Assembly: GCF_900109285.1 (NCBI RefSeq)
Contig: NZ_FNZQ01000001.1
Coordinates: forward strand, 649,001 to 713,000
Length of the DNA: 64,000 bases
Reading direction: 5' to 3'
Origin: Jannaschia helgolandensis
GTDB lineage: Bacteria > Pseudomonadota > Alphaproteobacteria > Rhodobacterales > Rhodobacteraceae
Shown: positions 1 to 64,000 of the stretch, piece by piece
How the letters are laid out: each line of letters begins with the position of its first letter
Numbering within the stretch: position 1 is the stretch's first letter
Program-made: the position numbers and the translations under genes
The notes under the pieces: model-generated
Databases searched by the model: none
What the model saw: the letters and a program-made list of their open reading frames with translations, nothing else
Told to the model about the DNA's origin: nothing

Positions 1-815
1 AGCAGCGCGGTGCGGTCGATCCAGCCGGCGTCAAAGGCGATTTCCTCCAGACAGCCGGTTTGCAGGCCTTGGCGTCGTTCCAGCGTGCGGACGAAATTGC
101 CGGCGTCCAGCAGGCTTTCGTGTGTTCCCGTATCCAGCCAGGCATAGCCGCGTCCCATGCGTTCGACGTCCAGCGCGCCATCGTCCAGATACATCTGCAG
201 GAGCGATGTGATCTCCAACTCACCGCGCGTGGACGGCATGATGGTCGCGGCCCGGTCGGGGGCGGTCCCGTCCAGAAAATACAGCCCCGTCACCGCATAG
301 TTCGACGGCGGCATGTCCGGTTTCTCGATGATCTGGCGCGCCTTGCCGTCGGCATCGAAATCGACAACGCCATATCGCTCCGGGTCCGACACCTGATAGC
401 CGAAGACGGTGCCGCCGCTCTGCCGTGCGTCGGCGGCGCGCAGAATCTCGGGCAGGCCGTGGCCGAAGAAGACATTGTCGCCCAGCACCATCGCTGAAGG
501 CGCGCCGTCCAGAAAGTCGCGGGCCAGCAGATAGGCTTGCGCCAATCCATCCGGGCTGGGCTGTTCGATATAGCTGAGCCGAATACCCCACTGACTGCCG
601 TCCCCCAGCGTGCGCTGAAACTGCGCGCGATCATCCGGTGTGGTGATGACGGCGATATCGCGGATACCCGTCAGCATCAGGACCGAGATCGGGTAATAGA
701 CCATCGGCTTGTCATAGATCGGCAGCAACTGTTTCGACACGCCTGCGGTCACCGGATAGAGCCGCGTGCCGGAGCCGCCGGCCAGAATAATGCCCTTGCG
801 GGGGGTCTGGATCAT
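1..815 (-). CDS. rfbA: Glucose-1-phosphate thymidylyltransferase (3' end outside window)
   Basis: Cytoplasmic nucleotidyltransferase that makes dTDP-glucose from glucose-1-phosphate and dTTP, the first step of dTDP-rhamnose synthesis. The reading frame is open from the ATG at 815 to the window edge (271 codons visible). It starts [19 protein letters not shown], containing the nucleotide-binding GGSGTRL signature, followed by [16 protein letters not shown], typical of RmlA. Later the sugar-binding [23 protein letters not shown] and [12 protein letters not shown] blocks are all in order. The start is supported by AGGAGA upstream. RmlA is usually about 290 residues, so only about 20 are missing. 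Other rhamnose genes probably lie to the left. Nearby manC and Kps exporter genes fit a surface-polysaccharide locus. Confidence 0.96.
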
Positions 816-1057
816 GGCAGCTCTCCTGCGCAAAAATGTAAGTGCGCTTTTGCGTTGTTTGTATGGGTTTGTGGCAGGTTCGACAAGACAAAGGCACGGA
901 CGCGGCAGGATGGCGCAGAATGGACGTCAGTATGGCGACCTTCCGTTTCAAGACAATGAATACTTCTCAATCCGGCCCGTTCCACGCCCGCACCTTTCCC
1001 TCACCGTGCCATGGCGGGCTGTCATTCTTCTGGTGTCAGAACAGAAGGAATTGCACC

Positions 1058-1261
1058 ATGTCATTTCGTCGTATCGCTACAAAATGGACGACGGATACAG
1101 CCACCCACGTGCCGCATGGCCTGCGCCTGAAACTGATGGTGCACCCGCAACTTTCGGACGCCGGAATGCCGGTCGGCGCGCCCACGTCGACGCAGGCGGA
1201 CGCCATCCCCGCGGTCGAGGCATTCCTCTACGACGACTGCGATGCATTCATCTTCACATGA
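1058..1261 (+). CDS. Hypothetical small protein, 67 aa
   Basis: Short frame beginning MSFRRIATKWTTD and ending YDDCDAFIFT. ATG 1058 is preceded by AGAAGGAA at normal spacing, and codon use has G/C-rich third positions like the neighbours, so it may be translated. I do not recognise a domain or a signal peptide. It lies between divergent rfbA and the Lin0512 pair on the same strand as the latter, with about 190 bases to the next start. It could be chance; the open frame extends upstream to 842 but that part has no good start. Confidence 0.4.
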   Translation: MSFRRIATKWTTDTATHVPHGLRLKLMVHPQLSDAGMPVGAPTSTQADAIPAVEAFLYDDCDAFIFT

Positions 1262-1452
1262 ACCGGTCCAGCCTGCGACCTGACGTTTGTGCCCTGCGGG
1301 ACGATAACCTGTGGCAGGCCCCGAATATTCCGTATCGGCAGGGTTACGTCGCAGCACTCATGCCTTGGTCACCACCGCGTCCGGTTTCCCCGGATTACGC
1401 TTGGCAATCGCCGCCCCAGCCGCAATGGTTGCCGCGATATCATGGAGGCCGC

Positions 1453-1812
1453 ATGGCAAAGACGCAGTTCGCAGTCGAGATGGGAATGGGCACCGATCTG
1501 CGGGGGGCCGATTATACCAAGGCGGCCCGGCGCGCGGTGCATGATGCGCTGCACCGAAATTATCTGACCGTCGCGGATGCCTTCGGGTTTCCGAAGTCCG
1601 AGATGATCGTCGATATCCGTATCGGCATCGGTAAGCCGGAGGCCGTCGATCTTGAGGAAGTGAAGCGCGAGGCACCCTACGGACACATCTCCGCCGAAGC
1701 CGTCAAGGGCGGGGCAGACCTGGAAATGAACGGCAATATCGTGATTGTCGCCAATGCCATCGTCAGCGTGTCTTTCGACGTGCAGGCGGACGGCGCGGAG
1801 GGGGCGCCATGA
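1453..1812 (+). CDS. Lin0512 family protein, first of tandem pair
   Basis: 119-residue member of the conserved Lin0512 family (TIGR02058), whose function is not established to my knowledge. The family hallmark is at the N-terminus: VEMGMGTDLRGADYTKAA followed by RRAVHDALHRNYL. The ATG at 1453 is preceded by GGAGG. The frame is open far upstream (to 766), but the family signature begins a few residues after this ATG, so the short start is chosen. It overlaps the next gene, a paralogue, by 4 bases (ATGA), indicating translational coupling and perhaps a heteromeric product. The family is clear; a specific activity cannot be read from sequence. Confidence 0.88.
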   Translation: MAKTQFAVEMGMGTDLRGADYTKAARRAVHDALHRNYLTVADAFGFPKSEMIVDIRIGIGKPEAVDLEEVKREAPYGHISAEAVKGGADLEMNGNIVIVANAIVSVSFDVQADGAEGAP

Positions 1813-2186
1813 CCGAACGGGCACTGATCCTTGAGATGGGCATGGGCGCAGACGTGCATGGCCAGGATATGACCAAGGCCGCCCTGCGCGCGGTCAGCGA
1901 TGCGATCCGGCATTCGTCGCTGACACTGTTCGGGGCTTATAAGCACCCATCGGCAATGCGGGTCGAAGTGACTATCGCGGTGCCGTTACCCGATCAGGTG
2001 GACAAGGCGGCCGTGGCGGCGGCCCTGCCATATGGCATGATCGAGGTGACCGTCGTCGAAGGCGGGCTGCACGACCGGGGCATGGGCGGCAGGGAGGATA
2101 TCACGCTGGCCATAGCCGGAGTGAAAGCCTTTCTCGATACCGAAGGACATGGATTCACGCTGGACGGGTCCGGGTCTAGTTATTGA
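1809..2186 (+). CDS. Lin0512 family protein, second of tandem pair
   Basis: 125-residue paralogue of the preceding gene, with the better-preserved signature LEMGMGADVHGQDMTKAA and RAVSDAIRHSSL. The start ATG (1809) overlaps the upstream stop as ATGA. Both copies have a central region predicted from sequence to alternate beta strands and helices (VEVTIAVPLPDQVDKAAV here, VDIRIGIGKPEAVDLEEV in the first). The stop lies 11 bases inside the convergent kpsM-like gene. Function unknown; the pair is most simply read as two subunits of one complex. Confidence 0.88.
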   Translation: MTERALILEMGMGADVHGQDMTKAALRAVSDAIRHSSLTLFGAYKHPSAMRVEVTIAVPLPDQVDKAAVAAALPYGMIEVTVVEGGLHDRGMGGREDITLAIAGVKAFLDTEGHGFTLDGSGSSY

Positions 2187-2988
2187 AGTCGAGCGTGTAG
2201 CGATTCAGCAAGATCAGACCGATGACGGTCAGTCCCATTCCCAGGCCGAAGACATAAAGCGGTGACACGAAAGCCACGTCATAAAAGCTGTAGAGCGCAT
2301 GCCGCAATGTGCCGATGATATGCGTCAGCGGGTTGAACCAAAGGACAGACTGATAAGGCTCGGGCACGTCATCGAATAAGAAGAAAATTCCAGAAATCAG
2401 GAACATAGGGCGCATAACGATAGCCCAGACCCGCTCCCACAAGGGGAACATGCTGAACAGGAAGCAGTTCATCGTGCCCAGCCCGAACGCCAGCACGGCC
2501 AGCATGGCGACGGCCAGGGCAATCTGTGTGAAATCGACCGGCGCGCGGCTGCCGGTCCATGCGATCACGCCCGTCAGAATGATCGACGCGACCAAAAGCT
2601 GCACCAGCAAGTTCAGCATCAGCCGAGCCGTCAGAGCATCCAGATAGGACATCACCGGATAGGTCAGCAACTGGCGCGAGAACTTGATGGATTGTGCGAC
2701 CTTGCCCGCCAGATCGAAGAACATCGTGAAAGGCAGTACGCCGCTGGCATAGAACAGCGCGAAACTGGACCCGATGGGCGGGCTGCGCAGCGCCAGCGAG
2801 AACAGATATGTCATCAGCAGGATGCCGATCACCGGTTCGGCCACCGTCCAGAGAAAACCGCCGGGGGAGCGTCCGAAGGTCGAACTCATTTCCCGAAGGA
2901 TCAGCGCGGCGACCCGCCGGATGAAGCCGGCACGGCGTGGGGCTGCCGGAAAAGTTAACGTCTGTGTCCTGTCGGTTGCGTCAAACAT
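2176..2988 (-). CDS. kpsM: Capsular polysaccharide export ABC permease, KpsM-like
   Basis: ABC-2-type inner-membrane permease that moves capsular or exopolysaccharide with a KpsT ATPase and a KpsE polysaccharide co-polymerase. 270 residues with six hydrophobic segments. The N-terminal cytoplasmic RREMSSTFGRSPGGFLW-type block (here LILREMSSTFGRSPGGFLW) and the central FFLFDDVP/FNPLTHIIGTLRHALY stretch are typical of the KpsM/BexB/CtrC family. ATG 2988 is preferred over an upstream in-frame start at 3057 because homologues begin near here and GGAG lies upstream, although spacing is long. The gene is divergent from kpsE and kpsT; in most capsule loci kpsM and kpsT are co-transcribed, so this arrangement is unusual. 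Confidence 0.9.
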   Translation of the reverse strand: MFDATDRTQTLTFPAAPRRAGFIRRVAALILREMSSTFGRSPGGFLWTVAEPVIGILLMTYLFSLALRSPPIGSSFALFYASGVLPFTMFFDLAGKVAQSIKFSRQLLTYPVMSYLDALTARLMLNLLVQLLVASIILTGVIAWTGSRAPVDFTQIALAVAMLAVLAFGLGTMNCFLFSMFPLWERVWAIVMRPMFLISGIFFLFDDVPEPYQSVLWFNPLTHIIGTLRHALYSFYDVAFVSPLYVFGLGMGLTVIGLILLNRYTLDFNN

Positions 2989-3080
2989 GGAATGCGAAAT
3001 CTCCGACCGCTTGTACCTTGCCGCGATGCCGCCCCGCGTGTTGCATGAGGGAGACAAAGGTTTTCAGCAGGTTCCCCCGA

Positions 3081-4328
3081 ATGAATACGCAAGCGGACGG
3101 CCCGACCGCAACACTGAAGAAGCCGCGCAGCAAGCGGCAACGCGCGTTGGAGCAGAAACGTCTGCGTGAGAAACAGATCGAAGCCGCCATCCTGCCGCCT
3201 GCCGAACCCGCGCGCGTTCGTGGCCGTCATTGGGCAATGGTCCTTGGGTTCGTGCTGGTCGTCTGTCTGCCGGTCGTGATCGCGGGCTGGTATCTGACCG
3301 CCCGCGCAGCCGACCAATTCGCGTCTTTCGCAGGGTTCACCGTGCGGCAAGCCACCCAGACCGCGCCCGCCGTCGAAATTCTGGGTGGTTTGACCGACAT
3401 CTCGGGAACATCGACCGCCGACACCGATATTCTTTACAACTTTCTGTTTTCACAGGAACTCGTGCGTGCCGTCGATGACCGCATCGACCTGCGCGCAATG
3501 TGGTCCCTGCCACGGAACGATCCGGTATTCGCCTTCGACCCGGACGGCACGATCGAGGATCTGGTGCATTACTGGCGTCGCATGACCACCGTATCCTACG
3601 ATTCCGGCACCGGCCTGCTGGAGGTTCGGGTGCTGGCCTTCACCGCCGAAAATGCGCAACGCATCAATCAGACGCTGTTCGAAATCAGCACCGAGACGGT
3701 AAACGACCTGAACGCCGTCGCCCGCAGCGATGCCACCCGCTATGCCGCGGAAGACCTGCAAAATGCGCTGGACCGTCTGAAGGACGCACGAACGACATTG
3801 ACCGCCTTTCGCAACGACAACCGGCTGGTCGATCCGAATTCGGCGATCCAGGGTCAGGTCGGCATCCTGAACACGCTTCAGGCACAGCTGGCCGAAGCTC
3901 TGATCGAGTTGGACCTGCTGGGCGAGACAACCCGCAACAGTGATCCAAGGGTGACGCAGGCGCGGCGCAAGATCGAAGTGATCCGCACGCGTATCGAAGA
4001 CGAGCGCAACACGCTGGGTTTTAACGACAATACCGGCGAGGCCAGCGCCTTTGCCACAATCGTGGGCGAATACGAAGGCCTGATCGTCGATCTGGAGTTT
4101 GCGGAGCAATCCTATACCTCTGCGCTGAGCACCTACGATTCCGCCGTTGCCGATGCCAACCGGCAAAGTCGCTATCTGGCCGCGTATCTTGGCCCGACCA
4201 TTGCGGAACGTGCCGAATACCCGCGTCGTGTCGTGTTGCTGGGGTTGCTGGCGCTGTTCCTGGTTCTGGGTTGGGCGCTTCTGGTGTTGGGATATTACAG
4301 TCTCAAGGATCGTCAGGCGCGCCTGTGA
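3081..4328 (+). CDS. kpsE: Capsule polysaccharide export inner-membrane protein, KpsE/CtrB-like
   Basis: Polysaccharide co-polymerase type protein linking the KpsMT exporter to the outer-membrane channel. 415 residues: basic cytoplasmic N-terminus (1-50), membrane segment about 51-72, a long periplasmic domain with helical coiled-coil character (residues about 200-370), and a C-terminal membrane segment about 384-406. This two-anchor layout is that of KpsE/BexC/CtrB. ATG 3081 is chosen because the upstream extension (to 2937) runs through the kpsM promoter region. It overlaps kpsT by GTGA, so the two are translated together. The cognate outer-membrane protein (KpsD/Wza type) is not in the window. 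Confidence 0.9.
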   Translation: MNTQADGPTATLKKPRSKRQRALEQKRLREKQIEAAILPPAEPARVRGRHWAMVLGFVLVVCLPVVIAGWYLTARAADQFASFAGFTVRQATQTAPAVEILGGLTDISGTSTADTDILYNFLFSQELVRAVDDRIDLRAMWSLPRNDPVFAFDPDGTIEDLVHYWRRMTTVSYDSGTGLLEVRVLAFTAENAQRINQTLFEISTETVNDLNAVARSDATRYAAEDLQNALDRLKDARTTLTAFRNDNRLVDPNSAIQGQVGILNTLQAQLAEALIELDLLGETTRNSDPRVTQARRKIEVIRTRIEDERNTLGFNDNTGEASAFATIVGEYEGLIVDLEFAEQSYTSALSTYDSAVADANRQSRYLAAYLGPTIAERAEYPRRVVLLGLLALFLVLGWALLVLGYYSLKDRQARL

Positions 4329-5005
4329 TCGTCCTCGAAAATCTGCGAAAAAGCTTTGTGCTGAACGGTGCGGTCCGGCATGTCGCCAGCAACATCAACG
4401 CGGTCTTTCCTGCCGGGCGATCCGTCGCGCTGCTGGGTCGAAACGGGGTGGGAAAATCGACGCTTCTGAAGATGATCGCAGGGGCCGACCGTCCGACATC
4501 CGGGCGTGTCATCTGCCATGGCAGCGTGTCCTGGCCGGTGGGTTTCGCCGGGTCGTTCCACCCAGATCTGACCGGCGAACAGAACACCCGGTTCGTCGCC
4601 CGTATCTACAACACCGACACCGCTCAGATGATCCACTTCGTGCGCGACTTCGCCGAACTGGGACAGCATTTTCATCTGCCGGTCCGCAGCTATTCCTCGG
4701 GGATGAAATCGCGGCTGGCCTTCGGCGTCAGCATGGCGATCCGCTTCGATACCTATCTGGTGGACGAAGTCACCTCGGTCGGCGACGCCAATTTCAAGGA
4801 AAAGAGCAAGACCGTCTTCAAGGCCCGCATGCAGAAAGCGGGTGCGATTGTCGTATCGCACAGCAATTCGATGTTGCGCGACATCTGCGACATGGGTGCG
4901 GTTCTGGATGGCGGTCGGCTGACCATGTTCGAGGATCTGGATCTGGCCATCGACGTCCACGGAGAGAACATGCGCCGCAGCCGGATGCAGCCCGCGCAAA
5001 CCTGA
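4325..5005 (+). CDS. kpsT: Capsule export ABC transporter ATPase, KpsT-like
   Basis: ATPase of the capsule exporter, partner of the KpsM-like permease at 2176-2988. 226 residues starting at GTG 4325, which overlaps the kpsE stop. Walker A GRNGVGKST at 38-46, signature YSSGMKSRL at about 123 (the normal KpsT variant of LSGGQ), Walker B YLVDEVTSVGD with Asp147/Glu148, and switch region VVSHSNSMLRDICDMG. Length is normal for KpsT (about 215-225). An upstream ATG at 4271 would add 18 residues inside kpsE and is not needed. It ends 10 bases before the convergent RTX gene. Confidence 0.93.
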   Translation: MIVLENLRKSFVLNGAVRHVASNINAVFPAGRSVALLGRNGVGKSTLLKMIAGADRPTSGRVICHGSVSWPVGFAGSFHPDLTGEQNTRFVARIYNTDTAQMIHFVRDFAELGQHFHLPVRSYSSGMKSRLAFGVSMAIRFDTYLVDEVTSVGDANFKEKSKTVFKARMQKAGAIVVSHSNSMLRDICDMGAVLDGGRLTMFEDLDLAIDVHGENMRRSRMQPAQT

Positions 5006-5015
5006 CGGAGCGGCA

Positions 5016-8000
5016 TCAAAGGAAGCTGAGCGAATTTTCCATCTCAGCCGCGGTTTCGACCCCGTCCAGCTCGATCAAACTGCCATCGTCGAAGGTGAAC
5101 TCCACCCGGCCATTCGACACGGTGGCAAAGCGCGACAGGACTTCGGACGCCGACAGCGCCTCGCCCCCCCACAGATCGCGCGAAAGGGACAGCATGTCTT
5201 CGGCAGGCGTGAAGTCGGTGATCCGGTCAACGCCGTCTCCGACCCCATGTTCGAACCGGTCGTTGCCCGTGCCGCCGGTCAGGGTGTCGTTCCCCGCATC
5301 ACCCGACAGCGTGTCATTCCCGGCACCGCCGATCACCAGATCGTCGCCCGCATCGCCTCGGAACAGATCATTACCCCCGTCCCCCATGATCGAGTCGTTT
5401 CCGGCACCGCCATACACTTCGTCATTACCATGACGATTGGATTGCGGGTCGTCGATGAACAGATCGTTGCCATCGTCCAGATACACCAGATCCTGCCCCG
5501 CGCCCCCGATGACCTCATCATCGCCCGCCCCGGCATAGATGGTGTCGTAATAGCTGCCGCCGTCGATCCGGTTGTAACCCGATCCACCGTAGATCAGGTC
5601 ATTGCCACCTTCGCCCTCGATGAAATCGTCCCCGCCCCGGCTCATGATCGTGTCGTCGCCATCACCCGCATAAATCGTATCGCGCGCCTTTGACCCTGTC
5701 TGCGTGTCGTCGTCGAAATAATCGTTTCCATTCCCGAGATATACGACATCTCGTCCACCGCCGCCCGACACCCAGTCATTGCCGTCGCCAGCATAGATCG
5801 TGTCGAAATAGCCGCCGCCCTCGATCCGGTCGTCGCCTTCACCGCCGTACAGAAGGTCGTTGCCGTCGTCGCCCTTTATGACATCGTCGCCGCCGCGGCC
5901 AATGACAGTATCGTCGCCATCTCCCGCATAAATCGTGTCGCCCGCCTTGGACCCCGTCTGATCGGAATCCTCGAAGACATCGTTGCCCCGGCCCAGATGA
6001 ACGATATCCTTGCCGTATCCCGCATCGACCCAGTCATCGCCATCGCCTGCAATGATTGTATCGTACTGACCGCCTCCGAAGATCGTGTCGTTGCCGTCTT
6101 CACCATACAGCAAGTCATTGCCGCCGCCCCCGACGATGCGATCATTGCCGCGCCCGCCGTATACCGTATCGGTCCCTTCGATGTCGCTCTGATCGTCGTC
6201 CTCGAACAGGTCGTTGCCATCGTCCAGAAAGATCAGATCGCGTCCGGTTCCACCCCAGACGCTGTCGTTGCCCATTTCGGCGTGAATCGTATCGGCCCCG
6301 GCACCACCGTCCATCCGATCGCTGCCGTCGCCGCCGTTCATCAGATCGTCACCGTCACCGGCGAACAACGAATCCCGACCGGCGTGGCCGACGATCCAGT
6401 CGTTGCCTCCTTTGCCATCAATCCGGTCGTCGTCGCCCGACCCTTCCAGAATTTCGGAGGAGTTCGTTCCCTCGATACTGGACCCGATTGCCACCGAACC
6501 GAAGGCCAGACGCTGAACCGAAGACAGATCGATCGTGGCGCGCAGGGCTGCCGCCGCAAGGCTGGTTCCGTCGCTGGATGTGATCTCCAGCACTTCGTCG
6601 CCATAGGTTATCGTCGCGCCCGTCGACGTCGTCTGAATGTCCAGGTCGCCGACATCGCGCAATTGCCGCCACCGGGTCAGATCCAGTCGGTCTTGCATCA
6701 CATCGAAATCGGCGATGCGGTCCAGCTCGTCATCGGCCGCCATAGAAAAGACATCCCGTCCCGCTCCGCCCGAGAGCGTGTCGGTGCCGGACCCGTCCAT
6801 CACGATATCGTCGCCATCGCCCCCATTGACGGCGTCGTTTCCCCCGGCCCCGTTAATGATGTCGTTCTTCGATGTGCCATTGATCGTCTGACCATAGTCC
6901 CGCCCGCCCCAGGTCACACCGGCCTCGGCCAGCGAGATGCCGAACTGCGACACTGTCGCTTCGCCCTGGCTGCTGATGAAAACCTGGAGTTCATCGCCGA
7001 TGCGAACAGCGCTGATGGCCGAGACGTTGTTCAGGCTGATCCCTTCGCTGTCCTCGACCGTGTCGAGGTGGTGCAGGCGACCGTCGGGCAGCAGGACGAA
7101 CAGCGAGACACCGTCGTCGCCGCCCGCCGCAAGCACATAGGTGCGGTTGTCCACCGTAACGGTTTCAAGCACCAAGGCCCCATCGAAGCGCGTGTCGCGG
7201 CTGTCCAGCAGATGGTCCGTCGGTGTCAGGCTCCCGTCGCCATCCAATCGCATGACCGAAAGGGTCGAACTGCCGGATGCGGTGACCAGAACGAAGGTCT
7301 GGTCGTACATCTGGACCGTTTTCAACGCCGTTGGCGTGGCGATGCCGAAGCCGTTGTCTGCACCGAAGGACGACACTTCCTCGACACGGCCGTCGCCCCG
7401 CAGTCGATAGACGACAACGGCGTTCAGCCCGTCCACGGCGGCCATGATATAGGTCGTGCCGTCGACCACCGCCGAGGCCAGATCCTGAATATCCTCCCCT
7501 TCGATCCAGCGTGACCCGCTTATCGGGCCGCCCATTTCGGTCAGGTCGCGATTGGATTCGATCCTGTAATCGCGCAGGCCGGTGACGCCCTGTTGCGCGG
7601 TGATCAGGAACTGTGCGCCGTCCATCTCGACCTCGAGCGCCTGGCGCAGCCTGCCGGTGAACGGCAAGGGGGCATCGAACACGCGGGTCCGGTCCAGATC
7701 GCCTCCCGTGCGCAAATCGAAGCCGATCAGATCGTCGGTCCCGGTCCCGTCAATATAGACGTAGGACGTGCCGTTCAGCGACAGGGACCCCAGCCCGGTC
7801 AGGGCAAAGGGTGACATCCAGCCCGGAATCTCTTGAAATTCAACGGTCGCGGCGGTCGTGTCGCCGTCTAGCGCATAGACCTGTATCCCCTCGTCCACCA
7901 GGCTGAGCGTATACAGCATCGCCGTGCCATTGTGCCAGAACAGCTCCATATCCACGATGCCCGCCCCGGTCGTGGGTTCGGCATCGGCGTCAAGACTGGT

Positions 8001-8033
8001 CCCCAGCTGCGCGCGGTATATCAGCTGCTCCAT
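5016..8033 (-). CDS. RTX calcium-binding repeat protein with beta-propeller-like N-terminus
   Basis: Large acidic protein, 1005 residues from ATG 8033 (an extension to 8120 is possible; the chosen start has AGGGG upstream). Residues 1 to about 370 hold diverged repeats of the kind V-DG-TY-AAVDG-NAVVVYRL, resembling a lactonase or WD-like propeller. A first haemolysin-type cluster lies at about 385-435 and a long array of GGxGxDxxx nonapeptides at about 525-935. The C-terminal about 70 residues (DGVDRITDFTPAEDMLSLS and following) are typical of type I secreted proteins. No N-terminal signal peptide. The array carries an 86-residue super-repeat with GNDxFxDDxQ. Expected to be exported by a type I system (not in window) and to bind Ca2+ at the surface. 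Lies downstream of manC on the same strand. Confidence 0.93.
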   Translation of the reverse strand: MEQLIYRAQLGTSLDADAEPTTGAGIVDMELFWHNGTAMLYTLSLVDEGIQVYALDGDTTAATVEFQEIPGWMSPFALTGLGSLSLNGTSYVYIDGTGTDDLIGFDLRTGGDLDRTRVFDAPLPFTGRLRQALEVEMDGAQFLITAQQGVTGLRDYRIESNRDLTEMGGPISGSRWIEGEDIQDLASAVVDGTTYIMAAVDGLNAVVVYRLRGDGRVEEVSSFGADNGFGIATPTALKTVQMYDQTFVLVTASGSSTLSVMRLDGDGSLTPTDHLLDSRDTRFDGALVLETVTVDNRTYVLAAGGDDGVSLFVLLPDGRLHHLDTVEDSEGISLNNVSAISAVRIGDELQVFISSQGEATVSQFGISLAEAGVTWGGRDYGQTINGTSKNDIINGAGGNDAVNGGDGDDIVMDGSGTDTLSGGAGRDVFSMAADDELDRIADFDVMQDRLDLTRWRQLRDVGDLDIQTTSTGATITYGDEVLEITSSDGTSLAAAALRATIDLSSVQRLAFGSVAIGSSIEGTNSSEILEGSGDDDRIDGKGGNDWIVGHAGRDSLFAGDGDDLMNGGDGSDRMDGGAGADTIHAEMGNDSVWGGTGRDLIFLDDGNDLFEDDDQSDIEGTDTVYGGRGNDRIVGGGGNDLLYGEDGNDTIFGGGQYDTIIAGDGDDWVDAGYGKDIVHLGRGNDVFEDSDQTGSKAGDTIYAGDGDDTVIGRGGDDVIKGDDGNDLLYGGEGDDRIEGGGYFDTIYAGDGNDWVSGGGGRDVVYLGNGNDYFDDDTQTGSKARDTIYAGDGDDTIMSRGGDDFIEGEGGNDLIYGGSGYNRIDGGSYYDTIYAGAGDDEVIGGAGQDLVYLDDGNDLFIDDPQSNRHGNDEVYGGAGNDSIMGDGGNDLFRGDAGDDLVIGGAGNDTLSGDAGNDTLTGGTGNDRFEHGVGDGVDRITDFTPAEDMLSLSRDLWGGEALSASEVLSRFATVSNGRVEFTFDDGSLIELDGVETAAEMENSLSFL

Positions 8034-8159
8034 CTGGAAGCCCCTGCCAGAAGATGTGTCCGATACACTGGCGGTGCTTCGCGGTTGGCCATTGTCGGCA
8101 TTGCGGCAAACATCGGGCATTTAGCCGCAATTCGACTCGGGCTTTAGGCGAAGGCGCGA

Positions 8160-9575
8160 CTATCGCTGATAGGGATCTTCGAACCGGATGATATCGTCTT
8201 CGCCCAGATAGGCACCGGTCTGCACCTCGATCAATTCGACCGGAAGCTTGCCGGGGTTTTCGAGCCGGTGTCGCGCGCCCAGCGGAATGAACACCGACTC
8301 GTTCTCGCCCACCAGCGTGATTTCTTCGCCGTTCGTCACGCGCGCGGTGCCGGCGACGACGACCCAGTGTTCGGCCCGGTGGACATGGCTTTGCAGGCTC
8401 AGCGCCGCGCCCGGATCGACCACGATCCGCTTCACATGAAAGCGGTGCCCCTTGATCAGCGTCTCGAAGAACCCCCAGGGCCGGTGATCCTTGGGAAAGG
8501 TATCGGCCTGGGCGGCACCCATGGCGCGCAGTTGCGCGACCACGCCGCCCAATTCTCCGGACCGGCTGCGGTCGGCAATCAGGACCGCATCCGGCATGGC
8601 GATCGCGACGATGTCCCGCAGGCCCAGACCGACGATATGCTGCCCCGCGCTTTCCGACCGCAGCATCGTGTCCGCGCAATCCACCGCCAACGCCGGGCCA
8701 TGGGTCGCGGTGCCCGTTCCGTCGGTTGCAGCATGGCGATACACCGCATCCCAGCCCCCCAGATCAGACCAGTGCCCAGTGTATTCCACGACCGACAGGT
8801 TGTCGGCCTTTTCCATGATCGCGACATCGACCGAGACGTCATCGCAGGCAGCCCAGGGCTCTTCGGCCAGCCGCAAAAACCCAAGGTCCGGCCGGGCGCG
8901 GCCGATGGCATCGCGTATATTGGCCAGCATCTTGGGCGCATGGCGCGCGCAGGCGGCGATCATCGTGCGCGCGGTGAACAGAAAGACGCCCGAATTCCAG
9001 AGATGGCCGCCATCCGACATCATCGCCTCGGCCGTCGCCCGATCCGGCTTTTCGACAAAGCGCCGCAGCGGCGATGGGCTGGGAGCGTCGGGCGAGATTT
9101 CGAGGTATCCATACGCGGTTTCAGCCCGATCCGGGCGGATGCCGAAGGTGACGATACCGCCCGCCTGCGCCGTCGTTACCCCGGTCTGCACGGCGGCGCG
9201 AAAGGCGGGTGCGTCAGGCATATGATGATCGGACGGAGCGGCAAGGATCAACGCCTCCGGGTCGTGCTGCGCCAGCCGCAGCGCTGCGGCCAAGAGCGCC
9301 GGGGCCGTGTTGCGGGACGATGGCTCCAGCAGGACGGCGCCGGGGTCGATCCCGACTTCGGCCAGTTGTTGCGTGACGATGAAACGGAACGCCTGATTGG
9401 TCACGGTCACGGGCGCGGCGAAGCCCGGCCCCGAGAGACGCAGCGCGGTTTGCTGAAACAGGCTGGTGTCGCCGATCAAAGCCGCGAATTGCTTGGGATA
9501 GCTCTTGCGGGACAGGGGCCAGAGCCGCGTGCCCGATCCGCCGCACAGGATGACGGGCGTTATGGTCGTCGTCAT
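8160..9575 (-). CDS. manC: Bifunctional mannose-1-phosphate guanylyltransferase / mannose-6-phosphate isomerase
   Basis: Type II PMI-GMP enzyme (ManC/AlgA/XanB family) supplying GDP-mannose for polysaccharide synthesis. 471 residues. The N-terminal nucleotidyltransferase domain has VILCGGSGTRLWPLSRKSYP at about 8-27, SSRNTAPALLAAA and FVEKPD. The C-terminal cupin isomerase domain has RPWGFFETL, QSHVHRAEHWVVVAGTA and the metal-binding His/Glu set. ATG 9575 has GAGGAAA upstream and begins at the family's usual position; the open frame extends to 10004 without a convincing start. Same strand as the RTX gene and rfbA; no phosphomannomutase is visible in the window. Confidence 0.95.
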   Translation of the reverse strand: MTTTITPVILCGGSGTRLWPLSRKSYPKQFAALIGDTSLFQQTALRLSGPGFAAPVTVTNQAFRFIVTQQLAEVGIDPGAVLLEPSSRNTAPALLAAALRLAQHDPEALILAAPSDHHMPDAPAFRAAVQTGVTTAQAGGIVTFGIRPDRAETAYGYLEISPDAPSPSPLRRFVEKPDRATAEAMMSDGGHLWNSGVFLFTARTMIAACARHAPKMLANIRDAIGRARPDLGFLRLAEEPWAACDDVSVDVAIMEKADNLSVVEYTGHWSDLGGWDAVYRHAATDGTGTATHGPALAVDCADTMLRSESAGQHIVGLGLRDIVAIAMPDAVLIADRSRSGELGGVVAQLRAMGAAQADTFPKDHRPWGFFETLIKGHRFHVKRIVVDPGAALSLQSHVHRAEHWVVVAGTARVTNGEEITLVGENESVFIPLGARHRLENPGKLPVELIEVQTGAYLGEDDIIRFEDPYQR

Positions 9576-9652
9576 CGGCGGTTTCCTCGTTTCAACGCAG
9601 CACAAAGCATAGCCGACCCGGTCCCGCTTGCCACCCCGTGCGGGATCGCCCG

Positions 9653-10495
9653 TTACACCGCTGCAAGGCCATAGAATTGTATCGCCGTACCGCCCAGAAC
9701 CTGCGCCCGCTCGTTCGGCGTCAGCCCCGACAGCAGCATGCCGGTGGCGCTGACCCAGCCATCGTACGCGCCAACCATTTCCAGCACCGGCCAGTCGCTG
9801 CCCCACATCACGCGGTCGGGTCCGAATACCTGCAATACATGGTCGGCAACGGGTCGCAGCCTTTCGGCGGACCAGTCCTGCCCGGCCTCGTTTGCCAGCC
9901 CGGACAGTTTGCACATCACCTGTGGCAGGGCCGCCAGCCGCGCCATGTCGGCCCGCCAGCCATCGCCGGGATCGACCCCGCCCGCGATCAGTGGCTTGGC
10001 GCAATGGTTGATGACAAGTGGCAGTTCCGGGATGCCCTCAGCCACCTGCGCCAAAATCCGCAGATGCCGGGGCTGAACCAGTGTATCCAGCCGCAGGCCC
10101 CGCTCGGCGACGGCTCGCAGCCCTTGCACGACGGCGGGTCGCGCGATCCAGTCGGTGTCGTCGATATCCTGCAGCATCGGCCGGACGCCCTTCAGCTTTG
10201 GATCGCTCGCCAGATCCTCCAGCCGGTTTGCCACGTCTGCGGACTCCAGATCGACCCAGCCGACGACGCCCCGGACGAAGGGCGCATCCTTCGCCAGCGC
10301 CAGAAGAAACCGTGTCTCGGCTTCTGTTGCGGCAGCCTGAACAGCCACGGTGCCGTCGATGCCATGGCGCACCAGCAGAGGCAAAATATCTTCGGGCAGA
10401 ATATCCCGACGGATCGGCGCGACGCTGTCGTCCATCCAGTGATAATCGCCCCGTTCGACCCGCCAGAAATGCTGATGTGCGTCGATCCGATCCAT
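9653..10495 (-). CDS. Amidohydrolase family protein, L-fuconolactonase-like
   Basis: TIM-barrel metal-dependent hydrolase of the amidohydrolase_2 group (fuconolactonase / 2-pyrone-4,6-dicarboxylate lactonase relatives). 280 residues: N-terminal metal motif IDAHQHFW at 4-11, KGVRPMLQD in the middle, INHCAKP at about 166-172 and WGSDWPVLEM near the C-terminus, the usual set for sugar-lactonases of this family. Divergent from the mannitol-dehydrogenase-family gene with 75 bases between starts, which suggests that both belong to one sugar or sugar-acid catabolic route. Exact substrate not determinable; L-fucono- or galactonolactone type compounds are reasonable guesses. Confidence 0.85.
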   Translation of the reverse strand: MDRIDAHQHFWRVERGDYHWMDDSVAPIRRDILPEDILPLLVRHGIDGTVAVQAAATEAETRFLLALAKDAPFVRGVVGWVDLESADVANRLEDLASDPKLKGVRPMLQDIDDTDWIARPAVVQGLRAVAERGLRLDTLVQPRHLRILAQVAEGIPELPLVINHCAKPLIAGGVDPGDGWRADMARLAALPQVMCKLSGLANEAGQDWSAERLRPVADHVLQVFGPDRVMWGSDWPVLEMVGAYDGWVSATGMLLSGLTPNERAQVLGGTAIQFYGLAAV

Positions 10496-10570
10496 AGTCC
10501 TGCCCCGATGATGCTTGACGGATCCTGTATGGGCCGATCACAAGCGAAAGTTCCAGTCCGAGGAGGGGTC

Positions 10571-11695
10571 ATGACCCAGACACCCATCCTGCAATTCGGG
10601 ACCAGCCGGTTCCTACAGGCCCACGCGGACCTTTTCGTGTCCGAAGCGCGAACGGCGGGTCAGGACGTCGGCCCGATCGCCATCGTTCAATCCAGCGGTG
10701 ACCCTGCGCGCGCCAACCGTCTTGCCGCATTGACGCAAGGCTATGACGTTCGGATCGAAGGGCTGGAAAGCGGTCTCCCTATGCAACGTATCGCGCGGGT
10801 CACCAGCATCGCGCGCACTTTGTCGACGGCCAGCGATTGGCCCGAGGTCACGCGCGTGTTCGTCGACGAAGCGCGGATCGTTCTGTCGAATACCGGTGAC
10901 GACGGTTTTGCCCCGCGTCCCGGCGACACCGATGAAACCACGCGAATCCAAAGCCTCTCCTATCCGGCCAAGCTGACACGGTTGTTGCGCGCCCGGTTCG
11001 ATGTGGGCGGGGGGCCGCTCCAGATCATGCCGATGGAACTGGTAGCCGACAACGGCACCGTATTGCGCGACCGGGTTCTGGCCTTGGCGAAAGACCGTAC
11101 CTTCCGCGACTGGCTGAGCGTCCGCGTGATCTGGGTGAATTCACTGGTCGACCGCATCGTCTCGCAACCGCTGGAACCGGCGGGCGCGGTCACGGAGCCC
11201 TATGCGCTCTGGGCGATCGAGGATCAGCCGGACCTGATTTCGCCCTGCGACCACCCCTCCGTCCGAATCTTGCCCGACCTGAAGGACGTCCAAGCGCTGA
11301 AATTGTTCATCCTGAACCTGGCGCACACCTGGATGGCCGATCAGTGGTTGCAGGACCCGGAGTTCACGCCCGATCTGGTCCGCCTGTTCGTCGCCCGGCG
11401 CGAGGCGACGTTGCGACGACTTTTTAAGAGCGAGGTGCTGCCGGCCTTCGATGCCGCAGGCATGGGCGATACCGCGCGTGCCTATGTCGAAACAACGATC
11501 CAGCGGTTCGCCAACCCCTTTCTGGATCATCGGATCGAGGATATTGCCGGAAATCATGCACAAAAAGTCGACCGCCGTATCGGTGCATTCCTGACCTGGG
11601 CGCAGGCGAAGGGGGATGTTACGCCCAAACCCATCCTGTCGCGCATCGCGAAACGGGTTCGGGCGGCAGGCGCATCCTGGACAGAGGCCCCGTAA
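10571..11695 (+). CDS. Mannitol dehydrogenase family protein (UxaB-type reductase-like)
   Basis: NAD(P)-dependent polyol or uronate oxidoreductase of the long-chain mannitol dehydrogenase family, closest in layout to tagaturonate reductase. 374 residues, shorter than the about 480 usual for UxaB. N-terminal ILQFGTSRFLQAHADLF is the family's opening block; MELVADNGTVLRDRVLALA and the catalytic-region WVNSLVDRIVSQP and PDLKDVQALKLFILNLAHT match the C-terminal Mannitol_dh_C domain (Lys in KLFILN). The ATG follows AGGAGG at ideal spacing. Divergent from the lactonase-like gene. Substrate unknown. Confidence 0.85.
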   Translation: MTQTPILQFGTSRFLQAHADLFVSEARTAGQDVGPIAIVQSSGDPARANRLAALTQGYDVRIEGLESGLPMQRIARVTSIARTLSTASDWPEVTRVFVDEARIVLSNTGDDGFAPRPGDTDETTRIQSLSYPAKLTRLLRARFDVGGGPLQIMPMELVADNGTVLRDRVLALAKDRTFRDWLSVRVIWVNSLVDRIVSQPLEPAGAVTEPYALWAIEDQPDLISPCDHPSVRILPDLKDVQALKLFILNLAHTWMADQWLQDPEFTPDLVRLFVARREATLRRLFKSEVLPAFDAAGMGDTARAYVETTIQRFANPFLDHRIEDIAGNHAQKVDRRIGAFLTWAQAKGDVTPKPILSRIAKRVRAAGASWTEAP

Positions 11696-11732
11696 TTTCG
11701 TGTTTCAGGGCGGTGCAGGACAGGAGCCGGGC

Positions 11733-12575
11733 CTAACGCCGCATCGCAACCGTTCCCAACCCTGCGACTACCAGAACGGCCAGACCGGCAAGGGCGAGGC
11801 GGTCGGGAAAGGTGCCGAAGACTGCAAGGCCCAGCACAGTGGCCGAGATCAGCTGGAAATACACGAAAGGTGCCAGAACCGTCGCCCCCGTCCGCCGGTA
11901 CGCAATCACCAGCAGCAGGTTACCCGACGCCGATGCAACCCCCGACAGAAGCGTCAACCAGAGGATCGGGGCGGTCAGGGCCGGCACATCGACCAGGCCG
12001 GGCGGGGTCAGCAGGACCGTTCCCAACACCGTCTGCGACAGCATCATCTGGCGCGGTGGCGCAAGATGCACCAACCACCGCGAGGCGGTCAAAAAAGCAC
12101 CGTAGAAAAGCCCCGCCAACAGCGCGAACCCCAGGCCTGGCGTCATGCCGAACCCCGGTTGCACCACCAGCAATACGCCGCAGAATCCCAACGCCAAGAA
12201 CACGGATTGCAGCCGCGTGACCCGTTCACCCAGCAGTCGGACCGACAGGACATAGCTGAAGATCGGACCGACGAAGAACGCGCCGAATACGGTTGCGATA
12301 TCCTCGGTCCGAAGCGCGGTCAGTATGCTGGCGATCCCTGCCGCGATCAGCCCTGCGCGCAGCCAGACGCGCCAGTCGCGATACAGCGTCCATTGCACCC
12401 GGCCACCCAAAATCAGCGCAATCATCATCGCCCCGACGGCAAAGCGGCTGAAGGCCACGAAGAACGCCGAGACGCCGTGCTCGCCGGTCAACAGCTTGCC
12501 CGCCGTATCCCCCAGCGGAATCAGCGACATGGCGACAAACATCAGCGCCACTGATCCAAGCGTCTCGCGGTTCAT
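11733..12575 (-). CDS. DMT superfamily (EamA) transporter
   Basis: Inner-membrane exporter-type protein with about ten hydrophobic helices in 280 residues and two EamA halves. The first half has GDTAGKLLTGEHGVSAFFV and ALRTEDIATVFGAFFVGP; the second half has PGLGFALLAGLFYGAFLTAS and VYFQLISATVLGLAVFG. ATG 12575. It stands alone, convergent with the dehydrogenase gene and divergent from dacB. Substrate cannot be predicted; homologues export amino acids, metabolites or riboflavin-like compounds. Confidence 0.87.
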   Translation of the reverse strand: MNRETLGSVALMFVAMSLIPLGDTAGKLLTGEHGVSAFFVAFSRFAVGAMMIALILGGRVQWTLYRDWRVWLRAGLIAAGIASILTALRTEDIATVFGAFFVGPIFSYVLSVRLLGERVTRLQSVFLALGFCGVLLVVQPGFGMTPGLGFALLAGLFYGAFLTASRWLVHLAPPRQMMLSQTVLGTVLLTPPGLVDVPALTAPILWLTLLSGVASASGNLLLVIAYRRTGATVLAPFVYFQLISATVLGLAVFGTFPDRLALAGLAVLVVAGLGTVAMRR

Positions 12576-12684
12576 GGGGCGTCGCTATCATCTGGCCCGG
12601 ATGCTGCCCAGTGTGCGATCCGCACTTCACAACCCCCCAATCCCCATGCATCAATAATTTAACTTGGGAGATGAGGTGATCGGG

Positions 12685-14133
12685 ATGCAAAGACGGTTCT
12701 TTCTGACGGGTGCGCTGACGACCGTGGCGCTTCCGGCCTGTGCGAATGCGCCGGATTACTCTTCGCGCCCGGCTGCCAGACCGGCGGATGCCCTGATCCG
12801 GTCCGCTCCCGGTGCCGACCGTCTGGTCGAGGAGGCGGGGCTGGGCGGCAAGGTCGGATTCGTCCTGTCCGATGCAAACTCGGGTGAGGTCCTGGAAACC
12901 TACAATCCGCTGCGTCCGTTACCGCCCGCGTCCGTTGCCAAGGCAGCGACCTCCCTTTACGCGCTCGAGACGCTGGGCGCAGGGTTCCGGTTCGAGACGC
13001 GGCTGATCGCGACCGGTCCGATCAGAAACGGTCGGCTGAACGGCGATCTGGTTCTGGTGGGCGGTGGCGACCCGTCGCTCGATAGCGACGGGCTGTATGA
13101 CCTGGCCGCGCAGGCGAAGGCTGCTGGCGTGCGTGAAGTGACCGGCAGACTTCTGGTTGACAGCTCGGCCCTGCCGTCCATCGACCGCATCGACCGGACC
13201 CAGTCCGATACGGTCGGCTATAACCCCGCGATCGGCGGTCTGAACCTCAATTTCAACCGGGTACATTTTTCGTGGACCCGCACGGGCAACTCCTACACCA
13301 CCGCGATGGCCGGACGGACCGAGCGATTCCGCCCCGCCGTTAACACGTCGACCATGCGCGTCGTGGACCGGTCGCTGCCGGTCTATACCTATGACCGTGT
13401 GGGCGATGTAGATGTCTGGTCGGTTGCACGCGGGCAATTGGGCAATACAGGATCGCGCTGGCTGCCGGTCCGCAACCCCGACCTTTATGCCGGGGATGTG
13501 CTTCGCACGATGTTGCGCACGAACGGGATCGTCGTGCCCGCCGCGCAACGCGGTCGCGGGCAGGGCACGGTTATTGGCCTGACCCAAAGCGCGTCTCTGG
13601 ATCGGATCGTGAACTCCCTGCTGCGATTCTCCACCAACCTCGTGGCTGAGGTTCTGGGCCTGACCGCCACCGCGCGCAATACGGGTCCGCCCCGCAACCT
13701 GGGCGCATCGGCGGATACGATGTCCAACTGGGTGATGCAGCGCACGAGGGCCCGCCGCCCGGATTTCGACGATCATTCGGGCTTGAACGGTACCACACGG
13801 ATTTCTGCGTCCGACATGGTGCAACTGCTGACTGCGCCAGGCGCGCAGGCGCGGTTGCAGCCGTTGATGAAGGAGTTGACGCTGGATGGTCCGCCGCGTC
13901 AGCCGGTGCGGGCAAAGACAGGCTCCCTGAATTTCGTGTCGGGACTGGCCGGTTATTTCAATGCCCGGTCCGGCCGCCAACTGGCCTTTGCGACATTCTG
14001 CGCGGATATCGACCGCCGCGCTGGTCTGTCGATCGATCAGCGGGATCGTCCGGCGGGCGGGTCCGCCTGGAGCCGCCGGTCGCGGTCGCTGCAATTCGAC
14101 CTGATCGAACGCTGGGCAATGGTTCACCAGTGA
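12685..14133 (+). CDS. dacB: D-alanyl-D-alanine carboxypeptidase/endopeptidase (PBP4)
   Basis: Periplasmic class C penicillin-binding protein trimming or cleaving peptidoglycan cross-links. 482 residues. An N-terminal export signal MQRRFFLTGALTTVALPACA is followed by a cysteine (position 19) that may be a lipoprotein site, though Pro at -2 makes the lipobox imperfect. Catalytic motifs: SVAK at 83-86, STN at 316-318 and KTG at 411-413, all intact. GGGDPSLDS is typical of PBP4. ATG 12685 has GAGGTGATCGGG upstream; a TTG at 12664 is less likely. The stop overlaps the GTG start of trmL. Confidence 0.95.
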   Translation: MQRRFFLTGALTTVALPACANAPDYSSRPAARPADALIRSAPGADRLVEEAGLGGKVGFVLSDANSGEVLETYNPLRPLPPASVAKAATSLYALETLGAGFRFETRLIATGPIRNGRLNGDLVLVGGGDPSLDSDGLYDLAAQAKAAGVREVTGRLLVDSSALPSIDRIDRTQSDTVGYNPAIGGLNLNFNRVHFSWTRTGNSYTTAMAGRTERFRPAVNTSTMRVVDRSLPVYTYDRVGDVDVWSVARGQLGNTGSRWLPVRNPDLYAGDVLRTMLRTNGIVVPAAQRGRGQGTVIGLTQSASLDRIVNSLLRFSTNLVAEVLGLTATARNTGPPRNLGASADTMSNWVMQRTRARRPDFDDHSGLNGTTRISASDMVQLLTAPGAQARLQPLMKELTLDGPPRQPVRAKTGSLNFVSGLAGYFNARSGRQLAFATFCADIDRRAGLSIDQRDRPAGGSAWSRRSRSLQFDLIERWAMVHQ

Positions 14134-14597
14134 CGGCATCGCGACCTGCAATCGTGCTTGTGCGACCGGAAATCGCGGGCAACACCGGATCGGTCGGGCG
14201 AACCTGCGTGGCGCTGGACCTGGATCTGTGCCTGATCCGCCCCTATGGATTCGAGATCACGGACCGCAATGTGCGTCGCGCGGGGCTGGATTACTGGAAA
14301 CACGTTCGTCTGTATGAATACGACAGCTGGGACGACTTCCTGATCCGCCGTGCGCCGCGCCCGGAGGCCATGTTCCTGTTCGAGGAGTATGGCGCGCGCA
14401 GCTTTTATAACGTTGATTATACACCGGACTTCCATCTTGTCTTCGGACAGGAAACCCTCGGTCTGGGCAAGGCGGAGCTGTCCGGACATGAAGATCGTCT
14501 GGTCAAGCTGCCGATGCGGTCGCCGCACATCCGTTCGCTGAATCTGGCCAACGCCGCGACGGCGGCGTCATATCAGGCATTGCGCGGCATCTTGTGA
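14130..14597 (+). CDS. trmL: tRNA (cytidine(34)-2'-O)-methyltransferase TrmL
   Basis: SPOUT-class methyltransferase modifying the wobble base of tRNA-Leu isoacceptors. 155 residues, full length. N-terminal PEIAGNTGSVGRTCVAL, central LDYWKHVRLYEYDSWDDF and C-terminal knot motifs FGQETLGLGK and RSLNLANAATAASY are diagnostic. Start is GTG 14130, overlapping the dacB stop by 4 bases (GTGA); no other start fits the family N-terminus. Confidence 0.95.
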   Translation: MTASRPAIVLVRPEIAGNTGSVGRTCVALDLDLCLIRPYGFEITDRNVRRAGLDYWKHVRLYEYDSWDDFLIRRAPRPEAMFLFEEYGARSFYNVDYTPDFHLVFGQETLGLGKAELSGHEDRLVKLPMRSPHIRSLNLANAATAASYQALRGIL

Positions 14598-14626
14598 GTG
14601 CCGCGCGCGCTCAATAGGGTTTCGGG

Positions 14627-14935
14627 ATGGATCAGAACGCTCTCCAGGAAGAAGTCGCCAGCCTGCGCCGTGAGTTGGCCCGCCTGAATCGTCACCGCTT
14701 CATTCAGATTCACAACTCGGTGCCGCGGCTGATCCTGTTTCAACTTTATCGCGGTCTGGCGTTCGGCCTGGGTTCGGTTCTGGGGGCCACAGTGGTGCTG
14801 TCGGTGCTGGTCTGGTCGCTGGCCCAGATCAATTTCATACCGGTCATAGGTGATTGGGCGACGCAGGTTCTGGACGTCATCCAGCCCAATCTCGACGTGG
14901 ATGTGGAGGTTCAGGATAAACCCGATCAACCCTGA
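14627..14935 (+). CDS. DUF5665 family membrane protein
   Basis: 102-residue protein with an N-terminal helix rich in charged residues (DQNALQEEVASLRRELARL, likely coiled coil), the block NSVPRLILFQLYRGLAFGLG and a membrane segment at about 46-70, followed by an acidic tail DVDVEVQDKPDQP. This is the DUF5665 layout, common in Rhodobacteraceae; function unknown. It follows trmL by 29 bases on the same strand and may be co-transcribed. Confidence 0.82.
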   Translation: MDQNALQEEVASLRRELARLNRHRFIQIHNSVPRLILFQLYRGLAFGLGSVLGATVVLSVLVWSLAQINFIPVIGDWATQVLDVIQPNLDVDVEVQDKPDQP

Positions 14936-15071
14936 GATTTCAGGGGTGATCCACGGGTGACCCGCGTCGGATATGGGTCACCCGTATCGGATCGCACGAA
15001 AAGAGAGAATGGGGCGCGAAACGGTGCGAAGCTGCGCGGAGTTGGGCGCGGGACATACAGGGAGAGATCAC

Positions 15072-15347
15072 ATGGAAGAGTTTCTGCAGGGCCTCGGCAC
15101 AGTCGTCTTCGTGCTGCTGGCGCTTATCGGCCTCGTCGTCGGCGCGGTCGCGGGCAAGCTGACGGGCCGGAGCGTGGCGCTCTACGCCCTGATCGGCGCG
15201 CTCGCCGCGATTGCGACGCCGTTCCTGCTGGCGGCGCTGGGCATCACGGTATTGGCGGCGGGCGGTGTGCTGCTGGTGGTGATCGTGGGGGCCATCGGCG
15301 CGGCAGTCGTCGTGGGTTTGGTGCGGGCGGTTAGTGGCCGAAAGTAA
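15072..15347 (+). CDS. Small hydrophobic membrane protein, 91 aa
   Basis: Predicted inner-membrane protein almost entirely made of three hydrophobic Gly/Ala/Val-rich helices (about 8-30, 38-58, 60-82) with little polar loop and a short basic end (AVSGRK). ATG 15072 follows GGAGAGATCAC; an upstream in-frame start (14973) lacks a ribosome site. I do not recognise a named family. Real expression is likely because of the good ribosome site and regular codon use. Confidence 0.65.
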   Translation: MEEFLQGLGTVVFVLLALIGLVVGAVAGKLTGRSVALYALIGALAAIATPFLLAALGITVLAAGGVLLVVIVGAIGAAVVVGLVRAVSGRK

Positions 15348-15500
15348 GGGACAGACTTTGTACAGGTAGAGCGAGGCTGGCACTTGGTTGATCTGAGTAC
15401 CAGCCTTCGGAAAGCCAGGTTTCCGGATATCAACCAGACAGGAAATAGTCTGATCCGTTGCCCGCAGTCCCATGAGCTGCCGCGACCGGCATAAGGGTGA

Positions 15501-17735
<2,235 letters not shown>

Positions 17736-17914
17736 GCGTGCCTCTGGAGCGTCGGACAATACCAGTATCTATTGCGCATCCCGCCTGTCGCAAGGCTGCC
17801 GGCGCATGCTCCTGACATGGGCGGCCTCTGATGATCTCTTGCATGACCGGCTCGCAGGCGGCTATTCCGGTTCACGACCTTCAAATCGCGACCGACCTAC
17901 GCCGGAGATTTCCC

Positions 17915-18226
17915 ATGCGCGCACGCATCTACAAGCCCGCCCGGACTGCCATGTCGTCGGGCACGGCCAATACGCATGAATGGCTGCTGGAATTCGTCAA
18001 CGAGACCCCGCGCGAAATCGACCCGCTGACCGGCTGGACCGGATCGCGCGACATGCAGGCTCAGGTCACGCTGAGGTTCGAGACGCAGAAGGAGGCCGAG
18101 GAATATGCCCGTGACCGGGGCATCGAATATACCGTCCTGCGTCCGCACAGCCGCCGCGCCAACCTGCGTGCAGGTGGCTATGGCGAAAATTTCGCCACCA
18201 ACCGGCGTGGCGTCTGGACGCATTGA
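17915..18226 (+). CDS. NADH dehydrogenase accessory subunit, NDUFS4-like (ETC complex I conserved region)
   Basis: 103-residue homologue of the mitochondrial 18-kDa complex I subunit. Family markers: [14 protein letters not shown], the [22 protein letters not shown] core with the conserved GWTGS turn, and a C-terminal [17 protein letters not shown]-type end. Alphaproteobacterial complex I (known from Paracoccus) carries such supernumerary subunits; the gene is usually, as here, away from the nuo operon. ATG 17915 has GGAGATTTCCC upstream. It sits just upstream of tRNA-Arg. A second such subunit (NDUFS6-like) is at 42826. Confidence 0.9.
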
Positions 18227-18324
18227 TAGGGTATCGATCTTTACTCGGATGAGAAATCCGGGCAGTCATCGCAGTGTCAGGTCGCCCGGTCGAACTTCTC
18301 GGTATCGGAAGGGCGCGTCCCTGC

Positions 18325-18401
18325 GGGCCCATAGCTCAGCTGGATAGAGCAGCCGACTTCTAATCGGCAGGTCGAGGGTTCGAATCCTTCTGGGCCCGCC
18401 A
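18325..18401 (+). tRNA. tRNA-Arg (anticodon TCT)
   Basis: Complete cloverleaf: acceptor GGGCCCA pairing with TGGGCCC, D-arm AGCTCAGCTGGATAGAGC, anticodon stem GCCGA/TCGGC with loop CTTCTAA (anticodon TCT, reads AGA), T-arm GGTTCGAATCC, discriminator G and encoded CCA at 18399-18401. Confidence 0.97.
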
Positions 18402-18548
18402 CCTGACCTGTCGAAGGGTTCAGGCGCCATACGGTGCGCATGGCACGGGACCGAGGGACGACCTGTCGGAAAGCGTCGGCTGAACCTGATCTTGGCACGT
18501 TACGACACGCCAGGGGACCATGCGCCTTATGGCGTTCGGCAAGTCTTT

Positions 18549-19904
18549 CTATTGCGTTAACCGGTCAAGAGGTGCCTTCAACGTCCAGCGAAAGCCCTCC
18601 GTCGCGTATTCGCGGCTTGTCTGTCCCGATGTTACGCCTTCAAGGAGAGGGCCGGTTACCTGATAACCAAAACCCTTGCGCGTCGGTACAATGACCGGCG
18701 GGCCGTCTGTTTCTATCCATGACATTTCCAACATCGGACTTGGCATATCATTGATCTTCCAGGACAATGTAACTGCGCCAGCTTCTTTTGATAGCGCACC
18801 GTATTTGGCGGCATTGGTGACCAGCTCGAATATCGCCATGCCAATGGCCTGTGTCACCGATTTGCTGAGGTGAACAGCCGGGCCGCTGATTACAACCTGA
18901 GGGTCCTCCGGGTCTATCAGGTGCGCAAACTGAGCATGCGCAAGCGATTCCAAGTCTACATTACTCCCCTTACTGCTGATCAACATATCCTGGTTCGAGG
19001 TAAGACTGGCTATACGGTTGTTAAATGCAGAAAAGAAATCTGCACCCTTGTAGAGACGCCACGTCTGTCGTGCGATTACCTGAACGACCGATAGTAAATT
19101 CTTCGATCTGTGGTTGATTTCCTCTAACAAGACTTGGATTTTGGCTTCGGATGCCTTTCGTGCGCTGATGTCACTGAAGATCGCCACGAAGCCTGAATAT
19201 TCCTGCGTTTTGTCATTTATGGCAGCGATGCTTTTTTCGACATGAAGCAGACGGCCATCCTTGTGAAGCTGCACAGCCTCACTTCTCAGGGTTTCTCCAG
19301 TGGCGATGTGCAAAAGATCGTCTGCCATCGTTTCCTGGTCTTCCGGTGTAACCAAAAGTGAATCGAACCGTTCCCCAATCGCTTCGGCTTCGGTGTAACC
19401 GAACAGATCCTCCGCAGCGGGATTCCAAGCGTGAATGATCAGGTCCCTATCGACCGACACGATGGCTTGAGGCGATGATCGTACCAGGCTTCGGAATTCG
19501 TCGCTTTCACGCCGCTTTGCTACAAGTTCCCGCTCGAATGAGCGGCGTTGTTCATTCTTAAAAACGCAAAAATGCGCATTTATCATGCGCCCGTTGATCA
19601 ATGTTGCACGGCCATTCATAAAAACGCCAAACCGCGTACCATCGCTACGTTCAATATCTATGGAAATTTCTGCAAAATGGCCATTCATGAGCAGAAGAGG
19701 GCGGAGATGGGTTTCGAAATAAATACGACCCGCCCGCGACAGGACATCGACAAAACGAAGGCTTTGGCACTGATCGGATGGGTCTATCCCCAACCACTCC
19801 CTTAGCGTAGCGTTGGTGAGTTCTATTTGGCCAGTTTCATTCATGACAACAAGCCCGCAGGGCCATAGGTCCGGGTCGATTCCGAAGGCAATCGCCTCGG
19901 TCAT
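18549..19904 (-). CDS. PAS-PAS sensor histidine kinase of the HWE family, partner of RsbQ-like hydrolase
   Basis: 451-residue soluble sensor kinase with no membrane segment. First PAS domain about 10-115 (GRIYFETHLRPLLLMNG is like the PAS of RsbP-type proteins), short coiled coil about 116-135, second PAS about 136-250 ending in the usual DISARKASEAKI. Kinase core: phospho-acceptor block EEINHRSKNLLSVVQ with His265, N-box ELVTNAAKYGALS about 360-372, and WIE at 396-398; this His / Trp-x-Glu combination defines the HWE family. ATG 19904 overlaps the stop of the hydrolase gene (ATGA). No response regulator is adjacent; alphaproteobacterial HWE kinases often act on PhyR-type general-stress regulators, which is inference here. 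Confidence 0.93.
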   Translation of the reverse strand: MTEAIAFGIDPDLWPCGLVVMNETGQIELTNATLREWLGIDPSDQCQSLRFVDVLSRAGRIYFETHLRPLLLMNGHFAEISIDIERSDGTRFGVFMNGRATLINGRMINAHFCVFKNEQRRSFERELVAKRRESDEFRSLVRSSPQAIVSVDRDLIIHAWNPAAEDLFGYTEAEAIGERFDSLLVTPEDQETMADDLLHIATGETLRSEAVQLHKDGRLLHVEKSIAAINDKTQEYSGFVAIFSDISARKASEAKIQVLLEEINHRSKNLLSVVQVIARQTWRLYKGADFFSAFNNRIASLTSNQDMLISSKGSNVDLESLAHAQFAHLIDPEDPQVVISGPAVHLSKSVTQAIGMAIFELVTNAAKYGALSKEAGAVTLSWKINDMPSPMLEMSWIETDGPPVIVPTRKGFGYQVTGPLLEGVTSGQTSREYATEGFRWTLKAPLDRLTQ

Positions 19905-20707
19905 GAAACGACCCGCGGACGAACAAACTCCACCAACGCTTCTGTTGTGGCTTCGGGGTAGCTGACGTGCGGACAATGGCCGGTCGCGTCCAAAATCACA
20001 TGGTCGGCATTCTGCATATTGTCCATTAACCATGTCCAGACGGTGGGAGGCACCAGGGCATCGTCCCGGCACTGTAACACCAGCGTAGGCTGCGTTATCA
20101 TCTTCACGTCCTCACGGTGGTCGAACAAGAACGTGACTTTTGCAAAATGCCGGGCAATGTCGGGATCTGTTTGACAGAAACTTTCAGTCAATTCTTCGCC
20201 AAGCGCCGGGCGATCGGGAACGCCCATGATCAGCGGTGCCATATCGCGTGCCCAACCCAGATAATTTACATCGAGGATATCCAGCAGACCAAGAAGATCT
20301 TGCTTCTCAAACCCGCCAACATAGTCCCCGTCGTTGGCATAGCTGGGCGACGGGCAGATCATAACGAGCCGGTCGATAAGGTCAGGGCGGCGTTTGGCGG
20401 CCAGCCCGATCGTCATCGCGCTGACAGAATGGCCGACCGCGATCACGTCCTTCAGACGGAGTTCGTCAAGGATTGCGACAAGGTCATCCACATGTCCGTC
20501 CAGGGAGGCGTAACGAACAGGGTCATAATGTTCCGTCGCGGATTTCCCATAGCCCATCAAATCATAGGTGATGACGCGAAAATCATTCTCGAATGCGGGG
20601 GCCACCTTGCACCACATGCCGCTGTCGCAGCCATAACCATGCAGGAAAACGATAGTTTTTTCGCCTGATCCGGTAATTTTGACAGCACAATGCTCGACTG
20701 CAGTCAT
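19901..20707 (-). CDS. Alpha/beta hydrolase of the RsbQ/D14/KAI2 family
   Basis: 268 residues, nearly identical in length to Bacillus RsbQ (269). Oxyanion block FLHGYGCDSGMW, nucleophile elbow GHSVSAM (Ser94), lid region CPSPSYANDGDYVGGFE and NYLGWARDMAPLIMG, then RDDALVP (Asp216) and ATGHCPHVS (His244) complete the catalytic triad. These lid and elbow motifs separate RsbQ/D14 proteins from ordinary esterases. In Bacillus, RsbQ activates the PAS-domain phosphatase RsbP for energy-stress signalling; in plants the relatives D14/KAI2 are hormone receptors. Here the gene overlaps a PAS histidine kinase, so a sensory rather than metabolic role is likely. ATG 20707 gives best spacing to GGAGA; ATG 20710 is also possible. 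Confidence 0.92.
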   Translation of the reverse strand: MTAVEHCAVKITGSGEKTIVFLHGYGCDSGMWCKVAPAFENDFRVITYDLMGYGKSATEHYDPVRYASLDGHVDDLVAILDELRLKDVIAVGHSVSAMTIGLAAKRRPDLIDRLVMICPSPSYANDGDYVGGFEKQDLLGLLDILDVNYLGWARDMAPLIMGVPDRPALGEELTESFCQTDPDIARHFAKVTFLFDHREDVKMITQPTLVLQCRDDALVPPTVWTWLMDNMQNADHVILDATGHCPHVSYPEATTEALVEFVRPRVVS

Positions 20708-20710
20708 CAT

Positions 20711-21156
20711 GTTCTCCAAAAAACGCGATTAATGTTGGTTACCATACCCCCGAAGCAAATGAAACGAAGCACAAAGGCTGAGATGACTATCAAGTTACGG
20801 AAATAAAGTGCGAAAACCAGTCATCTGGGGGAAACGGATTGCTACACCGACACTGCGGAAATTTTCAGGGAGGCTATGCGAGTGGCGATACCTATGTGCA
20901 TGTGCGGGCAGTGCAGGCCGGGTTCGGTCGGGCCACCCATCCCGTCCTGGTTTGCCCAGGCTTTGTCTGAACACGTTTCGTGCGGGATCGTGAATGGGTA
21001 TTGCGGACTGGAACTCCGCGGAGGGGGTCGTCCAGCCACTTCACTATCCATGCCCGTGTGCCGCCTTGAATCTCAACAGTGACCGACGCTTGGGCTGCGC
21101 AAGAGACTTAAATTCCACCGCGTTTGTCGATAGGGATGGTTGAAAACCATTCCATT
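20711..21156. other. Intergenic region without recognised gene
   Basis: About 446 bases between the start of the hydrolase-kinase operon and the end of the ion-channel gene. Short frames here have poor codon use and no plausible ribosome site. It presumably contains the promoter of the hydrolase gene (AT-richer stretch about 20720-20815); I see no clear repeat or terminator. Confidence 0.5.
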
Positions 21157-21600
21157 TTATCGCTTGAACGGGTTTTTTCCGCCCATGATTTGCAAAAGGA
21201 AAGCACCCGAAGTCGTGATCAACAGGAAACCCTGGAAGGCTCCCATTGCCGTCATGAAACGAAGATGTCCGTTCGGGATAAGGTCGCCTCGTCCGAGAGT
21301 CGTGAAATTGACCAGTGAGAAATAGTAGTAATCCATGAAATTCAGGACTTTTCCCTCATCAGGTGGAGATGATGCAAGATCGCCGATCTGAAGGCTGTGC
21401 ACGGCAAACCAGAATCCGCCTGCATACAACAATGCTTCGATTGAGTGAGCAATCGCGATCATCGTAACCGCTATGGCAACGCAGTGCGCGGGATGACGTG
21501 CAGGTTTCACGAACTTGGCTGCAAAGCGCAACGCGACATAGTGGACTGCGGTGCTGGCGGCGATCAGGACCGCCACCAGCACGATTGCCGTTATCATCAT
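21157..21600 (-). CDS. Two-TM potassium-channel-like protein with altered selectivity filter
   Basis: 147-residue inner-membrane protein: hydrophobic segments at about 3-22 and 38-66, a pore loop (MDYYYFSLVNFTTLGRGDL) and a final helix GAFQGFLLITTSGAFLLQI. The layout is that of bacterial Ion_trans_2 proteins, in which the filter reads TTLGYGD; here it is TTLGRGD, with Arg replacing the aromatic residue. Potassium selectivity is therefore doubtful. Same strand as the copper island genes that follow upstream. Start ATG 21600, or the second Met at 21597. Confidence 0.8.
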   Translation of the reverse strand: MMITAIVLVAVLIAASTAVHYVALRFAAKFVKPARHPAHCVAIAVTMIAIAHSIEALLYAGGFWFAVHSLQIGDLASSPPDEGKVLNFMDYYYFSLVNFTTLGRGDLIPNGHLRFMTAMGAFQGFLLITTSGAFLLQIMGGKNPFKR

Positions 21601-21646
21601 GATCCCAATACGGGCTGGCCGTTACGCCAAGGTGTAAAAATCGGCA

Positions 21647-22402
21647 CTATGCAAAGGCCGCGACGGTCATCGCCACTGCCATGCCGACCATCATCAGATT
21701 CTCGGTCAGCGACACGAAGCCCAGAGGCACTTTGCTGTCACCGCCGACGCACGCGCACTTCAGTTCCCGCTTGTCGATGTAGACAGCCTTGAAAACCGAT
21801 ACCGCGCCGATGGTACCGATGAAAAGAGCACCGGGAACAGACAACCACGGCAGGATCATTGCCGTCATCAGAAGACCTGCAATCGTCTCGACGAAGGGAT
21901 ATACGTAGCCATAGCGGACCCATCGTTTCGCCAGAAGATCGTAGTTAAGGAACATCGTCGAAAAGCTTTCGATGTCCTTGAGTTTCTGGAGGCCCAGAAG
22001 CACCATCGAGATCGAGATGAACCAGCCCAATGTCTGCCAGGCGAAGATCGAGGGCAGTGCAACCCAGGCGAAAGCCAGAGCCAGCAGGGCCGCGACCGAG
22101 AACAACGCGATGACCGGCTGGTAGGTTGTGTCATCGGCATCCCGGACCGTCTTGCCGAAATGGACCTGAAGAGCTTCGTAGCCGCCGACCCGCTTCCCGT
22201 CGATGAAGGTCTGCGGCGTCGTCTTGACATCATGCTCGCGCATGAAGGCGTCGGTCTGCTCGCGCGAGGTGAGTTGGTGGTCCTCCACCTCGAAACCCTC
22301 GCGCTCAAGCAGATCCTTGGATTTGAGACCGTAGGGACAGGTGTGTTCGTCCATCGCCATCCTGTACAGGACAGCAGTCTTCGCCTGGGTATCCTTGGGC
22401 AT
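21647..22402 (-). CDS. Glutaredoxin-MauE fusion membrane protein
   Basis: 251-residue fusion. Residues about 8-85 are a glutaredoxin fold with monothiol-type CPYG (Cys22), TTPQTFIDGKRVGGYEAL giving the cis-Pro and glutathione-site motifs. Residues about 95-251 form a four-helix MauE/DoxX-like membrane domain with CAC (Cys216, Cys218) near the end, suited to passing reducing equivalents across the membrane. It lies 13 bases downstream of the DUF305 gene in a copper-resistance cluster, so a role in thiol or copper redox balance in the envelope is reasonable. Only one cysteine is in the glutaredoxin active site. Confidence 0.85.
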   Translation of the reverse strand: MPKDTQAKTAVLYRMAMDEHTCPYGLKSKDLLEREGFEVEDHQLTSREQTDAFMREHDVKTTPQTFIDGKRVGGYEALQVHFGKTVRDADDTTYQPVIALFSVAALLALAFAWVALPSIFAWQTLGWFISISMVLLGLQKLKDIESFSTMFLNYDLLAKRWVRYGYVYPFVETIAGLLMTAMILPWLSVPGALFIGTIGAVSVFKAVYIDKRELKCACVGGDSKVPLGFVSLTENLMMVGMAVAMTVAAFA

Positions 22403-22415
22403 TGAAGCTCTCCTC

Positions 22416-23261
22416 TCAGTTACAGGTCAGATATCCGTCGAAGCCAACCCGCAGTGCCGGTTCCGTCATGAGGTCGAAGATCAGGTCCGCACCTTCACCT
22501 TCGTCCGAATCCGGGGGCGTCAGGGTCATGCGGATGCCTTCGGCTTCCATCGTCGCGGCATCGCCTTCAAGCAGGATCAGCGATCCGGAAATCTTGGCCA
22601 CGCCACGTCCGTCCGCGGTTGCAAAAATCGGATCGGCGTCAACGGCACGTTCGAAACGGCAGGTTGCATCGGTGCCCAAGGCGCGGGTGATTTCCTCTTC
22701 GGTCATGGGGTCCGGCCGGATACCGGCGATCACGGGAGTGGCCAGCGCTTCGGCGATTGTTTCGACCGGGGCTTCGGCATCGGATTTCCCGAGGAGAGCG
22801 TCTGCACCGGCTTCACCATTGCGATCGATATCCTCGATCATCCAGCGCATCTCGGAAATTTCCCGGTTCTGGGCGACCACGATCTCCTCGGCCAGTTTGG
22901 CCACGCGGGGATCGGTGATTTCGGCCCGGCGCGAAGTCAGGATTGCGATGGAGTGGTGCGGGATCATCGCCTTCATCCAGGCCTGATCTCCGATCGTGTC
23001 CTGGCTGCGGAACAGGTACAATGCGCCTGCGAAGACTATGGCGCTGCCCCCGAAGATGGCGAGATTGATCATCTTGTCGGAATACATGCTCAGCATGAAA
23101 AGCAACATGATCACCGCCATCATCGCCCCCATATAGAGAGCCATGTAAACGCGGCTTTCGCTGTAATAAAGGTGCTCCCAGGCATAGGAATTTGCGTACA
23201 TCAGACCGTACATCACGATCGTGGATGTGACGATCATGCCTAAAAAGCGCCAATATGACAT
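22416..23261 (-). CDS. DUF305 domain membrane protein
   Basis: 281 residues: three membrane helices at about 5-24, 38-58 and 66-84, then a DUF305 (ferritin-like helical) motif WMKAMIPHHSIAI with His102/His103, followed by an acidic soluble domain ending TEPALRVGFDGYLTCN. DUF305 proteins often sit in copper or heavy-metal resistance loci and are thought to bind metal through the HH motif; direct function is not established. Probably co-transcribed with the Grx-MauE gene (13-base gap). About 54 bases downstream of cueR on the same strand, so it may belong to the same transcript. Confidence 0.87.
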   Translation of the reverse strand: MSYWRFLGMIVTSTIVMYGLMYANSYAWEHLYYSESRVYMALYMGAMMAVIMLLFMLSMYSDKMINLAIFGGSAIVFAGALYLFRSQDTIGDQAWMKAMIPHHSIAILTSRRAEITDPRVAKLAEEIVVAQNREISEMRWMIEDIDRNGEAGADALLGKSDAEAPVETIAEALATPVIAGIRPDPMTEEEITRALGTDATCRFERAVDADPIFATADGRGVAKISGSLILLEGDAATMEAEGIRMTLTPPDSDEGEGADLIFDLMTEPALRVGFDGYLTCN

Positions 23262-23315
23262 GGTATTCTCCTCTGATTACCACATCAAACAACCTTCCAG
23301 TGCAGGATAGTTCCC

Positions 23316-23699
23316 TCAGGGTTCCAAAGATTTTATGATCGGGCAATCCGGTCTGCTGTCGCCACGGCAATGCTCGATAAGTTCAGCCAGCGTTGCACGC
23401 ATGGCAAGCAGTCCCGCGATCTTGGTGTCGATTTCGGACAGATGCCCATTGGCGATGCGTTTTACCTCTGCCGAAGTGCGGGCCTCGTCTTCCCACAGTG
23501 CCAGAAGCGCTCTGCAATCGTCGATCCCGAAACCCAATGCCCGCGCTTTCCCAAGGAACGTCAGCTTGTGCACGTCACTATCTTGGAACGACCTGTAGCC
23601 GTTGTCTTCGCGCAGGGGTCGGACAAGCCCGATCTCTTCGTAATAGCGGATCGTCTTTGGCGGTACGCCGGACCGCTCTGCCGCAGCCGAAATATTCAT
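23316..23699 (-). CDS. cueR: MerR-family copper-responsive regulator CueR
   Basis: 127-residue Cu(I)-sensing activator. N-terminal winged-helix motif NISAAAERSGVPPKTIRYYE, dimerisation helix, and metal loop CRGDSRPDC (Cys111, Cys119) closely matching the Cys112/Cys120 pair of E. coli CueR. The start overlaps the copA stop by ATGA, so copA and cueR form one transcript and the regulator controls its own operon through the sites upstream of copA. Confidence 0.94.
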   Translation of the reverse strand: MNISAAAERSGVPPKTIRYYEEIGLVRPLREDNGYRSFQDSDVHKLTFLGKARALGFGIDDCRALLALWEDEARTSAEVKRIANGHLSEIDTKIAGLLAMRATLAELIEHCRGDSRPDCPIIKSLEP

Positions 23700-26155
23700 G
23701 CCGGAACCTCCATGGGCATTGCCGCAGGCGTGGGGTCTGCGGCGGGTGTCGCGGCCCGGCGCAACCGCAGCGCATTGGTCAGAACGAAGACCGACGACAG
23801 CGCCATTGCCCCCGCCGCCAGCATTGGCGACAGCAGGGTGCCCGTGAAGGGATAGAGCACGCCTGCCGCTACGGGGATCAGCGCTACGTTGTAGGCAAAG
23901 GCCCAGAACAGGTTCTGACGGATGTTCCGGATGGTTGCCTTGCTGATGGCCAACGCACGGACGACGGCATCCAGCTCGCCGGCCATCAATACCACGTCCG
24001 CCGCCTCGATGGCGACATCGGTGCCGGTGCCGATGGCGATGCCGACATCGGCTTCGGCCAGCGCCGGCGCATCGTTGATGCCATCCCCGACGAAGGCGAT
24101 TGCGCCGTGGTCGGCGCGCAGCTGATGCAGTGCATCGACTTTGCCTGCGGGCATCACTTCGGCCACGACGTGATCAATGCCCAGTCGATCGGCAACGGCA
24201 CGTGCGGTGGTCGCCGCGTCGCCCGTGATCATCGCGACCTCCAGCCCCAGATCGTGAAACGCACGGATCGCGGCGGGGGTCGAAGCCTTGACCGGATCAT
24301 CGACGCCGATCGCAGCCGCCACTGCCCCGTCGACGGCGAGCCACAGCGGTGTGCGGCCTTCGCTGGCAATACGATCAGCCTCGGCACGTAGGGGGGCGGG
24401 GTCGATGCCGCGCTGCACCAGGAACCGTTCGGCCCCGATCAGCACGGCGCGGCCTTCGACCGTGGCGGTGACGCCAAGGCCGGTGTGGCTCTCGAAGTCC
24501 TGCGCTTCGGGCACGTCCAGTCCGTCCTCCTCGGCGGCGCGCAGGATGGCACGGGCGATCGGGTGTTCCGACTTCGTCTCGACTGCCGCTGCAAAAGCCA
24601 GGGCAGTGGCGCGGTCATGGCCGGTCGCAACGGACAGCGCCGTCAGTGCGGGGCGCCCTGCAGTGAGCGTTCCGGTCTTGTCCAGTGCCACCACCTTCGC
24701 ACCCTGCAACGCCTGCAATGCGTCGCCCTTGCGGAACAGCACACCCAACTCTGCCGCCCGTCCCGTGCCAACCATGATCGAAGTCGGAGTGGCCAGACCC
24801 ATCGCACAGGGGCAGGCGATGATCAGGACCGAAACGCCTGCCACCAGTGCCAGCGCCGGATCGACCAGCAGCCACACCGCGACCGTCAGCGCCGCCAATA
24901 CCATGACCACGGGGACGAAGACGCTCGTCACCCGGTCGACCATCGCCTGAATCGGCAGTTTCGCGCCCTGCGCCGCCTCGACCATGCGGATGATCTGCGA
25001 CAGGACTGTATCTTCGCCCACCGCTCCGGCCCGCATCGTCAGCGCGCCCGCGCCATTGACCGTGCCGCCGGTCAGCGTGTCGCCCGCGACCTTGCGCACG
25101 GCGTCCGGTTCACCCGTCACCATGCTTTCATCGACCCATGACGCGCCATCGGTCACGGTGCCATCCACCGGCAGTCGCTCGCCCGGCCGGACCTCGACCA
25201 GATCACCGCTCACCACCTCAACGAGGGGAACCTCAATGACTGCTCCGTCGCGGATTACTTGCGCGGTGGCGGGTCGCAGCCCGACCAGCCGGGCAATGGC
25301 GGCGCCGGTACGGCCCCGCGCCCGTGCTTCCAGCCAGCGACCCAGCAGGATCAGCGTGGTGATGACCGCAGCCGCTTCGAAATAGATGGCGCGCGTGCCT
25401 TCGGGGAAAATTCCGGGTATGAGAAGTGCCACAGTCGAATATGCCCAGGCCGCAAACGTCCCGATCGCCACGAGGCTGTTCATTTCGGGCGCACCACGCA
25501 ACAGCGCGGGGATGCCCTTGGTGAAAAAGCTGCGTCCCGGCCAGGCAAGGATCACTGTTGTCACCACGAACTGGAACCACCAGGACGTCATGCGTCCGAC
25601 GGCACCTTCGAACGCGTCGCGGAAACCGGGAATGAAGTGGCCGCCCATTTCGATCACGAAGACCGGAAGGGTCAGGATTGCGGCGATGACCAGCCGCTTG
25701 AGCAACTCTCCCGCGATATCGTCATGGCTGCGACCGCTCTGTGTGCTGTCGCCATGCGGACTGGCGTCATAGCCGGCCTCGGTCGATGCGCGGGCCAGTT
25801 CGGCAGGTGTCGCCGTGCCTGCAAGCGTTGTGACAATTGCGCGCCCCGTCCCGAAATTCGCCTCGGCCCCGGTCACGCCGGGAACCGCTTTCAGGGCCTT
25901 CTCCACGCGACCCACGCAGGACGCACAGGACATGCCGGAAACATCCAGCGTGATGGTATCCGTCGTCGCCGGATAGCCCGCCCGCTCCAGCGCGGCGGCA
26001 AGTTCGGTCATCTCCGGTGCCCCGTCGACCGTAGCGCGCCCAGTCGCAAGGTTGACCTGCGCACTCGTCACGCCCGGCACGCTGGCAAGCGCTTTCTCGG
26101 CGCGTCCGACGCAGGACGCACAGGACAGCCCCTCGATTTCGAAAGTCTGGGTCAT
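23696..26155 (-). CDS. copA: Cu(I)-exporting P-type ATPase CopA
   Basis: Inner-membrane P1B-type ATPase pumping Cu+ to the periplasm. 819 residues. Two N-terminal metal-binding domains (GLSCASC, Cys12/15; GMSCASC, Cys77/80), eight membrane helices, transport-site CPC at 448-450 (IACPCAMGLATP), phosphorylation site Asp492 in DKTGT, SEHPIA motif and GDGINDAPAL hinge. All catalytic residues are intact. ATG 26155 follows CCGGAGA; the open frame extends to 26269 across the promoter and is rejected. Operon with cueR, divergent from copZ. Confidence 0.97.
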   Translation of the reverse strand: MTQTFEIEGLSCASCVGRAEKALASVPGVTSAQVNLATGRATVDGAPEMTELAAALERAGYPATTDTITLDVSGMSCASCVGRVEKALKAVPGVTGAEANFGTGRAIVTTLAGTATPAELARASTEAGYDASPHGDSTQSGRSHDDIAGELLKRLVIAAILTLPVFVIEMGGHFIPGFRDAFEGAVGRMTSWWFQFVVTTVILAWPGRSFFTKGIPALLRGAPEMNSLVAIGTFAAWAYSTVALLIPGIFPEGTRAIYFEAAAVITTLILLGRWLEARARGRTGAAIARLVGLRPATAQVIRDGAVIEVPLVEVVSGDLVEVRPGERLPVDGTVTDGASWVDESMVTGEPDAVRKVAGDTLTGGTVNGAGALTMRAGAVGEDTVLSQIIRMVEAAQGAKLPIQAMVDRVTSVFVPVVMVLAALTVAVWLLVDPALALVAGVSVLIIACPCAMGLATPTSIMVGTGRAAELGVLFRKGDALQALQGAKVVALDKTGTLTAGRPALTALSVATGHDRATALAFAAAVETKSEHPIARAILRAAEEDGLDVPEAQDFESHTGLGVTATVEGRAVLIGAERFLVQRGIDPAPLRAEADRIASEGRTPLWLAVDGAVAAAIGVDDPVKASTPAAIRAFHDLGLEVAMITGDAATTARAVADRLGIDHVVAEVMPAGKVDALHQLRADHGAIAFVGDGINDAPALAEADVGIAIGTGTDVAIEAADVVLMAGELDAVVRALAISKATIRNIRQNLFWAFAYNVALIPVAAGVLYPFTGTLLSPMLAAGAMALSSVFVLTNALRLRRAATPAADPTPAAMPMEVPA

Positions 26156-26186
26156 CGTCGTCTCCGGATTCGATTCATTCCCCCTA

Positions 26187-26214
26187 ATGAAGGTTCCCAA
26201 GACTGGAAGGTCAA
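26187..26214 (-). promoter_or_regulatory. Probable CueR-type promoter of copA-cueR
   Basis: Reading leftward: -35-like TTGACC followed directly by TTCCAG, an inverted half-site GGGAA about 9 bases later and a -10-like CATTAG after a 19-base spacer. The long spacer with TTCC/GGAA dyad inside it is the hallmark of MerR-family promoters. The dyad is imperfect. It lies about 40 bases upstream of the copA start. Confidence 0.65.
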
Positions 26215-26241
26215 GGGACTTCGAAAATATTCTGGCCCGGC

Positions 26242-26268
26242 TTGACCTTCCAGCGGGGGAACATCCCA
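26242..26268 (+). promoter_or_regulatory. Probable CueR-type promoter of copZ
   Basis: The same 12-base sequence TTGACCTTCCAG as in the copA promoter, in opposite orientation, followed by GGGGGAAC as the second half-site. The -10 hexamer is weak. It ends about 33 bases before the copZ start. Two facing copies of one 12-mer within 51 bases suggest that CueR drives both directions. Confidence 0.6.
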
Positions 26269-26300
26269 CTTACACCGGACGCAAGCCCGAGGAGATTTCC

Positions 26301-26495
26301 ATGCGCCTGAATGTCGAGAACATGACCTGCGGTCACTGCCGCGCCTCTGTCGAAAAAGCCATCGCGTCCGTCGATCCCGCCGCCAGCGTCACTGTCGACC
26401 TGCCGGGCCGGACCGTGGATATCGAAAGCGAAGCCGATGCCGAGACCCTGATGGGTGCCATCCGCGCGGAAGGCTACGAGGTGCGCGCCGCCTAA
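26301..26495 (+). CDS. copZ: Copper chaperone CopZ-like protein
   Basis: 64-residue heavy-metal-associated domain that carries Cu(I) to CopA. Metal-binding loop MTCGHC (Cys10, Cys13) and the ferredoxin-like pattern ending EGYEVRAA are complete. ATG 26301 follows GAGGAGA. Divergent from copA with the shared CueR-type control region; convergent with the cytochrome gene, overlapping it by 4 bases. Confidence 0.93.
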   Translation: MRLNVENMTCGHCRASVEKAIASVDPAASVTVDLPGRTVDIESEADAETLMGAIRAEGYEVRAA

Positions 26496-26977
26496 CCGCC
26501 TGAGCGCGCGGCCTGTGCCGCGCGCACACGTTCCGGCCAGGTGGATTTGATATAGCCCAGCACGTCACGGATTTCTGCGTCCGTCAGGATATCCGCAAAT
26601 GCGGGCATGCCGCTGTTCGCATTCTCCAAGCCGAGTGCAGCCATCGCCGCATCTCCGCCAAGCTTGGTATAGTTGAACAGCGTCGCATCGTCGTGATGCC
26701 AGGTATGTCCGGATTCGTCATGCGGCGGGGGCGGATACTTGCCGTTGGGTCCGGGCGACCGCCAATCCGGGGCACCTTCGAGGTTTGCGCCGTGGCAAGA
26801 GGCACATTGCGCAGTATAAATCGCTTCTCCCGCGGCAACGTCCACCGTAGCGTCCAGAGGCGCCAGATTTTCACGCAAACCGGTTATGTTTGTCGTGCCG
26901 GGCCAGAGTGCGATCACTGCGCCGCCCAGTCCTGCCAGCACGACGACTCCGATTACGGTCAAGGTCGCGACCTTCAT
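26492..26977 (-). CDS. Membrane-anchored c-type cytochrome
   Basis: 161-residue mono-haem cytochrome c: uncleaved-looking N-terminal membrane anchor about 5-25, haem site CASCH (Cys58, Cys61, His62) and likely axial Met in NSGMPAF, followed by ILTDAEIRDVLGYIKSTWP typical of class I cytochromes. The loop PPPPHDESGHTWHHDDATLF is rich in His and is seen in cytochromes found next to copper-resistance genes. ATG 26977 is followed by the signal; upstream in-frame sequence to 27220 looks non-coding. Confidence 0.88.
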   Translation of the reverse strand: MKVATLTVIGVVVLAGLGGAVIALWPGTTNITGLRENLAPLDATVDVAAGEAIYTAQCASCHGANLEGAPDWRSPGPNGKYPPPPHDESGHTWHHDDATLFNYTKLGGDAAMAALGLENANSGMPAFADILTDAEIRDVLGYIKSTWPERVRAAQAARSGG

Positions 26978-27281
26978 GCGGAAATTCCGGATGAAACCGT
27001 GATTTCCGGACGCTTCCCTTCCGGCTGCTTCGGTGCGGATTTCGCAGAAAGCTGCGCGGTCAGGGACCTTGGACTGGTGGATTTCAAGTGGACTTCCTCC
27101 GGGGGCGTATCGAGACGGGCCGTATGCTGGACTTCCTGCGCGGGAGGGCAAGCGACCGGTTGTCGCACCGACGTGACCAATATTCCCATGGTGGTGCAAG
27201 GGCGAAACTGCTGAAGCCACGTGCAGTCCAGACGGATTACCCGATACCAGGTTTCGGTATGCGCCGTATTAGGCATATCCG
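26978..27281. other. Intergenic region without recognised gene
   Basis: About 300 bases between the cytochrome start and the typA terminator. Several frames are open by base composition only. I see no ribosome site or conserved protein motif; it presumably holds the cytochrome promoter. Confidence 0.5.
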
Positions 27282-27306
27282 AAAAAGCGACCGGATTTCA
27301 GTCCGG
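27282..27306 (-). terminator. Rho-independent terminator of typA
   Basis: Reading leftward, a perfect hairpin CCGGA-CTGAAA-TCCGG is followed within 4 bases by a run of five T. It lies 30 bases after the typA stop. Confidence 0.7.
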
Positions 27307-27336
27307 CCGCCTGTTTTCACTGTGTCGGTTCGCGGT

Positions 27337-29157
27337 CTAGCCGGCGGCGCGAGAAGCCCGCTTGCGCTCGTGCGGGTCGAGAAAACGCTTGCGCATACGG
27401 ATCGCGCTGGGCGTCACTTCGACAAGTTCATCGTTGTCGATATAGGCGATGGCCTGCTCCAGCGAGAGGGTGATCGGCGTGGTCAGGCGCACCGCTTCGT
27501 CGGTGCCGGACGCGCGCACGTTGGTCAGCTGCTTGCCCTTGAGCGGGTTGATTTCCAGATCGTTTTCACGCGAATGTTCGCCCAGGATCATGCCCTGATA
27601 GACCTGCTCCTGCGCGCCGATGAAGAACTTGCCGCGATCTTCCAGTTTCCAAAGCGCATAGGCCACGGACACACCCGATTCCATCGAGATCAGAACGCCT
27701 GCGCGACGGCCCGGAATCGGACCCTTGAACGGCGCCCATTCGTGGAACACGCGGTTCATCACGCCGGTGCCGCGCGTGTCCGTCAGGAACTCACCGTGGT
27801 AACCGATCAATCCGCGCGACGGCACATAGGCGATGATGCGGGTCTTGCCCGCGCCCGCAGGCTTCATCTCGGCCAGGTCGCCCTTGCGCGTGCTGGTCAG
27901 CTTTTCGATTACCACGCCGGAATAATCATCGTCGACGTCGATGGTGACCTCCTCGATCGGTTCGTGCTGGACGCCATCGATGTCCTGAAACAGGACCTGC
28001 GGGCGACTGATCGACAGCTCGAACCCTTCGCGGCGCATGTTCTCGATCAATACGCCCATCTGCAATTCGCCACGACCGGCAACCTCGAAAGCTTCGCCGC
28101 CGGGGGTGTCGGTCACCTTGATGGCGACGTTGGTCTCGGCTTCCTTCATCAGACGCTCGCGGATGACGCGGGACTGCACCTTCTTGCCATCCCGGCCGGC
28201 CAGCGGGCTGTCGTTGATGCCGAAGGTCACGGTGATGGTCGGCGGATCGATCGGTTGCGCCGGAATCGCTTCGGTCACGGAGGTGTCGCAGATCGTGTCG
28301 GCCACGGTGGCTTTGGCCATGCCCGCGATGGTCACGATGTCACCGGCCTCGGCCAGATCAATGGGCTGCTGGGACAGGCCGCGGAAGGCGAGGATCTTGG
28401 TCGCGCGGAACTGCTCGATCTTCTCGCCGTCGCGCGACAGGGCCTGAACCGTCTGACCAGCCTTCAGCGTGCCCGATTCGACCCGGCCCGTCAGGATGCG
28501 ACCGATGAAGGGATCGGCCCCCAGTGTCGTTGCCAGCATGCGGAACGGCTTGTCACGGTCGGCGATCTGCTTGGGGGCGGGGACGTGCTTGACCACCAGA
28601 TCGAACAGCGCATCGAGGTTTTCGCGCGGGCCATCCAGTTCGGTATCGGCCCAGCCATTGCGGCCCGACGCATAGAGGACAGGGAAGTCCAGCTGATCGT
28701 CGTCGGCGCCAAGGTTGGCGAACAGGTCGAAACATTCGTCCAGCGCACGGTCCGGCTCCGCATCTGGCTTATCGACCTTGTTCAGCACGACAATCGGCCG
28801 CAAGCCCAGTGCCAGTGCCTTGGAGGTCACGAACTTCGTCTGCGGCATCGGTCCTTCGGCGGCGTCCACCAGAAGGACCACACCGTCGACCATCGACAGG
28901 ATGCGTTCGACTTCGCCGCCGAAATCAGCGTGGCCAGGCGTGTCGACGATATTGATGCGGATACCCTTCCATTCGACCGACGTGGCCTTGGCAAGGATAG
29001 TAATGCCGCGCTCGCGTTCCAGATCGTTGCTGTCCATGGCCCGTTCGGTCGTGGCCTGGTTTTCACGATAGGTGCCGGATTGCTTGAGCAGTTCGTCAAC
29101 CAGCGTTGTTTTGCCGTGGTCGACGTGCGCGATAATCGCAATGTTGCGAAGGTCCAT
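27337..29157 (-). CDS. typA: Ribosome-associated GTPase TypA/BipA
   Basis: Translational GTPase that binds the 70S ribosome under stress and assists 50S assembly. 606 residues, full length. G1 [11 protein letters not shown] at 10-20, G3 [13 protein letters not shown]4 [11 protein letters not shown], then EF-G-like domains and the BipA-specific C-terminal region ([19 protein letters not shown]). ATG 29157 begins at the conserved [11 protein letters not shown]; the in-frame extension to 29202 is unlikely. Divergent from the peroxidase gene. Confidence 0.97.
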
Positions 29158-29287
29158 GAAACTCGTGCCTCGAATAGGGGGTTGCGGGCGCGTTACCGCC
29201 AATCGAAGGGGAAGGCCAGCGTTTATGCTGCGGTGCAGCCTTCTGCCCCACTTCCGCCGCCTGCGTCGCTGTGATTACGTCACGCCT

Positions 29288-30595
29288 ATGTTGCGCGCCC
29301 TTTTGATCCTTTCCGCTCTTTCCGTGTCCGCTCGGGCCGAGGGGTTTCCGCCTCCGGTGACAGACGATGCCTATCGCGCGACCGACCCGGCCAAGGTTGC
29401 GCTGGGGCGGTTGCTGTTCTGGGACCCGGTCCTGTCGGGCAACCGCAACATAAGCTGCGGCACCTGCCACCAACCGCAGTTCGGCACCGGCGATGGTCTC
29501 AGCCTGGGTCTGGGAGAAGGTGGCATCGGGCTGGGAACGGCCCGTGTGCCCGATCCGGCGAACCCACCCGAACAGCGTATCCCCCGAAATGCGCCGGGCC
29601 TGTGGAACCTTGGTGCGAAGGAATTCACCGCACTGTTTCACGATGGGCGGATCGAAGACCGGGACGGTGTGTTGCGCACTCCGATGGGGCCGGAAATGGT
29701 CGAAGGGTTCGACACGTTACTGTCGGCGCAGACCATGTTCCCGGTGCTATCGGGTGACGAGATGGCCGGGCACTACTCGGAGAACGAGGTCGCGCAGGCG
29801 GTGCGGCAGGGCCTGATCACAGGGTCTGACGGGGCGTGGGAAAAGCTTTCGGCGCGGGTCCGTGCAATCCCCGAATACCTTACGATGTGGGAGACGGCGT
29901 TTCCGGGCGACGATACACTGGATTTCACCGACATATCGGATGCGATCGGACAATTCGTCGAGTTTGAATGGCGCAGCGACACGGCCCCTTTCGACCTGTG
30001 GTTGCGGGGCGAGGACGATCTGTCGGCCCGCGCGTTACAGGGGGCGGAGCTGTTCTATTTCACCCAAGGCTGCGCATCCTGTCACAGCGGCCCGTTCCAG
30101 ACCGACCAGGATTTTCATGTAACCGGGCAGCCGCAGCTTGGGCCGGGCAAACGCGCGCGGTTCGAACGGCACGCCCGCGACGAAGGCCGTGCCCGCGTGA
30201 CCGGCGACGCGGCCGACCGTTTTGCCTTTCGCACGCCGTCCTTGCGCAATGTGACCGAGACCGGCCCCTGGGGTCATGCCGGGGCCTATGCAGATCTGCG
30301 CGATTTCATCGCTGCCCATGCCGCACCCCGCGCCGCATTGTCGGAATATGCCCGCGACGTGACATTGCCCGACGCCGGGCCGGAGATCGCCGCGACCGAC
30401 TGGACGTTCATGGACGATGCGGCGGAGGTAACGGCGCTCGCCACTGCCGTTCGCGGCCCTGACAGGGTGCTTACGGAAACGGAGGTCACGGCCCTGATGG
30501 CCTTCCTGGAAACGCTGCGGGACGAGACCGCCCTGGCCGGCCGGCTCGGTATACCCGAAACCGTGCCATCGGGTCTTCCGGTGGATCGGCCCTAG
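29288..30595 (+). CDS. Di-haem cytochrome c peroxidase (CcpA/MauG family)
   Basis: Periplasmic peroxidase-type protein reducing H2O2 with electrons from small cytochromes, or a MauG-like oxidase. 435 residues: signal peptide 1-17 (LLILSALSVSARA), first haem CGTCH at 57-61, second haem CASCH at 262-266, then FRTPSLRNVTETGPWGHAGAY, the conserved family block. ATG 29288 gives a proper signal peptide; upstream extension to 29072 overlaps typA. Convergent with the FG-GAP gene (4-base overlap). The family is clear, peroxidase versus MauG-like activity is not. Confidence 0.92.
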   Translation: MLRALLILSALSVSARAEGFPPPVTDDAYRATDPAKVALGRLLFWDPVLSGNRNISCGTCHQPQFGTGDGLSLGLGEGGIGLGTARVPDPANPPEQRIPRNAPGLWNLGAKEFTALFHDGRIEDRDGVLRTPMGPEMVEGFDTLLSAQTMFPVLSGDEMAGHYSENEVAQAVRQGLITGSDGAWEKLSARVRAIPEYLTMWETAFPGDDTLDFTDISDAIGQFVEFEWRSDTAPFDLWLRGEDDLSARALQGAELFYFTQGCASCHSGPFQTDQDFHVTGQPQLGPGKRARFERHARDEGRARVTGDAADRFAFRTPSLRNVTETGPWGHAGAYADLRDFIAAHAAPRAALSEYARDVTLPDAGPEIAATDWTFMDDAAEVTALATAVRGPDRVLTETEVTALMAFLETLRDETALAGRLGIPETVPSGLPVDRP

Positions 30596-32046
30596 CGGAT
30601 CAACCGGACCGGACCGGGTGTAACGGTCACCCAGTCGCTCACGTCCCCGTCGGGCCAAATCACCCGTGCTTCCGCCGAATCCGCATCCCCGATCCCGAAG
30701 TGCAGCGGCAGGACCGATCCCCCTGCGTGACCGCCGCCGACCGTCAGTTCCTGCGTCTGGACGGTCGTGCCCGTCCGCACTTCGACCCAGGCGCCGACAC
30801 CTGCGCGGTTCCCTCCGGGCTGCTCCAGCGTGATCGATAGGGCATTCCCCGCATCCGACACGTTCCTCCAGACTTCCAACGGCGCGCGCCGGTTGACCAC
30901 CGCCAGATCCAGCCGCCCGTCGCCATCCAGATCGGCCAGCACCGCACCGCGACCCCGATAGGTCGATGCGACCCCGGCGGCCTCGGACACTTCCCGGAAT
31001 CGTCCGTCCTCGTTCAGCAGCAGGTTATTCGGGTCCTCGATCGCCATGTCCGGCATCTGATCGACGTTACCCTTGGCGATGAAAAGGTCCGCATCGCCGT
31101 CATTGTCCACATCGCCCCAGGCCGCGTGCCACCCGGTCGAGGGTCGCCCGTCATCGCCGACATGCGGCCGCTGCGCGAAGGTGCCGATATCGAAGGGTGC
31201 CATCGTCAGACCGGTGGCCGTGGACAGCATCGTCAACTGATCGCCCATCGAGGTCAGCATCAGATCGGGCCGCCCGTCGCCGGTGATATCACGGGACGCG
31301 ATGCCCATGCCCCAGATTGATGGCCCGTCGAAACCGTCATCCGGTCCCAGGAACCTCCCGTCGGTCAGCGACCACATCTGCTCCGTCCCGCCCGAGACAT
31401 AATAGTGCCGGTCGTTCGACAGCCGCAGGGTTGCTGCGCCATCGCGGTTTTCGTCCGAGAACAAGACCGACAATGCACAGAACCCCGGCGTCAGCACTGT
31501 CGCCAGATAGCCCTGCCTCTGGGGGCGCAGCAGAAGGTTGTCGTCGCAGGCGCGAAACGGACCATCGGGGTCGTCGCGATCGACGTAATTCCCGAAGGCA
31601 AGCGTCGGGCGGTCGCGCCCCGCCTCCCACGTGGCCGAAAAGGCCGTCGTCCATCTGTCGCCCCCTGGCACGCCGAAATCGTGGACCGCAAAGCCGCAGG
31701 CGCCGTCGCCTTTCAAGGTCACGTTTTCGCCGACGCGCAGAATGACGAGATCGTCCACCGCGTCGCCGTCCAGATCCAGTGCATAGACCCCGCTGGCCCC
31801 GGTGATCGCCGGAAACGCCCCGGCCTCGAACACCATATCGCCCCGGTTGTGCAACAGCATTACAGGATTGGCGCCACCCGCCGCGACCAGTTCGGGCAGG
31901 GCATCGCCGTCGCAATCGAGGGCCGCGATGCCGCCACCTACGAAATGTTCCCATCCGCCGTCATAGACATGGGACGGTATGGTCACCGGCTCGAACCGCG
32001 GCTCGGCGACGACTGGCGTGGCCAGAAGCAACAGCAGCCATTTCAT
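30592..32046 (-). CDS. Secreted FG-GAP/VCBS repeat protein, CRTAC1 family
   Basis: 484 residues: signal peptide 1-14 (WLLLLLATPVVA), several Ca-binding FG-GAP blades with DxDGD-type loops (ALDCDGDALPELV, ALDLDGDAVDDLV, GDVDNDGDADLF, ADLDGDGRLDLAV) building a beta-propeller, and a C-terminal ASPIC/UnbV-like domain (WVEVRTGTTVQTQELTVGGG, VIWPDGDVSDWV). Likely periplasmic or secreted; role unknown. The ATG overlaps the stop of the ROK regulator (ATGA), so it is the second gene of that transcript. Six or more cysteines are present, unusual for the family. Confidence 0.88.
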   Translation of the reverse strand: MKWLLLLLATPVVAEPRFEPVTIPSHVYDGGWEHFVGGGIAALDCDGDALPELVAAGGANPVMLLHNRGDMVFEAGAFPAITGASGVYALDLDGDAVDDLVILRVGENVTLKGDGACGFAVHDFGVPGGDRWTTAFSATWEAGRDRPTLAFGNYVDRDDPDGPFRACDDNLLLRPQRQGYLATVLTPGFCALSVLFSDENRDGAATLRLSNDRHYYVSGGTEQMWSLTDGRFLGPDDGFDGPSIWGMGIASRDITGDGRPDLMLTSMGDQLTMLSTATGLTMAPFDIGTFAQRPHVGDDGRPSTGWHAAWGDVDNDGDADLFIAKGNVDQMPDMAIEDPNNLLLNEDGRFREVSEAAGVASTYRGRGAVLADLDGDGRLDLAVVNRRAPLEVWRNVSDAGNALSITLEQPGGNRAGVGAWVEVRTGTTVQTQELTVGGGHAGGSVLPLHFGIGDADSAEARVIWPDGDVSDWVTVTPGPVRLIR

Positions 32047-33311
32047 CCCATCAGCCTCGGGGTCAGGTCCGACAGGGCGAGGGCGGCGGCTCCGCGCGCC
32101 CAGACCAGATCGTCCCAGGCGTTCACTTCGATGGGCGGCGGCGTGTTCAGCGTCAGACCCGAGACCTCGGCCAGCATTTCCTCGGCATAAAGATAGTCAT
32201 AGCGCATCCGGCTGCCCGACAGGATGATGCGGCGTGGGTCGAACAGGTTGGCGACATTCGCCAGCCCGAGCGCCAGATACCGACCGGCGCGATCAAAAAT
32301 TGCGCGCGCGGCCTCGTTCCCGTCCTTGGCCTGATTGTAGAGGGCTTCCAGCACTTCACCCCGCGGCGGCAGCGCGCCGTCCAGCGCGATCGGCGCCTCG
32401 CGGACCAGCGCGAAATCGGCAACATAGGCTTCCAGGCAGCCCCGTTGTCCGCACCGACACAACGCGCCGTCCAGCTGCACCTTGGTATGGCCCAACTCCA
32501 TCCCGAACCCGTGCGCGCCGCGGTAAGGCGCATGGTCCACGACCAGCCCCAGACCGACGCCGTATTCGATGGTGACGACCGCGAAATCCGACAGCGACCT
32601 GCCTTTGCCGAACCACAGCTCGGCCATGGTCAGCAGGTTGGCGTCATTGTCGACCGACACCGGCAGGCCCAGACGATCCGAGACGGCGCGGGCCAGATCG
32701 ACGTTGCGCGCATCAAGGATCGGGGACCAGCGCAACAGGCCGGAGGCGTGTTCGACCATGCCCGGCAAGCCCAGGCCTACACCCAGAACGGGTGGCGCAT
32801 CGGGACCTGCGCTGTCCAGCAACCGGGCATAAAGGACGGATAGCTCGTCCAGAAGGCTTTTGATCGAGCGGACATCGGCGGCGCGGGGAAGCGTCGCCTG
32901 GGCAACGGGCTGCCCTGCCAGATCGACCAGAATCGCGGAATATTCATGGTCGCTGATCTTCAGGCCCGCGACCAGGCCCCGCTCCGGGTTCACACCCAAA
33001 GTGACAGGGGGTCGTCCGCGCCCGACATGCTGTGTCTCGTCCTCCAGTTCACGCAGAAGATCGGCGGCCAACAGGTCCGATACCAGCGGCGTGACCGATC
33101 CGGGCGAGACTTCGAGTTCCTTGGCCAGAACCGCCCGGCTGATTCGCCCAGCCGAACGGACCTGCTCGTAAATCTGCTGCCGCAGGGACAGCGTGCCTTG
33201 CTGGCGCGCGCCGCGAAGGGGGCCGCATCCGGGCGCGTCGGCCCCGGCAAGCTGAGTTGCAGCGGCCCCCTGCGTCAGCCGCTTCGTGCGCTGTGGGGCG
33301 TCAAGTCCCAT
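32043..33311 (-). CDS. ROK family transcriptional regulator (xylose-operon repressor candidate)
   Basis: 422 residues from ATG 33311 (a start at 33344 is possible). N-terminal winged helix about 45-100 (LRQQIYEQVRSAGRISRAVL, AKELEVSPGSVTPLVSDLL), ROK sugar-kinase-like domain with DNDAN, GLGLVVD and the zinc motif GHTKVQLDGALCRCGQRGC. Divergent from xylF, which makes it the natural regulator of the xyl operon (XylR-type repressor released by xylose). The intergenic region contains two short dyads. Co-transcribed with the FG-GAP gene. Ligand identity is inference. Confidence 0.9.
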   Translation of the reverse strand: MGLDAPQRTKRLTQGAAATQLAGADAPGCGPLRGARQQGTLSLRQQIYEQVRSAGRISRAVLAKELEVSPGSVTPLVSDLLAADLLRELEDETQHVGRGRPPVTLGVNPERGLVAGLKISDHEYSAILVDLAGQPVAQATLPRAADVRSIKSLLDELSVLYARLLDSAGPDAPPVLGVGLGLPGMVEHASGLLRWSPILDARNVDLARAVSDRLGLPVSVDNDANLLTMAELWFGKGRSLSDFAVVTIEYGVGLGLVVDHAPYRGAHGFGMELGHTKVQLDGALCRCGQRGCLEAYVADFALVREAPIALDGALPPRGEVLEALYNQAKDGNEAARAIFDRAGRYLALGLANVANLFDPRRIILSGSRMRYDYLYAEEMLAEVSGLTLNTPPPIEVNAWDDLVWARGAAALALSDLTPRLMG

Positions 33312-33398
33312 TAGTTCGACCCCACAATATAAAATCCTACACATGCCCGGACTGCAGGCAGTGGATCGGCGTCAAGGCGCGTTGCGCAGGGGTTTAGT

Positions 33399-33436
33399 GA
33401 ACGATTGTTCCACCGCGACGTCAAATTAATTTTGAC
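33399..33436. promoter_or_regulatory. Candidate operator dyads between ROK regulator and xylF
   Basis: Two inverted repeats: GAAC-GATT-GTTC at 33399-33410 (perfect) and GTCAAA-TTAAT-TTTGAC at 33420-33436. An AT-rich TATAAA follows at 33444-33449 and could be part of the xylF promoter; toward the other side TATATT near 33320 could serve the regulator. Function is inferred from position and symmetry. Confidence 0.45.
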
Positions 33437-33514
33437 AATCGAATATAAACTTGGTTCCTTGGTCCAATCAGGCTCCGCCAATGTACGGGGCCGGTGATCC
33501 ATTGGGAGGATACC

Positions 33515-34549
33515 ATGAAGACTCTACTGACGGCGGCTGCGGTCGCCTCGATGACATTTGCTGGCACCGCTGCCTTTGCGGACGCCCATGCGCCCGTCGT
33601 CGGCGTAAGCTGGTCCAATTTTCAGGAAGAACGCTGGAAAACCGACGAAGCAGCCATCAAGGCCGCGCTGGACGCTGCTGGCGCGACCTATATTTCGGCT
33701 GACGCGCAATCGTCCTCGTCCAAGCAGTTGTCGGACGTCGAATCACTGATCTCTCAGGGCGCCGACGCGCTTATTATCCTGGCGCAGGACAGCCAGGCTA
33801 TCGGTCCGGCAATTACCGCCGCGTCGAACGAAGGCATCCCGGTCGTCGGGTATGACCGCCTGATCGAAGATCCCTATGCGTTCTATCTGACGTTCGACAA
33901 CGTCGAAGTCGGCCGCATGCAGGCCCGCGCCGTTCTGGAGGCCGCACCCGAGGGCAACTACGTCATGATCAAGGGCTCCGGCACCGATCCCAACGCGGAT
34001 TTCCTGCGCGGCGGTCAGCAGGAAATCCTGCAGGAGGCCATCGATTCCGGCAAGATCACCATCGTGGGCGAGGCCTATACCGATGGCTGGCTGCCTGCGA
34101 ATGCCCAGCGCAACATGGAGCAGATCCTGACCGCCAACGACAACAAGGTCGATGCCGTCGTGGCATCCAATGATGGCACCGCCGGTGGCGTTGTCGCGGC
34201 GCTGACCGCGCAGGGCATGGAGGGCATTCCGGTGTCCGGTCAGGATGGCGATCACGCCGCGCTGAACCGCGTCGCCAACGGCACGCAGACCGTGTCCGTC
34301 TGGAAGGACGCGCGCGAGCTGGGCAAAACCGCCGCTGAAATCGCCGTGGCTCTGGCCGGTGGCGCAGCGCCTGCCGATGTTGAGGGTGCCGAGTCCTGGA
34401 CGTCGCCCGCCGGCACCGAACTGACCGCCATCTTCCTGGCCCCCGTGCCGGTGACCAAGGACAATCTGTCCGTGGTGACGGACGCCGGCTGGATCGAGGT
34501 CGATGCGCTGTGCCAGGGCGTCACAGGTGGTTCGGCCCCCTGCAACTGA
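33515..34549 (+). CDS. xylF: D-xylose ABC transporter, periplasmic substrate-binding protein
   Basis: 344 residues with signal peptide 1-22 ([20 protein letters not shown]). The mature part shows the XylF pattern: [70 protein letters not shown] and [13 protein letters not shown], which line the xylose site in this family. ATG 33515 has GGGAGGA upstream. First gene of xylFHGB; separated from xylH by a 130-base gap with a strong hairpin, which would favour more binding protein than permease. Confidence 0.95.
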
Positions 34550-34573
34550 TCCGGGTCGACTGATCCGACAGAC

Positions 34574-34597
34574 GGCTCGTCCCTCCGGGGGCGGGCC
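34574..34597 (+). promoter_or_regulatory. Intercistronic stem-loop between xylF and xylH
   Basis: Ten-base-pair stem GGCTCGTCCC / GGGGCGGGCC (with two G-T pairs) and a 4-base loop TCCG, 25 bases after the xylF stop and with no T-run. Position and lack of T-run fit an mRNA-stabilising or attenuating structure of the kind found after binding-protein genes. Confidence 0.6.
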
Positions 34598-34679
34598 CAC
34601 CAGACAGAAGCGTTTCCCGAGACCCCCGCGCCATTCCCGCGCGGACGCGGATCGGACCCACGCCGCGACCGGAGGCCCC

Positions 34680-35972
34680 ATGACTGATGTAACCACCCCA
34701 GCCGCAAGACCCCGTAGGGGCTGGAAGGCGCTGGACCTCGATACCCGCCTGCTGGGCATGATCGGGGCCTTCATCGTGATCGCCATCGCCTTCGACATCG
34801 CGTCGGGTGGTCGGTTCATCACTCCGCGCAACCTGTTCAACCTGACGATCCAGACCGCCAGTGTCGCCATCATGGCCACCGGCATGGTGTTCATCATCGT
34901 CACCCGCCACATCGACCTGTCGGTCGGGTCGGTCCTCGCCACGACCTCCGCCGTGATGGCGATGACGCAGACGTCGCTGATGCCAGACGTGCTCGGCCTC
35001 GGCCTCGGCCATCCGCTGACGGCCTGGGTCGCGATCCTGTTCGGCATCGTGACCGGCGCGGCGATCGGCGCGTTCCATGGCTATCTGGTCGGCTATCTGG
35101 CCATCCCGGCATTCATCGTGACGCTGGGGGGCCTTCTGGTCTGGCGCAACGTGGCCTGGTACCTGACCAGCGGTCAAACCATCGGCCCGCTGGACGAGAC
35201 ATTCCAGTTGTTTGGCGGCATCAACGGCACGCTGGGCGTCACGGGCAGCTGGATTTTGGGACTGGCGGCATCTGTGATCACGCTCTGGGCGCTGTTCGCC
35301 GCCAGACGCAATAAGATTAGTCACGAATTCCCGGTCAAACCGATGTGGGCCGAAGTCACCGTCGCGGCCATCGCCATCGGCGCGATCCTGGGTTTCGTCG
35401 CCCTGCTGAATGCCTATTCCGTCCCGTCCCGAGTGTTGCAGCGTAACTTCGCGGCGCGCGGCGAGGTGATGCCCGAGGGGTTCACCCAGGGTTACGGTGT
35501 GCCGATCTCCATCGTCCTGCTGATCGTCGTGGCCATCGTGATGACGGTGATCGCCAAGCGAACGCGGTTCGGGCGATATATCTTCGCCACCGGGGGCAAC
35601 CCCGATGCGGCGGAGCTGTCGGGCATCAACACGCGGATGCTGACGGTCAAGATCTTCGCCCTGATGGGTGTGCTGTGTGCCATTTCGGCGGTCGTGGCGT
35701 CGGCCCGTCTGGCCAACCATTCGAACGACATCGGTATCCTTGACGAACTTCGCGTCATCGCCGCCGCCGTCATCGGGGGCACCGCGCTCAAGGGCGGCAT
35801 CGGCACGATCCATGGGGCCATCATCGGCGCGCTGATCATGCAGTCGCTGCAATCGGGCATGGCGATGGTCGGCGTCGATGCGCCGCTGCAGAACATCGTG
35901 GTGGGTGGCGTTCTTGTCCTCGCCGTCTGGATCGACATCGTTTACCGCAAGCGTACGGGGGCAAAAGACTGA
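34680..35972 (+). CDS. xylH: D-xylose ABC transporter permease
   Basis: 430-residue inner-membrane permease of the BPD_transp_2 group with about ten to twelve helices. Family blocks: [53 protein letters not shown] and [23 protein letters not shown] large central insert (about 200-290) is typical of XylH. ATG 34680 with CGGAGG upstream. Overlaps xylG by one base (TGATG). Confidence 0.95.
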
Positions 35973-36730
35973 TGGACCGCACCGGAACCCCGCTTGTCGA
36001 ACTCAAGAATATCTCGATCTCCTTCGGCGGCGTGCGTGCCGTCGACGATGTGTCGCTGGACCTTTATCCGGGCGAAGTCGTCGGCCTTCTGGGCCACAAC
36101 GGCGCGGGCAAGTCGACGCTGATCAAGATCCTGTCCGGTGCCTATCAGCGCGACTCCGGCACGATCCGCATCGACGGGAAGGACGCCGATATTCGCAGCC
36201 CGGCCGATGCGCGGCGCTATAATATCGAGACGATTTACCAGACGCTTGCCCTTGCCGATAACCTCGACGCGCCCGCGAACCTGTTTCTGGGGCGTGAGTT
36301 GACGACGCCGTTCGGTCTGGTGGACGATGCAAGGATGGAGGCCGAGACGCGCAAGATCATGGCGCGCCTCAACCCCAACTTTCGCAAGATTAACGACCCG
36401 GTGTCGGCCCTGTCAGGCGGTCAACGCCAATCCGTCGCCATCGCGCGCGCGGTGTATTTCAACGCCAAGATCCTGATCATGGACGAACCGACTGCGGCGC
36501 TGGGCGTGCACGAGACCAAGATGGTCGCCGACCTGATCCAGGAGCTGAAGGCCCAGGGCCTCGGCATCTTCCTGATCAGCCACGACACCCGAGAAATGAT
36601 GGATCTGTGCGACCGGGTGTCGGTCATGAAGAACGGTCAGCTGATCGGGACAGAACGGGTCGAAGACGTGACCGAAGACGACATCCTGTCGATGATCATC
36701 ATGGGCAAGAACCCCAAAGCAGCGGCCTGA
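35972..36730 (+). CDS. xylG: Sugar ABC transporter ATPase, single-domain XylG
   Basis: 252 residues with one complete nucleotide-binding domain: Walker [10 protein letters not shown] at 41-49, signature LSGGQ at 147-151, Walker B ILIMDE about 167-172 and the H-loop [10 protein letters not shown]. Classical XylG and RbsA carry two fused domains (about 500 residues); this half-size form is like FrcA and must act as a homodimer. It is not truncated: the C-terminus is tidy and the stop overlaps the xylB start (TGATG). Confidence 0.92.
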
Positions 36731-38163
36731 TGTTCATCGGATTGGACCTTGGCACATCGTCGCTCAAGGCCATCCTGATCGACGAAAACGACCGGGTTCT
36801 GGCCGAACACTCCGTTCGCCTGTCGGTACAGAGACCCCACGACGGTTGGTCCGAACAACATCCCGATAGCTGGTGCGACGCCGCGCGCGATGCCCTGAGG
36901 GGACTGGCGGCGGCCCATGATTGCAGTGGTCTGCAGGGCATCGGCCTGGCCGGGCACATGCACGGCGCGACCTTTGTGGATGCCAAGGGACATGCCTTGC
37001 GGCCCTGCATGCTGTGGAACGACACGCGCGCGCATACTCAGGCCGCCACGATGGACGCGGACCCGCAATTCCGCGCCATTACCGGCAATATCGTCTTTCC
37101 CGGCTTCACCGCGCCCAAGGTCGAATGGGTTCGCAGGAACGAGCCGCAGATCTTCGCCAAGACCGCCAAAATCCTGCTGCCCAAGGATTTTCTGCGTCTT
37201 TACCTGACCGGCGAATATGTGTCCGAAATGTCGGACGCAGCCGGGACCGCATGGCTCGATACCGGCGCGCGCGACTGGTCGGATGACCTGCTGTCCGCCT
37301 GTCACCTGACCCGCGATCACATGCCGTCTCTCGTCGAAGGCTCTGACGTCAGCGGGTATCTGCGCCGCGACCTTGCCGCCGACATTGGCCTGCCCGCTGT
37401 GCCGGTCGCGGGCGGCGCGGGCGACAATGCCGCCGCCGCCATCGGCGCGGGCGTCGTGCAGGACGGCAGTGCCTTCCTGTCGCTGGGCACATCGGGCGTG
37501 CTGTTCGCCGCGACCGATGGCTATCGCCCCGATCCGGCCACGGCCGTCCACAGTTTCTGCCACGCCGTTCCCGGCACCTGGCATCAGATGGGTGTCATCC
37601 TGGCCGCGACGGATGCGCTGGAATGGCTGGCGCGCCTGACCGGGCAGTCCGCCGCCCATCTGACAACCGATCTGGAGCCATTGCGCGCGCCCGGCAAACC
37701 GCTGTTTCTGCCGTATCTGGGGGGCGAACGGACGCCGCATAACGACGCCGCGATCCGGGGGCAGTTCCTGCATCTGGACCACGCGACCGATGCGCGCGCC
37801 GCTGTCCGTGCCGTAATGGAAGGCGTGGCCTATGCCTTTGCCGACAGCCGCGATGCGCTGGCCGCGACCGGCACGACCATCGAGCGCGCGCTGGCGATGG
37901 GCGGCGGGTCGCGGTCGGAGTACTGGCTGAAGGTGCTGGCCACGACGCTGGGGTTTCCACTGGACGTCCCCCTTGCCGGAGAGTTCGGTGCCGCCCTGGG
38001 CGCCGCACGTCTGGGCCGGATGGCGGCCACGGGTGCGGGTGCTGAAATCGCAATCCCGCCTGCAATCGCACGCAGCGTCGATCCGGACCCGGCGTTGACC
38101 GAGGCCTATGCGGTAAAGCACCGCCAATACGTCAGAGCTTATGGTGTCCTAAAGGATCTCTGA
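36730..38163 (+). CDS. xylB: Xylulokinase
   Basis: FGGY-family kinase converting D-xylulose to xylulose-5-phosphate for the pentose phosphate pathway. 477 residues. N-terminal phosphate motif GLDLGTSSLKA at 4-14, sugar-binding GHMHGATFVD and LWNDTRAH, FGGY signature regions KVEWVRRNEP and GGSRSEYW with the ATP-binding GGGSRS. ATG 36730 overlaps the xylG stop. Xylose isomerase (xylA) is not in the window, so the isomerisation step must be encoded elsewhere. Confidence 0.96.
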   Translation: MFIGLDLGTSSLKAILIDENDRVLAEHSVRLSVQRPHDGWSEQHPDSWCDAARDALRGLAAAHDCSGLQGIGLAGHMHGATFVDAKGHALRPCMLWNDTRAHTQAATMDADPQFRAITGNIVFPGFTAPKVEWVRRNEPQIFAKTAKILLPKDFLRLYLTGEYVSEMSDAAGTAWLDTGARDWSDDLLSACHLTRDHMPSLVEGSDVSGYLRRDLAADIGLPAVPVAGGAGDNAAAAIGAGVVQDGSAFLSLGTSGVLFAATDGYRPDPATAVHSFCHAVPGTWHQMGVILAATDALEWLARLTGQSAAHLTTDLEPLRAPGKPLFLPYLGGERTPHNDAAIRGQFLHLDHATDARAAVRAVMEGVAYAFADSRDALAATGTTIERALAMGGGSRSEYWLKVLATTLGFPLDVPLAGEFGAALGAARLGRMAATGAGAEIAIPPAIARSVDPDPALTEAYAVKHRQYVRAYGVLKDL

Positions 38164-38175
38164 TGCCGCGAGGGT

Positions 38176-38820
38176 TCAGGCCGTGGCACGACCGCTTTTG
38201 AAGCGGCGCATCAGCCCAAGACCGCCCAACGCCCCCAGCAACAGGAAGCCCGGAGCCGGTAGAGGGACGACGGCGACGGCGGCGGTGCCATTGACCACCA
38301 GCTGCGCCGAATAAAGCCGGAAATTGTCAGTGCCCTGTGTACCGATCTCGTCGAAAGTGAAGCCCAGCGACAGGTTCGACAATGCGGCAGAGAACGCGTC
38401 GTTGGTCAGGCTGTCGGTTGCCACGCTTAGCGTCCATGTCTGGGGTGAGGCGCTGTCGAAAAGGATTCCGTTATAGTCGCTGTTGATGTTGCCCGGTTGC
38501 GACCCGAGGATGTTCACCTGCCAGATCTCGGCCGAGTTTCTGGCCGGACCGGCGCTGTCATAGGTCAGGGTCAGGGCGATGCTGTCGATCACGGCACCGA
38601 CCAGATTCGAAAAGTTGAACGAAGCGTAGAACAGGTCCGCGACCGGGCGATTTTCCTGCACGCGCACGAATTGCCCGCCCAGCCGGTCGGCCCCCTGCGG
38701 ATTGATCCGGCCCTGGCTGCGACCGTAATCCTGCAGATACGTTCCGATGACCGCCGCGGAAACAGGGGCGCTCATCATCAAAGCGAGCAGCGTCAGGACG
38801 ATGCGGAAAAGCTGTTTCAT
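38176..38820 (-). CDS. VPLPA-CTERM sorting domain protein (paralogue 1)
   Basis: 214 residues: signal peptide 1-22 (TLLALMMSAPVSA), a beta-rich secreted domain, and a C-terminal sorting tail VPLPAPGFLLLGALGGLG followed by the basic RRFKSGR. This tripartite tail is the substrate of the VPLPA-specific exosortase system of Rhodobacteraceae; the exosortase itself is not in the window. Most like the neighbour at 38893-39537. ATG 38820; open frame to 38868 lacks a signal-compatible start. Role probably extracellular or surface. Confidence 0.88.
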   Translation of the reverse strand: MKQLFRIVLTLLALMMSAPVSAAVIGTYLQDYGRSQGRINPQGADRLGGQFVRVQENRPVADLFYASFNFSNLVGAVIDSIALTLTYDSAGPARNSAEIWQVNILGSQPGNINSDYNGILFDSASPQTWTLSVATDSLTNDAFSAALSNLSLGFTFDEIGTQGTDNFRLYSAQLVVNGTAAVAVVPLPAPGFLLLGALGGLGLMRRFKSGRATA

Positions 38821-38892
38821 TGTCCTGCTATCGTTGACAATCTGGACCAAAGAAAGGCGGGCGCACACCGGCTCCGGGTATTTTCGCCCGGA

Positions 38893-39537
38893 TCACACCG
38901 AGGCGGGGGTTCGCGATTTGCGGCGCATCAGACCCAGGCCGCCCAGGGCAGCCAGCAACAGAAAGCCAGGCGCAGGCAGCGGCACGACGGCACTGGCCGC
39001 CGTCCCGTTTACCGTCAGCGAGACGCTGGCAAGGTCGAAGGCTGCTACGCCGTTGAAGATGCCGTTCTCTGCAAACGAAAAGCTCAGCCCCAGGTTGGCC
39101 AGCGCGGCGTTGAAAACATCGGCCTCGTCGCCGGTCGATCCACTGACGACGAACCCGGTTGCAGGCGAATTGTCGTCAACCAGAGTGCCCAGAAGGAAAG
39201 AACTCGTATCCAGAGGATTTGTCGTGCCGACCGAGGCGTTCCATTGCTCGATCGGGAACAATCCGAAAAAGCTCGTCGGCCCTGCTCCACTGAATGCGAA
39301 GGTCAACTCGAAGGAATCGATTGTCGCGCCTGAAAGCCCGCCGAACTCGAAGCTGTCGGTGAAGATCGTACCGTTGTCGACGATCTGGACGCCCGCCGCA
39401 CTTTGCGCGAAGCCCTGACCGTCCCGGTTGCCTGTCGAGGTATAATCGTAAGTGTACGACCCGATGACGGCCGCAATTGCGGGGCCAGAGAGAAAAACAG
39501 CCGAGAGCGCGGCCAGAATGGGGGGCATGTGTTTCAT
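38893..39537 (-). CDS. VPLPA-CTERM sorting domain protein (paralogue 2)
   Basis: 214 residues, exactly the same length as its neighbour. Signal peptide ending PAIA, mature start AVIGSYTYDY (compare AVIGTYLQDY in paralogue 1), and tail VNGTAASAVVPLPAPGFLLL then LGLMRRKSR. The middle parts have diverged strongly whereas both ends are conserved, so this is an old tandem duplication. ATG 39537. Expected fate as for paralogue 1. Confidence 0.88.
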   Translation of the reverse strand: MKHMPPILAALSAVFLSGPAIAAVIGSYTYDYTSTGNRDGQGFAQSAAGVQIVDNGTIFTDSFEFGGLSGATIDSFELTFAFSGAGPTSFFGLFPIEQWNASVGTTNPLDTSSFLLGTLVDDNSPATGFVVSGSTGDEADVFNAALANLGLSFSFAENGIFNGVAAFDLASVSLTVNGTAASAVVPLPAPGFLLLAALGGLGLMRRKSRTPASV

Positions 39538-39595
39538 ATGCCCGGTCTGCCGGGCGATCTGGACCAGAATAGGGCGATACAGGATTAAAATTTCG

Positions 39596-40771
39596 TCAAA
39601 TGACGGCGTCTTCGGGGAAGGGCACCCCGGCCGCAATGCGATCCGGGCCGAACGGCGCAAGGTCCAGGCTGACATATCGCCCATGAACGATCCGTTCGGC
39701 CAGCCCGCGCCCGAGAGCAGGGGATTGCTGCAATCCGTGGCCGGAAAATCCGTTCAGGACGAAAAATCCGGGCAAATCAGAATGATGCCCGACGATGGCA
39801 TTCCGGTCGAAGACGTTCAGATCGTAGTGTCCGACCCAGCTTTGCTTGACGCGGATCTCCTCGAAGGCGGGAATGCGGGTTGCCAGCGCGGGCCAGACCT
39901 TGTCTTCCCACATTGCCCAGTCGCCTGCGAAATCCTCCGGGTCGACCGCCGGATCCACATCGGGCGTAGCCCCTGCCATATAGGTCGCGCCGTCCGTGCG
40001 CACATGCACGCCCGACGGATCGATGGTCAGAGGCAGATCCTTTTCCAGCGGTCGCGCCGCCTCGAATATCCAAGTGTAGCGCTTGCGGGCCTCGACCGGC
40101 AGGTCCAGCCCGGCCATGCGGGCGACCTGTGCGCCGCGTGTCCCGGCGACGTTCACGACGATATCCGCGCCCAGCACCGCGCCTGACGCCAGCGTCACAC
40201 CCCGGATGCGGCCACCGATGGTGTCGATTTCCGTCACCTCATCCGCCAGATATGTAACACCCCGGCCCTGAGCGATGCGCCGCCACCAGTCGAACATCGT
40301 GGTGCCGTCGAAATAGCCTTCGTCCTCGGTTCCGTGCGACCCCAGCACAATCCCGTCCAGATCGTAGAACGGCCATTTCGCTGCCATCTCTCCCGGTGTC
40401 ATCAGCCGCGTCGCAGACCCGGCGGCAATCTGCACGGCATGCGCACGGGTCAGGCGGTCGGCCTCCGCTGCATTACCTGCCAGATAAAGGTATCCAAAGG
40501 GGTGGAAGTGGATCGGTGCCACGCGCGGATCGTCCATGCGCGACTGGAACGTCTTGATGAAGTCCACGCCGAACCGGCTGATGGCGACGTTCAGCGGATT
40601 ACCGAACTGCTGCCGGATGCAGCTGTTGGTAAAGGCGGTGCCGCTGGCGGCGTAACTTGGATCACGTTCGACCACAGTGATCGCCGAGGCAGGGTGACCC
40701 AGCTCGGTCAGCCACCACGCAAGCGAAGAGCCCATGATGGCCCCGCCCACGATTACAATTCTGTCGGCCAT
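39596..40771 (-). CDS. FAD-dependent oxidoreductase, DadA/glycine-oxidase family
   Basis: 391 residues with an N-terminal Rossmann motif IVIVGGAIMGSSLAWWL, ribose-binding VVERDP, SCIRQQFGNP and the C-terminal FAD-binding GFFVLNGFSGHGLQQSPALG characteristic of DAO/sarcosine-oxidase type enzymes. Substrate is probably a D-amino acid, N-methylated amino acid or similar amine. ATG 40771 with GGGGAA upstream; an open extension reaches 40894. Divergent from an EamA exporter, so it may be linked to amine or amino-acid metabolism. Confidence 0.88.
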   Translation of the reverse strand: MADRIVIVGGAIMGSSLAWWLTELGHPASAITVVERDPSYAASGTAFTNSCIRQQFGNPLNVAISRFGVDFIKTFQSRMDDPRVAPIHFHPFGYLYLAGNAAEADRLTRAHAVQIAAGSATRLMTPGEMAAKWPFYDLDGIVLGSHGTEDEGYFDGTTMFDWWRRIAQGRGVTYLADEVTEIDTIGGRIRGVTLASGAVLGADIVVNVAGTRGAQVARMAGLDLPVEARKRYTWIFEAARPLEKDLPLTIDPSGVHVRTDGATYMAGATPDVDPAVDPEDFAGDWAMWEDKVWPALATRIPAFEEIRVKQSWVGHYDLNVFDRNAIVGHHSDLPGFFVLNGFSGHGLQQSPALGRGLAERIVHGRYVSLDLAPFGPDRIAAGVPFPEDAVI

Positions 40772-40839
40772 CGTGCATTCCCCGTTTGCACAAATGCTAC
40801 AGCTTGTGCCCGCCCGCACAAGACGGCATCGCATCCGGT

Positions 40840-41700
40840 ATGACCAGGAACATGGCAACATTGGCGGGCTTCGGTGCTGTCGTGCTGTGGGCAACGCTGG
40901 CGCTGTTCACCACGCTATCGGGTGCAGTGCCGCCGCTGCAACTGCTGGCAATGTCTTTCGCCATCGGTGGTACGCTGGGTCTGATCGCGGGCGCGCGCCG
41001 CCGGGGATGGCGCAGTTGGCGACAACCCTGGCCGGTCTGGGCGTTGGGGGTCGGCGGGTTGTTCGGCTATCACCTGCTCTATGTTCTGGCGCTGCGCTGG
41101 GCCCCTGCCGTTCAGGCCAGCCTGATTGCCTATCTGTGGCCGCTGATGATTGTTCTGCTGGCTTCGCTGGGGACCGGCCTGCGGGCGCATCATCTGATCG
41201 GTGCGTTGATAGGGCTGGCGGGAGCGGCTCTGATCGTGACGGGCGGACAGGGTATCGCGCTGTCGGGCGAATATGCGATCGGATATGCCACCGCGCTGGT
41301 CGCCGCGGTCTTCTGGGCCGGTTATTCCGTTCTGTCGCGCCGCTTCGCACAGGTCCCGACCGATGCGGTCACGGGGTTCTGTCTGGCGACGGCGGCCCTG
41401 GCGACCGTGGCGCATCTGGCGCTGGAACAGACCGTCTGGCCCAGCGGGACCGAGTGGATGGCCGTGGTCGGGCTGGGGACCGGACCCGTCGGCCTGGCGT
41501 TTTTCCTCTGGGACATCGGTGTGAAGCGCGGCGATCTGCCGGTGCTGGGTGCGGCCAGCTATGCCGCCCCTCTCTTGTCGACTATCGTCCTGATCGCAGC
41601 CGGACAGGCAGAGGCGACATGGCTGATCGGTCTGGCGAGCGTCCTGATCACAGGCGGCGCGATATTGGCGGCACGTGACATGTTATTTCGCCGAAGCTAA
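40840..41700 (+). CDS. DMT superfamily (EamA) transporter
   Basis: 286-residue inner-membrane protein with ten hydrophobic helices in two EamA halves (LAGFGAVVLWATLALFTTLS and ATALVAAVFWAGYSVLSRRF). YLWPLMIVLLASL and PVGLAFFLWDIGVKRGDLP resemble the YddG-type amino-acid exporters. ATG 40840 has no clear ribosome site; ATG 40852 is an alternative. 3' end overlaps the convergent ABC ATPase gene by 18 bases. Confidence 0.86.
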   Translation: MTRNMATLAGFGAVVLWATLALFTTLSGAVPPLQLLAMSFAIGGTLGLIAGARRRGWRSWRQPWPVWALGVGGLFGYHLLYVLALRWAPAVQASLIAYLWPLMIVLLASLGTGLRAHHLIGALIGLAGAALIVTGGQGIALSGEYAIGYATALVAAVFWAGYSVLSRRFAQVPTDAVTGFCLATAALATVAHLALEQTVWPSGTEWMAVVGLGTGPVGLAFFLWDIGVKRGDLPVLGAASYAAPLLSTIVLIAAGQAEATWLIGLASVLITGGAILAARDMLFRRS

Positions 41701-42639
41701 GCCCTGCGATCCCTCTGAGTGGGTCAGCGAAACGAAGACGTCTTCCAGATCGGCTTCCTCGGTGCGCACATCCCGGATCGAGATGCCTGCTTCACGGATG
41801 AAGCTCAGCAACTGTTCGGCCGAGGTCTTGGCCCGCGCATAGCTGAAGGCCAGTGACCCGTCGGCACGCCGTTCCAGATCAACCCCTGCGGGCAGGTCAA
41901 GGTCGCCGGGTGGCGTTTCGGGCGTGATGACCATGGTCTTGGCATCCAGCCGGCTCAAAAGGTTCACGGTCTTGTCGCGGATGACCAGTTCGCCATTCGC
42001 GACGATGGCGATTTCGTCGCACATTTCCTGCGCTTCTTCGAGATAATGCGTGGTCAGGATGATCGTTGTGCCGCGTTCCTGATTCAGGCGCCGGACATTG
42101 CGCCAAAGCATCTGTCGCAGCTCGATATCCACGCCCGCCGTCGGTTCGTCGAGCACAAGGACCTGCGGATGATGCACCAGCGCCTTGGCCAGCAGAAGCC
42201 GCCGCCGCATGCCTCCGGACAGGGTTCGCGCGTAGGCATTCGCCTGTTCAGAAAGCCCGACAAGTTCAAGAATTTCAGACGTTCTTCGCTGCGATTTCGG
42301 CACACCATACAGACCGGCCTGAACCTCCAGCGCGTCGGCGGGAGAGAAGAAAGGATCAAGGTTCAACTCCTGCGGCATCACGCCGATGGCGGCGCGCGAC
42401 TGGCGCGGGTTCACATCCTGATCGAAGCCCCAGATACGCACCTTGCCTGCCGTTTTTCGAACCAAGCCGGCCATGATGTTGATCGTCGTGGACTTGCCCG
42501 CGCCATTCGGTCCCAGAAGGCCGAAGATGCTACCGGTCGGGATGGTCAGGTCCAGACCTTTCAACGCCTCCTTCGGGGGGGATTTCCCGTCGCCCGCGTA
42601 AACCTTGCGCAATCCTTCGATCTCGATGGCGTTGGTCAT
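41683..42639 (-). CDS. ABC-2 type transporter ATPase
   Basis: 318 residues: Walker A GPNGAGKST at 43-51, Q-loop VMPQELNLDPFFS, signature LSGGMRRRL, Walker B VLVLDEPTAGVD, H-loop TTHYLEEAQEM, and a C-terminal domain of about 90 residues typical of ABC-2 drug or export ATPases (CcmA/DrrA-like). ATG 42639 with GGAGGCATC upstream. No permease gene is adjacent on either side, so its partner must be elsewhere. Confidence 0.9.
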   Translation of the reverse strand: MTNAIEIEGLRKVYAGDGKSPPKEALKGLDLTIPTGSIFGLLGPNGAGKSTTINIMAGLVRKTAGKVRIWGFDQDVNPRQSRAAIGVMPQELNLDPFFSPADALEVQAGLYGVPKSQRRTSEILELVGLSEQANAYARTLSGGMRRRLLLAKALVHHPQVLVLDEPTAGVDIELRQMLWRNVRRLNQERGTTIILTTHYLEEAQEMCDEIAIVANGELVIRDKTVNLLSRLDAKTMVITPETPPGDLDLPAGVDLERRADGSLAFSYARAKTSAEQLLSFIREAGISIRDVRTEEADLEDVFVSLTHSEGSQGLASAK

Positions 42640-42825
42640 GATGCCTCCGGCTGGGTATCTGTCGTTCGGGACGTAGAAGACGGATCCCCGCAAGGCAACT
42701 GCTGGCTCTGCCTCGGACCTGTGCGCGTTTGTCGATCTGTGCAGGTCGCTTGCAAGGTGCCCGACCGATACGCCATAACAACGCAACTGACTTTATGCCC
42801 CCAGCGACAGCCCCGAGGCCAAGAT

Positions 42826-43029
42826 ATGCCGACTGCCAATCCCAATCCGCACCACGCCGTCAAAGGCGATGCGCCCGAAACCGAGATCGTTCACACCGCC
42901 CGTGTCGCCTGCGATGGCGGGGCGGGGGGGCATCCGCTGGTGTGGCTGTCGATCGATCCGGTGCTGGGGTGGGTTGAATGTGGCTATTGCGACAAGCGGT
43001 TCGTGCTGGAGGGCGACGACGGCCACTGA
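42826..43029 (+). CDS. Zinc-finger protein, NDUFS6-like complex I subunit
   Basis: 67-residue protein of the zf-CHCC family. Zinc ligands Cys29, His36, Cys52 and Cys55 (ACDGGAGGHPLVWLS, VECGYC) are intact. Homologous to the C-terminal half of the mitochondrial 13-kDa complex I subunit, and found in complex I of Paracoccus-type bacteria. ATG 42826 with CGAGG upstream. Divergent from the ABC ATPase. With the NDUFS4-like gene at 17915 it is the second unlinked complex I accessory gene here. Confidence 0.88.
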   Translation: MPTANPNPHHAVKGDAPETEIVHTARVACDGGAGGHPLVWLSIDPVLGWVECGYCDKRFVLEGDDGH

Positions 43030-43216
43030 AAGGCGCGCGCCGGGTGCCGATCGTGCCGGGATCGCCTGTCGTTGCCGTTTGGGGCCATGTCCTGAACCGT
43101 GACCGGGGTCAGGCAGTTCGGATCGCGACGCGCGCACCCGTGACGTTCACGTGAAGTTACGGAACGGCATCCGTGTTGTTACCTGACTATAAACAATTGG
43201 GCGCTATACTCGGCGT

Positions 43217-43885
43217 ATGACACGTTCCGACACCATCCCCACGATGTGCCGACCCTATGATCGGGCCGAGCGTCTCAGCGACGCCGTGGTCCATCTGGCC
43301 GGGCTCGCGCTGGCCGTCGTAGCAGTGCCCGTGCTGATCACGATGACCGCCATACTGCGGGGCGATGCCATGGGGATCGCTGCTGTCTCCGTCTATGGTG
43401 CCACGTTGATCGGGATGCTGTCGGCTTCGCTGGCCTACAATCATGTGCCGGTGCCGGAATGGAATGACCGTCTGCGACGGCTGGACCTGTCTGCGATCTA
43501 TCTCAAGATCGCTGGGACAGTGACACCGTTCGCCCTGTTGTCGGGCACAGGATCGACGTTTCTGATCGCGATGTGGACGGCCGCCATCGTCGCTACGGCG
43601 ACGGCCTTCCTGCGACGGCGGCGGTCGACCGTCCTGTCGGTAGGCATCGGACTGGCGATGGGTTGGGCCGTACTGATCGGCGGCGGCGAGGTAATCGCCA
43701 CGACATCCTGGCCTGTGTTCGGGCTGATGCTGGCGGGGGGCGTCCTGTATTCGCTGGGCACTCCGTTTCTGATGCTGGAAAAGATGCGCTTTCACAATGC
43801 GATCTGGCACGGATTTGTTGTAGCCGCGTCGGTTGTCTATTTCGTCGCGATCATGTGGCATATGGTCGGCACGCGGATCGCCTGA
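43217..43885 (+). CDS. Haemolysin III family membrane protein
   Basis: 222 residues, seven hydrophobic helices; HlyIII/PAQR-type. First helix ERLSDAVVHLAGLALAVVA contains the conserved His, with Ser and later H-x3-H-type residues (RFHNAIWHGFVVAAS) forming the putative zinc site. Function in bacteria is not settled (channel or hydrolase-like). ATG 43217. Lies 107 bases before polA. Confidence 0.88.
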   Translation: MTRSDTIPTMCRPYDRAERLSDAVVHLAGLALAVVAVPVLITMTAILRGDAMGIAAVSVYGATLIGMLSASLAYNHVPVPEWNDRLRRLDLSAIYLKIAGTVTPFALLSGTGSTFLIAMWTAAIVATATAFLRRRRSTVLSVGIGLAMGWAVLIGGGEVIATTSWPVFGLMLAGGVLYSLGTPFLMLEKMRFHNAIWHGFVVAASVVYFVAIMWHMVGTRIA

Positions 43886-43992
43886 AAAACCGCGGGCGTT
43901 TCCGACAACGTTCCCGAAGTCACCGTCTGTGCCAGTGGCACCTTGTCCCGGTTCATGGCATGAGACCCCGAAGATTTCCGGAGGGACAAGCG

Positions 43993-46785
43993 ATGAGTTT
44001 CGGCAAGGGCTGCCACCTGCACCTGATCGACGGATCGGCCTATATCTTTCGGGCGTTCCATGCACTGCCGCCTTTGACCCGCAAGTCGGACGGGCTGCCC
44101 ATCGGTGCAGTGTCTGGCTTTTGCAACATGCTGAATCGCTACGTCGAGAATAACGCCGGACCCGACGCCGCGACGCATGTGGCAGTGATCTTCGACAAGG
44201 GCAGTCATACGTTTCGCAACGATATGTACGATCAGTACAAGGCGAACCGATCCGAAATGCCCGAGGATTTACGCCCGCAAATCCCTTTGACGCGCGAAGC
44301 GACACTGGCCTTCAACATCGCCTGCGAAGAACTTGCCGGGTTCGAAGCGGACGACATCATCGCCACGCTTGCGCATCAGGCGCGGGACGCGGGCGGACGC
44401 GTCACGATCCTGTCGTCGGACAAGGACCTGATGCAGCTGGTCGGCAGCGGCGTCGAAATGCTGGACCCGATGAAAAACAAGCGCATCGACGACGACGGTG
44501 TGTTTGAAAGGTTTGGTGTCGCGCCGAACCGGGTCGTGGATGTGCAGGCGCTCGCGGGGGATTCGGTGGATAACGTGCCGGGCGCGCCGGGCATCGGTAT
44601 CAAGACCGCCGCGCAGTTGATCCAGGAATACGGATCGCTGGAGGAGCTTCTGGACCGCGCCGATGAGATCAAGCAGCCCAAGCGCCGCCAGACCCTGATC
44701 GACCACCGCGCGCAGATCGAATTGTCCAAACGTCTGGTGCAATTGGATTGCGAGATGGACCTGCCGTTCACGTTGGACGACCTGGAAATCCGGGATGCGG
44801 AGCCGGACAAGCTTCTCGATTTTCTGAACCGCATGGAGTTTCGCAGCCTGACCCGTCGCATCGCCGACCGCTTTGGCAAGGAACCGCCTGCCATGATCGA
44901 GACCGCATCCGTGGTCGACGCGCCCGAAGCAGTAGAAGATGCGCCCATCGACCATTCGACATATGAGGTCGTGCGCGACGAGGCTGCGTTGCAGGTCTGG
45001 CTGGACCGGATCGCCAGGGCGGGTACGGTCGCGGTCGATACGGAGACCACATCGCTTGACGAAATGCGCGCCGATCTGGTCGGCGTGTCGCTGGCTACCG
45101 AACCGGGCGTCGCCTGCTATGTGCCGCTGACGCATCGCACCGGCGGCGGCGATCTGTTCGACACCGACGCGCTGGCCGAAGGGCAAATACCGCTGAACCG
45201 CGCGCTGGAGATGCTCAAACCGATGCTGGAGGATGCGAGCATCCTGAAGGTCGGGCAGAACATGAAATACGACCTCAAGATTTTTGCCCGTCAGGGCATC
45301 GCTGTGTCGCCGATCGATGACACGATGTTGCTGTCCTATGCACAACATGCAGGTCTGCACGGGCACGGCATGGACACGCTGGCGGACCGTTATCTGAACC
45401 ACCAATGCATCCCGATAAAAGATCTGATCGGCACCGGAAAATCGCAGGTTACCTTCGACCGCGTCGAGGTCGACCGCGCCGCGCCCTATGCGGCTGAAGA
45501 TGCCGACGTGACTTTGCGCCTGCACCGTCTTTTGAAGCCGCGGCTGCATTCCGCCAAGGTCACCAAGGTTTATGAGACATTGGAGCGCCCCCTTGTGTCG
45601 GTTCTGGCGCGGATGGAAATGGCGGGCGTCAAGGTTGACCGGGACGTGCTGTCGCGCATGTCCGGCAAATTCGCGCAGAAAATGGCCGGGCTGGAGGAGG
45701 ACATCCATGCCAGAGCAGGCCGGCCGTTCAACGTCGGATCGCCGAAGCAGATCGGCGAGATCCTGTTCGACGAACTGGGCCTGCCCGGCGGCAAGAAAGG
45801 CAAGACCGGGGCCTATTCGACAGGGGCTGACATTCTGGAAGACCTTGCGACCGAACACGAATTGCCGCGTCTTCTTCTGGACTGGCGGCAATTGTCCAAG
45901 TTGAAATCGACCTATACCGATGCCTTACAGGATCACATTCACCCCGAAACGGGTCGCGTTCACACGTCCTATTCCATCGCCGGGGCCAGCACCGGGCGTC
46001 TGGCCTCGACCGATCCGAACTTGCAGAACATCCCGATCCGCACCGAGGAGGGTCGTCGCATCCGCGAGGCTTTCGTCGCGCCCGAAGGGCGTGTTCTGGT
46101 GGCGCTGGACTACAGCCAGATCGAGCTGCGGATTCTGGCCCATATCGCCGGAATCAATGAACTGAAACAGGCGTTCAGGGACGGTCAGGACATTCACGCG
46201 ATCACCGCCAGCCAGATGTTCGGCGTACCGCTGGAAGACATGACGCCCGACGTTCGCCGTCAGGCCAAGGCAATCAACTTCGGGGTCATCTACGGCATCT
46301 CGGGCTTTGGGCTGGCCCGTAACCTGCGAATTCCACGGGCCGAAGCACAGGCCTTCATCGACACCTATTTCGAGCGCTTTCCCGGCATCCGCGACTACAT
46401 GGACGACACGGTGAAATTCGCCAAGGAACATGGTCGTGTCGAGACGCTGTTCGGTCGTCGCATTCACACGCCCGAAATCAATGCAAAGGGTCCCGGCGCG
46501 GGCTTCGCCAAACGCGCCGCGATCAACGCCCCGATCCAGGGCACCGCCGCCGATGTGATCCGCCGCGCGATGGTGCGGATGGACGCGGCTATCACCGATC
46601 TGGACGCCAGGATGCTGTTGCAGGTGCACGATGAATTGCTGTTCGAAGTTGCCGAAGCGGACGTCGGTACCCTGATCACCCGCGCTAGCGAGGTGATGGA
46701 GGGTGCGCATTTGCCGGTTGTCGACCTGTCGGTCGCGCTGACGGTCGATGCGGGGCAGGGTGTGAATTGGGCCGAGGCGCATTGA
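43993..46785 (+). CDS. polA: DNA polymerase I
   Basis: 930 residues with all three domains. 5' nuclease at about 1-300 ([44 protein letters not shown]). The 3'-5' exonuclease domain is active-looking: [11 protein letters not shown] (Asp, Glu), [11 protein letters not shown] and YAAEDADV. Polymerase: motif [16 protein letters not shown], motif [15 protein letters not shown], motif [15 protein letters not shown] 43993 has GGAGGGACAAGCG; the long upstream open frame is the shadow of the haemolysin III gene. Confidence 0.98.
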
Positions 46786-46807
46786 TGGCACGCAGAGCGT
46801 CCGAAAC

Positions 46808-47338
46808 ATGCTGATTGCCTTCAATAAACCGATGAACGTCCTCAGCCAGTTCACCGACGAGGGTCAGTGGCCCGGCCTGAAGCACCATATCGACGTGCCG
46901 GACGTATATGCAGCCGGGCGGCTGGATCGGGACAGCGAGGGGCTGCTGATCCTGACTGATAACGGCAAGGCGCAGGCGCGTATCACCTCGCCGAAAAACG
47001 CGATGCCGAAGACCTATTTCTCCATGATCGAAGGGACACCGCAGGATGACGCGCTGGAGGAGCTGCGTCAGGGCGTTACGCTGAAAGACGGGCCGACGCG
47101 CCCGGCTATGGTGGACAAGGTGCCCGCTCCGGAGTGGCTCTGGCCCCGCGTTCCGCCGGTGCGGGTCCGCAAGACGGTGCCTGATGCGTGGCTGCGCCTG
47201 ACGATTACCGAAGGGCGCAATCGTCAGGTGCGGCGGATGTGTGCCCATGTCGGGTTGCCGGTGTTGCGATTGATCCGCTGGCAGGTCGGGGACTGGACGC
47301 TGGAGGGGCTGGCACCGGGGGACTGGCGCGTCCTATGA
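46808..47338 (+). CDS. rluE: 23S rRNA pseudouridine synthase, RluE-like
   Basis: 176 residues of the RsuA/RluB/E/F family without an S4 domain, as in RluE (U2457 of 23S rRNA in E. coli). N-terminus [14 protein letters not shown], catalytic [14 protein letters not shown] with the essential Asp, KTYFSMIEG, and [17 protein letters not shown]. Begins 22 bases after polA stop on the same strand. Target position is inferred from family. Confidence 0.92.
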
Positions 47339-47348
47339 TGCAATGCGA

Positions 47349-47921
47349 CTATCCGCGCAGGGCGGCGGCCTCGATCAGAGGAAAGAATATACCGTTCGAC
47401 ATCAGCCCGAACTGCCCATCCCGCTCCGTTCCGATTTCAACCAGCCGATAGAACGACTTGCGATCGATCAATGCCTCCAGCCCCCGGCGCACCTCGACAT
47501 AGGGCGATGGCTCACCGTCCTCGGCAAACGTCACCCGGATCGGGTTGTCGGAACCAGCAGTGACCAGATCGCCGACATTCGTCTCGAAGGTGATCTTGCC
47601 ATCTTCGGATTCGAAATCCACGGCGACGAAAGGCGCGTCCTCGACCACGATTCCGACCTTTTCGACCGGGGTGACGAGAAAATGCTGCTCACCCTCTTTC
47701 TTCAGGATCGACGCGAAAAGACGCACCAGTCCGGGTCGTCCGATTGGCGTGCCTTCGTGTATCCATGTGCCGTCACGCTTGATGGTGATGTCGATTTCGC
47801 CACAATAGGGTGGGTCCCACAGATGCACCGGCGGCATGCCGCGTTTGTCTTGCTTCGCGGCGACCTGGGCGGATTTCAGGAAAGACGTCGCCGACGGGGT
47901 AACGTGTTCTTGTCCGGCCAT
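47349..47921 (-). CDS. DUF1285 family protein
   Basis: 190 residues. Family motifs: PPVHLWDPPYCGEIDITIKR, RDGTWIHEGTPIGRPGLVRLFASIL, KVGIVVEDAPFVAVDFE. Function unknown; present in many alpha- and gammaproteobacteria. ATG 47921 preceded by GGGCAAAGGG is preferred over ATG 47939. Convergent with the pseudouridine synthase, divergent from the MoxR operon. Confidence 0.88.
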   Translation of the reverse strand: MAGQEHVTPSATSFLKSAQVAAKQDKRGMPPVHLWDPPYCGEIDITIKRDGTWIHEGTPIGRPGLVRLFASILKKEGEQHFLVTPVEKVGIVVEDAPFVAVDFESEDGKITFETNVGDLVTAGSDNPIRVTFAEDGEPSPYVEVRRGLEALIDRKSFYRLVEIGTERDGQFGLMSNGIFFPLIEAAALRG

Positions 47922-47987
47922 TGCCCTTTGCCCTCGCATCCGTCAGCCATACTTATGACATCAGATAAGCCGCGCGGGAGAAATGCA

Positions 47988-48989
47988 ATGTCCGATGACC
48001 TTCTCGACGAGATCGAGGCGCTGGGCGCCCGGTTGACCGATGCACGTACCGCGATCGCCACCCGCATCATCGGGCAGGACCGTGTGGTGGAGCTTTCGCT
48101 GGCGGCGATGTTGTCGGGTGGACATGCGTTGTTGCTGGGTCTGCCCGGACTGGGCAAGACGCGGCTGGTTGAAACCCTGGCAACCGTCATGGGCCTGTCG
48201 GGCAACCGTATCCAGTTCACGCCAGACCTGATGCCGTCGGACATTCTGGGATCGGAAGTGCTGGAAACCGCGCCGGACGGAAGCCGGGCCTTCCGCTATG
48301 TCGAAGGGCCGATCTTCGCCCAGCTTCTGATGGCAGACGAGATCAACCGCGCCAGCCCACGCACCCAATCCGCCCTGTTGCAGGCCATGCAGGAGCGCGA
48401 GGTCACTGTCGCCGGCCAGACCCGCAAGCTGCCTGCGCCGTTCCATGTGTTGGCGACGCAGAACCCGATCGAGCAGGAAGGGACATATCCCCTGCCCGAG
48501 GCGCAGCTGGACCGCTTTCTTGTCAAGATCGACGTCGATTATCCCGACCGCGAGACCGAGCGCGCCATCGTACTGGCCACCACCGGAGGGGCCGAGGCCG
48601 AGGCGCGGGCCGTTTTCGACCCCGAAAGCATGATGGCGGCACAGGCTGTGGTGCGGCGGATGCCGGTTGGCGATGGAGTGGTGGACCTTATCCTCGATCT
48701 TGTCCGCGCCTGCCGCCCCGATAACCCCGATGCACCCGATTCCGTCCGCAAGCATGTTGCCTGGGGGCCGGGCCCGCGCGCGGCGCAGGCCCTGATGCTT
48801 CTGGTTCGCGCGCAGGCATTGCTGGAAGGGCGTCTGGCCCCTGACCAAAGCGACGTCACCCGGCTGGCGCGACCCGTTCTGGGTCACCGCATGGCGCTGT
48901 CGTTCGCAGCGCGGGCCGAAGGTGTGATGCTGGAAAATGTTATCGACGAAGTCGCTGCCCGTGTCGGGCGGGTCGAGCAGGCGGCTTGA
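47988..48989 (+). CDS. MoxR-type AAA ATPase
   Basis: 333-residue AAA+ chaperone. Walker A GLPGLGKT at 51-58, Walker B LLMADEINRA, sensor 1 ATQNPIEQEGTYPLPEAQLD (nearly invariant in MoxR). Heads a four-gene operon MoxR - DUF58 - DUF4159/BatA - membrane protein, a layout common in alphaproteobacteria and associated with metal insertion or envelope maturation. ATG 47988 with GGGAGAAATGC. The stop overlaps the TTG start of the DUF58 gene. Confidence 0.93.
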   Translation: MSDDLLDEIEALGARLTDARTAIATRIIGQDRVVELSLAAMLSGGHALLLGLPGLGKTRLVETLATVMGLSGNRIQFTPDLMPSDILGSEVLETAPDGSRAFRYVEGPIFAQLLMADEINRASPRTQSALLQAMQEREVTVAGQTRKLPAPFHVLATQNPIEQEGTYPLPEAQLDRFLVKIDVDYPDRETERAIVLATTGGAEAEARAVFDPESMMAAQAVVRRMPVGDGVVDLILDLVRACRPDNPDAPDSVRKHVAWGPGPRAAQALMLLVRAQALLEGRLAPDQSDVTRLARPVLGHRMALSFAARAEGVMLENVIDEVAARVGRVEQAA

Positions 48990-49876
48990 AAGAAGCCCTT
49001 CATACGGCCGCGTCGCTTCGTGCCAGGTCTGAGAGCGCGGCGGCTGGGCTTCCCGGACTTCTGATGTCCGCCGAACGCCTGGCTGCGACGATCCTTCTGG
49101 GCGATCACGGACGCAAGCGGGCCGGATCCGGCGATGCCTTCTGGCAGTTCCGAGCGGCCCAGCCGGGCGATCCGCGCAAGTCCATTGACTGGCGGCAGTC
49201 GGCACGCGGGGATGGCCATTTTCTACGTGAAACCGAATGGCAGGCGGCCCAGTCGCTGATGCTTTGGGTCGATGATGCGGCATCGATGCGGTTTGCCGGT
49301 TCGGGGGTGGATCGTCCGTCCAAGCTGCGCCGGGCTCAGACGCTGGGACTGGCGCTGGCGGTTCTTGCGGTGCGCGCGGGCGAACGCACGGGACTGGCCA
49401 GTATGGCCGAACCGCCGCGCGCTGGCTCGGCGCAACTGATCCGAATGGCCAGTGCCTTGATGGAGGGCGGTGAGGTTCCCGACTATGGCGCGCCCCGGCC
49501 TCGCGTCATGCCATTTGGGTCGCGCGCAGTGTTTCTGTCGGACTTCCTCGGGCCGGTCGAAGCGGTGACGGACGCCCTGACTGCCGCTGCCGACCGGGGC
49601 GTCCAGGGGGTGTTGCTGCAAATTCTCGACCCGGAAGAGGAAGCCTTTCCCTATGACGGGCGCACCCTGTTCGAAAGCATGTCGGGGGCCGTCCGGTTCG
49701 AGACATTGAAGGCCGGACAATTGCGGGACGATTATCTGGCGCGACTGACGGCACGCCGCGCCGCGTTGCGCGATCTGTGCGCGCGAACCGGCTGGCGGTA
49801 TCAATTGCACCACACTGACGGATCGGCGGAGGCTGCGTTGCTGCCGCTTTATACCGCGCTGGAGCGTCGCAAATGA
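48986..49876 (+). CDS. DUF58 domain protein
   Basis: 296-residue partner of MoxR with a von Willebrand A-like fold. Conserved DPRKSIDWRQSARGDGHFLRE block (with the SIDW signature) and LRRAQTLGLALAVLAVR. Start is assigned as TTG 48986 in TTGA overlap with moxR; the first internal ATG (49064) would remove family sequence. Ends in an ATGA overlap with the next gene. Probably cytoplasmic or membrane-associated. Confidence 0.85.
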   Translation: MKEALHTAASLRARSESAAAGLPGLLMSAERLAATILLGDHGRKRAGSGDAFWQFRAAQPGDPRKSIDWRQSARGDGHFLRETEWQAAQSLMLWVDDAASMRFAGSGVDRPSKLRRAQTLGLALAVLAVRAGERTGLASMAEPPRAGSAQLIRMASALMEGGEVPDYGAPRPRVMPFGSRAVFLSDFLGPVEAVTDALTAAADRGVQGVLLQILDPEEEAFPYDGRTLFESMSGAVRFETLKAGQLRDDYLARLTARRAALRDLCARTGWRYQLHHTDGSAEAALLPLYTALERRK

Positions 49877-52563
49877 GCGCGATCGCCTTTACTGCGCCGC
49901 TGCTTCTGGTGGCCCTGATCGTGCTGCCGATCCTGTGGTGGCTACTGCGTGCCGTGCCGCCCGCGCCGATCCGACGGCGGTTCCCCGGCATCGTTCTGCT
50001 GCTGGGTCTGAAAGACGACGAGAGCCAGACGGCCACGACACCGTGGTGGTTGCTGCTGCTGCGGATGCTGGCGCTGGCTGCTGTAATCGTGGGCTTTGCC
50101 GGTCCGATCCTGAACCCGCGGACGGTCGGCACAGCCACCGGACCGCTGCTGGTGCTGATGGATGCAAGCTGGGCGTCGGCGCGCGATTGGCCCGCTCGCG
50201 TGGCCAAGGTCGACGAGATGTTGCGGGACGCGGCCCGCGTCGGTCGCCTTGCCGCGGTTTTACCCCTTACCGACCCATTGCCCGAAGAGATCCCGTGGCA
50301 ATCCGCTGCTGCCTGGGTCGAACGTCTGCCCTCGGTTCAGCCGCGTGCATGGGAGCCTGAATATCAGGGCCTGACCGATTTGCCGCTGGAGGGCGCCGAG
50401 ATCGTCTGGATGTCCGACGGGTTGGCGCGTGAAGGACGTGACGTCCTGTCTGCCCGCGTGATCGAAAGCGACCGTCCGATTCTGGGCCTTACGCCCGCCC
50501 GCTATGAGGACGGCGTGATCAACCTGCGCGCCCTGCGTCTGGGCGACGGGACCGAACGGTCTGTCGAATTGCGCGCAGTTGGCCCCGGCCCGAACGGCGC
50601 CTTGACGCAGCTGGGCGTGGCCCCCGCCAATTTCGCTGCCGGCGCATCCGAGGCCGAGGTGTCCCTGACCCTACCGCCCGAATTGCGCAATCGCGTGCAG
50701 CGGTTCGAGATCAGCGGTGAGCGCAGCGCCGGGGCGGTGTCCCTGACCGATGACAGCCTGTCGCGGCGCGAAGTCGCACTTTTGACGCAGGCCGGGGACG
50801 AGTCGCAGGATCTGTTGTCGCCGCTCTACTATCTGCGCAACGCGCTGGCCCCGACCGCCGACCTGATCGAAGGTGATCTGGAAACCCTTCTGCCCGCCAC
50901 TCCGGACGTTCTGGTGATGGCGGATGTCGCGCGCCTGTCGCCTAGTGAGACCGATCAGGTGACGGAATGGGTCGAGAACGGCGGGCTGCTTTTGCGCTTT
51001 GCCGGCCCGACCCTCGCCGCATCCGATATCAGCCGCGAGGACGAAGACCCGCTTCTGCCGGTTCGTCTGCGATCCGGCGGGCGCACGGTCGGAGGCGCGC
51101 TGTCGTGGGGGGAGCCGAAAACGCTGCGACCTTTCGACGAAACCTCGCCCTTTTTTGGCCTGACCCTGACCGATGAGGTATCGGTGACCAGTCAGATCGT
51201 CGCGCAACCCGATCCGACACTGGCAGACCGCACCATCGCCGCCTTGGCCGATGGCACGCCGCTGGTGACGCGCAAGCCAGTGGGACAGGGTCAGATCGTG
51301 CTGTTTCATGTCACCGCCAATGCCGAATGGTCGACGCTGCCGCTGTCGGGTCTGTTTGTTCAGATGTTGGAACGCCTTGCCGTGTCGACCCGTCCCGCCG
51401 CTCTGGAACCCGAGGCGCTGGAAGGCACGACGTGGGTGCCGCGCATCGTCCTTGATGGATTCGGTGTGCCGCGCGATGCAGGTGCGATGGCCGGTGTGCC
51501 GGGCGAAGACCTGATCGACCCGAAGTCTTCCGCCGATTTGCCTGCCGGGCTTTACGAAGGGCCTGGGCAGAGCCTTGCGCTCAACGTCCTCACTGCGGAT
51601 GCCGAGCTTGTGGCGGCGCGTTGGCCAGCGGGCACTGTTATCGACGGACTGACCCGGGCGACACAGACCAACCTCATGCCGTGGCTTCTGGCGGCGGCGC
51701 TGATATTTCTGACAATAGATGCGATCGCTTCGCTCTGGCTTGGCGGGAGGCTGCGGCGTGGGCTGGCGACCGCCGTGATGGCAGCACTGATAATGGTAGC
51801 ACCGGACGCGCAGGCGCAGGAGATTGATGTTCCGGGCGAAGTGGCGCTGGCCTATGTCCGCACCGGCAATGCGCGGATTGACGAAATATCCGAAGCGGGC
51901 CTCAGGGGCCTGTCCGCTGTGCTGGCGCAACGCACCTCGGTCGAGCCGGAAGCCCCGCGCGGCGTCGATCTGGAGACGGACGAACTGGCTTTTTTCCCAC
52001 TGCTCTACTGGCCGGTCGATCCGGCGCAGCCGATTCCGTCCTCCGACGCCTACGCGCGGTTGAACCGATATCTGCGCGGCGGCGGCATGATCGTTTTCGA
52101 TACCCGCGATGCCGATATCGGCGGCTTCGGGTCGTCGTCGCCCGCTTCGGTCCGCCTGCGCGATCTGGCCGCGCCGCTGGATATTCCTCCGCTGGAGCCT
52201 TTGCCCGACGACCACGTCATGACACGCAGCTTCTATCTTCTGCAGGACTATCCGGGCCGCTATAATTCGCGCGACGTCTGGGTCGAAGCCAGTCCGAATG
52301 TCGAACAGGTCGAAGGCATGCCGTTCCGCAACCTGAATGACGGTGTGACGCCGGTGGTGATTGGCGCGAACGACTGGGCCGCCGCCTGGGCCGTGGATGA
52401 ACAGGGGCGAGCGCTGTTGCCGATCGGATCTGGTTTCGCGGGCGAACGACAGCGCGAGATTGCGCTGCGGTTCGGCGTAAATCTCGTGATGCATGTGCTG
52501 TCGGGCAACTACAAATCCGATCAGGTACATGTGCCCGCGCTGCTCGACCGGCTGGGAAACTGA
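49873..52563 (+). CDS. DUF4159/BatA-type membrane protein
   Basis: 896 residues. N-terminal BatA region with helices at about 7-26 and 56-78 (LLLVALIVLPILWWLLRAVP), a periplasmic middle part, membrane segments near 590-640 and a C-terminal DUF4159 domain (AYVRTGNARIDEISEAGLRG, LLYWPVDPAQPIPS, LNRYLRGGGMIVFDTRDAD). The region just before DUF4159 ends VAPDAQAQEIDV, which looks like an internal signal-like cleavage site. ATGA overlap with the DUF58 gene. Third gene of the MoxR operon; function unknown. Confidence 0.87.
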   Translation: MSAIAFTAPLLLVALIVLPILWWLLRAVPPAPIRRRFPGIVLLLGLKDDESQTATTPWWLLLLRMLALAAVIVGFAGPILNPRTVGTATGPLLVLMDASWASARDWPARVAKVDEMLRDAARVGRLAAVLPLTDPLPEEIPWQSAAAWVERLPSVQPRAWEPEYQGLTDLPLEGAEIVWMSDGLAREGRDVLSARVIESDRPILGLTPARYEDGVINLRALRLGDGTERSVELRAVGPGPNGALTQLGVAPANFAAGASEAEVSLTLPPELRNRVQRFEISGERSAGAVSLTDDSLSRREVALLTQAGDESQDLLSPLYYLRNALAPTADLIEGDLETLLPATPDVLVMADVARLSPSETDQVTEWVENGGLLLRFAGPTLAASDISREDEDPLLPVRLRSGGRTVGGALSWGEPKTLRPFDETSPFFGLTLTDEVSVTSQIVAQPDPTLADRTIAALADGTPLVTRKPVGQGQIVLFHVTANAEWSTLPLSGLFVQMLERLAVSTRPAALEPEALEGTTWVPRIVLDGFGVPRDAGAMAGVPGEDLIDPKSSADLPAGLYEGPGQSLALNVLTADAELVAARWPAGTVIDGLTRATQTNLMPWLLAAALIFLTIDAIASLWLGGRLRRGLATAVMAALIMVAPDAQAQEIDVPGEVALAYVRTGNARIDEISEAGLRGLSAVLAQRTSVEPEAPRGVDLETDELAFFPLLYWPVDPAQPIPSSDAYARLNRYLRGGGMIVFDTRDADIGGFGSSSPASVRLRDLAAPLDIPPLEPLPDDHVMTRSFYLLQDYPGRYNSRDVWVEASPNVEQVEGMPFRNLNDGVTPVVIGANDWAAAWAVDEQGRALLPIGSGFAGERQREIALRFGVNLVMHVLSGNYKSDQVHVPALLDRLGN

Positions 52564-52564
52564 C

Positions 52565-54625
52565 ATGACGCGCCAGATCATCTTCGATCCGATGTTGCCA
52601 CTCTGGCTGATCGCCGCGCTTGCCGGGGTGGCTCTGGCCGTCTGCGTGCTGGCGGCGGTTCGTGGCCTGCCCGGCTGGTGGCTGCGCGCATTGGCCGTCG
52701 GGACGGTGGCATTGGCCCTGCTCGACCCCAGCCTGCAGACCGAAGACCGGGAGCCGCTGTCGGACATCCTGCTGATCGCCGTCGACGAAAGTGCCAGTCA
52801 GGGCCTGTCGGATCGCCGCGACCAGACCGAAGCGGCCCTGGCCGATCTGCTGGAGGAGGCAGCGGGCGATGGCCTCGATACCCGTGTCACCCGGGTTGCC
52901 GACGGCGATGGCGACGAGGGTACGCTGATGATGGGCGCGCTTGGTGAATTGCTGGCCGAGGTGCCACGCGACCGGGTGGCCGGGGCAGTCATCATTTCGG
53001 ATGGGCAGGTGCATGATGCGGCGCAACTGCCGGAATTGCCCGCGCCGCTGCATTTGTTGCGGACCGGTCGGGACGGCGACTGGGATCGGCGACTGATCGT
53101 GTCGAACGCGCCCAGCTTTGCGATTCTGGACGAGGAATTCACCATCACCCTGCGGATCGAGGATCAGGGTGATGTGCCCGCCGATGCCGGGACCGAGGCC
53201 GATATCGTGTTGGCCATCGATGGCGGTCAGCCCCGCGCCTACCGGATGCCGGTCGGCGAGGATATCCAGCTTCCGGTCATCCTGCCGCACGGCGGACTGA
53301 ACGTGATTGAGTTTTCCGTGCCCGAAGCCGAGGGCGAGTTGACGGACCGTAACAATGCAGCCGTTATCCAGATCAATGGTGTGCGAGACCGGTTGCGGGT
53401 GCTGCTGGTCTCGGGCGAGCCGCATCCCGGCCAGCGGACGTGGCGCAACCTGCTGAAGGCGGATTCGGCCGTCGATCTGGTGCATTTCACCATCCTGCGG
53501 CCACCCGGCAAGCAGGACGGGGTGCCGGTCACCGAACTTTCGCTGATCGCCTTTCCGACACGGGAGCTGTTCAGCGAGAAGATCGACGAATTCGATCTGA
53601 TCATCTTCGACCGTTATCAGCGGCGCGGCATCCTGCCGTCAGTCTATCTGGATAATGTGCGCAGTTACGTCGAACAGGGTGGTGCCCTTCTGGTTGCCGC
53701 CGGGCCTGATTTTGCCAGCGCGGACAGCATCTTTCGCTCGCCGCTTGCGCCGATCCTGCCAGCCGCGCCGACGGCTATCGTGTTGAACGAAGGCTTCCTG
53801 CCAACGGTCTCTGAAACCGGACAGAAACACCCCGTGACCGAAGGGTTGCCTACGGGGTTCGGGCTGGATGGTGCGCCCTGGGGGCGCTGGTTCCGGCAGG
53901 TTCAGGTCGAGGCGCTGCCGGATGCGGAAACGGTAATGACCGGCGTGAACGACGAGCCGCTTCTGATCCTTGACCGCGTCAAGGCGGGGCGGGTGGCGCT
54001 GTTGGGGTCGGATCACGTGTGGCTTTGGGACCGGGGCTTCGAAGGTGGCGGCCCACAGGCCGAATTGCTGCGCCGTCTGGCCCACTGGCTGATGCAGGAA
54101 CCGGAACTGGAGGAGGAGGCGCTGACCGCCGCCGCACTGGGGCAGGAAATCACTGTGACACGCCGGACGCTGGGCGATGCGCCAGGTGCCGTCACCGTTA
54201 CCGCGCCCGATGGCACCGAGTCGCAGCTTGAATTGACCATGCAAGCGCCGGGGCGCTTCGTCGGACGCATTATCGGGGCCGAACAGGGCCTGTATCGCAT
54301 GACCGAAGGCGAGCGGACGGCCGTTATCGGGCTTGGCCCCGCAGCACCGCGCGAATTCGTCGAAACGATTGCGACGGACACGATTCTGGCCCCTGCGATT
54401 GATGCACGACAAGGCGGCGCGATTGCCTTGCAGGACGGATCGCCGAACCTTCGGTCCGTGCGTGAAGGTCGCCGGGCAGCCGGTCGCGGCTGGATCGGCT
54501 GGACCCCGCGCAATGCTTATCTGACGGCGGATGTACGCATCCTGTCCCTTGTTCCCGCGTGGCTTTTCCTTCTGCTTGCCGCGGGTCTGGCGACATGGGC
54601 CTGGCTGCGCGAAGGCCGTAGCTGA
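52565..54625 (+). CDS. Membrane protein with VWA/glutamine-amidotransferase-like domain
   Basis: 686 residues. Two membrane helices at about 13-35 and 42-58, a long periplasmic part with LIAVDESASQGLSDRRDQT (VWA-like) and VRDRLRVLLVSGEPHPGQRTW, SYVEQGGALLVAAGPDF (class I amidotransferase-like fold without the catalytic Cys), and a C-terminal helix about 660-682. Starts one base after the previous stop. Last gene of the MoxR operon; homologues are always found in this position. Biochemical role unknown. Confidence 0.87.
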   Translation: MTRQIIFDPMLPLWLIAALAGVALAVCVLAAVRGLPGWWLRALAVGTVALALLDPSLQTEDREPLSDILLIAVDESASQGLSDRRDQTEAALADLLEEAAGDGLDTRVTRVADGDGDEGTLMMGALGELLAEVPRDRVAGAVIISDGQVHDAAQLPELPAPLHLLRTGRDGDWDRRLIVSNAPSFAILDEEFTITLRIEDQGDVPADAGTEADIVLAIDGGQPRAYRMPVGEDIQLPVILPHGGLNVIEFSVPEAEGELTDRNNAAVIQINGVRDRLRVLLVSGEPHPGQRTWRNLLKADSAVDLVHFTILRPPGKQDGVPVTELSLIAFPTRELFSEKIDEFDLIIFDRYQRRGILPSVYLDNVRSYVEQGGALLVAAGPDFASADSIFRSPLAPILPAAPTAIVLNEGFLPTVSETGQKHPVTEGLPTGFGLDGAPWGRWFRQVQVEALPDAETVMTGVNDEPLLILDRVKAGRVALLGSDHVWLWDRGFEGGGPQAELLRRLAHWLMQEPELEEEALTAAALGQEITVTRRTLGDAPGAVTVTAPDGTESQLELTMQAPGRFVGRIIGAEQGLYRMTEGERTAVIGLGPAAPREFVETIATDTILAPAIDARQGGAIALQDGSPNLRSVREGRRAAGRGWIGWTPRNAYLTADVRILSLVPAWLFLLLAAGLATWAWLREGRS

Positions 54626-54787
54626 GAAGATTGGACGGGGAACCGTGGGTAGCTGCTCGGGTCTGCAAGACCGGCCGTTTGTACGAATTTGGTTTTTTAC
54701 ATTTCAATTCGTTTGATGTTGATGTTCGCGGCATACGCATGGCCAAGAGCCATTCAGGCCGAATTCATTCCAGGAAGGATGAACGAC

Positions 54788-55816
54788 ATGATCAATCGCA
54801 GATGGCTGGCCGGTCTTCTGAGCGGTGCTGCAATGGCGCTGACTGCCTTGCCCGCCTTGGCGCAGGAGGTAACGCTGAAGCTGCATCAGTTTCTGCCCGC
54901 GCAGGCGAACGTTCCGAAACTGATCCTCGATGTCTGGGCCGACAAGGTCGAGGCCGACTCGGACGGTCGCATCAGGATCGACCGTTATCCGTCCATGCAG
55001 CTTGGCGGGACACCGCCGCAGTTGATGGATCAGGTCGCCGATGGAGTCGCAGACATCGTCTGGACGGTTGCCGGATATACACCGGGCCGCTTTCCATCGA
55101 CAGAAGTGTTCGAACTTCCGTTCATGATCAGCGATGCACGCGCCGCGTCATCGGCCTATTGGCAGATGTATGAAAGCCGCATGCAGGACGAATTTGCGGA
55201 CGTTAAGGTACTGGGCACTTGGGTCCATGGACCGGGCGTAATCCATGCCAGTAAACAGATCCGCACACCTGCCGATATGCAGGGTCTCAAGATCCGCGGT
55301 GCGACCCGTCAGGTGAATACCCTGCTGGAAACGCTGGGGGCCACGCCGGTCGGCATGCCCGTGCCTTCCATCCCCGAGGCGCTGTCCAAGGGCGTCATCG
55401 ACGGCACGACCATCCCGTGGGAGGTGACGGGCGCGCTGAAGGTGCCGGAGTTGGTGAATTACCATACCGAATTCGAAGGTCGGATGCTTTATGACGTGAC
55501 TTTCGTTCTGGCGATGAACAAGGCCAGGTATCAGAGCCTGCCTGACGACCTGAAAAAAGTGATCGACGATAATTCCGGGCTGGAATTCTCGATTTTCGCT
55601 GGGGGCACGCAGGCCGACAGCGACGGCCCTGCCCGTCAGGCTGCTGTCGACAACGGCAACCAGATTGTCACTCTTTCCGAAGCGGAAGCACAGGCCTGGG
55701 TCCTGGCGTCGCAGCCGGTCTATGACGCATGGATCGCTGAGATGGAGGCGAAGGGCATTGACGGTCAGGCATTGATCGACGAAGCCCGTAGGCTGATGGA
55801 CGAATACGAGGGCTGA
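54788..55816 (+). CDS. dctP: TRAP transporter solute-binding protein
   Basis: 342 residues with signal peptide 1-25 (WLAGLLSGAAMALTALPALA). Mature protein begins QEVTLKLHQFLPAQANVPK and contains GLKIRGATRQVNTLLETLGATPVGMP, with the conserved Arg that binds the carboxylate of the substrate, and SIPEALSKGVIDGTTIPWE. DctP family. ATG 54788 has GGAAGG at proper spacing. First of dctPQM. Substrate unknown, an organic acid is most likely. Confidence 0.93.
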   Translation: MINRRWLAGLLSGAAMALTALPALAQEVTLKLHQFLPAQANVPKLILDVWADKVEADSDGRIRIDRYPSMQLGGTPPQLMDQVADGVADIVWTVAGYTPGRFPSTEVFELPFMISDARAASSAYWQMYESRMQDEFADVKVLGTWVHGPGVIHASKQIRTPADMQGLKIRGATRQVNTLLETLGATPVGMPVPSIPEALSKGVIDGTTIPWEVTGALKVPELVNYHTEFEGRMLYDVTFVLAMNKARYQSLPDDLKKVIDDNSGLEFSIFAGGTQADSDGPARQAAVDNGNQIVTLSEAEAQAWVLASQPVYDAWIAEMEAKGIDGQALIDEARRLMDEYEG

Positions 55817-55885
55817 TACTGGCCAGATATTCATGGGGCTGCGTCCGACCGGATGCCGCCCCGTTGCTTTTTCAAAGGGGCGGGA

Positions 55886-56464
55886 ATGCTGCGACGGATC
55901 ATGGAGGCGCTTGCCCGCGTCATGGCCACCCTGGGTGGTCTGGTGCTGACGGCGTTGATCGTGATGACGTGCCTGTCGATCTTCGGGCGTTTCCTGAACG
56001 GGGTCCTGCATTCGGACCTGCTGGACGGGACCGGTCTGGCGATCTGGCTTCTGTCGCTGGGGATCGGGCCGATCAACGGCGACTTCGAACTGATCGAGGC
56101 AGGGATGGCCTTTACGATTTTTGCGTTCCTGCCGATCACGCAGTTGCGCGACGGCCATGCCGCGGTCGATATCTTCACCAACATGCTGGGCGAGGGGGTG
56201 AACCGGGTTCTGTCGGTTCTGTGGGCGACGTTGTTTGCCGCCGTTCTGATCCTGATTGCCTGGCAATTGTGGCAGGGGACACAGGCCAAGATGCGCTATG
56301 GCGAAACGACCTACCTGATCCAGTTTCCGATCTGGTGGTCCTATGCAGCGGCATTGGTCGGGGCGGTCTTGTCCGCCCTGGTGGGGACCTATGTCGCGCT
56401 GGTCCGACTGACAGAACTGGCGACCGGCACGCCGATTATCGCGTCCGACGGTGCGGAGCAGTGA
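55886..56464 (+). CDS. dctQ: TRAP transporter small permease
   Basis: 192-residue DctQ-type membrane protein with four helices (about 13-35, 65-90, 105-125, 143-165) and family block QLRDGHAAVDIFTNMLGEG. ATG 55886 with AAGGGGCGGGA upstream, 69 bases after dctP. Ends in a GTGA overlap with dctM. The residue pattern around FELIEAGMAFTIFAFLP matches the DctQ interface with DctM. Confidence 0.92.
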   Translation: MLRRIMEALARVMATLGGLVLTALIVMTCLSIFGRFLNGVLHSDLLDGTGLAIWLLSLGIGPINGDFELIEAGMAFTIFAFLPITQLRDGHAAVDIFTNMLGEGVNRVLSVLWATLFAAVLILIAWQLWQGTQAKMRYGETTYLIQFPIWWSYAAALVGAVLSALVGTYVALVRLTELATGTPIIASDGAEQ

Positions 56465-57771
56465 GTAACCTCGAAATAGGCCTGTGGTCCTTTCCAGGTC
56501 TGCTGGCGCTGATTTTCCTGCGCGTGCCGATTGGATTGGCGATGTTCGTGACGGGGCTGGTTGGCCTGTATTACGTGACCGATGGCAATACCGTCGCACT
56601 CAGCCGATTGAAAAACGAAACCTATTCGACCTTCTCTTCCTACTCGCTCTCGATTGTGCCGATGTTCCTGCTGATGGGGCATTTCGCTACCTTGGGTGGC
56701 ATGAGTCAGGCCCTGTTCCGAGCCGCCGAGGGATTTCTGGGCCATCGAAAGGGGGGCGTGGCAATGGCCGCGATCGGGGCCTGTGCAGGCTTTGGCGCGA
56801 TCTGTGGATCGTCGCTGGCGACGGCCGCCACAATGGGCCGGGTCGCCCTGCCGGAATTGCGGCGCTATGGTTATGACGGAGGCTTCTCGACCGCCACCTT
56901 GGCGGCGGGGGGCACATTGGGCATCCTGATCCCGCCGTCGGTCGTGCTGGTGATCTATGCCATCCTGACCGAGCAGAATATAGCCAAGCTGTTTCTTGCG
57001 GCCGTCCTGCCCGGTGTGATTGCGGCGGTGGGCTACGTCATCGCCATCTCGATCTATGTGCGGCTCAACCCGACATCCGCAGGCGTCCGCGAGGCCATTC
57101 CGATGGCGCAGCGCTTCCGGCAACTTGGCGCGGTCTGGCCAGTGCTTCTGGTCTTCGTCGCCGTTGTGGGTGGCATCTACGGCGGTATCTTCACGCCGAC
57201 AGAAGGGGCGGCGGTCGGCGCGCTCGGCACAGGACTGATCGCGTTGGTCAACGGTGGGCTGACCGGTCGGACCCTGATCGAGAGCTTTATGGTAACCGCA
57301 AAATCCAGCGCGATGATTTTCTTCATCGTTCTGGGCGCTGCGATCTACAACGGCTTCCTGGCGCTGACGCAGGTGCCGCAGGAAATTTCGGCCTGGGTCG
57401 TGGATCAGGGGTTCGCACCGGTGACGGTGCTGATCGTGATCCTGATTTTCTATCTGCTTCTGGGTTGCGTGATGGACAGTCTGTCGATGATCCTGCTGAC
57501 GATCCCGATCTTCTTTCCTGTCATCATGGTTCTGGACTTCGGCATGACCCCCGAACAGGTGGCGATCTGGTTTGGCATCTTGACCCTGATCGTGGTGGAG
57601 GTCGGGTTGATTACCCCGCCCGTAGGTATGAACCTGTTCGTTATCAATGCGATGGATAAGGCGACGCCGATGTTGCAGACCTATCGTGCGGTACTGTATT
57701 TTGTCGGTTCAGACATCCTGCGCGTTGCGATCCTCGTGGCATTTCCGGCGATCACGCTGTTCCTGATCTGA
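56461..57771 (+). CDS. dctM: TRAP transporter large permease
   Basis: 436-residue inner-membrane permease with about twelve helices; transports substrate coupled to a Na+ gradient in this family. FGAICGSSLATAATMGRVALPEL, GGTLGILIPPSVVLVIYAI, GGIFTPTEGAAVGALGT and EVGLITPPVGMNLFVINAM are the DctM hallmarks. GTG 56461 start overlaps the dctQ stop. Followed by the convergent GntR gene. Confidence 0.95.
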   Translation: MSNLEIGLWSFPGLLALIFLRVPIGLAMFVTGLVGLYYVTDGNTVALSRLKNETYSTFSSYSLSIVPMFLLMGHFATLGGMSQALFRAAEGFLGHRKGGVAMAAIGACAGFGAICGSSLATAATMGRVALPELRRYGYDGGFSTATLAAGGTLGILIPPSVVLVIYAILTEQNIAKLFLAAVLPGVIAAVGYVIAISIYVRLNPTSAGVREAIPMAQRFRQLGAVWPVLLVFVAVVGGIYGGIFTPTEGAAVGALGTGLIALVNGGLTGRTLIESFMVTAKSSAMIFFIVLGAAIYNGFLALTQVPQEISAWVVDQGFAPVTVLIVILIFYLLLGCVMDSLSMILLTIPIFFPVIMVLDFGMTPEQVAIWFGILTLIVVEVGLITPPVGMNLFVINAMDKATPMLQTYRAVLYFVGSDILRVAILVAFPAITLFLI

Positions 57772-57792
57772 GTTAACTGCACGCACTCTCAG

Positions 57793-58440
57793 TCAGTTTA
57801 CCAGCAGCCGCAGCCCCTTGGTGACATCGGCGCGCACCGCCAGCCGCAATCCCGGTTCGTCCCCCGCCCGCAGGGCGGCGACAATCAGGCGATGGTTCAT
57901 CGGCAGTTCGGTGCGGTTCAGCCGACCATAGAGTGCGCGCATCGTCGGCCCCAGTTGCAGCCAGACCGTCTCGACCATGGCCAGCATCGCCGGGGCCTGT
58001 GCGCGCAGATACAGCGTGCGATGGAATTCGAGATTTGTGCGGATATAGCCCGAAGCATCGTGTTTGGCGATCTGTTCGGCAATGGTGGTATTGATCGCCT
58101 CCATCCGGTCGATCAGGGCAAGATGGGCACGGGGCAGGGCGCGCAGGGCGAGCTCCGGCTCCAGCAGTGACCGCAGGGCGGCAAGTTCCTCGATCCGCTC
58201 GTTCGAAAGGGCGGGCGTGGTGATGCGGCCCGAAGCCGACAGCGACAGCGCGCCTTCGGCGACCAGACGGCGCAACGCCTCGCGCACGGGGGTCATTGAC
58301 ACGCCGTAGTCGCGGCCAACGCCGCGCAGGGTCAGCGATACGCCGGGGTCCAGCTCGCCATGCATGATCCGACTGCGAAGCGACCGATAAAGACGATCGT
58401 GCGCGGCGCCGGTGCCGTCGGAAAGCGGATTGAGCAACAT
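57793..58440 (-). CDS. GntR family regulator, FCD subfamily
   Basis: 215 residues: N-terminal winged helix about 15-78 (LYRSLRSRIMHGELDPGVSLTLRGV, GVSMTPVREALRRLVAEG) and FCD ligand domain with Asp/His metal-site residues (NLEFHRTLYLRAQAPAMLA, NHRLIVAAL). It is convergent with dctM (21-base gap) and likely controls it by an organic-acid ligand. Same strand as, and 15 bases downstream of, the YgjP-like peptidase. Confidence 0.9.
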   Translation of the reverse strand: MLLNPLSDGTGAAHDRLYRSLRSRIMHGELDPGVSLTLRGVGRDYGVSMTPVREALRRLVAEGALSLSASGRITTPALSNERIEELAALRSLLEPELALRALPRAHLALIDRMEAINTTIAEQIAKHDASGYIRTNLEFHRTLYLRAQAPAMLAMVETVWLQLGPTMRALYGRLNRTELPMNHRLIVAALRAGDEPGLRLAVRADVTKGLRLLVN

Positions 58441-58455
58441 GCGCCGACCTTGCCC

Positions 58456-59151
58456 CTAAGTCCCGCCGAAATCCACAGCGTGCAGCGCCGCGCCTTCACG
58501 TTTCAACCATGCGCGGCGCGGGCCGTAATCGGGCATCAGTTCTTCGACCTGTCGCCAGAATCGCGCGGAATGGTCCATATGGGCCAGGTGGGCGACTTCG
58601 TGGGCGACGACATAATCCTGCACGTCGGTCGGTGCCATGATCAGACGCCAACTGAACATCAGCTCTCCGCGCGACGAACAGGAGCCCCAGCGGGACCGGG
58701 TATCCCGGAACGTCAGTTTCGTCGGCGCCCGTCCCAGCGCGTCGGCATACCGATCGACGGATGACGCAAGATGCGTACGCGCAAGGGTCTGCATCAATGC
58801 CTTCACGCGCGGCCCTGCACGGCCATCCTCGGGCACCGCGATGACATCGCCGGTAAACCGGGCCGATCGGCCTGGTCCCTTCACGACCGGCACTTCACGC
58901 CCGAACAGCGGCAGCGCACTGCCGACGATGACATGCCTGGGCGGCGGGGCGGCGGCGACGTTGCGCGCGATCCAGTCGGCCTGGGCATCTATGAAGGCGC
59001 GGGCTTCGGCCAACGGCATGGTCTTGGGCATCGACAGCGTCACACGCCCGTCGGACCGACCCACCCGCAGCGACATGCGGCGGGATCGGCCAGAACGGCG
59101 AAGATGCACCAGAAGTTCTGGCATTCCCGGTACACAAAGCGTGTCGCTCAA
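58456..59151 (-). CDS. YgjP/DUF45-type metallopeptidase
   Basis: 231 residues. Zinc site HEVAH at 184-188 plus downstream His in HMDHSARFW, substrate block FRDTRSRWGSCSSRGELMFSWRL; both diagnostic of YgjP-like M48-related hydrolases. Start assigned to TTG 59151 (GGGGGAT upstream) because homologues begin with a PG-P---L-LRRS stretch (here VPGMPELLVHLRRSGRSRR). ATG 59124 would drop 9 residues. Cytoplasmic; physiological substrate unknown. Confidence 0.87.
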   Translation of the reverse strand: MSDTLCVPGMPELLVHLRRSGRSRRMSLRVGRSDGRVTLSMPKTMPLAEARAFIDAQADWIARNVAAAPPPRHVIVGSALPLFGREVPVVKGPGRSARFTGDVIAVPEDGRAGPRVKALMQTLARTHLASSVDRYADALGRAPTKLTFRDTRSRWGSCSSRGELMFSWRLIMAPTDVQDYVVAHEVAHLAHMDHSARFWRQVEELMPDYGPRRAWLKREGAALHAVDFGGT

Positions 59152-59275
59152 AGCAAATCCCCCATCTGTAATCAGGCCCCGATCAGGGGGCTTGCCAGCC
59201 CTTGCCCCCTGTGGCATCCGACCCCAATTCGCTGCACCCGGGCCGCTTTTGGCCGGACGAGATGAAGGAACCGAC

Positions 59276-59608
59276 ATGCCCAAGGAAGAATGGGGCGTCA
59301 AGCGAGTCTGCCCGACGACCGGCAAGCGCTTCTACGACATGAACCGCTCGCCCGTCGTCAGCCCCTACACGGGTGAAGCCGTGAATGTGGACACTGGGAC
59401 CAAGACCCGAATCCTTGCCGCCGACAAGGACGATGTGGACGCCAAGAAGAAAGCCACCGAAGACGATCTGCTGCTGGACGACGACGATGTCGATCTGGAC
59501 GATGATGATTCGGAAGATGACGCAGAAGATGTTCTGGCAGACGACGATGATGACGACACTGTCTCGCTGGACGAAATCGCTGATGTCAGTTCGGACGACG
59601 ACGACTGA
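59276..59608 (+). CDS. TIGR02300 family protein (FYDLN acid)
   Basis: 110 residues: N-terminal domain MPKEEWGVKRVCPTTGKRFY with FYDMN in place of FYDLN, followed by a very acidic tail (about two-thirds Asp/Glu in 60-110) such as DDDDVDLDDDDSEDDAED. The family is almost limited to alphaproteobacteria; function unknown. ATG 59276 with GAAGGA. Divergent from the metallopeptidase, 84 bases upstream of tRNA-Ala. Confidence 0.93.
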   Translation: MPKEEWGVKRVCPTTGKRFYDMNRSPVVSPYTGEAVNVDTGTKTRILAADKDDVDAKKKATEDDLLLDDDDVDLDDDDSEDDAEDVLADDDDDDTVSLDEIADVSSDDDD

Positions 59609-59691
59609 TCGGGTCGTTTGAAACCGGGGCGATGCATGCGACATTTCTGCTTGCGCCGCCCATGGGCCTGCCGTAGATCGCAGGCCGGTCA

Positions 59692-59767
<76 letters not shown>

Positions 59768-59776
59768 CGATCATCA

Positions 59777-59938
59777 TTATCTTTGCCATACGTGCCTCAG
59801 TCGACGAGTGTCGCCGCCAAGTTCATGCAGTTGTCTGTCCCGTCGTGCGATCAGTTCCGAATGTTCACGGGCGAGGTCGGACTGTTCGGTGTCCGCCCGG
59901 AAACTGACCGAAGCGTAGTCACACGCAACTGTCGACAT
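59777..59938 (-). CDS. Possible small protein downstream of flavoprotein gene
   Basis: Short frame MSTVACDYASVSFRADTEQ ending RRLRHVWQR. Codon use is like real genes for about 60 codons, including those upstream of this ATG, but there is no ribosome site and the frame continues into the 3' end of the flavoprotein gene. It may be a small gene or the tail of a decayed one. No known family recognised. Confidence 0.25.
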   Translation of the reverse strand: MSTVACDYASVSFRADTEQSDLAREHSELIARRDRQLHELGGDTRRLRHVWQR

Positions 59939-60023
59939 CGTCTTTGCCACCAGACCGATCGTACCGGACAGCAGGATTTCGGGCGCTGCCTGCGGCGGCG
60001 GTGACGTCGACCAAAGGATCGAC

Positions 60024-60929
60024 TCAAGCGTTTTTCGACGTTCCGCTTCGTCCGGCCAACTGGTTGTGCACAGTGGTCGCAGCAACCGCAGCCTGGCCCA
60101 TCGCGAATGCAATCTGATCGAGCCCAGCGATCACGTCGCCGATGGCGAAGATTCCGGGATGCGAGCTTCGCTGATGCGCATCTACCTCGATGCAGCCTGC
60201 CTTGCTCAGTCGCAGCCCGAGCGCCTTGGCGATGTCGTTGCGGGGCGCGGTTCCCAAGGCGGCGTAGAGAGTGTCGAAACGGTGAACGCTTCCATCTTCC
60301 AGCGTTGTGACGACACAGTCGTCGTCGATTGTCAGTGTGGCCAGCGGCGACGTCGGCGAACTCGGCAATTTGTGGACCGCCGCGCTGGTTCCTGAGGGCT
60401 GGATCAGGGTGACATTTTCGGAATAGGTGCGCAGAAAATCGGCCTCGGCGGCCCCGTGATCCCTGTCGCCCAGAACGCCTATGGCCTTGCCGCGCACCTC
60501 GTAGGCATCGCAGATCGGACAATAACGGATCAGACCGCGCGCTACCGCATCGTCGTGCTCTTCCTCTGCGATTGGCGGTCGATGGTTGACCACGCCGCAG
60601 GCCAGAATCACGGTGCGGGCTGCTATATCGCCCTGATCGGTTCCAACCCGAAATCCATCCGGCACGGCCGTCACGCTCCGAACGGTTCCTTGCGTGAGAG
60701 TAGCACCATAGGATTGGGCGCTACGCCGCATCCGCTCCAGAAGCTCCGTCCCCGATATGCCATCCGGAAAAGGCGAGACGTTGTGGGTTCTCGGAATCAG
60801 CGCCGCGCGACCGGCACCCGCATCTATCACCTCTGTGTCACGCAAAAACCGCGCCAGGTAGACTGCCGCCGTCAGACCGGCTGGCCCGCCGCCGACGATC
60901 ACGCAGTCCTTACGCCGAGCATTCATCAT
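60024..60929 (-). CDS. Thioredoxin-reductase-like FAD/NAD(P) oxidoreductase
   Basis: 301 residues. FAD-binding GGGPAGLTAAVYLARF at 13-28, redox motif CPIC (Cys137, Cys140) in RYCPICDAYEVRGKAIGVLG, and C-terminal FAIGDVIAGLDQIAFAMGQAAVAA. The NADPH-site glycine motif is altered (GVLGDRDHG rather than GGGDSA). Resembles the TrxR-like flavoproteins not paired with a thioredoxin; electron acceptor unknown. ATG 60929 with GAGAGGG upstream. No thioredoxin gene nearby. Confidence 0.88.
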   Translation of the reverse strand: MMNARRKDCVIVGGGPAGLTAAVYLARFLRDTEVIDAGAGRAALIPRTHNVSPFPDGISGTELLERMRRSAQSYGATLTQGTVRSVTAVPDGFRVGTDQGDIAARTVILACGVVNHRPPIAEEEHDDAVARGLIRYCPICDAYEVRGKAIGVLGDRDHGAAEADFLRTYSENVTLIQPSGTSAAVHKLPSSPTSPLATLTIDDDCVVTTLEDGSVHRFDTLYAALGTAPRNDIAKALGLRLSKAGCIEVDAHQRSSHPGIFAIGDVIAGLDQIAFAMGQAAVAATTVHNQLAGRSGTSKNA

Positions 60930-61454
60930 ATCGCCCTCTCAATTTGTGCCTGACGAAACTCGTCAGCCGGGAAATTCTTCGACCATACGCTGAAAGACCG
61001 GACCGCTCATCATCGCCAATATTCAAATGGACGCGGATGGGTTGCATCAGAATTGTGCCGTTTGCGGTCCGCTGAACCCTGAAGTTGTCTCATCTCCGAA
61101 GCATTTCAAGGTCGCCATTTCCACGTCCTTGTCGATGGCGAAATCGACCATGATCGTCAAACGTCACCTTTAATGGATCAAGCGCTAAGAGGTTCATCGA
61201 TTGGCGCTTGCTGGCCGTCGCAGGCGCCTTCGTGCGCGCGATCGCGATCCTGATTCAGCAGCAATGGAGTTATCCGATGACGATATCCTGTTGAGGCGTG
61301 TAGCAGGATCGACGACCATGTCACAGAGATACGCAAGGCACCGTCAGTACCGGATGGCTCCCGGATGCGGTACTGGCGGCGATGTCCGCCAATGTAGTCA
61401 AGACCGTCCCCCAATATCGAGAGACGGTCGAGACATCCTCAGCCGATCTGAGGG
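60930..61454. other. Intergenic region without recognised gene
   Basis: 525 bases between two leftward genes. Only short frames of poor codon use. I found no tRNA, terminator or conserved protein match. It could hold the flavoprotein promoter near 60930-61000. Confidence 0.5.
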
Positions 61455-62201
61455 TCAGGACATCAAAAGCCCGCCGTTTATATCGATACTGGTGCCGGTC
61501 ATGAAGCTGGACTTGTCCGACGCCAGAAATACCACCAGATCACCGATTTCCTGGGGCCGCCCCTCGCGCTTCAGCGGGGTGGCGTTGGCGACGTTGGCGC
61601 GCACCGCATCCTTGGTAAAGATATTGTGGAAGTCGGTGTCGATCATGCCTGGATTGATCGCATTGACCCGAATATCTGGCCCCAGTTCCTTGGCCAGACC
61701 GCGTGTGAAGGTCATCATCGCGCCCTTCGACGTGGCATAGGCCACCGCACCCGGTCCGCCTCCATCGCGTCCTGCCTGACTTGCAAGGTTCACGATGGCG
61801 CTGCCCGCCGACATATGCGGCAGACAGGCTTTGATCATCAGAAAGGCCGACGTCAGGTTCAGGTCCATAACCGCATTCCAATGAGCCAGGTCCATTTCAG
61901 CGATGGTTTTGCGGGCTACCAGGCCGCCGGTGTTGTTGACCAGAACATCGACCGCACCAAAGGTCTCGACCGTTCTGGCGATCAGGGCGTCGACATCCTT
62001 TTGATCGGTCAGGTCGCCTTTGAGGGCCAGCGCCTTGCCACCCGCCGCTTCGATCTCCTTCACGGCGCTGTCGGCCCCGACCGAACTGGAGTGATAGTTG
62101 ATCACCACATTCGCGCCCTCGGCTGCCAGAGCCATCACGCAGGCCTTCCCGATGTCGCGTCCGCCGCCTGTTACGATTGCTGTCTTGCCGCTGAGTGTCA
62201 T
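61455..62201 (-). CDS. Short-chain dehydrogenase/reductase, FabG-like
   Basis: 248 residues of the classical SDR family. Cofactor motif TGGGRDIG at 11-18, NNTGG in place of NNAG, catalytic Asn115, Ser141, Tyr155 and Lys159 (YATSK), and C-terminal GTSIDINGGL. Likely reduces or oxidises a small carbonyl or alcohol; the FabG-type form does not by itself show a role in fatty-acid synthesis. Stands alone between two non-coding stretches. Confidence 0.92.
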   Translation of the reverse strand: MTLSGKTAIVTGGGRDIGKACVMALAAEGANVVINYHSSSVGADSAVKEIEAAGGKALALKGDLTDQKDVDALIARTVETFGAVDVLVNNTGGLVARKTIAEMDLAHWNAVMDLNLTSAFLMIKACLPHMSAGSAIVNLASQAGRDGGGPGAVAYATSKGAMMTFTRGLAKELGPDIRVNAINPGMIDTDFHNIFTKDAVRANVANATPLKREGRPQEIGDLVVFLASDKSSFMTGTSIDINGGLLMS

Positions 62202-63204
62202 CTTTGGAATCCTTGTTGTTAGTAGTCACAGACGCGGGATCTTAAGATCCGCCGTCGAATGTCATGGGGCGACGACGCGGCGGGCGCGTTCTTCGTTATC
62301 GTTACAATACAGGTTGCAGGCGTGTCCCGGACCATCGATCGGGATGGCGCCTTTTGACCACGTCTGCTGCCAGCAGTTCTGGTGAATGGACCGCTCTACG
62401 GTGGATCGTCTTCGCCTCATATTGCATACTAGTATGCCAGTATTTTCGTTTGCACAACGGATACCTGATCCGCGCCAGATTATTTCACCTGCCTAAAGCA
62501 TTTTGCTTTTAACCTGAGGCATATCCAGCAGCCTTAACGGAGTTCCAGCATTCCTGTGGATCGAAGAGGTCGCCAGGAGCTTCAAACAGAGCGTTGGAAG
62601 TTCTGGCCCCGATCCGTCGCCGTTTCCGTGCAGAACCCCCAAGGGGACTTCGGCTCGATGGAGTTGTGTTTCAGTCGCTCAAAAACCCATCTTCCGATTT
62701 TCCTTCTGAGCGATCCTGACGGCACCTTTTCCGGTCCGTACATCTTTTGAGAGAGGTTGCCACTGTGGATTATTCGGGATGGGACATCCCGTGGCAGGGA
62801 TCTCCCCTGTCGCCCTGCGCCACGCTTTTGGTGTCTGGCTTTGTGTCCTGTTCCGCGGGGCCATCATGTTGGACTCGGAGCAGACAGAACAGACGTCACA
62901 CATGGCACGCGGCGCTTCCTGCCGAAGCTGTCGCAGTATGGATCCGTCGCATTGGAAAGTCAGGATACATCCTCTAAAGGATTTCTGGCAGTGTTACGGT
63001 TTTGATGGTCTTCACCGGAATGATCGGACAGCTTTATCTATAACCTTTTGGATTGCAGCAATATTTTCACTTTTGGAAAATTTGGATGATCATTGCTGGA
63101 TCATGTGCCACCGGTCGGAACGTGGCGATAGATCAGGATGGTATGCAGAGGCCGAGTGCAGCGACCAAAATCAAAAAACTTGAAAACAATCGAAGGACAC
63201 TGAA
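62202..63204. other. About 1 kb without a recognisable intact gene
   Basis: Lower GC than the flanks and only short frames in all six registers. The stretch 62800-62835 reads ISPVALRHAFGV, like the box II region of tyrosine recombinases, but the frame does not continue as one, so at most it is a remnant. The last part (about 63150-63204) with CGAAGGACACTGAA precedes the next gene. The region looks like decayed or acquired DNA. Confidence 0.5.
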
Positions 63205-63663
63205 ATGAACAAGTTCATACCTATTGCCGGTGCCGTGGGAATTGCGGCCGTTGCTGCGATCTATTGGATGGCCTTGCCGCCTGAGGACAACGATCCTGAT
63301 ATCATTTCCGAGAACGGGCTGCACTGGCACTCGACAGTCGAGCTGTATGTGAACGGCGTTCGCAGGGAAGTCTCGCCCAATATCGGGGTCGGCCCGGCCT
63401 TTGTCGGCGCCCCCAACTTTAACCGTCGCTCAGGGATGGCCGGGCTGCACACCCATGATCCGGACGGCACCGTTCACGTCGAAGCTTCGGGCACGGTCAG
63501 GCAAGAAGACATCAGTCTGGGAACGTTTTTCGCGACTTGGGGCAAGTCCTTCGACGACTATGGCAGCAAACTGAACATGAAGGTCAACGGTGTCGAAAAC
63601 AACGAAGGTGTCGACTACGTTATGCAGGACGGTGACCGCATCATCCTTTCATTTTTTCCCTAG
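63205..63663 (+). CDS. Membrane-anchored His-rich protein, putative metal-binding
   Basis: 152 residues: N-terminal membrane anchor about 4-24 (IPIAGAVGIAAVAAIYWMA), then a small soluble domain. His-bearing blocks NGLHWHSTVELYVNG and GLHTHDPDGTVHVEAS, then LGTFFATWGKSFDD and DGDRIILSFFP. This HxH ... LHTHD-x-G-x-(I/V)HVE pattern recurs in uncharacterised bacterial and archaeal envelope proteins; I infer a metal-binding role. It is convergent with a ZnuB-type permease, which fits zinc or similar metals. Good ribosome site (GAAGGACACTGAA). Confidence 0.75.
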   Translation: MNKFIPIAGAVGIAAVAAIYWMALPPEDNDPDIISENGLHWHSTVELYVNGVRREVSPNIGVGPAFVGAPNFNRRSGMAGLHTHDPDGTVHVEASGTVRQEDISLGTFFATWGKSFDDYGSKLNMKVNGVENNEGVDYVMQDGDRIILSFFP

Positions 63664-63741
63664 AGGTGTTCGGAAATATTCGTCTCCGTCATGCACCCGC
63701 AGGAACTGTGCGGTCTTGGCGGTAAATCCTTTGCCAGTGGT

Positions 63742-64000
63742 CTAAGCCCGCTTGGCGACTGACGACACAATGAACGCGGCGGCGGCGACACAGACGATGG
63801 TCGGTCCCGTCGGCGTGTCGAAAATCCACGAAATCCAGACTCCTAGAGCCGCAGATCCGATACCGATTCCGGATGCGATGAGCGCCATCGCTTCGGGCGT
63901 TGCCGCAAAGCGTCGCGCGCTCGCAGCCGGTATCAGGAGAAGCGCTCCGATCAGCAATGCGCCGACAACCTTGATCGCCACCGCTACGACGATGGCGAGG
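63742..64000 (-). CDS. znuB: ABC-3 type metal transporter permease, ZnuB-like (5' part outside window)
   Basis: C-terminal 85 residues of an inner-membrane permease, open to the window edge. LAIVVAVAIKVVGALLIGAL, LLLIPAASARRFAATPEAMA and IGIGSAALGVWISWIFDTPTGP match the last helices of ZnuB/MntB-type proteins (VG-LL--ALLI-PAA-A is the family signature, with D/PTGP near the end). Zinc is the likeliest substrate; manganese or iron cannot be excluded. The ATPase and binding-protein genes probably lie to the right. Confidence 0.9.
   Translation of the reverse strand, partial: LAIVVAVAIKVVGALLIGALLLIPAASARRFAATPEAMALIASGIGIGSAALGVWISWIFDTPTGPTIVCVAAAAFIVSSVAKRA

Follow-up and report, generated by a model that had tools for sequence, protein, structure and literature searches.

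Organization of the hydrolase-kinase locus

The window, which is the whole 64,000-nucleotide stretch of Jannaschia helgolandensis DNA analysed here (contig NZ_FNZQ01000001.1, positions 649,001 to 713,000), contains two overlapping genes on the reverse strand. The upstream gene (19901..20707, ATG start) encodes an RsbQ-type alpha/beta hydrolase of 268 amino acids (P0001), as assigned from its ORF, Pfam, PDB match and tree; the downstream gene (18549..19904) encodes a PAS-PAS-HWE histidine kinase of 451 amino acids (P0002), as assigned from its ORF and Pfam. The hydrolase stop and the kinase start share the bases ATGA at 19901..19904 on the same strand, as the initial annotation had stated. The next gene upstream of the hydrolase encodes an ion-channel protein (21157-21600), with a spacing of about 450 bases, and a convergent tRNA-Arg (18325-18401) comes after the kinase gene. 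From this arrangement the two genes appear to form an operon, and the hydrolase and the kinase are probably made from one message. No response regulator gene adjoins the pair.

The motifs GHSVSAM, NDGDYVGGFE and NYLGWA, which had been read in the hydrolase before, are all present, and its catalytic triad is intact. The codons on the reverse strand are those of Ser94 in the GHSVS elbow (20426..20428), Asp216 (20060..20062) and His244 (19976..19978), which is followed by Cys245 (GHC) in the alignment of the paired loci described below.

The kinase starts with a PAS domain of the RsbP type (PAS1, residues 14-128; 19521..19865, reverse strand), which was recognised by profile and carries a WPCG motif. 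The second domain (PAS2, residues 136-250; 19155..19499, reverse strand) was matched by Pfam PAS_4 at 1.8e-18. The HWE_HK domain follows (residues 262-342; 18879..19121, reverse strand; Pfam 1.4e-16), and its score of 61.4 bits against a curated cut-off of 22.8 agrees with the HWE output assigned earlier. The C-terminal ATP-binding region (18567..18878, reverse strand) was aligned to the HWE kinase 6ph4 and contains WIE (W396, E398), which we take to be the HWE-kinase motif. Among PDB entries, the kinase core also resembles that of blue-light-activated histidine kinases (4e-31). The phospho-acceptor is likely H265 (HRSKN), as judged from the role of this residue in the family.

Phylogeny of the hydrolase and recurrence of the pair

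The hydrolase was matched by Pfam Abhydrolase_6 (2e-24), and its closest solved structure is RsbQ of Bacillus subtilis (1wom, 7e-79), followed in the PDB by Olei00960 (3e-66) and rice D14 (2e-55). Related loci were gathered by hydrolase similarity, in whole-genome searches at E 1e-40. Counting the window genome, a matching hydrolase was found in 7/198 genomes of the family, 11/385 of the class and 20/398 of the phylum. A single-protein search for related loci gave 2 loci, and 74 plasmid records matched the hydrolase. The plasmid loci were picked by hand for diversity (24 hydrolase regions from 23 of the 74 records, 22 of them before the tree), and 12 duplicate loci (L037, L062-L072) were dropped before the profile search.

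The hydrolase tree was reconstructed from 61 loci and six PDB rows, and is split into an RsbQ side and a D14/KAI2 side (support 98/92). The RsbQ side includes 50 loci together with RsbQ and Olei00960, and the window hydrolase lies inside it; the D14/KAI2 side includes 11 bacterial loci and four PDB rows (rice D14, DAD2, the Physcomitrella KAI2-like protein and 7ukb). The RsbQ-type assignment of the initial annotation is thus borne out by both the PDB match and the tree. Its broader placement in an RsbQ/D14 clade, outside which the tree might have put the hydrolase, holds at the level of the family; whereas membership of the plant D14/KAI2 clade was ruled out by the 98/92 branch.

A profile was built from the first PAS of the window kinase and trained on the same set of loci, with one positive (L084) held out. 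By this profile an RsbP-type PAS lies beside the hydrolase in 47 of the 61 loci, in one of them (L060) within the same chain. It was found in 47/50 RsbQ-side loci and in 0/11 bacterial D14-side loci (Fisher 9e-10); the loci from the whole-genome searches only, window included, gave 30/32 and 0/5 (Fisher 5e-5), and both p values overstate the independence of the loci, which are related by descent. Recurrence in other genomes, which had been set as a check on the pair, was thus observed, and the hydrolase and its PAS partner recur as a unit. The three RsbQ-side loci with no RsbP-type PAS in the stretch examined are L058, L061 and L076. Two further loci came after the tree, so they enter none of the counts and are unplaced in it: L084 (Caballeronia sp. 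NK8) has an RsbP-type PAS at 2.6e-38, outside the training of the profile, and at L085 the profile found none nearby. The single-chain protein of L060 (genome G816) is a natural RsbQ-PAS-GGDEF fusion of 582 amino acids, which may be taken as the plainest natural evidence that the hydrolase and the PAS work together.

Ser94, Asp216 and His244 are kept in 47/47 paired hydrolases, and likewise in 11/11 bacterial D14-side ones. The paired RsbQ-side hydrolases are marked by C27 (45/47), F177 (47/47), C178 (45/47) and C245 (46/47); whereas the bacterial D14-side hydrolases have T27 in 8/11, L177 in 10/11 and L245 in 7/11, with Cys245 in 0/11. The window hydrolase shares with plant D14/DAD2 and KAI2 the common hydrolase family and the triad, but differs from them in its position on the RsbQ side and in its residues C27, F177, C178 and C245.

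The RsbP-type PAS domain

No Pfam family was matched at E 0.001 in residues 1-130 of the kinase, and therefore the assignment of PAS1 rests on its homologues. In several related partners Pfam recognises a PAS at the corresponding N-terminal position. When the 47 related domains were made into a profile, it gave weak matches to sensor domains in the PDB, led by 3ewk ('sensor protein', 5.8e-5, 31 positions) and then 1ll8 ('PAS kinase', 6.8e-5, positions 7-97). The RsbP-PAS profile matches the window kinase over residues 14-128, and the domain is common to 47/50 RsbQ-side loci, which upholds the earlier reading of the first PAS as RsbP-like. In Streptomyces (L034, L079), partners with a SpoIIE-type phosphatase annotation carry the same domain. 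The DIT motif is missing at the end of PAS1 (HFCVFKNEQRR); PAS2 ends with FSDIS.

Nine class residues are given in RsbP numbering in the text of PMC3183031: C10, L13, L48, Q53, F55, C56, Y59, E72 and P86. By our reading PAS1 fits 8/9 of these positions, with C16, V19, L55, R60, Y62, F63, H66 and E79, in an approximate register taken from the spacing in the text of that paper rather than from the RsbP sequence. The position of RsbP P86 is Gly93 in PAS1, where Pro is found in 34/47 domains. The F-alpha surface is conserved, and the window residues there are of the common type: R60 (R/K in 38/47), Y62 (Y/F in 37/47), H66 (H in 34/47) and P69 (P in 45/47). Structure models from three-sequence alignments had pLDDT values of 56 and 40, too poor for use.

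Distances between hydrolases are correlated with those between PAS1 domains (r 0.82, n=47; species history is included in this and in the following values), and 0 of 2000 permutations gave a value as high. For the 25 pairs taken as HisKA, six of which have no Pfam class (L035, L047, L049, L050, L052, L080), the partial r is 0.71 for hydrolase and PAS1 given the output, and 0.56 for hydrolase and output given PAS1. The corresponding values for the 8 HWE pairs are -0.20 and 0.87; the hydrolase there tracks the output more closely than PAS1 does, and therefore PAS1 is not singled out in these pairs.

Output domains and the HWE branch

The outputs of 39 of the 47 pairs were run through Pfam and 38 were classed; the unclassed loci are L005 (partner cut short), L035 (partner annotated as a PAS sensor kinase), L047, L049, L050, L052, L059, L079 and L080. 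HisKA is the output of 21/38 classed pairs, L026 and L027 among them below the cut-off, and HWE that of 8/38 (the window, L006, L007, L009, L011, L012, L013 and L023). GGDEF outputs were found in six (L032, L051, L054, L055, L056, L060), a SpoIIE-type phosphatase in one (L034, Streptomyces), and the ATPase domain alone in one (L017). The partner at L057 was counted as HisKA_2 (73.6 bits), and is also above the HWE_HK cut-off (31 vs 22.8). The classed kinase outputs (n=31) are thus 21 HisKA, 8 HWE, 1 HisKA_2 and 1 with an ATPase domain only.

All 8 HWE pairs come from the family of the window genome or from named Rhodobacterales (Pseudorhodobacter, Loktanella), and environmental relatives with the pair include Pseudorhodobacter sp. 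E13 and Loktanella salsilacus; two other loci of the same family (L008, L010) have HisKA outputs. In the hydrolase tree the 8 HWE pairs share one group with L005 and L026 (Hymenobacter), ten rows in all, at 95/90. The grouping of the 8 HWE pairs and L005 without L026 has weak support in that tree (81/0), and one clade of these nine was not rejected for the PAS1 tree (p-AU 0.62). A single origin of the HWE output is allowed by these trees.

A second pairing on the D14/KAI2 side

Among the 11 bacterial hydrolases of the D14/KAI2 side, four (L018, L019, L073, L075) precede related signalling proteins with PAS domains. The gap between hydrolase and partner is 3 bases in L018 and 6 bases in L019. 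In L073 the two genes overlap by GTGA and the partner is cut by the record end; in L075 the open frame of the partner crosses the hydrolase stop, and its annotated start is 290 bases downstream. These partners have an N-terminal region, then PAS, then an output domain, which is HisKA in L018 and GGDEF in L019 (from Pfam) and L075 (from annotation and motif). The N-terminal region is GAF-like by eye, and Pfam matched nothing there in L018 or L019. Leave-one-out profile E-values of the L018, L019, L073 and L075 partners are 1.6e-19, 6.8e-40, 2.6e-27 and 7e-12, with the match in L075 covering little of the N-terminal region; whereas other PAS proteins of the set score about 1e-5 to 1e-3 against the same profile. 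The profile of the RsbP-type PAS detected none in the D14-side partners. In the tree the L019 and L073 hydrolases are grouped with the four D14/KAI2-side PDB rows (99/80). At L077 a PAS protein overlaps the hydrolase upstream, and the remaining six D14-side loci have no such partner in the stretch examined.

Among 4 and 7 genomes of the orders of L018 and L019, no new D14-side pair was found, and the class search repeated with the L018 hydrolase returned the same 11 genomes. A plasmid search with the N-terminal region of the partner gave no match for L018, and for L019 only a Novosphingobium record already in the set. A literature search combining KAI2 with GGDEF, or strigolactone with diguanylate cyclase, gave nothing that looks related, and the pairing of a D14/KAI2-side hydrolase with a PAS-kinase or GGDEF protein was not found described in the literature searched. 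According to the text of a review (PMC10504578), KAI2 possibly arose by transfer of a bacterial RsbQ. Bacterial D14/KAI2-side hydrolases beside signalling proteins bear on the origin of strigolactone and karrikin perception in plants.

Comparison with known systems

The window pair resembles RsbQ-RsbP of Bacillus subtilis, the energy-stress arm of sigma-B, in that the hydrolase gene is directly upstream of an N-terminal RsbP-type PAS, the triad is intact, and PAS1 ends without a DIT motif. The outputs are different: RsbP has a coiled coil and a PPM phosphatase; whereas the window protein has a second PAS and an HWE histidine kinase. The text of Nadezhdin, Brody & Price (2011, PMC3183031) describes 45 adjacent RsbQ/RsbP-PAS pairs, whose outputs are PPM phosphatases, histidine kinases or diguanylate cyclases. 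Their histidine-kinase pairs have the same order as in the window (the hydrolase, then the most N-terminal RsbP-PAS, then the kinase), and extra PAS domains occur in them too. The window pair belongs to this kind of sensor, and the HWE-output branch is an addition to it. The HWE output read in the initial annotation stands, but a histidine-kinase output for this kind of module is not new, since such outputs were published in that paper. The word 'HWE' has 0 occurrences in its text, and the members listed in its Fig. 2 may include HWE kinases. No paper naming both RsbQ and HWE was found in a literature search, and the HWE-output branch was not found described in the literature searched. The window kinase also has the HWE catalytic core found in the HWE/HisKA2 kinases that act in the general stress response of Alphaproteobacteria, such as the LOV kinase RT-HK described in the text of PMC12148442; unlike in RT-HK, the input is not LOV but an RsbP-type PAS and a further PAS, together with a partner hydrolase.

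Proposed mechanism and alternative models

The pair is best explained as an RsbQ/RsbP-PAS ('Q-PAS') sensory module with an HWE histidine kinase output, and this explanation as a whole is given a probability of about 0.78. The hydrolase would bind, and probably hydrolyse, a small molecule. By analogy with B. subtilis, it would touch the F-alpha helix of PAS1 in the region R60-P69: the F-alpha substitution F55A in B. subtilis RsbP abolishes both RsbQ binding and signalling (text of PMC3183031). The triad would also be required for signalling, as triad substitutions are null in B. subtilis, an earlier finding cited in the same text. Binding or turnover of the ligand would alter the hydrolase-PAS1 contact and so change the PAS1-PAS2 part, which in turn would affect how the HWE kinase phosphorylates itself at H265. 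From there the phosphate would pass to a response regulator encoded elsewhere, and both the identity of this regulator and the sign of the output are presumptive.

Two models of how the hydrolase acts were proposed in the text of PMC3183031, and the 'hormone-receptor-like' mode suggested by the initial annotation is one of them (Model 2). In this receptor model ligand occupancy shifts the hydrolase-PAS1 contact, as in D14/KAI2 with their partners, and hydrolysis only resets the system. The common family with D14/KAI2, the conserved F-alpha surface and the natural hydrolase-PAS-GGDEF fusion speak for it, though the likeness to D14 is at the family level, the window hydrolase itself belonging to the RsbQ side; the chances of this model might be put at about even. 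In the other (Model 1), the hydrolase hands a product or cofactor to the pocket of PAS1, which would be the true sensor. Ligand binding is common among PAS domains, and a triad in 47/47 paired hydrolases is expected if catalysis matters; but the 11/11 bacterial D14-side hydrolases without an RsbP-type PAS also keep Ser, Asp and His, and therefore triad conservation cannot separate the two models. Moreover, no ligand had been found in RsbP-PAS as of 2011, according to the text of PMC3183031. Product delivery is thus a credible mode of action, at somewhat under even odds.

An ordinary metabolic role for the hydrolase, as an esterase encoded beside the kinase by chance, is very improbable. Generic hydrolase families do match it and the PAS partner is missing in 3/50 RsbQ-side loci, but 25 of the 31 matched NCBIfam models were listed and all 25 are below their own cut-offs. 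The partner is kept in 47/50 loci although the flanking genes differ (ORFs and annotation), and the fusion exists as well; chance neighbourhood was rejected on the basis of this recurrence.

Possible link to the general stress response

Coordination of the alphaproteobacterial general stress response is a role of HWE/HisKA2 kinases (text of PMC12148442), and this favours a reading in which the window kinase signals to PhyR and the Q-PAS pair is an input to NepR/EcfG. One NepR match was found by profile in the window genome, and the PhyR-like and EcfG-like ORFs beside it (L041) were recognised by eye, not by profile; the pair may therefore feed into this stress response. NepR was found in 17/19 alphaproteobacterial genomes with an RsbQ-side locus, namely 6/6 of those with HWE-output pairs and 11/13 of the others, so by these counts the HWE pairs do not stand out. 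It was found in 0/6 non-alphaproteobacterial genomes tested, out of 10 with an RsbQ-side locus.

Several observations weigh against this reading. The window genome has five HWE_HK matches, one of which is the kinase described here, and two others already flank NepR. No response regulator is next to the pair, and HWE kinases serve other regulators too. An EcfG promoter upstream of the pair was also considered and rejected: GGAAC-N15..18-CGTT has 0 matches in the window, and GGAAC-N16..17-SGTT has 1, within the kinase gene, where 2.2 were expected in the window by shuffling, so the pattern is not enriched. PhyR is a reasonable candidate target of the kinase, and the reading as a whole is tentative and somewhat doubtful.

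Whichever regulator receives the phosphate, the kinase output could be assayed directly in vitro, as autophosphorylation with and without the hydrolase and candidate ligands, which is easier to read out than the sigma-B cascade. It would go further, and seems rather unlikely at present, that a single type of hydrolase-PAS receptor serves two unrelated general stress responses, with a phosphatase linking it to RsbV/RsbW/sigma-B in Bacillus and an HWE kinase linking it to PhyR/NepR/EcfG in the Rhodobacterales branch. If this were true, some metabolite would be a stress cue common to phyla.

Variation in the hydrolase-sensor arrangement

The genome G816 carries both a separate two-gene pair (L055) and a natural RsbQ-PAS-GGDEF fusion, the latter encoded as one chain of 582 aa at positions 586-2334 of locus L060 (minus strand). 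At three other loci with RsbQ-side hydrolases (L058, L061 and L076), no RsbP-type PAS was found in the stretch examined at each locus; the unpaired L061 and the paired copy L056 are from the same genome.

The hydrolase tree and partner profiles also revealed a second hydrolase-sensor pairing, in which a bacterial hydrolase of the plant D14/KAI2 side is followed by a sensor protein (4/11 loci of that side: L018, L019, L073 and L075). The partners are related to one another, are composed of an N-terminal region, a PAS domain, and a HisKA or GGDEF output, and are not of the RsbP-PAS type. L073 is located on plasmid pP6W2 of Novosphingobium sp. P6W, and L075 on plasmid p1 of Sphingosinicella sp. 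BN140058.

Genomic surroundings and possible mobility

The plasmid record search returned 74 matching records for hydrolase relatives. In the Jannaschia helgolandensis window, a tRNA-Arg gene (18325-18401) is convergent with the kinase gene, about 150 bases past its end; tRNA ends often serve as sites of integration. Upstream of the pair, on the same strand, positions 21647-26269 of the window encode a glutaredoxin-MauE protein, a DUF305 protein and a MerR regulator, together with a heavy-metal P-type ATPase-like protein recognized by reading. A DUF305 gene is also present in Azospirillum ramasamyi, adjacent to its D14-side hydrolase (L074).

The Oceaniovalibus sp. ACAM 378 locus (L005, 3639-4802 and 5804-6316) has an integrase-like gene, identified by reading, immediately upstream of the hydrolase-kinase pair. 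Its kinase frame is short and stops 75 bases before the contig end, which may reflect either a broken gene or the assembly edge. In L023 (6314-8804), from a Loktanella salsilacus plasmid, two genes come after the pair: one carries the annotation gvpD and has an ATPase domain, and the other codes for a second HWE kinase.
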